Shown: piece by piece, positions 1-34,027 of the stretch
Layout of the letters: every line of letters starts with the position of its first letter
How positions within the stretch are numbered: the first letter of the stretch is position 1
Origin: Steroidobacteraceae bacterium
GTDB lineage: Bacteria > Pseudomonadota > Gammaproteobacteria > Steroidobacterales > Steroidobacteraceae
DNA length: 34,027 bases
Direction: 5' to 3'
NCBI GenBank assembly: GCA_016844605.1
Contig: JAENJD010000005.1
Span: 1 to 34,027, forward strand
The notes under the pieces: generated by a model
Told to the model about the DNA's origin: nothing
Databases searched by the model: none
The model's input: the letters and a program-made list of their open reading frames with translations, nothing else
Position numbers and translations under genes: made by a program

Positions 1-1
1 G

Positions 2-2311
2 TTCGATGGCAACAAGCTCGTCTTCGCGATGCGCATGCCGCTGATCCCAGGCGCGATGGATAGCGAACAGCCCAAGTGGACCATCTATGAGTACGACCGC
101 CCGACCGACACGCTGCGCCGCGTGATCGCCTCCGACCTCGTCGCCGAGGAAGGTCATGACGTTGCGCCCAACTACCTGCCGGACGGCCGCATCGTGTTTT
201 CGTCCACGCGCCAGCGCCAGTCAAAGGCCGTGCTGATCGACGAAGGCAAGCCGCAGTTTGCTGCCCAGGACGAAGACCGCAACGAACACGCCTTCGTGCT
301 GCATGTGATGAACCCGGACGGCACCATCATCCAACAGATCATTCGCCAGATCTCCTTCAACCAGAGTCACGACATGGACCCCGCGGTGCTCGCGGACGGA
401 CGCATCGTGTTCAGCCGCTGGGAGAACGCCAGTGGCAGCTCCATTCATCTATATACGGTCAATCCCGACGGCAGCGGTCTTGAGCTCCTGTACGGCGCGA
501 ACAGCCATGCAACGGGAACCGGAACGACGGACGTCCAATTCCTGCAGCCGCGACCGCGGCCCGATGGCAGCATCGTCGCGCTGTTGCGTTCATTCGACGA
601 CACCGAACTCGGCGGCGATCCGGTGTCGATCGACGCCACGAGCTTCGTCGAGATCCAGCAACCGACACTGTCCAACGCAGGCCTCGCCGGTCCGGCGCAG
701 AGGCGGCTTTCCCCCAATGACGTGCGCACCGACCCAGGCCCGTCGCCGGGCGGGCGCTATGCGTCGATATTCCCGATGTGGGACGGCACGAACCGGCTGC
801 TCGTCAGCTGGACCATTTGCCGGCTGCTCGAGGGCGGGCTTACCGTGCCCTGCACCGCCAGCCGCCTTGCAAATCCGGCGGCCGTGACGGCGCCGCCACT
901 TTATGGCGTCTGGATCTTCGATCCGCGCGATCTCACGCAGCGGCCGGTGCTGCAGCCAACCGAGGGCGTGCGCTATTCGGACGTCGTGCTGATGGCGCCG
1001 CGTGTGCCGCTGCCCGCCGTGATCCTCGATGCCGTGGCCGGCGTCGATTACGACCCGTTGCTCGCCGCGGAAAATGTCGGCATCCTGAATATCAAGAGCG
1101 TCTACGACCTGGATGGCGTGGATGCCGCGCCCGGCGGCATCACGGCGCTGCGTGACCCGGCGCAGGCGACCGCGGATCAGCGTCCGGCCCGCTTCCTGCG
1201 CGTGGAGAAGGCGGTCGGCCTGCCCGATGACGAGGTGCGCGATTTCCGCGCCACAGCCTTCGGAGCCGCGGGCGGTCTCGGCATGCGCCAAATCCTGGCC
1301 TATGCGCCGATCGAGCCCGACGGCTCGGTGCAGATCAAGCTGCCTGCCGGCGTGCCATTTGCGGTCGGCGTCGTCGATCGCGATGGGCGGCGTATCACGC
1401 CGCGACACCTCAACTGGATGCAGTTGCGGGCCGGCGAGCTCCTGAACTGCAATGGCTGCCACGTGCCTGCTGGCGCGCAAACTCCACCCGCAGTTTCCCA
1501 CGGACGCCGCCAGCTGTTTGTCTCCGTGAATCCGGGCGCGCCGACCACGGGCCAGCCATTCCCGAATACGAACGCGGCCTTGTTTGCCAACATGGGCGAG
1601 ACCATGGCGGAAGTGCGCGCGCGCATCAGTTGCCAGACCAATTGCGCCTCGCAGCTGCCTTCCGTGGACGTCATCTATGACGACGTCTGGACCGACCCGG
1701 TTGCAGCCGGCCGGCCCGCCGACACTTCATTCAGCTATCGCTACAACCAGCTGACGACTGCGGCGCCGACGAGCGGCAGCTGCCAGTCGAACTGGACCAT
1801 GCTGTGCCGTATCACAATCCACTACCCCAACCATCTGCAACCGCTGTGGACATTGCCGCGACTGACCCTGGACGCAGGTGGCGCGGTGATTGCCGACCGC
1901 ACCTGCGTCTCCTGCCACAGCCCGGCTGATGCCGCCGGCGCCGTGCGGGTGCCGGCCGGGCAACTCGACCTTTCGGGTGGTCCATCACCCGACGAGGCCG
2001 ACCATTTCGTGTCCTACCGCGAACTGCTGTTCACGGACAACGCGCAGGAAGTTAACATGGGCGCGCTGCAGGACATCCTGGTGCCGGGTCCGCCGGATCC
2101 GATCACCGGGCTGCCGACGCTCGTGCCCGTGCCCGTGAGCCCCTCGATGAGCGCTGCGGGCGCCAGGGCTTCGGCGACGTTCTTCAGCCGTTTCGATGCG
2201 GGCGGATCGCATGCAGGCGACCTGACCGCGGCGGAACTCAGGCTGATCGCCGAATGGCTGGACATCGGTGGGCAGTATTACAACGACCCGTTCATGGCGC
2301 CGACGAATTGA
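2..2311 (+). CDS. HzsA-like beta-propeller protein with two c-type haem sites (5' partial)
   Basis: The reading frame is open from base 2, so the gene starts upstream and the first internal ATG at 29 is not the true start. The N-terminal half repeats the PD40/TolB-type propeller pattern (DGRIVFSS, DGRIVFSR, NPDGSG). The C-terminal half has two CxxCH haem-attachment motifs, CNGCH (codon near 1448) and CVSCH (codon near 1904). This layout matches proteins annotated as related to the hydrazine synthase alpha subunit, but here it is only a structural resemblance and anammox chemistry is not implied. Haem attachment would place the protein in the periplasm or outside the cell. Extra cysteine pairs (SCQTNC, GSCQSNWTMLC) could form disulfides, which fits a thioredoxin encoded downstream. 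The next gene begins 4 bases after the stop, so an operon is likely. The family call is good; the substrate is unknown. Confidence 0.75.
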   Translation, partial: FDGNKLVFAMRMPLIPGAMDSEQPKWTIYEYDRPTDTLRRVIASDLVAEEGHDVAPNYLPDGRIVFSSTRQRQSKAVLIDEGKPQFAAQDEDRNEHAFVLHVMNPDGTIIQQIIRQISFNQSHDMDPAVLADGRIVFSRWENASGSSIHLYTVNPDGSGLELLYGANSHATGTGTTDVQFLQPRPRPDGSIVALLRSFDDTELGGDPVSIDATSFVEIQQPTLSNAGLAGPAQRRLSPNDVRTDPGPSPGGRYASIFPMWDGTNRLLVSWTICRLLEGGLTVPCTASRLANPAAVTAPPLYGVWIFDPRDLTQRPVLQPTEGVRYSDVVLMAPRVPLPAVILDAVAGVDYDPLLAAENVGILNIKSVYDLDGVDAAPGGITALRDPAQATADQRPARFLRVEKAVGLPDDEVRDFRATAFGAAGGLGMRQILAYAPIEPDGSVQIKLPAGVPFAVGVVDRDGRRITPRHLNWMQLRAGELLNCNGCHVPAGAQTPPAVSHGRRQLFVSVNPGAPTTGQPFPNTNAALFANMGETMAEVRARISCQTNCASQLPSVDVIYDDVWTDPVAAGRPADTSFSYRYNQLTTAAPTSGSCQSNWTMLCRITIHYPNHLQPLWTLPRLTLDAGGAVIADRTCVSCHSPADAAGAVRVPAGQLDLSGGPSPDEADHFVSYRELLFTDNAQEVNMGALQDILVPGPPDPITGLPTLVPVPVSPSMSAAGARASATFFSRFDAGGSHAGDLTAAELRLIAEWLDIGGQYYNDPFMAPTN

Positions 2312-2315
2312 AGCG

Positions 2316-3050
2316 ATGAGACTCTTCATTGCCTGCGCGCTGCTCATGTGCGCCGGCGCCGCCATTGCCGCTGACCGCGATGCACTCACGGTCATCGTCG
2401 TCGATCCCTATCTGGAACTCCACACCGGTCCCGGGCGTGGATTCCCCATTGTTCAGGTCGTACCACGGGGCGAGACGGTCCAGGTGCTCAAGCGGCGCAC
2501 CGACTGGTTTCAGATCCGCGATGCCGCCGGCCACGAAGGCTGGGTCCATCGCAGCCAGATCGCAGAAACGCTGGTGCCCGCAGGCGCGAAACTGGAAATT
2601 GACGACCCCGCACGCGAGGACTTTACGGCCCATCGCCGCGAGGTCGGCCTGATGCTGGGCGACTTCGGCGGCGCCAATGTAGTCACCGTGTATGGCGCCT
2701 ACGCATTCAATGCGCACCTTTCCGGCGAACTTGCGCTGTCGCACCTGCTCGGCAGTTTCTCCGACGGCCAGATCGTCGCAATCGGCGCGACACACGTGTT
2801 CGTTCCGGAATGGCGCATCCAGCCCTTCGCGTCGATGGGCACGGGGCTGATCCACGTCGAGCCAAAGTCCACGGTGGCGCAGTCGCCCCCACGGACCGAC
2901 CAGCTGGCCTATGTTGGCGTGGGCGTGCGCTCCTATCTGGCGCGACGGTTCATACTGCGGGCCGAATACAAGAACTATGTGGTCTTCACGGACCGTGACG
3001 AGAATGAGGAAGCCTACGAATGGAAAATTGGATTCGCGTTCTTCTTCTGA
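2316..3050 (+). CDS. Secreted SH3b-domain outer-membrane beta-barrel protein
   Basis: 244 residues starting at ATG 2316, four bases after the preceding stop. This start is preferred over an upstream in-frame ATG inside that gene because it gives a clean signal peptide (MRLFIACALLMCAGAAIAA). Residues about 25-90 look like a bacterial SH3 domain (LHTGPGRGFPIVQVVPRGE, then WFQIRD and EGWVHRSQI), a fold that often binds peptidoglycan or peptides. The rest alternates polar and hydrophobic residues and ends in four phenylalanines, typical of a small outer-membrane barrel. Its barrel shares a local pattern (VxVVYGA, then a run ending in EL/EG) with the next protein, suggesting a diverged pair. The role is unknown; the position suggests an envelope partner of the haem protein. 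Confidence 0.7.
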   Translation: MRLFIACALLMCAGAAIAADRDALTVIVVDPYLELHTGPGRGFPIVQVVPRGETVQVLKRRTDWFQIRDAAGHEGWVHRSQIAETLVPAGAKLEIDDPAREDFTAHRREVGLMLGDFGGANVVTVYGAYAFNAHLSGELALSHLLGSFSDGQIVAIGATHVFVPEWRIQPFASMGTGLIHVEPKSTVAQSPPRTDQLAYVGVGVRSYLARRFILRAEYKNYVVFTDRDENEEAYEWKIGFAFFF

Positions 3051-3751
3051 CAGCGGTCCTGGGGATGACCGGCTGTGCGTGGATGCCCTGGCGCGACAAG
3101 CCTGCTACAGGCACGGCGCCTACGGGCACGGCGCCTGCAGGCAGTGAATCCACTGCGCGGCGGGCCGACCAGACCCCTGTTGGCAGTGAGGACAATCAGG
3201 TCGTCATCGATCCCCAGGTCGAGCGGCGTGACGTCCGCCCCGCCCGCATCGACACGGAAAACTGGGAGGCCGGCGCCTATATCGGGTCCCTGTCGGTCGA
3301 GGATTTTGAAGTCAACGTGGTCTACGGCGCCCGGCTTGCCTACCACATCAATGAGGACTTCTTTGCCGAGGGAATCGTCGGCTTCAGCAATGCCGGATTG
3401 TCCAGTTTCGAGCGCCTTTCGGGTTCTGCGCCGCTATTAAGCGACAGTGAGAGGGAGTTCACGTACTACAGCCTCGGCTTCGGTTGGAATGCACTTCCGG
3501 GTGAGGTATTCCTGGGCGGCAGGCGTGCACTGAACAGCGCCATTTATCTGACGCTCGGTGCCGGCAGCACGCGATTCGCCGGCGGTGACAGGTTCACGCT
3601 GACGGCCGGTGCCGGCGCGAGGGTGCTGGTCAAGGACTGGCTCGCTGCACACCTGGACATTCGTGACCACGTGATGGAAATCGATGTATTGGGCAAGAAC
3701 AAGACTGCCCACAATTTTGAAGCGACGCTGTCGCTGACGGCGTACTTCTGA
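3020..3751 (+). CDS. Outer-membrane beta-barrel lipoprotein
   Basis: 243 residues. The N-terminus MENWIRVLLLTAVLGMTGC is a lipoprotein signal peptide with the acylated cysteine at position 19. A low-complexity linker follows (repeats of TGTAPTGTAPAG), then a barrel-like domain with strands such as NVVYGARLAYHI and a C-terminal SLTAYF. The start overlaps the end of the previous gene by 31 bases; no later start would keep the signal peptide, so the overlap looks real and suggests translational coupling. It resembles the barrel half of its neighbour but lacks the SH3 domain. I recall no characterised homologue; membrane location is inferred from the lipobox and terminal aromatic residue. Confidence 0.7.
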   Translation: MENWIRVLLLTAVLGMTGCAWMPWRDKPATGTAPTGTAPAGSESTARRADQTPVGSEDNQVVIDPQVERRDVRPARIDTENWEAGAYIGSLSVEDFEVNVVYGARLAYHINEDFFAEGIVGFSNAGLSSFERLSGSAPLLSDSEREFTYYSLGFGWNALPGEVFLGGRRALNSAIYLTLGAGSTRFAGGDRFTLTAGAGARVLVKDWLAAHLDIRDHVMEIDVLGKNKTAHNFEATLSLTAYF

Positions 3752-3762
3752 GGTAGACGCCA

Positions 3763-4272
3763 ATGCCGATGAACAGGAAATTGCATGTTGCTGCGCTGCT
3801 GGCGGGGCTGCTCGCGCTGTCCTGGTCCGCGCTCGCGACCGACGGCGCGCCCCCCGCGCCGGAATTCAGGCTCGTCAGCCGCGCCGGCGGCGAAATGTCG
3901 CTTTCCGGCCTGCGCGGCCAGGTTGTCATGATCAATTTCTGGGCCAGCTGGTGCGGACCCTGCCGGCAGGAGTTCCCTGCGCTTGACGAGATGTACCGGA
4001 AGTACAAGCCGATGGGATTCGCAATGGTTGGCATCAATGTCGAAAGCGACAAGGCGGACGCCGAGCGCTTCCTCAGCGCGCGCCCCGTCAGCTTCCCGAT
4101 CCTGTTCGACCCCGACAACCATGTGAGCGGCAGCTATGGCGTGAGCGCCATGCCGACGACCGTGCTGGTTGACCGCAAGGGCCACATACGCTGGCAGCAC
4201 CGGGCCTACAAGCCGGGCGACGAGGCCGAGTACATCGCCCAGATCCGCGCGATGCTCCGCGAGCCTTCGTGA
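3763..4272 (+). CDS. TlpA-like periplasmic thioredoxin-fold protein
   Basis: 169 residues. A signal peptide (MNRKLHVAALLAGLLALSWSALA) precedes an AhpC/TSA-Redoxin type thioredoxin domain. The active site is WCGPC at about residues 64-68, in the context INFWASWCGPCRQEF. The cis-proline loop is seen as SAMPTTVLVDRKG near residue 130. TlpA/ResA proteins reduce disulfides outside the cytoplasm, often to prepare apocytochromes or metal sites. Here likely partners are the haem protein and the cysteine-tailed DUF4266 lipoprotein. The start may be ATG 3763 or ATG 3769. The stop overlaps the next start as GTGA, indicating coupled translation. Confidence 0.85.
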   Translation: MPMNRKLHVAALLAGLLALSWSALATDGAPPAPEFRLVSRAGGEMSLSGLRGQVVMINFWASWCGPCRQEFPALDEMYRKYKPMGFAMVGINVESDKADAERFLSARPVSFPILFDPDNHVSGSYGVSAMPTTVLVDRKGHIRWQHRAYKPGDEAEYIAQIRAMLREPS

Positions 4273-4496
4273 TCTCATCCCGCGCATTGTTCGCTGCGCT
4301 CGCGCTGCTGGCTTTCTCGGGTTGCTCGCATGTCGAGCCCTGGGTCAAGCCTTACGAGCGTGAGAATCTCGCCGATCCGATCATGGCCTGGGACCGCGAC
4401 CCCGTCGCTTCGTCCTACATGCGCCATGTCTACGAGTCCCGCGAGGGTGCCCGCGGCGCCGCGGGCGCAACCGGCGGCGGCTGCGGATGCAACTGA
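4269..4496 (+). CDS. DUF4266 lipoprotein with Cys-Gly-Cys C-terminus
   Basis: 75 residues, GTG start overlapping the preceding stop (GTGA). A lipobox (LLAFSGC) puts the acylated cysteine at about position 19, followed by the DUF4266-like core HVEPWVKPYERENLADPIM and YMRHVYESREGARG. The protein ends GGGCGCN, so two cysteines sit at the extreme C-terminus on a glycine-rich tail. From memory this tail is conserved in the family, but I could not check. No biochemical function is known. It is encoded between a thioredoxin and a DUF3570 protein, with ApbE nearby; the tail could bind metal or be a redox substrate of the thioredoxin (inference). Confidence 0.8.
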   Translation: MISSRALFAALALLAFSGCSHVEPWVKPYERENLADPIMAWDRDPVASSYMRHVYESREGARGAAGATGGGCGCN

Positions 4497-5638
4497 ACCG
4501 GATAGCCCGCGGAATCGCAGCCGCGCTGGCTGCGGGCTGGCTGCTCTGCCCGGCTCTGTCGATCGCCGGCGTCCTTCCCGAAGACCGCGCCGACCTGATG
4601 TACCACTACTACGACGGTGGCGGCGTCCGGATCGACGGCCCCTCGCTGCTGGTGCGCAAGAAATTTGCCGAGAAATATGCGGTCAATGCGAGCTATTACG
4701 TCGACATGGTGTCCTCGGCCTCCATCGACGTCATCACGACAGCCAGCCCCTACCAGGAGGAAAGAACCCAATATGGCCTTGGTTTCGAGTACCTGCGCGG
4801 CAAGGTCACCTACGCCGCCAGTTTCAGCAACAGCAAGGAAAATGATTACGACGCCGATACGGCCAGCTTCTCGATCAGCCAGGACATGTTCGGCGACCTG
4901 ACGACGGTCCAGCTTTCATTCAGCCGCGGCAAGGATGACGTGACGCGCCGCGGCGACCCGCTGTTCGGCGACAAGGTCGACCGCCATATCTACGGCATTG
5001 ATGTCTCCCAGATCGTCAGCAAGAAATTGATTCTCGGCGCGTCCTGGGAAACCACGACCGAAGAGGGATTCCTGAACAATCCCTACCGGCGCGTGCGCTA
5101 CGTGGACGCCGTGCCGCTTGGCTATTCATACGAGTTCGAACGCTATCCGCGCACGCGAACCGGCAATGCTCTTGCACTGCGCGCTCGCTATTACCTGCAC
5201 TACCGCGCCGCGCTGCAGGGCGACTATCGCTGGTACAACGATACCTGGGGCATCGACGCGAACACATTCGAGATCGCCTACACGCAGCCGATTGGCGACC
5301 GGCTGATGTTCGATGTCCACTTCCGCTATTACATGCAGGGCGCGGCCGATTTCTACTCGGACCTGTTCCCGCGAGCGAACTTCCAGAATTTCCTCGCGCG
5401 CGACAAGGAACTCGCGACGATGGATAGCCAGACGCTGGGTTTCGGCGTCGGCTACGAGTTCAACGTCCCCAGGGTCGAGTTCATCCAGAAGGCCACGGTG
5501 AACCTGAAGTACGACTTCATCCGGTTCAATTACGATGATTTCCGCGACCTGCGGCCGATCGGCCTCACGCCCGGCACCGAGCCCCTGTACAGCTTCGACG
5601 CCAACGTCATCCGGCTCTTTTTCTCCGGCTGGTTCTAG
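4487..5638 (+). CDS. DUF3570 outer-membrane protein
   Basis: 383 residues, starting at an ATG that overlaps the end of the DUF4266 gene by 10 bases. A signal peptide precedes VLPEDRADLMYHYYDGGG, typical of DUF3570 proteins. Most of the chain is amphipathic beta-strand (YGLGFEYLRGKVTYAASF, FDVHFRYYMQ) ending in FFSGWF, so an outer-membrane barrel is likely. Residues 73-79 (DMVSSAS) and 81-87 (DVITTAS) are tandem copies of D-x-[VI]-[ST]-[ST]-A-S, close to the D-x-x-[ST]-G-A-[ST] sequence that ApbE modifies with FMN on Ser/Thr. The convergent neighbour is ApbE, and the two stop codons share the palindrome CTAG (5635-5638). Flavinylation of this protein is a hypothesis. Confidence 0.8.
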   Translation: MQLNRIARGIAAALAAGWLLCPALSIAGVLPEDRADLMYHYYDGGGVRIDGPSLLVRKKFAEKYAVNASYYVDMVSSASIDVITTASPYQEERTQYGLGFEYLRGKVTYAASFSNSKENDYDADTASFSISQDMFGDLTTVQLSFSRGKDDVTRRGDPLFGDKVDRHIYGIDVSQIVSKKLILGASWETTTEEGFLNNPYRRVRYVDAVPLGYSYEFERYPRTRTGNALALRARYYLHYRAALQGDYRWYNDTWGIDANTFEIAYTQPIGDRLMFDVHFRYYMQGAADFYSDLFPRANFQNFLARDKELATMDSQTLGFGVGYEFNVPRVEFIQKATVNLKYDFIRFNYDDFRDLRPIGLTPGTEPLYSFDANVIRLFFSGWF

Positions 5639-6624
5639 GGTGCCCTCCCCCCGTCGGGGGGCGCCAGTCCTTTCGAATAGAACACGCGGCCGTCGCTTCG
5701 CACGACAACCGCATCGACGTCGTCCTGGGATTCGATCAGCGCGAGGCCCCGCTCAGGCCCCATCACGAACACGCTCTTGGTCAGGCCTTCGGTCAGGGTC
5801 GCATTGGGGCCGATCACGGTGACACTGCGCACGCCCACCGGGCTCCTGCCGGTGTGTGGATCGATGATGTGGTGGTAGCGGACACCGTTCTCGTCGAAGT
5901 AGCGCTCGTAGTCGCCCGACGTCGACATCGCCGTGTCCTCCAGCGGGATTCTTGCGATCACACGATTGGGGTCGTCCGGATGCCGGATACCCACGATCCA
6001 TGGCTTGCCGCGCCGGTCGCCCAGGATGCGGCTGTCGCCCCCGGCGCTGACGGTCGCATTCCGGATGCCGCGCGCCTGCAGGATCCGGGCGGCCGAATCC
6101 ACCGCGTAACCCTTGGCGATGCCACCGAGGTCGATCCGCACGCCAGGCATCAGGAATCGAACCGTCGAAGCTTCGCGGTCCACCACGACATGACGCCAGC
6201 TGATCGCCGGCAGGGCCGCCTGGATCTGGGCCTCGCTGGGATGACGGTGCTCTCGGTAGTCGTAAAGGTTGCCGACACTCGCGTAGGTGATGTCGAAGGC
6301 GCCGTCGGATAGTTCCGAAAACTCCAGCGCCCTCGCGATCAGCGCCGCAAGTTCTGCGTCCACCTTCACGGGCGCGGTTGCGGCGTCACGGTTGATCTGC
6401 GAAAGCTGGCTCTCGGGCTTGTAATGCGACATCAGGTCGTCAATGCGGTGCATTTCGGCCATTACCGCATCGATCGCGGCCTCGGCCTGGCCTGCATCCT
6501 CGTGCCAAAGCTCGACCGAGATGCGCGTCCCCATGATCGCGGCCTCGCGCTCATGCCATTCGGCCCGCGCCGTGACCGGAATCAGCAGCAACAATGTGGT
6601 GAAGGCGCTTGCGATTCGGCGCAT
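5635..6624 (-). CDS. apbE: FAD:protein FMN transferase
   Basis: 329 residues. ApbE transfers FMN from FAD to a Ser/Thr of extracytoplasmic target proteins, using Mg2+. A signal peptide (MRRIASAFTTLLLLIPVTARA) is followed by family motifs: IMGTRISVELW, DDLMSHYKPESQLSQIN, GAFDITYASVGNLYDY, RIDLGGIAKGYAVD, NATVSAGGDSRILG, and the late ISDPHTG-like motif IIDPHTGRSPVGVRSVTVIG. Of two adjacent ATGs (6627 and 6624), 6624 is better spaced from GGGAAG; the longer frame reaching 6855 has no signal peptide and crosses the intergenic region. No FMN-binding-domain protein lies in the window, so DUF3570 is the best local candidate acceptor. The gene converges on DUF3570 with shared stop bases. Confidence 0.92.
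   Translation of the reverse strand: MRRIASAFTTLLLLIPVTARAEWHEREAAIMGTRISVELWHEDAGQAEAAIDAVMAEMHRIDDLMSHYKPESQLSQINRDAATAPVKVDAELAALIARALEFSELSDGAFDITYASVGNLYDYREHRHPSEAQIQAALPAISWRHVVVDREASTVRFLMPGVRIDLGGIAKGYAVDSAARILQARGIRNATVSAGGDSRILGDRRGKPWIVGIRHPDDPNRVIARIPLEDTAMSTSGDYERYFDENGVRYHHIIDPHTGRSPVGVRSVTVIGPNATLTEGLTKSVFVMGPERGLALIESQDDVDAVVVRSDGRVFYSKGLAPPDGGRAP
5639..5665. terminator. GC hairpin between convergent DUF3570 and apbE genes
   Basis: A six-base C run (5647-5652) and a six-base G run (5656-5661) are separated by three bases, with an outer GGTG/CGCC extension. It lies just after the DUF3570 stop and inside the last codons of apbE. No T-run follows on either strand, so termination activity is uncertain. 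Confidence 0.35.
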
Positions 6625-6781
6625 CATTGCTTCCCAGTTTGAACGATACGGCGTGGCGCTGTCGATTTGCGCGGACCCGCCGTCGCACAACGGATACAAT
6701 TGGCCGAGCGGCCCGCCTGCAGGGGAACCTGTCACGATTGGCATGGTCTGTTCGCTCGGGCCCTGAACAGGAAGAACCAAA

Positions 6782-7570
6782 ATGAAATTTTCCGGAATCA
6801 TCCTTGGCGCTGTTCTCGCCGGCGCACTGACCGGCGCACCTGCTTTGGCGGTCACGCGCGAGGAAGCAACGATCGATAACTCGATGGTCGTGCTGCGCGA
6901 GCTTCAAAGTATGCCGGATCTTCAGATCCCGGATCAGCTGCTGGCCCGCGCCGAAGGCATCGTGATCCTGCCCGCAAACGTCAAGGTTGCGCTGATCGGC
7001 GGCGCGCGCTTCGGCGGTGGCGTGATGCTGGTTCGGACCCAGAATCGTGACTGGAGCAATCCGGTCTTCGTGAAGTCCGGCGGTGGCAGCGTCGGCTTTC
7101 AGTGGGGCGGCCAGGTCGCCGACATCGTGCTCGTGTTGACGACCAAGCGAAGCATCGAAGGCATCACGGACGGCAAGCTGACGCTCGGCGCCGACGCCTC
7201 GGTCGCCGCCGGCCCGGTCGGCCGCACAGCCATGGCCTCGACCAGCCTGACCTTCGATTCCGAAATTTACGCCTACTCCCGGACCAAGGGACTGTTCGCA
7301 GGCGTCTCGCTGGAAGGCAGTGGCATCTTCATCAACAACAAGGCCAACCGCCGTTTCTATGACGGCGAGGCCAGTGCGACCGCGATACTGTCGGCCAACA
7401 GCACGCCCCCGGCACCTGCCGATGAGCTCGTTGCCGAAATCCGCCGCATCACCTCGGTCGCGCAGCAGCCTGCCGCTGAAAACGCAAAGCCTGCGACCGA
7501 AGTGGCGCCGGTGGAAGCGCGTACCTATCCATTGCCCGATCCTCAGCCCGGCGCCGAGCCGCCGAACTGA
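6782..7570 (+). CDS. Secreted SYLF-domain lipid-binding protein
   Basis: 262 residues. A signal peptide (MKFSGIILGAVLAGALTGAPALA) is followed by a SYLF/YSC84 (DUF500) domain. Signatures are AEGIVILPANVKVALIGGARFGGGVMLVR, VGFQWGGQVADIVLVL, GADASVAAGPVGR, EIYAYSRTKGLFAGVSLEGSGIF and the NNKANRRFYDG element. Eukaryotic SYLF domains bind phosphoinositides; bacterial homologues are poorly understood envelope proteins. A proline/alanine-rich tail of about 45 residues ends the protein. The start has a good ribosome-binding site (GGAAG, seven bases upstream). The gene is divergent from apbE across about 155 bases with no clear promoter that I can defend. Confidence 0.85.
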   Translation: MKFSGIILGAVLAGALTGAPALAVTREEATIDNSMVVLRELQSMPDLQIPDQLLARAEGIVILPANVKVALIGGARFGGGVMLVRTQNRDWSNPVFVKSGGGSVGFQWGGQVADIVLVLTTKRSIEGITDGKLTLGADASVAAGPVGRTAMASTSLTFDSEIYAYSRTKGLFAGVSLEGSGIFINNKANRRFYDGEASATAILSANSTPPAPADELVAEIRRITSVAQQPAAENAKPATEVAPVEARTYPLPDPQPGAEPPN

Positions 7571-7610
7571 GGCACAAGCGCGCTTCGGCGCCTAGCAGGG
7601 GGGAATCGGC

Positions 7611-8468
7611 GTGAAAGTCGGCGTCATCGGCCTCGGCACGATGGGCCAGCCCATCGCACAGCGCATTGCGCGCGCCGGCCACGAAATCCTCGCCTGGAAT
7701 CGCACGCCCGGCCGCTTCGACGGACTGCCGCGCGATACCGCCGTCGCGGTGCGTACGGCTGGCGAGGCCTGCCAGGCCGAACTCGTGATCACCGTGCTGT
7801 CCGATGACACAGCCGTCGAGGCCGTGCTGTTCGACGATGGTCGGCTCCTCACGACCGGCATGCCCGGCCTCATCCATGTCTGCATGAGCACGATCAGCGA
7901 CCGGCTTGCGCGGCGCCTGGCGGCAGCGCACGAGGCGGCGGGTCAGGCCTATATATCAGCGCCGGTGTTCGGGCCGCCCGATGCGGCGGCGGCCGGCCGG
8001 CTCCTGATCGCCGCGGGCGGGCCGCGCAGTGCAGTTGAGCGCGTCCGGCCGGTGCTCGAGGTGCTGGGCCGGGTCCAGTTCATCAGTGAAGACCCTGCCG
8101 CAGCGAATGTCGTCAAATCTGCGGGGAATTTCCTGATGGCCGCGGTCGTCGAGAGCCTGCGGGACGCGATGCTGATCGTGCATGGCGCGGGTGTCGATCC
8201 TCGGGAGTTCGCGGGCATCGTCACTCAGTCGCTGTTTCCGACCCCGGTCTACCAGTACCTGGGCGGCCTGCTGGCCGCACGGCAGGCTCAGGGCGGCGCA
8301 CGCGTGCCGAACCCATTCCTGCGCGGCGCAGAGCAGTGTGCCGACACCGCCCGCAAGCAGGGCGTGGATGCGCCGCTCGTCAAGCACATCGATGGTCAGT
8401 CCGCGGGGCGTCAGGCAACGCCGGGCCCGGCCGGGCAGGCGACACCCGTGCCGTCGAGACCGCAGTAG
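7611..8468 (+). CDS. 3-hydroxyisobutyrate dehydrogenase-like NAD(P) oxidoreductase, altered C-terminus
   Basis: 285 residues, GTG start after a strong GGGGGGA site. The Rossmann motif VGVIGLGTMGQPIAQRIARAGH opens the protein, and NVVKSAGNFLM carries the family's catalytic lysine. Members reduce or oxidise short beta-hydroxyacids or aldehydes; the substrate here cannot be read from sequence. The C-terminal helical domain follows the family up to about DAPLVKHIDG. The final ~20 codons (RQATPGPAG to the end) are instead the antisense reading of the msrA 3' end, and the same residues TPVPSRPQ with the same TAG stop appear antisense to the intact msrA at 24441. The usual last ~20-25 residues of the family seem absent, so activity may be changed. 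It converges on thrA. Confidence 0.82.
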   Translation: MKVGVIGLGTMGQPIAQRIARAGHEILAWNRTPGRFDGLPRDTAVAVRTAGEACQAELVITVLSDDTAVEAVLFDDGRLLTTGMPGLIHVCMSTISDRLARRLAAAHEAAGQAYISAPVFGPPDAAAAGRLLIAAGGPRSAVERVRPVLEVLGRVQFISEDPAAANVVKSAGNFLMAAVVESLRDAMLIVHGAGVDPREFAGIVTQSLFPTPVYQYLGGLLAARQAQGGARVPNPFLRGAEQCADTARKQGVDAPLVKHIDGQSAGRQATPGPAGQATPVPSRPQ

Positions 8469-8490
8469 CCGCCGGGATTCTTGGCGAGAC
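8408..8490. repeat. Direct repeat, left copy (msrA 3' end)
   Basis: This is the left copy of an ~83-bp direct repeat; the right copy is 24381-24463. A core of 34 bases (8425-8458) is identical in both. The pair brackets the whole amino-acid biosynthesis block. Confidence 0.88.
8411..8488 (-). pseudogene. 3'-terminal remnant of msrA
   Basis: On the minus strand, 25 codons plus stop read [21 protein letters not shown] then PGVA, matching the end of the intact MsrA in this window (same residues, then LGVD, stop). Aligning 8408-8490 with 24381-24463 by eye gives about 10 mismatches in 83 bases, most of them silent or in the last four codons. No msrA sequence lies upstream of it: thrA ends at 8500, about 10 bases away. 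It overlaps the 3' end of the convergent dehydrogenase gene. It is therefore a tail duplication, not a gene. Confidence 0.9.
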
Positions 8491-8499
8491 AAGGCCTGC

Positions 8500-11010
8500 C
8501 TAGATTCGCGCGCCAAGATAGGATGCGAGCCGCAGCAAATCGCCGAACACGCCGCCGGCGGTCACCGCCGGTCCGGCCCCTGGCCCTTGCACGATTAGCG
8601 GATTGTCGCAATAGCGATCGGTCACGAAGCGCACGACGTTGTCGGTCAGCGCGATGTTGGCGAAGGCGTGGCGTGCCTCGAGGCGCTCGAGCGAGACCGT
8701 CGCTTTGCCCGTCGCCGTCAGGCGACCGACGTATCGGAGCACTTTGCTCTCACACCGGGCCGCCTCGCAAAGCTCACGCATGCGGGCATCGTGCGCTGGC
8801 AGCCGCGCGAGGAACTCGCCGATGCTGCATGCGCGCAGCTCCTCCGGCACCAGGTTTTCGACCTCGACATCGACCAGTTCGAGCGGCAGGCCCATTTCGC
8901 GGCCGAGGATCACAAGCTTTCGGGCAACGTCGATGCCGGACAGGTCATCGCGCGGATCGGGCTCCGTGAAGCCTTTTGCTCTCGCGTCCGCGACGATCGT
9001 CGAAAACGGGACACTGCCATCGAAGACGTTGAACAGATAAGCCAACGTGCCGGAGAAGATCCCTTCGATCGTGTGGATGCCGTCACCGGTCTCGCGCAGG
9101 TCGCGGACCGTCAGCATGATCGGCAGGGCGGCGCCGACCGTGGCCTCGTAAAGGTAATGAGTGCCGGCTTCGCGCCGCGCCTGCTGCATGCGGCGAAATT
9201 CGGCGAGCCCGGCGCTGCTAGCCTTCTTGTTCGGCGTCACGACATGTAGGCCCGCTGCGAACCACGAGGCATAGCGGCCCGCGACGCCGGCGTCCGCGGT
9301 GCAGTCGATCATCACGCGATGCGGCAGGTGATCCGCGGCGACATGGCCCGCGAGGCGATCGAGATCGAGCGGTTCGCCGTGTTGATCCAGTTCCTCGCGC
9401 CAGCGTTTCAGGTCGATGGCACCGTCAGTCAGCAACATGCGTTTCGAGCTTGCGATGCCTCGCACGCGCATGTCGAGATTGAAGTCGCGGCGAAATCGCG
9501 CGGCCTGGGATTCGAGCTGCTCGATCAGCGCCGATCCGACTGTGCCCGGGCCGATCAGGCCAATCGATAAGGTGTGCGGCGACAGATAAAAACCCGCATG
9601 CACGGCGCGGAGCGCCTTCGCTGTGTCCCTGCGATCCACGACCATCGAGATGTTGCGCTCGGAAGCTCCTTGGGCGATCGCGCGTATATTGACGCCGCCA
9701 TTGCCGAGCGCTGCAAACAGCTTGCCCGCAATGCCGTGCGTGCCGGCCATGCCGTCACCGACGATCGCGATGATCGCGCAACCGTCGGCGACCTCAACGC
9801 TCTGGATCTGCCCGTCGCGCAGTTCCACTGCGAAAGCACGGCGCACGGCGCTCTCGGCGAGCGCGGCCTGCCTTGCCGGGATCGCGAAGCATATCGAATG
9901 TTCCGAACTGCCCTGCGAGATCAGGATCACCGAGATGCCAGCTTCGTGCAGCGCGCCGAACAACCGGTGCGCCGTGCCCGGTACGCCGATCATGCCAGCG
10001 CCTTCGAGATTGACGAGCGCGACGTCGTCGATGCTCGTGATGCCCTTGACGACGAGCTTTGAATCCGGGTCGGCGACGATCAGCGTGCCGGGCCTGTCCG
10101 GCGCGAATGTGTTGCGGATCCGAATCGGGATCCCCTTCCCGACAGCCGGGGCCATGGTCTGCGGATGGATGACCGTGGCGCCGAAATAAGCCAGTTCCAT
10201 CGCTTCGCTGTACGAAAGAGAGTCGATGATCTTTGCATCCGGCACCTGGCGTGGATCGGCGGACAGCACACCATCCACGTCGGTCCAGATCACGATCTCG
10301 CGGGCGTCGAGCAGCGCACCGAATATGGAACCTGAGAAGTCGCTGCCATTGCGCCCGAGAGTTGTCTGCAGGCCGCGCGTGTCAGTCGCGATGAAGCCCG
10401 GAATGACGAGAGTCGCGTTGGTGTCTCGCGCCCTGTATTTTGCGGCGTTGCTGCGGGATCGTTCCCACTGCACGCCCGGTCCCATCGGACCCCATTCGAC
10501 GATGATGATTTCCCGCGCGTCGACCCATTGCACGGACTGGCGGTGCTTGTGATCCAGGAGATAGGCTGCGAAAAGGCGGCTCGACCAGAGTTCGCCAAAT
10601 CCCGATGCGAGGTCGCGCAGGTCGCGGCCGGCTGAGCGCACCAGCGCAACTGCCTCGACCATGCGGCCCAAGTCGCCGATATCGACCTGCAGACCCTTCA
10701 AGTATGTATCGCGCGCGTCCGGTTCAAGCAATTCCGAGGCGATGGCCGTGTGTCTCTGCCGCAGGCGGGCAAGAGTGGCTTCGCAGGTCTTGTGATCCGT
10801 GCGTTCAGCCGCCGCGACGAGAGCGATCAATTCGTCCGTGACACCACGGCAGGCCGACAGTACGACCGCGACTCGGGAATCCGGCAACTGCTCGGCTATC
10901 GCTGCAACGCACCGGAAGCAGCCAGCGTCGGCCAGGCTCGAGCCTCCGAATTTGTGCACTACCCAGCGTCGATCCGATGTGCCCAAGCTGGATTGTATTT
11001 CGGAATCCAT
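8500..11010 (-). CDS. thrA: Bifunctional aspartate kinase / homoserine dehydrogenase
   Basis: 836 residues, catalysing the first and third steps of threonine (and methionine) synthesis. The kinase domain opens with VVHKFGGSSLADAG and continues with GRNGSDFSGSIFGALL and IWTDVDGV. Two ACT-like regulatory segments follow (residues about 320-470: GAGMIGVPGTAHRLFGALHEAGISVILISQGSSEHSI, then GDGMAGTHGIAGKLFAALGNGGVNI). Homoserine dehydrogenase starts at IGLIGPGTVGSALIEQL and includes VTPNKKA, EATVGAALPI and GIFSGTLAYLFN. Length and order match E. coli ThrA/MetL. ATG 11010 is chosen because it lies one base after the ilvA stop; the longer frame runs into ilvA. No thrB or thrC follows. As last gene of the ilv operon it would share the ilv attenuator. 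ThrA is favoured over MetL from the threonine-isoleucine context only. Confidence 0.9.
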   Translation of the reverse strand: MDSEIQSSLGTSDRRWVVHKFGGSSLADAGCFRCVAAIAEQLPDSRVAVVLSACRGVTDELIALVAAAERTDHKTCEATLARLRQRHTAIASELLEPDARDTYLKGLQVDIGDLGRMVEAVALVRSAGRDLRDLASGFGELWSSRLFAAYLLDHKHRQSVQWVDAREIIIVEWGPMGPGVQWERSRSNAAKYRARDTNATLVIPGFIATDTRGLQTTLGRNGSDFSGSIFGALLDAREIVIWTDVDGVLSADPRQVPDAKIIDSLSYSEAMELAYFGATVIHPQTMAPAVGKGIPIRIRNTFAPDRPGTLIVADPDSKLVVKGITSIDDVALVNLEGAGMIGVPGTAHRLFGALHEAGISVILISQGSSEHSICFAIPARQAALAESAVRRAFAVELRDGQIQSVEVADGCAIIAIVGDGMAGTHGIAGKLFAALGNGGVNIRAIAQGASERNISMVVDRRDTAKALRAVHAGFYLSPHTLSIGLIGPGTVGSALIEQLESQAARFRRDFNLDMRVRGIASSKRMLLTDGAIDLKRWREELDQHGEPLDLDRLAGHVAADHLPHRVMIDCTADAGVAGRYASWFAAGLHVVTPNKKASSAGLAEFRRMQQARREAGTHYLYEATVGAALPIMLTVRDLRETGDGIHTIEGIFSGTLAYLFNVFDGSVPFSTIVADARAKGFTEPDPRDDLSGIDVARKLVILGREMGLPLELVDVEVENLVPEELRACSIGEFLARLPAHDARMRELCEAARCESKVLRYVGRLTATGKATVSLERLEARHAFANIALTDNVVRFVTDRYCDNPLIVQGPGAGPAVTAGGVFGDLLRLASYLGARI

Positions 11011-11011
11011 G

Positions 11012-12259
11012 CTAGGGCGGCAGGGTCGTCGGGTCGAATCCGGCCGCCTTGATCGCCGCAACGACAGCTTCGCCATGTTTGGCATCGCGAGCTTCGAAGG
11101 TGAGTTCCAGAGTGGCCGAGCGTGCCGGCAGGGCGATGGACAGCCGGCGATGATCCACCTCTAGGACGTTTGCACCGAGGTCGCTGATCGTCTGGCTGAT
11201 CCTGGCGAGGAATCCTGGCCTGTCCGGCATCGTGATACGCAAACTGACTATGCGTTTTTGACGCACAAGATCGCGCACGATCACCGAGGCCAGCAGATTC
11301 GGATCAATGTTGCCGCCGGATAGCACGAGGCCGACCTTGCGACCATGGAATCGATGAGGATCCGCGAGAACGGCAGCGAGCGCCGCCGCGCCCGCCCCTT
11401 CCGCTACGGTTTTCTCGACATTCAGGAACAGGGTGATGGCGCGCTCGAGCTCGGATTCTTCTACCAGCACAATGTCATTCACCAACTCGCGCGCGATGCG
11501 GCTCGTGATCACACCCGGCGAGTTGACCGCGATGCCTTCAGCAATCGTGTTGCCACCGCACACAAACGTCCCGCCCTTGAGCGCCACAACCATGGAGGGA
11601 TGGCTCGCAGTCTGGACGCCGATCATCTGAATTGCCGGGTTGCGAGCCTTCGCGGCAAGCGCCATGCCGCCGATGAGCCCGCCGCCACCGACTGGCACGA
11701 CCAGCGTGTCGATCGAAGGATGCGCTACAAGCATTTCCAGCGCCACGGTGCCCTGGCCGGAAATGACAGCGGGGTCGTCGTAGGGGTGAACGAGTGTGAG
11801 ACCCTCCTTGCGAGCGACTTCCAAGGCGTGATCAAAAGCGTCGCCCAGGGTCTCGCCGTGCAGCACGACTTCCGCACCATGCGACTTGGTTTGCTCCACC
11901 TTTACAAACGGGGTGTGCAGCGGCATGACAATAACGGCGGGAATGTCGAGGCGGCTCGCGTGATAAGCAACTGCCTGGCCGTGGTTACCTGCCGACATGG
12001 TCACGACGCCGCGGCGGCACTTTTCGTCGTCGAGCTGGAGCAGGAAATTCAGCGCGCCCCGTTCCTTGAACGAGGCCGTAAACTGGAAGTTCTCGAACTT
12101 GACGTAAATCTCGGCGCCGGTCAGCTTCGACAGAGTGAGCGAGTGCAAGCAGGGTGTCTGCACGACGCGCGAGAAGATGCGCTGCGCAGCTGCCTCGACG
12201 TCCGCGATCGTAAGCGCGTTCTGACTGCAGTCCGAGTCCTTTAGAGCTAGCGTCAGCAT
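11012..12259 (-). CDS. ilvA: Threonine ammonia-lyase (threonine dehydratase)
   Basis: 415 residues. A PLP enzyme converting threonine to 2-oxobutyrate, the committed step to isoleucine. The Schiff-base lysine is in FTASFKERGA (Lys65); SAGNHGQAVAYHA and the phosphate-binding loop VPVGGGGLIGG are present. A single C-terminal ACT domain (about 335-415, beginning IVSLRITMPDRPGFLARISQ) differs from the paired regulatory domains of E. coli IlvA (514 aa) and gives the shorter TdcB-like architecture with one ACT; feedback control may differ. It overlaps ilvM by seven bases and ends one base before thrA. The operon position argues for a biosynthetic role. Confidence 0.92.
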   Translation of the reverse strand: MLTLALKDSDCSQNALTIADVEAAAQRIFSRVVQTPCLHSLTLSKLTGAEIYVKFENFQFTASFKERGALNFLLQLDDEKCRRGVVTMSAGNHGQAVAYHASRLDIPAVIVMPLHTPFVKVEQTKSHGAEVVLHGETLGDAFDHALEVARKEGLTLVHPYDDPAVISGQGTVALEMLVAHPSIDTLVVPVGGGGLIGGMALAAKARNPAIQMIGVQTASHPSMVVALKGGTFVCGGNTIAEGIAVNSPGVITSRIARELVNDIVLVEESELERAITLFLNVEKTVAEGAGAAALAAVLADPHRFHGRKVGLVLSGGNIDPNLLASVIVRDLVRQKRIVSLRITMPDRPGFLARISQTISDLGANVLEVDHRRLSIALPARSATLELTFEARDAKHGEAVVAAIKAAGFDPTTLPP

Positions 12260-12516
12260 GCAGCCCTGGCATCGCCCTGCTGCGACTCCATCAGCAGTAC
12301 CGCGCGGACGTCGAACAGCCGCAGGATCTGGCGGACCAATACATCGAAAGACCGGTCTGCAGATACGACTTCAAGGCGCAGCAGCAGCGTTTCCGAACTC
12401 GCATCGCTGCGCGTCGAGATCGCAGTCACGGCGAAGCCGCGCCGCTCGATCAGGCCGAGCGTGCGGACGATCGCTCCCTCTGCGCGTGTGAGCCTAAGTT
12501 CAATGGTCCGCTTCAT
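12253..12516 (-). CDS. ilvM: Acetolactate synthase II small (ACT) subunit
   Basis: 87 residues starting [30 protein letters not shown], a single ACT domain like E. coli IlvM, much shorter than IlvH/IlvN. The start ATG overlaps the ilvG stop as ATGA, so large and small subunits are translationally coupled. A longer frame to 12573 would run into ilvG and adds nothing family-like. The subunit activates or regulates the IlvG catalytic subunit. The tail [10 protein letters not shown] is not conserved as far as I recall. Confidence 0.88.
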
Positions 12517-14165
12517 TTCATGGCTCCTTCGAGCATAGTTGCGTTGGTATGTCCGGGTGGCACCAGCGGCCACACATTGGCCGCCGGGTCGATACGACAG
12601 TGCACCAGCAGCGCGCCGGGATGATTCAACAGCGCATCGATCGCTTCGTCGATCTGGCCGCGAGTATCAATAGTCAGCGCATCGACGCCGAATGAGCGTG
12701 CCACTTCTGCGAAATCGGGATTGTCGAACAGGTCCACTTCACTGAAACGGCGTTCGAAGAACAGCTCCTGCCACTGGCGCACCATGCCGAGCGACTGGTT
12801 GTCGATCAGCAGGATCTTGACCGGCAGCCCGTAGCGGCGAAGTGTCGCCAATTCCTGGATGTTGATCATGATCGAGCCATCACCACTGACCGAGACCGCG
12901 GGCCGCGTCGGATCTGCGTAGTGGGCGCCTATCGCTGCCGGCAGCCCATAACCCATGGCGCCGAGTCCACCGCTTGACAGATGTCGTTCGGGACTGCGGA
13001 TCAGGCAGTGTTGAGCGACCCACATCTGATGTTGGCCCACGTCACACGTCAGGGTCAGTTCACCGTCCGCGGCGACTGCAAGCCTGCGCAGCAGATCCGG
13101 CGCGTAGATGCCATCGCCAGGCGCATCGTAGCGCCAGGCATGCTGGGCCTTCAGATTCAGGCAGCGGCGTCGCCATGCTCCGACCCTCGGACGCGCGTGC
13201 AGAGCAGCGAGCAACGCTCCAAGGTCGCCGACCAGGGCTACATCCGCGCGGCGCAGTTTGCCGATCTCGGCTGGATCGATGTCCAGGTGAATGACGCGGG
13301 CGCATGGCGCGAAACCATCGAGCTTGCCGGTTGCCCGGTCGTCGAATCGCGCGCCGACTACGATCAGGAGGTCCGACTCCTGCACGGCGCTGTTCGAAGC
13401 CCGCGTGCCGTGCATGCCCATCATGCCGAGAAACAGCGGCTCGTCCGTCGGCACAGCGCCGAGTCCCTTCAATGTGCTGACGACTGGAATGCCGGTTGCA
13501 GCGACGAACTCGCGGAATGCCTTGATGGCCCGGGCAATGCCAATGCCCCCGCCCGCGTAAATGACCGGGCGCTCGGCGGCGGCGATCAGCGCCGCCGCAC
13601 GACTGATAAATATCGCATCAGGCTGACGGTCCGGCGGCTGTGGTTCGATCAGGCGCGTGATGCCATGCGCTTCTCCCGCAGCAATGTTTTTTGGCAGGTC
13701 AATCAGTACGGGACCCGGACGGCCGCTGGAGGCGATTTTCCATGCCTCATGCACGATGCGCGGAATGTCCTCAATGTGCCGCACAATGTAACTGTGCTTT
13801 ACGACCGGCAGGGTCATGCCGAAGATGTCGACTTCCTGGAATGCATCCGTACCCATCAGAGGTGTCGCGACCTGGCCGGTGATGGCGATGAGGGGAACCG
13901 AATCCAGGTAGGCGTTGGCGATGCCAGTGATCAGATTGGTCGCGCCGGGTCCCGATGTCGCGATGCAGACTCCTGGCCGGCCGGAGACCCGCGCATAGCC
14001 GTCGGCAGCAAACGCGGCGGCCTGCTCGTGGCGAACCAGGACATGGCGGATGCCGGAGTCGAGCAACGCGTCGTAGACCGGCATGATGGCGCCGCCCGGA
14101 TAGCCGAAAACCGTATCGACTCCCAGTTCCCGCAGTGCCGCCAACAATGCCGCGGCGCCTTTCAT
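12513..14165 (-). CDS. ilvG: Acetolactate synthase large subunit
   Basis: About 550 residues. A TPP- and FAD-dependent enzyme condensing pyruvate with pyruvate or 2-oxobutyrate. The N-terminus [35 protein letters not shown] aligns directly with E. coli IlvG, which is why ATG 14165 (behind GGGAAG) is preferred over ATG 14177. The catalytic glutamate is in [15 protein letters not shown]. The TPP motif is seen as [33 protein letters not shown]-region motifs include [17 protein letters not shown]. Coupling to a short IlvM-type subunit identifies the AHAS II class. It lies about 30 bases after ilvC in the same operon. Confidence 0.93.
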
Positions 14166-14196
14166 CGTGCTTCCCATCGCAAGTCGGCGTGCTGTC

Positions 14197-15195
14197 TCAA
14201 GCCGCCGCCGAACGGCGTAGCCAACTCATCCGCTCGCGTAAACTTTTTCCGACCCGCTCGATCGGATGGTCGAGATCGCGCTGCAACAGCTCGCGATAGC
14301 GCGGCAGTCCGCCGGCGTTTTCGTCGACCCATTCGCGGGCGAACTGGCCCGAGCGAATCTCGTCGAGGATCGTCCGCATCGATTCCTTGACATGATCGTC
14401 GATGACCCGCGGACCGCGCGTCAGATCGCCGTACTTGGCAGTCTCGCTGACAAACTGATGCATCTTGGCGAGGCCGCCTTCATACAGCAGGTCGACGATC
14501 AGCTTGAGCTCATGGAGGCATTCGAAGTACGCAACTTCGGGTTGATATCCTGCTTCGACGAGCGTCTCGTAGCCCTTCAACACCAACTCGGTCGCGCCGC
14601 CGCAGAGCACCGCCTGCTCGCCAAAGAGATCCGTCTCCGTCTCCTCGGCGAATGTCGTCTCGAGCACGCCGCTGCGCGTGCCGCCGATTGCGTGCGCGTA
14701 GGCCAATGCACGCGCCTGCGCCCGGCCGGTTGCATCGTTCGCGACGGCAATCAGGCAGGGCACACCCTGCCCCGCCTCGTACTGGCGGCGCACGAGATCA
14801 CCGGGTCCTTTCGGTGCGACCAGCACGACGTCGAGTGTCTCAGCTGCCTGGACGCGGTGGTAGTGGATACTGAAGCCGTGGGCGAACAGCAGCGTCGCTT
14901 TCGTCGATAGATTCTTTTCGATTTGCTCGAACAGCGCGCGGTGGCTCATGTCGGGCGTCAGCATGGCAACCAACGTCGCGCCTTTCGCAGCTTCCGCTGG
15001 CGTGCGAACATCGAAACCATCGGCCTTGGCTCGCGCCGCAGTCTTGCCATCGGGTCGCAACCCGACGACGACTTTGTAACCGCTGTCGCGCAGGTTCAGC
15101 GCGTGGGCGCGCCCCTGGCTGCCATAACCGATGACGGCAATGCGCGCATCTGCCAGAGCCTTTGGATCTACATCGTCTTCGACAAACATCTTCAT
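14197..15195 (-). CDS. ilvC: Ketol-acid reductoisomerase
   Basis: 332 residues, the short class I form. It isomerises and reduces acetolactate or acetohydroxybutyrate with NAD(P)H and Mg2+. Visible motifs: [21 protein letters not shown] (dinucleotide binding), [48 protein letters not shown] and [21 protein letters not shown] 15195 follows GAGGG by seven bases; a longer frame to 15249 overlaps the attenuator. It is the first structural gene after the ilv leader. Confidence 0.95.
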
Positions 15196-15243
15196 CGTGA
15201 TTCCCTCAATCAAACTTCGATCGATCCGGTTTCCCGGGCCTGA

Positions 15244-15280
15244 AAACAAGAAACCCCGCAGCGGCTTTACCGGTGCGGGG
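15244..15280 (-). terminator. ilv attenuator terminator
   Basis: On the minus strand a perfect seven-base stem CCCCGCA/TGCGGGG (15254-15280) with an inner CGG/CCG pairing is followed by a T-rich run (15244-15253). It sits between the ilv leader peptide and ilvC and is nearly identical in stem sequence to the terminator upstream of pheA. Confidence 0.88.
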
Positions 15281-15305
15281 TTCAGTTTTGAGTTCGGCTT
15301 AAGAC

Positions 15306-15378
15306 CGTCAGCTCAGACTACCCCGTACCTCCGCTAATGAGGACTACGAGGACGCTAACGACAGTCAGGGAGCTGACG
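15306..15378 (-). promoter_or_regulatory. ilv leader protector/pause hairpin
   Basis: A perfect nine-base inverted repeat pairs 15370-15378 (within the leader codons) with 15306-15314 (just past the leader stop codon). In classical attenuation such a 1:2 hairpin favours the terminator, and a ribosome stalled on Val/Leu/Ile codons would block it. The alternative antiterminator pairing was not worked out. Confidence 0.6.
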
Positions 15379-15446
15379 AGCACGCCACGCACCGGCAAGA
15401 ACACCGGTTTCACAGAATGGGACGAATGCGGGCGAGCGGGTCGCAT
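15318..15446 (-). CDS. ilvL: ilv operon leader peptide
   Basis: 42 codons from ATG 15446 to TAG 15318. The C-terminal half reads LVSSLTVVSVLVVLISGG, a dense run of Val, Leu and Ile codons like E. coli IlvL. It precedes the terminator and ilvC, so ribosome stalling during branched-chain amino-acid shortage should allow read-through into ilvC-G-M-A and thrA. The N-terminal third (MRPARPHSSHS) is not leader-like; an internal GTG (codon 12) is another possible start. There is no clear Shine-Dalgarno, and the ATG is seven bases after a -10-like hexamer. Confidence 0.85.
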   Translation of the reverse strand: MRPARPHSSHSVKPVFLPVRGVLVSSLTVVSVLVVLISGGTG

Positions 15447-15453
15447 GGGATCG

Positions 15454-15482
15454 ATATTCTTGGAAACGACCCGGCAAGTCAA
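15454..15482 (-). promoter_or_regulatory. Predicted ilv operon promoter
   Basis: TTGACT (15477-15482) and GAATAT (15454-15459) on the minus strand are separated by 17 bases. The -35 matches consensus at five of six positions; the -10 is weaker. Transcription would begin at or next to the leader ATG at 15446. Confidence 0.55.
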
Positions 15483-15503
15483 GCAGTTGCACTCAAGATG
15501 GCC

Positions 15504-16583
15504 CTAAATGCTGCATGGGTAAGCGCCAAGCACCTTGAATAACGAGGCGGTCCCGGCCAACTCTTCGAGTGCCGCTGCAAGCTTCGGATCAGCAGCATGA
15601 CCATCGAGGTCGGCGAAGAACACATAATGCCATTTCCGCTGACGGGATGGCCGCGATTCGATCCGCGTCATGCTGACGCCATACCGAGCGAGCGGCTCGA
15701 GCAGCCGGTGCAGCGCCCCAGGCGATTCCGTGTCGGCGATCGACATCAGGATCGTGGTCTTGTCGTGTCCGCTGGGCGCCAGCAATGCGCGGCCCACGAT
15801 GTGGAACCGCGTCGTGTTATCGGGACTGTCCTCGATCTCCGCCACGAGCGTTTCCAGTCCGTAAATTTGCGCCGCAACCTCGCTGGCGATGGCGGCCGTG
15901 CCTGCTTCGTCGCGGGCTCTGCGCGCACCCTCGGCATTACTTGATACCGCAACCCTTTCGATGCCCGGCAAGATCCCGTCAAGCGTCGAACGACATTGCG
16001 CCAACGCCTGGCCATGGGCGCAAATGCGCCGGACATCGCCCAGCGAGCGCATGCGGCCCAGCAGGTGGTGGCGAATAGCGAGCTCCACTTCGCCGCAGAT
16101 CTTCAGTGGCGAGGACATGAACATGTCGAGCGTGTGACGGACCGTACCCTCCGTGGAGTTCTCGATTGGTACGACGCCGAAATCGGCAATACCCGACTCG
16201 ACTTCGTGGAATACATCCTCAATTTCTGGCAACGGCAGGGCGCGCACCGAATGGCCGAAGTGACGCGTGACGGCGGCGTGCGTGAAGGTGCCTTCGGGAC
16301 CGAGAAACGCAACCTTCAACGGTTCCTGCTGCGCCAGGCATGCCGACATGATCTCGCGGAACAGCCGCAGTATTTCTTCGTTTTTCAGCGGCCCACGATT
16401 GCGCGCAAGGACGCGGCGCAATACTTCCGCTTCGCGTTCCGGCCGGTAGAAATCGACCGCGGTGTCAGCCTGCTTGCTGGCCCCGACCTCGTGGGCGAGT
16501 CGCGCGCGGTCATCGATCAAGCCCTGGATCTGTTCATCGATGACGTCGATGCGCTGGCGGATTTCACCAATGTCGCTATTCAT
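15504..16583 (-). CDS. pheA: Chorismate mutase / prephenate dehydratase (P-protein)
   Basis: 359 residues. It converts chorismate to prephenate and then to phenylpyruvate. An AroQ-type mutase domain (about 1-90: IRQRIDVIDEQIQGLIDDRARLAHEVGASK) is followed by the dehydratase domain (from VAFLGPEGTFTHAAV, with VPIENSTEG and the catalytic-site NTTRF motif). A C-terminal ACT domain has the phenylalanine-binding ESRPSR motif and WHYVFFADLDGH. Length matches the family. The ATG follows GGGAG by five bases. It is transcribed alone behind its own leader and attenuator. Confidence 0.95.
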   Translation of the reverse strand: MNSDIGEIRQRIDVIDEQIQGLIDDRARLAHEVGASKQADTAVDFYRPEREAEVLRRVLARNRGPLKNEEILRLFREIMSACLAQQEPLKVAFLGPEGTFTHAAVTRHFGHSVRALPLPEIEDVFHEVESGIADFGVVPIENSTEGTVRHTLDMFMSSPLKICGEVELAIRHHLLGRMRSLGDVRRICAHGQALAQCRSTLDGILPGIERVAVSSNAEGARRARDEAGTAAIASEVAAQIYGLETLVAEIEDSPDNTTRFHIVGRALLAPSGHDKTTILMSIADTESPGALHRLLEPLARYGVSMTRIESRPSRQRKWHYVFFADLDGHAADPKLAAALEELAGTASLFKVLGAYPCSI

Positions 16584-16604
16584 GATCGCTCCCTGTCGGA
16601 TCTA

Positions 16605-16640
16605 CAAACAAAAACCCCGCAGCGGTCGTCCGGTGCGGGG
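16605..16640 (-). terminator. phe attenuator terminator
   Basis: Minus-strand stem CCCCGCA/TGCGGGG (16615-16640) followed by TTTTTGTTTG (16605-16614). It lies between the Phe-rich leader peptide and pheA. The stem has the same seven base pairs as the ilv terminator. Confidence 0.9.
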
Positions 16641-16673
16641 CTTCGGGTATTGCCAGGTATTCGCTACGTGCAA

Positions 16674-16739
16674 CTACGCCGTCGGCCCACACCTCTGTGT
16701 GGTCGTAAAAAAGAGGCCAAATAAACGGTTCATGCACAT
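16674..16739 (-). CDS. pheL: phe leader peptide
   Basis: 21 residues, [21 protein letters not shown], with three Phe among five residues after a Leu, followed by the phe terminator and pheA. Starts at 16739 or 16733 are in frame. A hairpin (CCACAC/GTGTGG, 16687-16702) lies in the codons right after the Phe run, as expected of a pause/protector structure. No Shine-Dalgarno is visible, and the first ATG is six bases after a -10-like hexamer. Confidence 0.82.
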
Positions 16740-16745
16740 GACCCA

Positions 16746-16775
16746 ATCATTGACGACCCACGTGCCTGCTGTCAA
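16746..16775 (-). promoter_or_regulatory. Predicted pheA promoter
   Basis: TTGACA (16770-16775) and AATGAT (16746-16751) on the minus strand, 18 bases apart. The -35 is a perfect consensus. The predicted start of transcription coincides with the leader ATG at 16739. It faces away from the ilvD promoter. Confidence 0.55.
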
Positions 16776-16805
16776 CACGAGTGGAGTTTCTCCGCAGGCT
16801 GCGGC

Positions 16806-16811
16806 TATGAT
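16806..16811 (+). promoter_or_regulatory. -10 element of ilvD
   Basis: TATGAT matches five of six -10 consensus bases and is followed by six bases and then the GTG start of ilvD. No good -35 hexamer is visible at the usual distance. The geometry implies a leaderless transcript. Confidence 0.45.
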
Positions 16812-16817
16812 CAAGCC

Positions 16818-18488
16818 GTGACTGGATCGAATCAACGCAGGTATTCCCGGCTTGTCGTCGACGGCGCCGAGCGGTCGCCGAACCGCGCGATGCTGCGGGC
16901 GGTCGGGTTCAGCGACGCAGATTTCGCTCGCCCCCAGATCGGGATCGCCTCGACCTGGAGCATGGTCACTCCCTGCAACATGCATATCAATGATTTGGCC
17001 CATGCCGCAGGTGAGGGAGTGCGGGCCGCCGGGGGCCGTAATGTGCTGTTCAATACCATCACGGTTTCAGACGGTATTTCGATGGGGACGCCGGGTATGC
17101 GTTACTCGCTGGTCTCGCGCGAAGTCATTGCCGACTCCATCGAGACCGTCGTTGGCGCCCAGGGTTTTGACGGCCTCGTGGCGATCGGTGGCTGCGACAA
17201 GAACATGCCGGGTTGCCTGATGGCCGTGGCACGACTCAACCGTCCGGCGGTGTTTGTCTACGGCGGCACGATCCGGCCTGGCGCCAAGGGGCGCGACATT
17301 GTCTCGGTGTTCGAGGCCGTTGGCCGCCACGCCAGCGGTAATCTCGACGAGTCCGGTCTCGCAGAAATCGAGCGCACGGCCATTCCCGGGCCGGGCTCCT
17401 GCGGCGGAATGTATACGGCCAACACCATGGCCTCGGCCATCGAAGCGCTTGGCATGAGCCTGCCGAACAGTTCCGCCCAGGAAGCCGTCTCGGATGCGAA
17501 GCGACTCGATTGCCGGAACGCGGGCGAAGCAGTCATGCGGCTCGTGGAACGAGATCTGCGACCCTCGACGATCTTGACGCGTGAAGCCTTCGAGAACGCC
17601 ATTACCGCAGTCATTTCGCTGGGTGGATCGACCAATGCCGTGCTGCACTTGCTGGCGATGGCACGCGCCGCCCGGGTACCCCTCGAGCTTGATGACTTCA
17701 CGCGAATCGGTAAGCGTGTGCCGGTGCTCGCGGATCTGAAGCCAAGTGGCAAATATCTGATGTCGGAGCTCGTCGCTGTCGGTGGACTGACGCCGCTCCT
17801 GAAGATGCTGCTTGATGAAGGCCTGCTGCATGGAGAGTGCCTGACAGTGACCGGCCGAACTGTCGCCGACAATCTTGCAGCGGTGGGGGGCTACCCTCCT
17901 GGTCAGAACGTCGTGCACGGTTTCGACGATCCGATCAAGGCCGACAGCCATCTCGTCGTGCTGTACGGCAACCTGGCGCCAACTGGTGCGGTGGCGAAGA
18001 TCACCGGCAAGGAAGGCTTGAAGTTCACGGGCAGCGCCCGGGTGTTCGACTCCGAGGAACAGAGTCTGCAGGCGATTCTCGACGGACGCATCGAGCGCGG
18101 CGATGTCATTGTTATTCGCTATGAGGGTCCAAAGGGCGGACCGGGTATGCGCGAGATGCTGGCGCCGACCTCGGCAATCATGGGTCGAGGGCTGGGCGCT
18201 GCGGTGGCACTAATTACCGACGGCCGATTTTCCGGCGGCAGCCACGGCTTTGTCGTGGGTCACGTCACGCCCGAGGCCGCCGTCGGCGGACCAATTGGCC
18301 TGGTGCACGAGGGCGACGAGATCACCATCGACGCCGAGAAACGCGAGATCCGCTTGAACGTCACCGAAGCCGAACTTGGGGCCCGCCGCAAAGCCTGGAG
18401 CGCCCCGCCATCCGATATCGTGCAGGGCGTGCTGGCAAAGTACCGCCGCCTGGTGGGCAGCGCCGCCGAGGGCGCGGTTACCGATTAG
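16818..18488 (+). CDS. ilvD: Dihydroxy-acid dehydratase
   Basis: 556 residues, GTG start. An Fe-S dehydratase that forms the 2-oxo acids preceding valine and isoleucine. Ligand-region motifs are [21 protein letters not shown] and [39 protein letters not shown] is the conserved C-terminal signature. Length matches the shorter (about 560 aa) IlvD class. It is not part of the ilvC-G-M-A transcript but is divergent from pheA, with proC 27 bases downstream. There is no Shine-Dalgarno before the GTG. Confidence 0.95.
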
Positions 18489-18515
18489 CAGGACACACGG
18501 ATAAGGTTGGAGACA

Positions 18516-19355
18516 ATGCAGAAAAATACGGCCAGCGATGCATTCGGGCCGATAGCGATACTCGGTGGCGGCAATGTCGGTCAGGCGCTGGCCCGCGGCT
18601 TGCTTGCGGCGCAGCGCTTCCGCGCCGCCGACATCACGCTGACGCGACGGCATGTCGACAAGCTGGCCGAACTTGCCGAGACTGGCTTGCGCGTCGGCGC
18701 GGATAATCGTGCGGCAGTCGAGAATTCGCGCCACATCGTCATCGCCGTTCAACCGCGACAGCTCGATGCCCTGCTATCCGAGGTTCGCGAGGCGCTCGAT
18801 CCGAAGCGTCATACACTGATTTCGGTTGTCACTGGCGTGACGATCGGGCAAATCCGTTCGCTGACGGGCGCCGGGCTCGCGATTGTACGGGCCATGCCGA
18901 ACACGGCAATCGCCATCGGCCAATCGATGACCTGCCTGGCAGCACCACCCGAGCATCGCGGGGCGCTGGAGCGCGCCAAGACGCTGTTCGACTCGGTCGG
19001 GACGACGCTGGAAATCGACGAGTCGATGATGGAATCGGCTACCGCGCTATGCGCCTGCGGCATCGCGTTCTTTCTGCGCTCTATTCGCGCTGCTTCTCAG
19101 GGCGGCATAGAGATCGGCTTCCATCCGGAAGAAGCCCTGCTGATGGCCGCACAGACTGCCAGGGGCGCAGCCAGTTTGCTGATGCGCGAAGGCTCGCATC
19201 CCGAGTCAGAGATCGACCGCGTCACGACGCCTCGCGGTTGCACCATCGCCGGCCTCAACGAAATGGAGCACCAGGGTTTCAGCTCCGCAATGATCAAAGG
19301 CATCCTGACCTCGGCACGCAAGGCGGTTGAACTCTACCGACCGGACGCCGGGTAG
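18516..19355 (+). CDS. proC: Pyrroline-5-carboxylate reductase
   Basis: 279 residues, catalysing the last step of proline synthesis. The Rossmann motif IAILGGGNVGQALARGLL opens the enzyme; IAVQPRQLDALL, IVRAMPNTAIAIGQSMT, and the C-terminal SHPESEIDRVTTPRGCTIAGLNEMEHQGF signature identify ProC. ATG 18516 is preferred, with AAGG nine bases upstream; an in-frame TTG at 18507 is possible. It probably shares the ilvD transcript, an unusual pairing with branched-chain synthesis. It converges on leuB and a proA-like remnant. Confidence 0.93.
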   Translation: MQKNTASDAFGPIAILGGGNVGQALARGLLAAQRFRAADITLTRRHVDKLAELAETGLRVGADNRAAVENSRHIVIAVQPRQLDALLSEVREALDPKRHTLISVVTGVTIGQIRSLTGAGLAIVRAMPNTAIAIGQSMTCLAAPPEHRGALERAKTLFDSVGTTLEIDESMMESATALCACGIAFFLRSIRAASQGGIEIGFHPEEALLMAAQTARGAASLLMREGSHPESEIDRVTTPRGCTIAGLNEMEHQGFSSAMIKGILTSARKAVELYRPDAG

Positions 19356-19357
19356 GG

Positions 19358-19453
19358 CTACTCGCGCGTCCGGCCGTAACCGCACACCAAGTACTTCAAA
19401 TCCCCGACGCTGACGGGGCCGCGAGTATGCAGCTGGTCGAATCGGAGCGGTCG
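19358..19453 (-). pseudogene. Possible 3' remnant of proA (glutamate-5-semialdehyde dehydrogenase)
   Basis: Directly after the leuB stop, another minus-strand frame reads FDQLHTRGPVSVGDLKYLVCGYGRTRE followed by TAG. This resembles the end of ProA, where E. coli has KLHARGPMGLEALTTYKW and a Gly-containing terminus. The LHxRGP core and KY-V-G-G spacing are the basis of the call. No start codon or upstream part is present because leuB occupies that sequence. The similarity is short and judged from memory. Confidence 0.45.
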
Positions 19454-19454
19454 G

Positions 19455-20513
19455 CTAGAGGCGCTCCAGTACGGCCGTGCCGGCCGCGTGAGTGTCGGCG
19501 GCCATGGTACCGCGCGGCGCAATGTCTGGGGTCAGCACGCCTGCGGCAATTGCGCCGGCGATCGCTTTTTCGAGCATTGATGCCTCAACTTCGAGGCCTA
19601 GCGAATGACGCAGCAGCAGCGCTGCACTGCCAATCGCGGCGTACGGATTCGCGATGCCGCGTCCCGCAATTTCCGGTGCCGAACCATGGATCGGCTCGTA
19701 GAGGCCGCGCGTCCCGTCGCCGAGCGATGCCGACGGCAGGAGACCAAGCGAACCCGCAAGCGCTGCGGCCTCGTCGCTCAGGATGTCGCCGAACAGATTC
19801 TCAGTGACGATCACGTCGTAGCTGGCCGGCCGCATAAGCAGTAGCATCGCGGCCGAATCGACGAGCTGATGGTCGAGGTGGATATCCGCGAACTCGTCAG
19901 ATATGACGCGCGTGACGACCTGGCGCCAGAGCCGCGATGTCTCGAGCACGTTGGCCTTGTCCACAGATGAGATCTTGCGGCGTCGCGCCCGGGCGAGCCG
20001 ACCGGCTACCCGAGCGATGCGCTCGACTTCGGCAACCGTATAACGGCACTCGTCTGTGGCGACATCACCCTGCCGCTGCTGTCGCCCGAAGTAAATGCCA
20101 CCAGTCAGCTCGCGAACCACCACCAGGTCCACGCCCTCGAGCAACTCATCCTTGAGCGGCGAGGCGTGACGCAGCGACGCGTGCGGTACGACAGGACGCA
20201 GGTTTGCGAACAAGCCGAGCTCACGGCGCAAGCCGAGGATTGCCTGTTCAGGCCGCACCCGAAGCGCCGGGTCGGAATAGCGTGGCGCGCCAATTGCGCC
20301 AAACAGGATGGCATCGGCCTTGCGCGAGAGTTCAAGCGTCGGGGCCGGCAACGGCTCCAGACCGGCATCCATGGCCGCAGCGCCAACCGGTGCCTCGATC
20401 AGCTCAAAATCATGGCGGAACTTCGCGGCAATCGCACGCAGGCAGCGCACCGCCTCGGCTGTCACCTCGGGGCCGATGCCGTCGCCGGGCAGCACCGCAA
20501 TGTTTGCCTTCAC
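19455..20513 (-). CDS. leuB: 3-isopropylmalate dehydrogenase
   Basis: 352 residues. It oxidatively decarboxylates 3-isopropylmalate to the leucine precursor ketoacid. Motifs: [78 protein letters not shown], and the metal/cofactor segment [30 protein letters not shown] followed by [19 protein letters not shown]. The GTG start at 20513 overlaps the leuD stop (GTGA) and has GAGGAGG upstream; a longer frame enters leuD. Last gene of the leu operon. Confidence 0.95.
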
Positions 20514-21088
20514 CGCGACCGAACCTCCTCGTGAGCTGCGATCGCCGCATGCTGTGACAGCAGGTAGCCAAGCTCGTCGACGCCGTGCAACAAGCAATGG
20601 CGCGCGAAGGCGTCGATCGGAAACCCTGCCCGGCGGCCGTCTGGCAGCGTCACTGTCGCCGCCTCCAGGTCAATTTCTACGTCTGCGCCGGGGTTGGCTA
20701 GCAGCCAGCTGTGCGTTCCCTCGTCAACCAGCACCGGCAGCAGGCCGTTCTTGAGTGAGTTGTTGAAGAAGATATCGGCGATCGATGTGCTGATCACGGC
20801 GCGGATGCCGAAATCGTGAAGTGCCCAGGGCGCGTGTTCACGCGATGAGCCGCAACCGAAGTTTCGACCGGCCACCAGGATCTCGCAGCCGGCCGTTTCC
20901 GGGCGGTTCAATACGAAATCGGGTCGCGGGTGTCCGTTCGAATCGAAGCGCCAGTCCGCGAATAATGCCCGGCCGAGCCCGTCACGGATCGTGGTGGTCA
21001 GGAAACGGGCCGGGATGATCTGATCGGTGTCGACGTCGGCAGCCGGAAGCACGACGGTGCGCGAACGGATGCGGTGGATGGCTTGCAT
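20510..21088 (-). CDS. leuD: 3-isopropylmalate dehydratase small subunit
   Basis: 192 residues. The swivel subunit of isopropylmalate isomerase, partner of LeuC. Signatures: [66 protein letters not shown]. Length is normal. A GGAAAG site lies nine bases before the ATG. It starts 20 bases after leuC and overlaps leuB by four bases. Confidence 0.95.
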
Positions 21089-21108
21089 GATTCAGTCTTT
21101 CCGCCAGT

Positions 21109-22509
21109 TCATGCCTTCAACTCGCGTGGATCGGTGATGCGCCCGGTGACCGCGGCCGCCGCCGCGGTCGCGGGGCTTGCGAGCAGTGTCCGTGCGCCCC
21201 GGCCCTGGCGGCCCTCGAAATTCCGGTTACTCGTGCTGACGACGTAATGGCCGGCAGCGGCCGTGTCACCATTCATGCCGATGCACATAGAGCAGCCGGA
21301 TTCGCGCCATTCCGCTCCGGCCGCGGTGAAAACTTCGTGCAGGCCTTCGGCCTCGGCCGCGCGTTTGACCTGCTGCGATCCCGGCACAACCAGCATCCGC
21401 ACGCCGCGGGCGACCTTGCGATCGCGCAGCAATTCGGCCGCGGCTCGCAGATCCGACAACCGGGAATTCGTGCAGCTACCGATGAACACGACATCGACCC
21501 GCTTGCCTGCGAGTGCTTCGCCCGGCTCGAAGCCCATGTAGCGCAATGCCTTCAGGAAGGCTTCGTCGTCGCGTTCCGGAATCCTGCCGCCGATCGCGAC
21601 CACCATGCCCGGGTTGGTGCCGTAGCTGATCATCGGCTCGACCTGTGCGGCATCAAGTGCGACTTCCCGATTGAATACGGCGCTGGCGTCGCTCGGCAGG
21701 CCGCGCCAACACTCGAGTGCGTGTTCCCACTCTGCCCCGGCCGGCGCGCGCGCGCGGCCGCGCAGGTAGTCGAAAGTCGTCTCGTCGGGTGCGACCATGC
21801 CGGCCTTGGCGCCGGCCTCGATCGACATGTTGCAGACCGTCATGCGCTCGTCCATGGAGAGAGCGCGGATCGCCTCGCCACGGTATTCGATGACTTGCCC
21901 GCTTCCGCCTGAGACGCCGATGTGGCTGATGATCGCAAGCACGAGGTCCTTTGCGCTGACCCCGGCTGCGAGCCTCCCGCTGACGTCGACGGCGAGCGTC
22001 TTTGGCTTGCGTTGCAGCAAGCACTGGCTTGCCAGCACGTGACCGACTTCGGTCGTGCCGATACCGAAGGCAAGAGTGCCAAACGCGCCGTGAGTGCTGG
22101 TGTGGCTGTCGCCGCATACGATCGTCATTCCGGGCTGCGTCGCGCCGAGTTCCGGACCGATGACGTGCACGATGCCGCGCCGCACGTCCTTGAGCCCCAG
22201 CAGCTCGACTCCAGACTCGGCCGCATTGCGCTCGAGCTCGGCAACCTGCCGCGCGGCCGATTCAAGCCGGATCGGCACGCCGCCAAATACTTGTTGCGGA
22301 TCCGTTGGCGTCGAGTGATCCAGCGTCGCGAGCGTCCGGTCCGGGCGGCGCACGGTAATGCCGCGCCCGCGCAGGAGGGTGAAAGCCTGCGGCGAGGTCA
22401 CCTCGTGGACCAGATGTAGGTCGACGTATAGCACCGCCGGCGTTTCGGCGGTTTCCGGCACGACCTCATGGGCACGCCAGATTTTCTCGAACATCGACAG
22501 CGCGGTCAC
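21109..22509 (-). CDS. leuC: 3-isopropylmalate dehydratase large subunit
   Basis: 466 residues. The aconitase-type [4Fe-4S] subunit of isopropylmalate isomerase. Motifs: [44 protein letters not shown], and cluster cysteines in FIGSCTNSR and [40 protein letters not shown] is the conserved end. The GTG start at 22509 overlaps the leuA stop (GTGA); ATG 22494 ([12 protein letters not shown]) is an alternative that also fits the family N-terminus. Confidence 0.95.
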
Positions 22510-24089
22510 GCGGCTCCCTGGATGATTGACGCACCGGCGGTGGGCTGCCGCGGGCGGCGCCCGCTCTGGCGGGAGAGCTCGATCCGGTTGATCACCTCGA
22601 GGAAGGCGCGCACGCCGGACTCAACGATGTTGGTACTGACGCTGCAACCGCGATAAGTGCGGCCATCGCAGACGACGGTGACCAGCGCCTCGCCCTGGGC
22701 ATCCTCGCCCTCGCTGACACTGCGCACCTCAAACTTGTGCAGCCGGACCGGCAGGCCGATGGCCTGCTCGATCGCGGTCAGCGCCGCATCCACCGGTCCG
22801 TCGCCGCTCGCCGCCTGTTCAATGTGGCGACCGTCCACGTGAGCGAGTTCCACGATCGCGCGTGCATCCTCGCCCGTTGCAGAGGTGGTGGCGAGCCGCT
22901 CAAGCGTCCACGGCCCACCGGTATCTCCCTCGACCTGCAGTACGAGCGCCTCGATGTCGCCATCGAACAACTCCTTTTTTCGGTCCGCAAGCGCCTTGAA
23001 GCGCGTGAAAACCCTGCCCAGTTCCTCTTCGTCGAGCTCAAAGCCAAGTTCGCGGACGCGCTCGCGAAACGCGTGCCGACCGCTGTGCTTGCCGAGCACC
23101 AGGTTGCTGCGCATAAGTCCCACATCCTGCGGACGCATGATTTCGTAGGTCGAGGCGTGGCGCAGCATGCCGTGCTGGTGAACGCCCGATTCGTGCGCGA
23201 ATGCGTTTTCGCCGATCACGGCCTTGTTGCGCGGAATTGGCATGCCCGTGATCGACGACACCAGTCGGCACGTCGGGTAAATTCGCTGGGTGTCGATGTC
23301 GGTGCGCACGCCGAAGGCCTGTTCGCGCACCGCGAGCGCCATGACGACCTCCTCCAATGAACAGTTGCCGGCGCGTTCGCCAATGCCGTTGATCGTGCAT
23401 TCGACCTGACGCGCGCCCGCTCGCACGGCACTGAGGCTATTCGCGACCGCCATGCCGAGGTCGTCGTGACAATGCACCGAAAGTGTCACACGGTCGAGGC
23501 CGCGAACTCGGTTGCGCAGAAACGTAAAAGTTTCGTGGAACTCCTGCGGCGTCGTGTAACCGACCGTGTCCGGAATGTTTACCGTCGTGGCACCCGCGTC
23601 GACGACCGCCTGAACGACTTCCGCGAGGAACTCGAGTTCGGTGCGCGAAGCATCCTCAGGTGAGAATTCAACGTCGTCGCAGAGGCTACGCGCGTGGCGC
23701 ACGCTTTCAACCGCCATTCGGATGATCTCGTCGCGCGCCATGTGAAGTTTGTGCACGCGATGGATCGCGCTGGTCGCAAGGAACACATGCAGTCTAGGCC
23801 GTGCTGCCCCTTCGAGCGCAGACCAGGCTTTGTCGATGTCCGCACGGCTGCAGCGCGCGAGCGCGCAAATGACCGGTGCCTGCACCTCGCGCGCGACCGC
23901 TGCCACTGATTCCCAGTCCCCTCGCGAAGCAGCCGGGAAACCGGCCTCGATGATGTCCACGCCGAGTTCGGCAAGCGCCCGCGCCACACGAAGCTTTTCT
24001 TCCCGCGTCATGCTGCAGCCCGGTGACTGCTCGCCGTCGCGCAGCGTCGTGTCGAAGATCTTTACGTAGTCGATGTCATGAGGGCTCAT
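22506..24089 (-). CDS. leuA: 2-isopropylmalate synthase
   Basis: 527 residues. It condenses acetyl-CoA with 2-oxoisovalerate, the first leucine-specific step. The HMGL-like barrel begins [19 protein letters not shown] with the catalytic Arg-Asp pair; metal ligands lie in [34 protein letters not shown] and [16 protein letters not shown] are conserved. The C-terminal regulatory domain (about 390-500, including [37 protein letters not shown]) binds leucine in homologues. ATG 24089 has GGAG nine bases upstream, released only downstream of the attenuator terminator. First structural gene of leuACDB. Confidence 0.95.
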
Positions 24090-24102
24090 TCGTCAATGCT
24101 CC

Positions 24103-24142
24103 ATAAAGAGAAACCCCGCCGCGGCATGTGTCCGTGGCGGGG
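24103..24142 (-). terminator. leu attenuator terminator
   Basis: Minus-strand stem CCCCGCC/GGCGGGG (24114-24142), extended by flanking GAAA/TTTC, followed by TTTCTCTTT. It lies between the Leu-rich leader and leuA and closely resembles the ilv and phe terminators. Confidence 0.9.
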
Positions 24143-24170
24143 TTTCTGGATTCCGAATCCTTACCGGGTA

Positions 24171-24305
24171 TCAGCCCGGCATCCCACGCCTTTGCGGCCT
24201 AAGCAGCAACAGTTCGCCGAGCAACAGCGTGGGCAAAATCAACGGACGCACGGCATCCGTCGTGCGATTCAATGAAATGGCCGGCTTGTGTCGCTGCTGC
24301 ATCAT
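24171..24305 (-). CDS. leuL: leu operon leader peptide
   Basis: 44 codons from ATG 24305 (or the next ATG, 24302) to TGA 24171. The distal part reads LILPTLLLGELLLLRPQRRG, with eight Leu in 12 residues, followed by a CCGGG/CCCGG hairpin (24164-24179) holding the stop codon in its loop, then the terminator and leuA. Starts inside the frame (for example GTG 24251, giving 26 residues) are also possible. Ribosome stalling at scarce Leu-tRNA would allow read-through into leuACDB. Confidence 0.8.
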   Translation of the reverse strand: MMQQRHKPAISLNRTTDAVRPLILPTLLLGELLLLRPQRRGMPG

Positions 24306-24331
24306 GGCTTGGTGCGGTATAAGGACACCGC

Positions 24332-24361
24332 ATGACAGCATGGCGATGGCGCGACTGTCAA
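24332..24361 (-). promoter_or_regulatory. Predicted leu operon promoter
   Basis: TTGACA (24356-24361) and TGTCAT (24332-24337) on the minus strand, 18 bases apart. The -35 is perfect; the -10 matches four of six. It begins only about 20 bases beyond the msrA stop, so it lies just inside the right copy of the direct repeat. Confidence 0.5.
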
Positions 24362-24380
24362 CAGTTAGGCCCGCATCCAG

Positions 24381-24463
24381 GCGTCAGTCGACTCCGAGCC
24401 CGGCCGGGCAGGCGACACCCGTGCCGTCGAGGCCGCAATAGCCGCCGGGATTCTTTGCCAGGT
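24381..24463. repeat. Direct repeat, right copy (msrA 3' end)
   Basis: This copy lies at the 3' end of intact msrA and matches 8408-8490 with about 10 mismatches in 83 bases. Homologous recombination between copies would remove all genes from thrA to leuA. Confidence 0.88.
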
Positions 24464-25025
24464 ACTGCTGGTGGTATTCCTCGGCGTAGTAGAAGACCGG
24501 CGCACGCAGTACTTGCGTCGAGATCGACCGGCCATGCCCTGCCGTGCTGAGCGCGCGCTGATACGCAGCCATTGATTCTTCAGCATGGCGTAGCTGGGCA
24601 TCGTCGGTCGCGTAAATCGCCGAGCGGTATTGCGTGCCGACGTCGCCGCCCTGGCGCATGCCCTGGGTCGGGTCATGCGATTCCCAGAAGTACTTGAGCA
24701 ATCCGGAATAGCCGATTCGCGCGGGATCGAAGACGACAAGCACGACTTCCGTATGCCCGGTCATACCCGTGCAGACTTCCTTGTAGGTCGGATTCGGCGT
24801 GAATCCGCCCGCGTAGCCCGCGGCAGTCGAGTAGACGCCCGGCAGCCCCCAGAAGAGCCGCTCGGCGCCCCAGAAACACCCCATGCCGAACATCGCGAGC
24901 TGAAGGCCCGCGGGAAACGGCGGCGACAGGCGGTTGCCATTCACGAAATGGCATTCCGGCACCGGCATCGGGTCCTTGCGTCCGGGCAAGGAATCTGCAG
25001 TGGCCGGCATCGTTGTCTCTCGCAT
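24384..25025 (-). CDS. msrA: Peptide-methionine (S)-S-oxide reductase
   Basis: 213 residues. It repairs methionine-S-sulfoxide in proteins. The catalytic motif [28 protein letters not shown] is intact, with [21 protein letters not shown]-equivalent [27 protein letters not shown], and resolving cysteines in the tail [16 protein letters not shown]. It matches the long E. coli-type MsrA ([11 protein letters not shown] aligns with its N-terminus). ATG 25025 follows GGTGG; ATG 25010 and GTG 25034 are alternatives. MarC ends 10 bases upstream, suggesting a shared transcript. Its last 78 bases are duplicated next to thrA. Confidence 0.93.
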
Positions 25026-25035
25026 TCGTTCCACC

Positions 25036-25692
25036 CTAGACGTTCAGTAATTCGCCCACGCCATTGATGATGAACTGCACGCCGATACAGATCATCAGGA
25101 AGCCCATGATGCGGGCGATCGCGCCGACGCCGGCGCTGCCCAGTTTCCTGCTGAGCTGCTCGGCGGCGCGCAGCACGAAGTAGCAGACCAGCGCGGCGAC
25201 CGCGATGCCGATGACGACACCGACATGCTCGACGATGACACGCGCACCCTGCTCCTCGTGGCGAATCGTCGAGGACATCGAGATCACCATCGCAATCGAG
25301 CCCGGACCGGACAGCGACGGCATGGCGAGCGGCGAGAACGAAATATCGGTCTTGGCCTGCGCCTCGGCGAGTGCCTCGGGGGATATGGCAGGCGTGGTGT
25401 CCGGGAACAGCATCCGGAATCCGAGGAAGGCGATCACCAGACCGCCGGCTATACGCAAACCCGGTATCGAGATGCCGAAGACCTGCATGATCAGGGTGCC
25501 GAGTAGCAGGAACGCGATCAGGATTCCGCTCGCGTAAATACAGGCCTTGCGGACCTGGCGTTCACGCGAGGCAGGATCGAGATGCGCGCCAATACCGAGC
25601 AGCAGCACGGCCGTTCCGACCGGATTGATGATCGGCAGGAGCGTCATGACCGTCAGCCCTACGTATCCCAGGAAATCGGCGGCAAAGCTCAT
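25036..25692 (-). CDS. MarC-family inner-membrane protein
   Basis: 218 residues with about six hydrophobic helices. Signatures are [45 protein letters not shown], and the family motif [19 protein letters not shown]. Homologues (MarC/YchE/YhgN) are integral membrane proteins without a firmly established function; earlier annotation as multiple-antibiotic-resistance proteins is not supported. The gene is divergent from the methyltransferase gene across only 25 bases, so their promoters must overlap. Confidence 0.9.
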
Positions 25693-25705
25693 GGTCAGGC
25701 TATCT

Positions 25706-25711
25706 TACAAT
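25706..25711 (+). promoter_or_regulatory. -10 element of the methyltransferase gene
   Basis: TACAAT matches five of six -10 bases and is six bases before ATG 25718. The whole divergent space to MarC is 25 bases, so no room remains for a Shine-Dalgarno downstream of a transcription start. A leaderless transcript is implied. Confidence 0.45.
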
Positions 25712-25717
25712 GAGCGC

Positions 25718-26320
25718 ATGACGACTTCCCGCAGCACACCCAGGATCCGGCTGACCCAGGCGCTTTACCTGCTGGTGCTCGCGCTGGCATCGATGAGCGG
25801 CGGCCGGAGTCTGCAGGGCGGCATTGCGCTCATTGCGCAATCCGCTGGATTCCTGCTGGTCGTCACCGCCGTGCTCGCACGGCTCTGGATCACGCTCTTC
25901 ATCGCCGGCCGCAAGGACGAGCAGCTCGTGCGCGAGGGACCATTCTCCGTGTGCCGGCATCCGCTGTATCTCGCCTCCATCATCGGCGCAATCGGAATCG
26001 GCCTCACGTCCCTCTCGCTGGCATTGACGATCGCATTGCCACTCGCCATCGGCGCGATTGTCTTCACGGCCGCCCGCCGTGAAGACTCGGCCCTGCTCGC
26101 GGCGCATGGCGACGCCTGGCGCGATTACCGCGATTCAGTGCCCGCATTCTGGCCCAACAGCTTGCGACAACGGTCTCCTGAGTGGGTCACCGTGCCTCCG
26201 CGGATCTACCGCAAGGCCTTTCTCGATGCGGCCTCATTCCTCGGCCTCTGGCTGCTCGTGCTCTTGCTCGAAGCCCTGCGCGCAGGCGGCGCCTGGCAGG
26301 CGCTCTTCAGCTTGCCCTGA
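25718..26320 (+). CDS. Isoprenylcysteine carboxyl methyltransferase-like membrane protein
   Basis: 200 residues. Hydrophobic helices at about 13-30, 38-60 and 85-115 surround the ICMT/PEMT-type motif LVREGPFSVCRHPLYLASII, with RREDSALLAAHGDAWRDYRDSVPAFWP matching the C-terminal AdoMet-binding region (E-x-x-L-x-x-x-x-G and Y-x-x-x-V-x-x-x-x-P). Bacterial members methylate small lipids or unknown acceptors; the substrate is unknown. A further C-terminal helix follows. ATG 25718 is chosen over upstream codons that overlap marC. It is followed nine bases later by the kinase gene. Confidence 0.85.
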   Translation: MTTSRSTPRIRLTQALYLLVLALASMSGGRSLQGGIALIAQSAGFLLVVTAVLARLWITLFIAGRKDEQLVREGPFSVCRHPLYLASIIGAIGIGLTSLSLALTIALPLAIGAIVFTAARREDSALLAAHGDAWRDYRDSVPAFWPNSLRQRSPEWVTVPPRIYRKAFLDAASFLGLWLLVLLLEALRAGGAWQALFSLP

Positions 26321-26329
26321 AGCGAAATC

Positions 26330-26968
26330 ATGAAACTCCTGAAGTCCGACCTGTTCGGCCAGATGACACTTGAGCAGGAGCAGGGGCAGCAGATCGTCGT
26401 CCGTGACACCGGCACTGCGCGCTGGTGGCTCTCCTGGCTTGCACGCCGCCTGTGCCGTCGCGAAGCGCGCGCCCTTGCCCGGCTCGACGGCCTGCCGGGC
26501 ACCCCGCGGCTGCTCGCGGTCGAAACCGGCCTGCTGCGCCGCGAATGGATCGAGGGCCGGCCGATGCAGGTCGCAAGACCGCGCAATTCCGATTACTTCC
26601 GCCTGGCGCGCCGCCTGGTTGCGGCGCTTCACCGCCGGGGTGTGGCGCACAACGATCTCGCAAAGGAGCCCAACTGGCTGGTCACTCCGATCGGTGCACC
26701 GGCGCTCGTGGATTTCCAGCTTTCCACGGTGTCGGCACGGCGCGGACGGCTTTTTCGAGCGCTGGCGCGCGAGGACTTGCGGCACCTCCTGAAGCACAAG
26801 CGCATGTATTGCCCGGAACGGCTGACCGCGCGCGAACGACACATGCTTGCGACACCCGCAATGACCTCACGGCTCTGGATGGCTACGGCCAAGCCCGTCT
26901 ACCGGTTCGTCACTCGCCGGTTGCTCGGCTGGGCGGATCGCGAGGGCGCCGGCGATCGCCGCTTCTAG
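26330..26968 (+). CDS. Small RIO/lipopolysaccharide-kinase-like protein kinase
   Basis: 212 residues. The catalytic loop HRRGVAHNDLAKEPNWLV supplies the Asp and Asn of kinase subdomain VI, and ALVDFQLS supplies the metal-binding Asp of the DFG position (DFQ here). The N-terminal lobe is short (about 75 residues) and arginine-rich, with REARALARLDGLPGTPRL typical of compact bacterial RIO-like or Kdo-kinase-like proteins. No glycine-rich loop is obvious. It is cytoplasmic, with no signal. It is probably co-transcribed with the methyltransferase; the target could be a protein or an envelope sugar. Confidence 0.75.
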   Translation: MKLLKSDLFGQMTLEQEQGQQIVVRDTGTARWWLSWLARRLCRREARALARLDGLPGTPRLLAVETGLLRREWIEGRPMQVARPRNSDYFRLARRLVAALHRRGVAHNDLAKEPNWLVTPIGAPALVDFQLSTVSARRGRLFRALAREDLRHLLKHKRMYCPERLTARERHMLATPAMTSRLWMATAKPVYRFVTRRLLGWADREGAGDRRF

Positions 26969-26969
26969 A

Positions 26970-27003
26970 GGGAACAGTCCCCAAAAGGGGACAGTCCCCT
27001 TTC
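26970..27003. repeat. REP-like GGGGACAGTCCCC palindrome pair
   Basis: Two adjacent copies of a short palindrome, GGGAACAGTCCCC (26970-26982) and GGGGACAGTCCCC (26987-26999), separated by AAAA and ending in TTT. The first begins two bases after the kinase stop. The second copy, a GGGGA/TCCCC stem followed by TTT, could act as a weak terminator. From memory this motif is widely dispersed between genes in proteobacteria and linked to RAYT (REP-associated transposase) families; no transposase is in the window. Confidence 0.65.
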
Positions 27004-27017
27004 GCGCGTACTTCGGC

Positions 27018-27023
27018 TATCGT
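27018..27023 (+). promoter_or_regulatory. -10-like element of the small hypothetical gene
   Basis: TATCGT (a TANNNT pattern) lies six bases before ATG 27030, and no Shine-Dalgarno is present. No convincing -35 element is seen. Confidence 0.35.
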
Positions 27024-27029
27024 CACTTC

Positions 27030-27290
27030 ATGGCCATCTGTCATGAGCACAACCTGAATGCGCCGTCGCCGCAGGCGCGCCCCTTTGGCATCCAGGTTCG
27101 CCTCAAGCCCGGCGATCCATTCGTGAAGCTGGTCGGGCCTGACTGGCAGAAGACCCACTGGTTTTCGAGCGCAAGGGAGCGAGATGTGGTGCTTGCCGAC
27201 ATGGAAAGCCAGCATCTCTATTCACGCCGCGGCGATGAGCCTTCGGTCGTGTTCGGAAAAATCGAGCGGCCCAGCGCAGGGAACCTCTAA
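27030..27290 (+). CDS. Small conserved-looking hypothetical protein
   Basis: 86 residues, cytoplasmic, no signal or membrane segment. The core (FGIQVRLKPGDPFVKLVGPDWQKTHWF, then ERDVVLADMESQHLYSRRGDEPSVVFGKIER) looks like a folded alpha/beta protein, and I recall similar short hypothetical proteins in gammaproteobacteria. No function can be assigned. The last residues and the TAA stop lie inside the left arm of the inverted-repeat element, so the C-terminus may have been shaped by it. A -10-like hexamer lies six bases before the ATG. Confidence 0.7.
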   Translation: MAICHEHNLNAPSPQARPFGIQVRLKPGDPFVKLVGPDWQKTHWFSSARERDVVLADMESQHLYSRRGDEPSVVFGKIERPSAGNL

Positions 27291-27389
27291 TTTACTCCCG
27301 CATGAGGCGCGTTGCGCGCACGCCTCGCTTCTTGCCAAGGGCGAAAATCGCACACGGTCGCGCCCATGCGAGAGTAAATCAGAGGTTCC
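27280..27389. repeat. Inverted-repeat element between convergent genes
   Basis: Arms of 25 bases (27280-27304 and 27365-27389) are inverted copies with two mismatches; a 60-base centre contains a smaller AGGCG/CGCCT stem-loop. The stop of the small hypothetical gene lies in the left arm, and the stop of the patatin gene is next to the right arm. It could be a MITE-like insertion or a bidirectional termination structure. No coding capacity. Confidence 0.75.
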
Positions 27390-29615
27390 TCAGCGCAGCC
27401 GGCCCAGCATCAGGTAGAAGCTGCGGCTGCCGCGCTCGTCCACGCCCGCAGCGAGATAAACCGGGCCCAGGAAGGTATCGAGACCCAGGAATGCCGCGCT
27501 ATTGAAACGCGCGGAGTCCACGTCGATATCGCTGCGTCGCTCCCAGACATTGCCGAGCTCGAGTGAAATACCGGCGTAAGTCGGCACATTCAGGAATCCT
27601 CGCCCGCCGCTGCCGACGCGCCGATAGTAGAGCGCGCGAGCCACACCGAAATGCGGGCCGCTCAGCGATTCAACGGGCAGGCCGGACAGGTTGAACAGCC
27701 CGCCCAGCGTGTAGAAATCCTGGACCGAATCCTGCGGACCCGAAACTGCGGCGCCGCCGGAGGCCCACAGCACAAAAGTGTTTCGGCCACTTGAGCGCGC
27801 CAGCAACCAGTCGAATGATATCCGGTCCGCGTTGACGTCGGCACCCAGCCCCTTGCGCGGGCCATTCCACTGCAATGTGAACGATTCGCCATTGCGCGGG
27901 AAATAGACATCATCCAGCCGGTCCAGCGTGAATCGCGAGTACAACTCGCCGCGTTCGAAATCGCTGCGCGGCGGCAGGTTCGGGTCCGCTGCGTTGCCGA
28001 CCAGCAGTTGCTGGTCACCTTCACCGCGGGTCAGGCCGACGCGCAACTCGCCCCAGCTGCCGAACTCGCGCCCGACGTCCAGCCCGGCCTCCTGATTGCG
28101 CACACGGTACGTTGCCAGCCGCTCGTCGTCCTGTATGAAATCGAAGCTGCGCCGCTCGACCAGCAATCGCGGCGCGATGAACCAGTTCCAGGCATAGCCA
28201 ATCGGCTGGTAGAACTCAGTCAGAAATCTTGGACTCGCACCGATGCGCAGATCGGTCTGCCACTCGGCGCCGTACTTGTTGACCTCGGTGACCTGCGTGC
28301 GGACACCGGCATTGAAGCTGTTGGAGCCTTCGAAGTCGTCCTGCAGCTCGAGACCAAACCGGACATAGTTCGGACCCCAGCTCTTGCGCCGCGCAGAGAC
28401 CTCGACGCCCTCCGCCTCGTGATCGCGGACGATCCTGTAGTCCAGCGACTCGAAGTTATCGTCGCCGTACAGATGCGACAGGCGTTGCTCCATTGCACCG
28501 GGATCCAGCGGCTTGCCGACGACCGGCGAAAGCTCCGCCTCGATGCGTTCGCGATAGCGGCGGGATTTCGCATCCACGCGTACAAACTGGATATCCGGGA
28601 GTTTCGACTCGCCGGCCGCGCGCGCGGCGACATAATGCTGCCATTCTGCCTCGCCGACACTGAGTTCAGCGAGACGCGCAGCCTCGCCGCGCGCGCCGTC
28701 GGCGCCGCGCTGGACCGTTTGATCGACGACAGTGAAATCGAGCGACAGCATCGTGCCGAGCGGCGGCTCGATCAGCACGTCACCATCCACGAGCAGCTCG
28801 CGCTGCCGGTCAGTCTCACGCTGCATCATGATGGAGAGCATCTGGTTTGAAACCGCGAGTGCCGAATTGAGTTCGCGGCGGCCGACCGGCTGGAATCCGA
28901 CATCGACCGCAATGACGATGTCGACACCCATTTCCCTGGCGACGTCCACCGGCAGGTTCTCGACCAGGCCGCCATCCACCAGCAGGCGGCCATTCAGCTC
29001 GACCGGCGCGAACACACCCGGCGCAGACATGCTGGCGCGCAGCGCCTCGGTCAGGTCGCCGCCGGCGAGCACGCGGCGATCGCCGGTCTCGAGATCGGTT
29101 GCGACCGCGCGAAAGCGGGTCGGCAGGCGATCGAAATCATCGATCCCCGCGACCGAGATCGTCTCGCGACGCAGCATTTGCGTAAGCTTCTGGCCCTGTA
29201 TCAGTCCGCGCGGCACGCGGAACTTGCCCGCCTTGAGACCCAGCGGGATACGAACCAGGAATTCGCGATCATCCTGCTTGCGGCGGAAATTCAGGTCGCT
29301 TCGCGGCGGCCGGTCGCGAAATGCCGCATTCCAGTCGACCGTCTTGACCAGCGCCTCGATCTCCGCCGCCGTCATGCCCGAGGCGTAGAGGCCGCCGATC
29401 ACGGCGCCCATGCTGGTGCCCGCAATCGCATCCACCGGGACATGCATCTCATCAAGTACTTTCAGCACGCCGACATGCGCAAGCCCGCGCGCACCGCCGC
29501 CCGACAGCACAAGCCCGATGCGGGGGCGCGGCGGTGGAGCGTCAGCAGGCGCCTGCTGCGCCAACGCGGGAGCGGCGATCAGCAGGCAGAGCGTGAGCGT
29601 GATTGAACGGGCCAT
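27390..29615 (-). CDS. PlpD-like patatin phospholipase with POTRA and beta-barrel (type Vd)
   Basis: 741 residues. After a signal peptide (MARSITLTLCLLIAAPALAQ) comes a patatin lipase domain with the oxyanion loop SGGGARG (about residues 39-44), the nucleophile in GTSMG (Ser68) and the catalytic Asp in VDGGLVENLP. A POTRA-like segment (IQFVRVDAKSRRYRERIEAELSPVVGKPLD) and a BamA/Omp85-type barrel follow, giving the domain order of type Vd autotransporters such as Pseudomonas PlpD (about 730 aa). The lipase would be exported through or tethered by its own barrel. The chain ends GRLR rather than in an aromatic residue. ATG 29615 lies two bases after the ybdD stop; GTG 29627 is an alternative. 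Confidence 0.88.
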   Translation of the reverse strand: MARSITLTLCLLIAAPALAQQAPADAPPPRPRIGLVLSGGGARGLAHVGVLKVLDEMHVPVDAIAGTSMGAVIGGLYASGMTAAEIEALVKTVDWNAAFRDRPPRSDLNFRRKQDDREFLVRIPLGLKAGKFRVPRGLIQGQKLTQMLRRETISVAGIDDFDRLPTRFRAVATDLETGDRRVLAGGDLTEALRASMSAPGVFAPVELNGRLLVDGGLVENLPVDVAREMGVDIVIAVDVGFQPVGRRELNSALAVSNQMLSIMMQRETDRQRELLVDGDVLIEPPLGTMLSLDFTVVDQTVQRGADGARGEAARLAELSVGEAEWQHYVAARAAGESKLPDIQFVRVDAKSRRYRERIEAELSPVVGKPLDPGAMEQRLSHLYGDDNFESLDYRIVRDHEAEGVEVSARRKSWGPNYVRFGLELQDDFEGSNSFNAGVRTQVTEVNKYGAEWQTDLRIGASPRFLTEFYQPIGYAWNWFIAPRLLVERRSFDFIQDDERLATYRVRNQEAGLDVGREFGSWGELRVGLTRGEGDQQLLVGNAADPNLPPRSDFERGELYSRFTLDRLDDVYFPRNGESFTLQWNGPRKGLGADVNADRISFDWLLARSSGRNTFVLWASGGAAVSGPQDSVQDFYTLGGLFNLSGLPVESLSGPHFGVARALYYRRVGSGGRGFLNVPTYAGISLELGNVWERRSDIDVDSARFNSAAFLGLDTFLGPVYLAAGVDERGSRSFYLMLGRLR

Positions 29616-29617
29616 GT

Positions 29618-29836
29618 TCAACAGCACCTGCGGACGCCTTCCCAGCGGGCCGCCTGATCGCTCCTGAAGAACGCCTCGCGAGACATTGGTTGTGTCCCGG
29701 GATGATGTGCGCGCAGGTGCCTGAGGTATTGCTCATAGGCCCGAAGGCCCCACGCGCCGGAGACGACGTCGCGAAGGCGCGCGCAAAACCCGGCAAGCGC
29801 GCGACGGGTCATTTCCACGACTGATCGATCAGGCAT
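29618..29836 (-). CDS. ybdD: YbdD/YjiX family (DUF466) protein
   Basis: 72 residues. The core YEQYLRHLRAHHPGTQPMSREAFFRSDQAARW and the terminal RCC match E. coli YbdD/YjiX. These small proteins are encoded next to CstA/BtsT transporters and are thought to act with them. The ATG at 29836 overlaps the cstA stop by eight bases; ATG 29812 is an alternative. The patatin gene begins two bases after its stop, an unusual extension of the cstA-ybdD pair. Confidence 0.88.
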   Translation of the reverse strand: MPDRSVVEMTRRALAGFCARLRDVVSGAWGLRAYEQYLRHLRAHHPGTQPMSREAFFRSDQAARWEGVRRCC

Positions 29837-31883
29837 TGGCCACTCCCGCGAATTGGGTACGCTGATACGTCGCCTCGCCGGCTGACGCCAGGGGCTCGCC
29901 GCGATACGCGCGCCAGCCGATCCGCAACATGTCGAGGATCACGGCCCATAGCACCAGCAGGAAGAATGCGGTCAGCGCTGCATCGATTCGAAGGTTGACC
30001 ATGAGTTTGCCCGCAACTGCCGCTTTCTCCATGGTCAGCGCACCGGCCGCGAGCTTCTCGCCAAGATCCGACGCCCCGGCAAGAAAGCCGATCTTCGGGT
30101 CCAGACTGAACAGCTTCTGCCAGGCCGCGGTCGAAGTCACAACCGCGAGCCACGCGAGCGGCAGCCCGGTGACCCAGCAATATCGCGCGCGCCCGGTCTT
30201 GAGGAAGATCGCGGTCGCGATCGAGAGCGCAATGCCTGCCAGCATCTGGTTCGCGATGCCGAACAATGGCCACAGGATGTTGATGCCGCCGTAGGGATCG
30301 ATGACACCGACATACAGGAAATAACCCCAGCCAGTCACCACGATTGCACTTGCCAGGATCACCGAGGGATACCACGACGTGCGGCCGAGCGGCTCCCAGA
30401 ACTGCCCGAGCGCATCCTGAACCATGAATCGCCCGACGCGCGTACCGGCGTCGAGCGTGGTCAGGATGAACACCGCCTCGAACATGATCGCAAAGTGGTA
30501 CCAGATCGCGAGCAGCCGGGCGCCGAATACGCTCGAGAAGATGCTTGCCATGCCGACCGCGAGCGATGGCGCGCCGCCGGTGCGCGCAAAGAGCGTCGCC
30601 TCGCCCACTTCGTTTGCGAGCGCCTGCATCTGGCCTGTCGTGACCGGGAACCCCCAAGCGCTGAGTGTCGCGACCGCCGCATCAGGCGAGCCGCCCAGCG
30701 CCGCGAGCGGGCTGTTGATCGCGAAGTAGACACCCGGGTCGAGCAGTGTCGCCGCGATCATCGCCATGATCGCGACGAAGGACTCGAGCACCATCGAGCC
30801 GTAGCCCACGAGCCGCACGTCCGCCTCGGTGCGGATCAGCTTCGGCGTCGTGCCGCTTGAAATGAGGGAATGAAAACCGGAGATCGCGCCGCAGGCGATC
30901 GTGATGAACACGAATGGGAACAGCTTGCCGGAGAATATCGGCCCCGTTCCATCGATGAAGCGTGTCAACGCCGGCATTTTTAGGTCGGGCTGCATTACCA
31001 GGATCGCGATCGCAAGCAGCACGACCGTGCCGAGCTTCAGGAATGTGGACAGGTAGTCGCGCGGTGCGAGCAGCATCCAGACGGGCAGGATCGCCGCAAT
31101 GAACCCGTAGCCCATCACGAACCAGGCGAGTGCGGGGCCATCGTGGTCAAACCAGGTGCGCAGCACCGGGTGATGATCGACCCAGCCGCCGCCGACGACG
31201 GCGAACAGCAACAGTGCAATGCCGATCACCGATCCCTCGACCACGCGTCCCGGCCGGATGCCGCGCATATAGAACCCGATCAGCATCGCGATCGGAATGG
31301 TCGCGAAAACGGTGGCGGACGCCCAGGGACTGTGCTTCATCGCGTTCACGACCACGAGTCCAAGCACGGCGATCAGGATGATCATGATCGCCAGCGTGCC
31401 GAACAGCGCCGCGAACCCGCCGACGGGCCCCAGTTCATCGCGCGCCATCTGGCCAAGCGAGCGGCCATTCCGGCGCGTGGAGAGGAACAGGATCACCATA
31501 TCCTGGACACAGCCGCCGAGCACGGATCCAAACAGGATCCACAGCGTGCCGGGCAGGTACCCAAACTGAGCAGCGAGCGTGGGCCCGATCAGCGGTCCGG
31601 GTCCGGCGATGGCGGCAAAGTGATGGCCGAATACGACCCAGCGCGGTGTCGGAACGAAATCGCGGCCATTGTCGAGCCGCTCCGCGGGCGTGGCGCGCGT
31701 GGCATCCGTGGAGAGCACCCTCGCCGTGATCCATGCCGCATAGAATCGATAGCCGATCGTGTAAAGGCAGGCCGCCGCGGTCAGGATCCAGAGGGCGTTG
31801 ATGGGCTCGCCGCGGTTAAGCGCAATGCCGGATACCGCAAAGGCTCCAATGACCGCCAGCGCGATGCCGATGAGCTTTTGCAT
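29829..31883 (-). CDS. cstA: CstA-family carbon-starvation / peptide or pyruvate transporter
   Basis: 684 residues with many hydrophobic helices. Family motifs include GRDFVPTPRWVVFGHHFAAIAGPGPLIGPTLAAQFGYLPG, GSVLGGCVQDMVILFLSTRRNGRS, FPFVFITIACGAISGFHSLISSGTTPK and TTLDAGTRVGRF with LFGIANQMLAGIAL near the C-terminus. Homologues take up peptides or pyruvate during carbon limitation. ATG 31883 is chosen because MQKLIGIALAVIG starts the first helix and AGGGG is eight bases upstream; a longer frame to 31913 extends into the promoter region. First gene of cstA-ybdD-patatin, divergent from a TonB receptor across 60 bases. Confidence 0.93.
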   Translation of the reverse strand: MQKLIGIALAVIGAFAVSGIALNRGEPINALWILTAAACLYTIGYRFYAAWITARVLSTDATRATPAERLDNGRDFVPTPRWVVFGHHFAAIAGPGPLIGPTLAAQFGYLPGTLWILFGSVLGGCVQDMVILFLSTRRNGRSLGQMARDELGPVGGFAALFGTLAIMIILIAVLGLVVVNAMKHSPWASATVFATIPIAMLIGFYMRGIRPGRVVEGSVIGIALLLFAVVGGGWVDHHPVLRTWFDHDGPALAWFVMGYGFIAAILPVWMLLAPRDYLSTFLKLGTVVLLAIAILVMQPDLKMPALTRFIDGTGPIFSGKLFPFVFITIACGAISGFHSLISSGTTPKLIRTEADVRLVGYGSMVLESFVAIMAMIAATLLDPGVYFAINSPLAALGGSPDAAVATLSAWGFPVTTGQMQALANEVGEATLFARTGGAPSLAVGMASIFSSVFGARLLAIWYHFAIMFEAVFILTTLDAGTRVGRFMVQDALGQFWEPLGRTSWYPSVILASAIVVTGWGYFLYVGVIDPYGGINILWPLFGIANQMLAGIALSIATAIFLKTGRARYCWVTGLPLAWLAVVTSTAAWQKLFSLDPKIGFLAGASDLGEKLAAGALTMEKAAVAGKLMVNLRIDAALTAFFLLVLWAVILDMLRIGWRAYRGEPLASAGEATYQRTQFAGVANA

Positions 31884-31930
31884 TCGGGGCCCCCTCGCGT
31901 TTCGCCGCGACAATCCAGCCTATCCTCGCC

Positions 31931-31936
31931 GATAAT
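31931..31936 (+). promoter_or_regulatory. -10 element of the TonB receptor gene
   Basis: GATAAT matches five of six -10 bases and is seven bases before the GTG start at 31944, without a Shine-Dalgarno. It lies in the 60-base divergent region shared with cstA. Confidence 0.4.
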
Positions 31937-31943
31937 CGCAGCC

Positions 31944-33998
31944 GTGCCAAAGCCCGTCCACGTCGCGGTCGTATTTTCGTCGCTCGCGATACTACACGCG
32001 GCGCCGGCGCAGTCGCTCGACGAAGTGATCGTCACGGCCACGCGAAGCCCGGTGGCGGTCATGGACTACCCGGGCAGTGCGACACGCATTGACATGGCGA
32101 CGGTGGGGCTGACCGGTCCGACTCACTCCTCCGAGGTCCTGAACCGCGCACCCGCGACGATGATCCAGCGCGGCAGCGGACAGGAATCCCTGACGGCGCT
32201 GCGCTCCCCGGTGCTGACCGGTGCGGGCGCCTGCGGTGCCGTGCTGGTGCTCGAGGACAGCATCCCGATCCGGCCGGTCGGGTCCTGCAATGTGAATGAA
32301 CTCTTCGAGGTCAATGTCGAGCAAGCCGCGGCCGTCGAGATTCTCCGCGGGCCCGGCAGCTCCCTATACGGTTCAAGTGCCGTGCACGGCATCATCAATG
32401 TGATTCCGGCGCTGCCAGGTGAACTGCCGGCTATCGGCGTCGCCCTCGAAGCCGGTAGCAACGACTATCGGCGCATCCGGATTGCGACATCCAGCGAGAC
32501 CGGCGCTGGCGGATTCGGCATCGCGCTGGTCGCGACCGACGATGGCGGCTGGCGCGACTCTTCCGGATTCTCGGAACAGAAGCTGAATGCCGTGTGGACC
32601 CGGCCTCTCTCCGCCGGCAGCCTCACCATGCGCCTGGCCGCGACGCACCTTGATCAGGAGACCGCGGGATTCATCACCGGCGAAGACGCCTATCGGGATT
32701 CGGTGCTCGCGCATTCGAACCCCAATCCCGAGGCCTACCGCGACGCCCAAAGCGCACGATTCACCGTGCACTACCAGAATGGCTCCGGTCTTGAACTGCG
32801 CGGCTACCTGCGTAGTTCCCGCATGGATTTCCTGCAGCACTTCCTGCTCGGCCAGCCAGTCGAAGACAACGGCCAGGACAGCGCGGGGCTGCTGTTTTCG
32901 CTCACGCGGGCAAACGTGGCGGGCGGTGAACTGCTGCTGGGCGCAGACGCGGAGATCGCCGCCAGCTCACTGCTGCAACTCCAGGATGGCCCGACGACAG
33001 ATGGCACAGCCGCGCAGAATGCAATACGCCCGGCCGGTCGCCACTACGACTATGACGTGGACTCGCAGGTACTCGCGGGCTATGCGCAATGGCGGCGGCC
33101 GCTCGCCCCGAACTGGTCGATCGAGGCCGGGGTACGGCTCGAACAGGTTGGTTACGACTATGACAACCGGATGATCGACGGCAACACGGACGAGAACAAC
33201 GTGGCCTGCCCCGGCGGCTGTCTCTATTCGCGACCGGCGGATCGTTCTGACGATTTCACGAACTTTGCGCCGCGGCTGGGTCTCGTCTGGCGTCCGGTCG
33301 AAAGCCTTGCCGCCTACCTCTCGATGGCGCGCGGATTTCGCGCGCCGGAAGTGACGGAACTCTATCGCCTGCAACGCCAGCAATCCGTCGCCGATCTCGA
33401 TTCGGAGCGCGCGGATGCTGTCGAGCTTGGCCTGCGCTGGCGCGGCGCGTCGGCCGGGCTCGATCTCGCGGCATTCACGATGGAAAAGCGGCATGCGATC
33501 CTGCGCGACTCTGCGGGTTTCAATGTCAGCGACGGACGCACGCGCCACGAAGGCGTCGAATACGATCTTGACTGGGCCTTCGACAAATCATGGACAATTG
33601 CCGGCAGCGGCACAATCGCCCGGCACGAATACCGGTTCACGGCAGCGGTCGAACAGGGCGAGCAGATTACCGCAGGAAATGATGTCGACACGGCACCGCG
33701 CCAGATTCACGCGCTGCGGCTGAGGCATGACGCGGAGCGTTTCGCCGCGGAACTGGAGTGGCTGTATGTGGGAGCCTATTGGACCAACGCCGCCAATACG
33801 GCGAGATACGACGGCCACGACCTCGTGAACCTGCGATTCTCCTGGCAAGCGCAACCAGCCTGGACGATCGCGCTACGCGTGACCAACCTGCTGGACACGG
33901 CCTATGCCGACCGCGCAGATTTCGCATTCGGCAGCCACCGCTATTTTCCGGGCCGCGGCCGCGCGGCCTTCGTCGAACTGGCCTGGCGAAAGGACTGA
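31944..33998 (+). CDS. TonB-dependent outer-membrane receptor
   Basis: 684 residues. GTG 31944 begins a signal peptide (VAVVFSSLAILHAAPAQ) followed by a TonB-box-like DEVIVTATRSP at the mature N-terminus. The plug domain includes SEVLNRAPATMIQRGSG and VEQAAAVEILRGPGSSLYGSSAVHGIINVI; the barrel has FAPRLGLVWRPVESLAAYLSMARGFRAPEVTELYRLQ and the terminal LRVTNLLDTAYADRADFAFGSHRYFPGRGRAAFVELAW. The frame is open a further 267 codons upstream, but that stretch is antisense to cstA and not receptor-like. The TonB box is reminiscent of BtuB, but the ligand cannot be assigned. A Cys pair (VACPGGCLY) lies in a probable loop. The end WRKD is slightly unusual, lacking a final aromatic. Confidence 0.9.
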   Translation: MPKPVHVAVVFSSLAILHAAPAQSLDEVIVTATRSPVAVMDYPGSATRIDMATVGLTGPTHSSEVLNRAPATMIQRGSGQESLTALRSPVLTGAGACGAVLVLEDSIPIRPVGSCNVNELFEVNVEQAAAVEILRGPGSSLYGSSAVHGIINVIPALPGELPAIGVALEAGSNDYRRIRIATSSETGAGGFGIALVATDDGGWRDSSGFSEQKLNAVWTRPLSAGSLTMRLAATHLDQETAGFITGEDAYRDSVLAHSNPNPEAYRDAQSARFTVHYQNGSGLELRGYLRSSRMDFLQHFLLGQPVEDNGQDSAGLLFSLTRANVAGGELLLGADAEIAASSLLQLQDGPTTDGTAAQNAIRPAGRHYDYDVDSQVLAGYAQWRRPLAPNWSIEAGVRLEQVGYDYDNRMIDGNTDENNVACPGGCLYSRPADRSDDFTNFAPRLGLVWRPVESLAAYLSMARGFRAPEVTELYRLQRQQSVADLDSERADAVELGLRWRGASAGLDLAAFTMEKRHAILRDSAGFNVSDGRTRHEGVEYDLDWAFDKSWTIAGSGTIARHEYRFTAAVEQGEQITAGNDVDTAPRQIHALRLRHDAERFAAELEWLYVGAYWTNAANTARYDGHDLVNLRFSWQAQPAWTIALRVTNLLDTAYADRADFAFGSHRYFPGRGRAAFVELAWRKD

Positions 33999-34002
33999 GA
34001 CC

Positions 34003-34027
34003 ATGAATTACGCCGCGATGATCGTGA
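34003..34027 (+). CDS. Start of a downstream gene (3' truncated by window)
   Basis: ATG 34003 lies four bases after the receptor stop and begins MNYAAMIV before the window ends. The spacing suggests an operon partner of the receptor. Nothing more can be said from eight codons. Confidence 0.4.

Follow-up and report, generated by a model that had tools for sequence, protein, structure and literature searches.

Gene clusters that bring together ApbE, DUF3570, DUF4266 and a thioredoxin were described as 'DsbD systems' by Meheust 2021 (PMC8238504). That paper reports experimental flavinylation by ApbE of the DUF3570 protein of Chlorobium luteolum at two motifs, and gives 316 such clusters without DsbD as well as 25 that have a VIT1 iron transporter. 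The words 'hydrazine', 'beta-barrel' and 'Gammaproteobacteria' are absent from its main text.

The window, a 34,027-nucleotide stretch of DNA from a Steroidobacteraceae bacterium, carries the same families. A sequence-only reading had proposed that they could build a surface-exposed complex, for flavin/haem electron transfer or metal handling, that had not been described. The four-gene set is a variant of the known bacterial flavin-attachment system, and flavinylation of a DUF3570 protein by ApbE had already been demonstrated. The claim of novelty thus falls for the four-gene module and holds for the haem-linked cluster around it, of which the literature searched contained no description.

Results

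Open reading frames and Pfam/NCBIfam profiles place TlpA, DUF4266, DUF3570 and a convergent ApbE at 3763-6624, with the haem-propeller gene and the two barrel genes on their 5' side, as first read (Table 1). Neighbouring frames overlap or almost abut. ApbE has a Sec-type signal (by eye) and lies tail to tail with DUF3570, an arrangement repeated in related loci. The contig begins within the HzsA-like gene, so that its 5' end is cut off and the ATG at 29 is internal; the missing N-terminus, with a lipobox-like signal, forms the start of contig C26 of the same genome, which extends the cluster. Profile searches of this genome (87% complete) found one DUF3570, one ApbE and one DUF4266. The reported lack of an FMN-binding-domain protein extends to the whole assembly, where no FMN_bind match was found at E<=0.1 and no DUF2271 match over the cut-off.

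Table 1 Features of the locus in window coordinates
Feature	Position	Strand	Profile match, motif or recurrence
HzsA-like dihaem beta-propeller lipoprotein	2..2311	+	two CxxCH; PD40 8e-8, HZS_alpha PF18582 3e-10
SH3-domain protein, C-terminal barrel-like region	2316..3050	+	Pfam/NCBIfam; 65/65 named loci with enough flank
Outer-membrane beta-barrel protein, TIGR04565	3020..3751	+	3.9e-45; 71/71 named loci
TlpA/ResA-like thiol-disulfide protein	3763..4272	+	AhpC-TSA 2e-28, WCGPC; 59/72 named loci
DUF4266 small lipoprotein	4269..4496	+	PF14086 5e-25; C-terminal GGGCGCN; 77/78 named loci
DUF4266 tail GGGCGCN (CxC)	4473..4493	+	altered or missing where flavinylation motifs are broken
DUF3570 short subtype, predicted 16-strand outer-membrane barrel, predicted ApbE substrate	4487..5638	+	PF12094 8e-42
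Flavinylation-like site 1, D73-MVSSA-S79	4703..4723	+	
Flavinylation-like site 2, D81-VITTA-S87	4727..4747	+	
ApbE FAD:protein FMN transferase	5635..6624	-	PF02424 5e-88, positions 1-265 of 266

Across 147 genomes of the order, DUF4266 occurs in 81 of the 84 genomes with DUF3570 and in none of the 63 without it, and ApbE in 83/84 against 28/63. The association of the three families is not due to chance, in tests that ignored ancestry, and it reaches far beyond this lineage; the sequence-only reading thereby passes a check that it had set for itself. ApbE is present in all 76 genomes of the order that carry both short DUF3570 and HZS_alpha. Where FMN_bind is lacking, ApbE accompanies DUF3570 in five of six genomes and is found in 2/36 without DUF3570. 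One such genome, G091, has one ApbE and one DUF3570, DUF2271 appearing only below threshold (E 0.04). Comparative sequence data, together with the Chlorobium luteolum precedent in PMC8238504, thus give good support for DUF3570 as the probable ApbE acceptor here. ApbE is adjacent in only 5 of the 41 named loci with both flanks and 10 of the 40 unnamed loci, which suggests a role in maturation rather than constant membership of the cluster.

The window DUF3570 scores 143.9 bits against PF12094 (cut-off 25), compared with about 335-450 for long relatives, and represents a divergent short subtype that has kept both acceptor serines. The usual motif is [S/T]GA[S/T]; in the window its Gly is replaced by Ser at site 1 and Thr at site 2, with the acceptor Ser, the Ala and the Asp retained. 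Gly occupies site 1 in two of the 79 counted short-subtype motifs, the remainder having mostly Ser/Thr. Among 73 aligned short-subtype sequences S87 never varies and S79 hardly does, and Ser/Thr at site 1 with Ser at site 2 is found in 80/80 named loci (79 by a loose pattern, L163 being added by eye). As a long-type control, 19 loci yielded ten frames; two wrong frames were set aside, and the other eight loci have D-x-x-T-G-A-[T/S] aligned with site 1. In another protein, replacement of Gly by Ala roughly halved flavinylation (PMC12052999); Gly to Ser does not feature in that paper.

An AlphaFold model of DUF3570 (pLDDT 86) predicts 16 strands. It shows the even strand number, the short turns on one side and the C-terminal Phe (the sequence ends WF) that mark an outer-membrane beta-barrel, and Foldseek returned porin-like matches (E ~1e-8, TM 0.4-0.6). 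Both flavinylation-like sites probably lie on an outer-face loop, its side assigned by topology rules and its modelled confidence low (pLDDT ~58-73). The topology of this predicted barrel is the sole basis for calling the complex surface-exposed.

The genes are part of a nine-gene divergent cluster, X530-LamG dihaem lipoprotein-CytA / HzsA-like-SH3 barrel-TIGR04565 barrel-TlpA-DUF4266-DUF3570. The six families upstream of TlpA are present in 52/52 to 71/71 named loci with enough flank. TlpA is missing from 13 of 72 and so is not always available as a possible donor. Named loci include Ca. Thiodiazotropha symbionts, Alcanivorax, Steroidobacter and Povalibacter, and the cluster is present in cultured strains; the only plasmid records were two distant Hymenobacter DUF3570 sequences. 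This strongly conserved set of outer-envelope haem-protein genes is apparently undescribed, and its likely role is electron transfer to or from the cell surface. No inner-membrane electron source for it was identified.

In seven genomes from two lineages, both flavinylation motifs are broken and the DUF4266 tail or gene is gone; the HzsA-like gene is missing and no haem genes were found nearby. The two lineages represent separate losses and have long branches and odd composition. Five of the seven lack ApbE, so that it is found in two; among family genomes whose short DUF3570 scores as intact, 111 of 113 have it. Four of the degenerate genomes, all of genus g2, still have Ser at position 79 in changed surroundings. 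G237 is a single decaying case with a broken flavin motif, a changed CxC tail and its haem genes kept. The two intact-scoring genomes counted without ApbE, G160 and G318, retain the GGGCGCN tail along with both motifs. In G160 a fragment of ApbE lies at a contig end; G318 remains an exception in which no ApbE was found, its contig stopping soon after. Because ApbE tracks short DUF3570 and the losses are correlated, dead flavin sites in this subtype were judged unlikely. The conserved neighbourhood, co-occurrence and correlated loss likewise support the flavin-haem link that had been suggested for the window.

Discussion

On balance, we regard an outer-membrane thiol/flavin/haem redox complex of DUF3570, DUF4266, TlpA and the haem proteins of the cluster as the best explanation. 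In the periplasm, ApbE would attach FMN to the DUF3570 barrel, using one or two serines in a loop whose final place would be the outer face. Electrons would pass between this flavin and the CxC tail of the DUF4266 lipoprotein and, in loci that have it, TlpA. The same flavin would work with lipid-anchored and periplasmic haem proteins (the HzsA-like dihaem propeller, the LamG dihaem lipoprotein and CytA), and the thiol, flavin and haem groups would together make up one outer-membrane redox complex. The sequences show which genes belong to the set, how well it is conserved and that its losses are correlated, while the barrel fold and the side of the loop are predictions. FMN on the window's own DUF3570 is an inference, as is any flow of electrons between the parts, whatever its direction or substrate. 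Counted against this mechanism are the Gly mostly missing from short-subtype motifs, the absences of TlpA, the non-adjacent ApbE, G237, G318 and the Ser79 of g2, and also the origin of the degenerate genomes in just two long-branched lineages, co-occurrence tests blind to ancestry, the low-confidence loop with its side set by topology rules, and the inner-membrane electron source that was looked for in vain among the parts.

An ordinary DsbD/thioredoxin-type DUF3570 system of the kind described by Meheust 2021, acting for example in iron reduction, with the haem genes as neighbours of no shared function, would account for the four identical families and fits the DsbD-free and VIT1-bearing clusters of PMC8238504. 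Long-type loci of the same order have no HzsA-like, CytA or LamG match (4/4 examined), and the haem genes of G237 survive a broken flavin motif. We nevertheless think it improbable, given the constancy of the six upstream families, the joint loss in two lineages and the distribution of HZS_alpha, which follows the short subtype (76 of the 81 order genomes with it against 2/66) and is found in none of three long-only genomes. The joint alteration of CxC tail and flavinylation motifs, in G237 even with haem genes retained, points to coupling of the DUF4266 tail with flavin. It argues against metal or haem delivery to the haem proteins by DUF4266 and TlpA, in which the CxC tail would bind copper or iron and DUF3570 would be a metal-reducing gate; so does the incomplete occurrence of TlpA. 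This reading draws on the TlpA/ResA/DsbE/CcmG relatives of the window TlpA among solved structures, some such proteins serving cytochrome c maturation, and on a CxC tail beside haem genes, and we give it little credence.

A set of surface enzymes that attack an extracellular polymer, with the chemistry done by PSD/PSCyt-like CytA, a LamG-type binding domain and exported X530 and the flavin barrel as electron carrier, also seems unlikely. CytA members match PSD2 (10/12, best E 1e-6) and PSCyt3 (8/12, best E 0.004) at E<=1, but those scores compared with cut-offs fell below them, one member had no match, and comparison with solved structures gave none that convinced. A LamG domain (4e-18) is present in locus L075, and some Verrucomicrobia PSCyt genes have carbohydrate-binding domains according to PMC5615132. 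X530 has no Pfam match at E<=1 (0/13 members), matched no solved structure and gave a poor fold model (mean pLDDT 48.6); on these results a by-eye resemblance to DUF1501-type proteins is not claimed.

If the favoured thiol/flavin/haem complex is correct, many Gammaproteobacteria gain an outer-membrane flavin-haem redox system, and HZS_alpha proteins outside anammox, DUF4266 and the divergent flavinylation motif each acquire a setting. The cultured strains make the prediction directly testable.

Comparison with known systems

The locus shares its four families and the C-terminal CxC of DUF4266 with the 'DsbD systems' of PMC8238504. It differs in its short, divergent DUF3570 with Ser/Thr for the motif Gly, set within a nine-gene haem cluster; DsbD was not found among nine Pfam-scanned window proteins, and ApbE mostly stands apart in the window's relatives. 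The HzsA-like protein aligns with hydrazine synthase alpha (PDB 5c2v) at the haem alpha-I CxxCH domain and the C-terminal end (whole-sequence E 1.5e-13). Tyr591 of Kuenenia, four residues after the CxxCH His, is Gly in the window, and HzsB/HzsC (beta/gamma) partners were not recognised among the nine recurring families. Hydrazine synthesis was rejected as the cluster's function, the N-terminally cut window protein scoring 36.9 bits against an HzsA equivalog cut-off of 800. CytA brings planctomycete PSCyt/PSD sets to mind, being weakly similar to PSD2/PSCyt3 and having a LamG protein and a conserved exported partner as neighbours; the cluster departs from them in its weak scores, single CxxCH, flavin-barrel link and gammaproteobacterial setting.

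MtrCAB-type porin-multihaem outer-membrane conduits combine a barrel with lipoprotein cytochromes, as does the present cluster, probably at the outer membrane. We tentatively raise the possibility of a widespread, undescribed gammaproteobacterial conduit running from thiol (TlpA, DUF4266 CxC) through covalent FMN on an outer-face loop of the 16-strand barrel to surface dihaem lipoproteins (HzsA-like, LamG). In contrast to MtrCAB-type conduits, the cluster has no multihaem wire and its predicted FMN sites are on the barrel itself.

Organisation and conservation of the cluster

The genes for TlpA, DUF4266, DUF3570 and ApbE, which the sequence-only reading had grouped as a possible flavin-based envelope redox system, are all confirmed at their positions by open reading frames and profile matches. 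Six genes (HzsA-like, SH3 barrel, TIGR04565 barrel, TlpA, DUF4266, DUF3570) form a run on the plus strand with frames that overlap or almost abut; ApbE is convergent to DUF3570 and the stop codons of both overlap. The contig start truncates the HzsA-like gene. Searching the window's own genome located CytA on another contig (C26, 4,833 bases), whose minus strand carries the HzsA N-terminus, which shares 29 identical residues with the beginning of the window's ORF and is followed by CytA, the LamG dihaem lipoprotein and the start of X530. All nine genes of the divergent cluster are thus present in this genome across two contigs, X530 partially. The two contigs share sequence at their ends, and therefore an assembly break splits the HzsA-like gene.

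Coordinates of features in the window and in a related locus
Feature	Sequence	Position	Remark
TlpA, DUF4266, DUF3570, ApbE genes	window	3763-6624	
Ysc84/SYLF-domain protein gene	window	6782-7570	next after ApbE
Truncated short DUF3570	L185 (locus of genome G101)	8866-9390	

DUF3570 was found by profile search in 84 of the 147 genomes of the order, and its matches split into a long type (~335-450 bits) and a short type (~47-160 bits); many genomes have both and three the long type alone. By its sequence the window's protein is assigned to a distinct short subtype, and this subtype belongs to the haem cluster. HZS_alpha matches occur in 76/81 short-type genomes, all 76 with ApbE, versus 2/66 others, and those two have cut contigs carrying further cluster genes. 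The five short-type genomes without HZS_alpha are G101, G010, G142, G002 and G113, the last with a fragment of HzsA at the end of a contig. Of 40 loci fetched, some on short contigs, 36 contained the HzsA-like gene, 39 DUF4266, 32 TlpA and 10 ApbE, and each of the two barrel genes occurred in 38. Divergent CytA and LamG genes were added in all 16 short-type loci that were extended, and HzsA-like, CytA and LamG had no match in the four long-type loci examined. Loci with enough flank among the best 80 of at least 552 named relatives, which are the closest ones such that conservation further out may be lower, contain X530 (52/52), LamG (54/54), CytA (54/54), HzsA-like (60/60), SH3 (65/65), TIGR04565 (71/71), DUF4266 (77/78) and TlpA (59/72); ApbE is in 5 of the 41 with both flanks.

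Flavinylation motifs and barrel model

In 73 aligned short DUF3570 sequences D73, A78, D81 and S87 are invariant and S79 almost so. Read by pattern in 79 motifs, the glycine place of site 1 (around S79) is Ser in 75, Ala in 2 and Gly in 2, with Thr as acceptor in one. Site 2 (around S87) is looser (TTAS, STAS, TQAS, ATAS, TQGS and others). The eight long-type controls read in the correct frame show D-x-x-T-G-A-[T/S] aligned with site 1; the flavinylation motif is given as D-x-x-[S/T]-G-A-[S/T] in a 2025 review (PMC12052999).

The AlphaFold model of DUF3570 (73 sequences, pLDDT 86) has 16 strands that are joined by 2-9-residue turns on one side and by long loops on the other, and the protein is very probably an outer-membrane barrel. 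The model places S79 and S87 in the strand 3-4 loop, among the long loops, a side that would face out under the usual topology rule; the strand 3-4 loop is itself modelled at low confidence and may fold into the barrel lumen. Mean conservation is 3.09 for long-loop-side loops, 2.81 for strands and 2.42 for turns, so that these loops match or exceed the strands in average conservation, which is unusual for outer-membrane proteins.

Correlated loss of motifs, tail and ApbE

ApbE tracks DUF3570 across the order. In comparisons that ignore shared ancestry, ApbE is present in 83/84 genomes with DUF3570 versus 28/63 without, DUF4266 in 81/84 versus 0/63 and, where FMN_bind is absent, ApbE in 5/6 versus 2/36 (Fisher p 1.4e-4). 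The sixth FMN_bind-free genome, G142, is ApbE-less and has lost the flavinylation motifs. DUF2271 exceeded its cut-off in none of eight genomes examined, three giving sub-threshold matches. G085, of the same genus as the window's genome, is without DUF3570, DUF4266 and HZS_alpha and has a weak ApbE match (2.6e-6), possibly a remnant.

Seven family genomes have a degenerate short DUF3570 with both motifs broken: G010, G168, G183 and G196 in genus g2 kept Ser at position 79 but lost the surrounding motif and site 2, whilst G142, G200 and G256 in genus g10 have Asp in place of the site-1 Ser. None of HzsA-like, CytA, LamG or X530 was found in the stretches fetched for the seven (only ~3-4 kb upstream in G183 and G196), where the HzsA-like gene would be expected beside the SH3 gene, and genome-wide searches for HZS_alpha in G010 and G142 found none. 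DUF4266 was not found in the fetched stretch of six; G142 kept it without its GGGCGCN tail. Both barrel genes are retained in all seven. ApbE had no match in five, and G010 and G168 each have one lower-scoring copy, which an FMN_bind match in the former and a long-type DUF3570 in the latter could explain. In trees of DUF3570 and of the TIGR04565 barrel the seven fall, on long branches, into two distinct groups, one of which sits within intact members of its genus. G101, from another family, retains a truncated short DUF3570 and, within 13 kb, nothing else of the cluster, and is perhaps a third loss.

G237 kept all nine genes with a broken motif (SGVS, the second lost), a DUF4266 tail changed to GLGCSSN and no ApbE within the 15.5 kb fetched; in the same genus, five intact relatives retain the two motifs and the tail together with an ApbE gene in convergent orientation. 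Across the family ApbE is present in 111/113 genomes whose short DUF3570 scores as intact, a class set by score rather than individual inspection and including G237, versus 2/7 degenerate ones. The two exceptions include G160, where a contig end carries a fragment of ApbE. On these data the flavinylation motifs, CxC tail and ApbE behave as one unit, usually accompanying the haem genes.

Loci that lack the haem genes (L180, L181, L216-L220) carry an additional, divergent TlpA-like gene upstream of the barrel genes. Fourteen of 16 family genomes examined, the seven degenerate ones among them, have a Ysc84/SYLF gene close to DUF3570; its product may be a further envelope partner.

Comparison with known systems

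Clusters of ApbE, DUF3570, DUF4266 and thioredoxin-like genes were described by Meheust et al. in 2021, with the CxC tail of DUF4266 (PMC8238504), the one paper that our literature search found to mention DUF3570 or DUF4266. The central guess of the sequence-only reading, FMN on DUF3570, was right in kind and already published, because the C. luteolum protein is reported there to be flavinylated at two [S/T]GA[S/T] motifs. Nor is the notion of flavinylated outer membrane proteins new, since a 2024 follow-up speaks in general of such sites, the term DUF3570 being absent from it (PMC11334425). No description of the haem-linked cluster was found in the part of the mostly open-access literature that was searched. 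The window's DUF3570 is likely, with good confidence, to carry FMN. ApbE would need to act on it ahead of membrane insertion, which fits the published modification of a signal-less, largely insoluble DUF3570 (PMC8238504).

We consider the flavin system to be probably coupled in function to the haem genes, and electron transfer at the outer face to be slightly favoured. By a crude pattern, 35/58 HzsA-like and 31/54 LamG proteins have a lipobox-like start. Seven of the 58 HzsA-like proteins have only one CxxCH, and in some relatives (L098, L110 and L125) the second, C-terminal haem motif is C-x4-C-H in place of C-x2-C-H. The HzsA-like protein weakly matches hydrazine synthase alpha (5c2v) in the haem alpha-I domain and C-terminus and scores far under the HzsA equivalog cut-off; such proteins outside anammox are treated as relatives without shown function in two recent papers (PMC10732223, PMC12758564). 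CytA bears a weak likeness to the PSD2/PSCyt3 domains, for which PMC5615132 gives the function as unknown.
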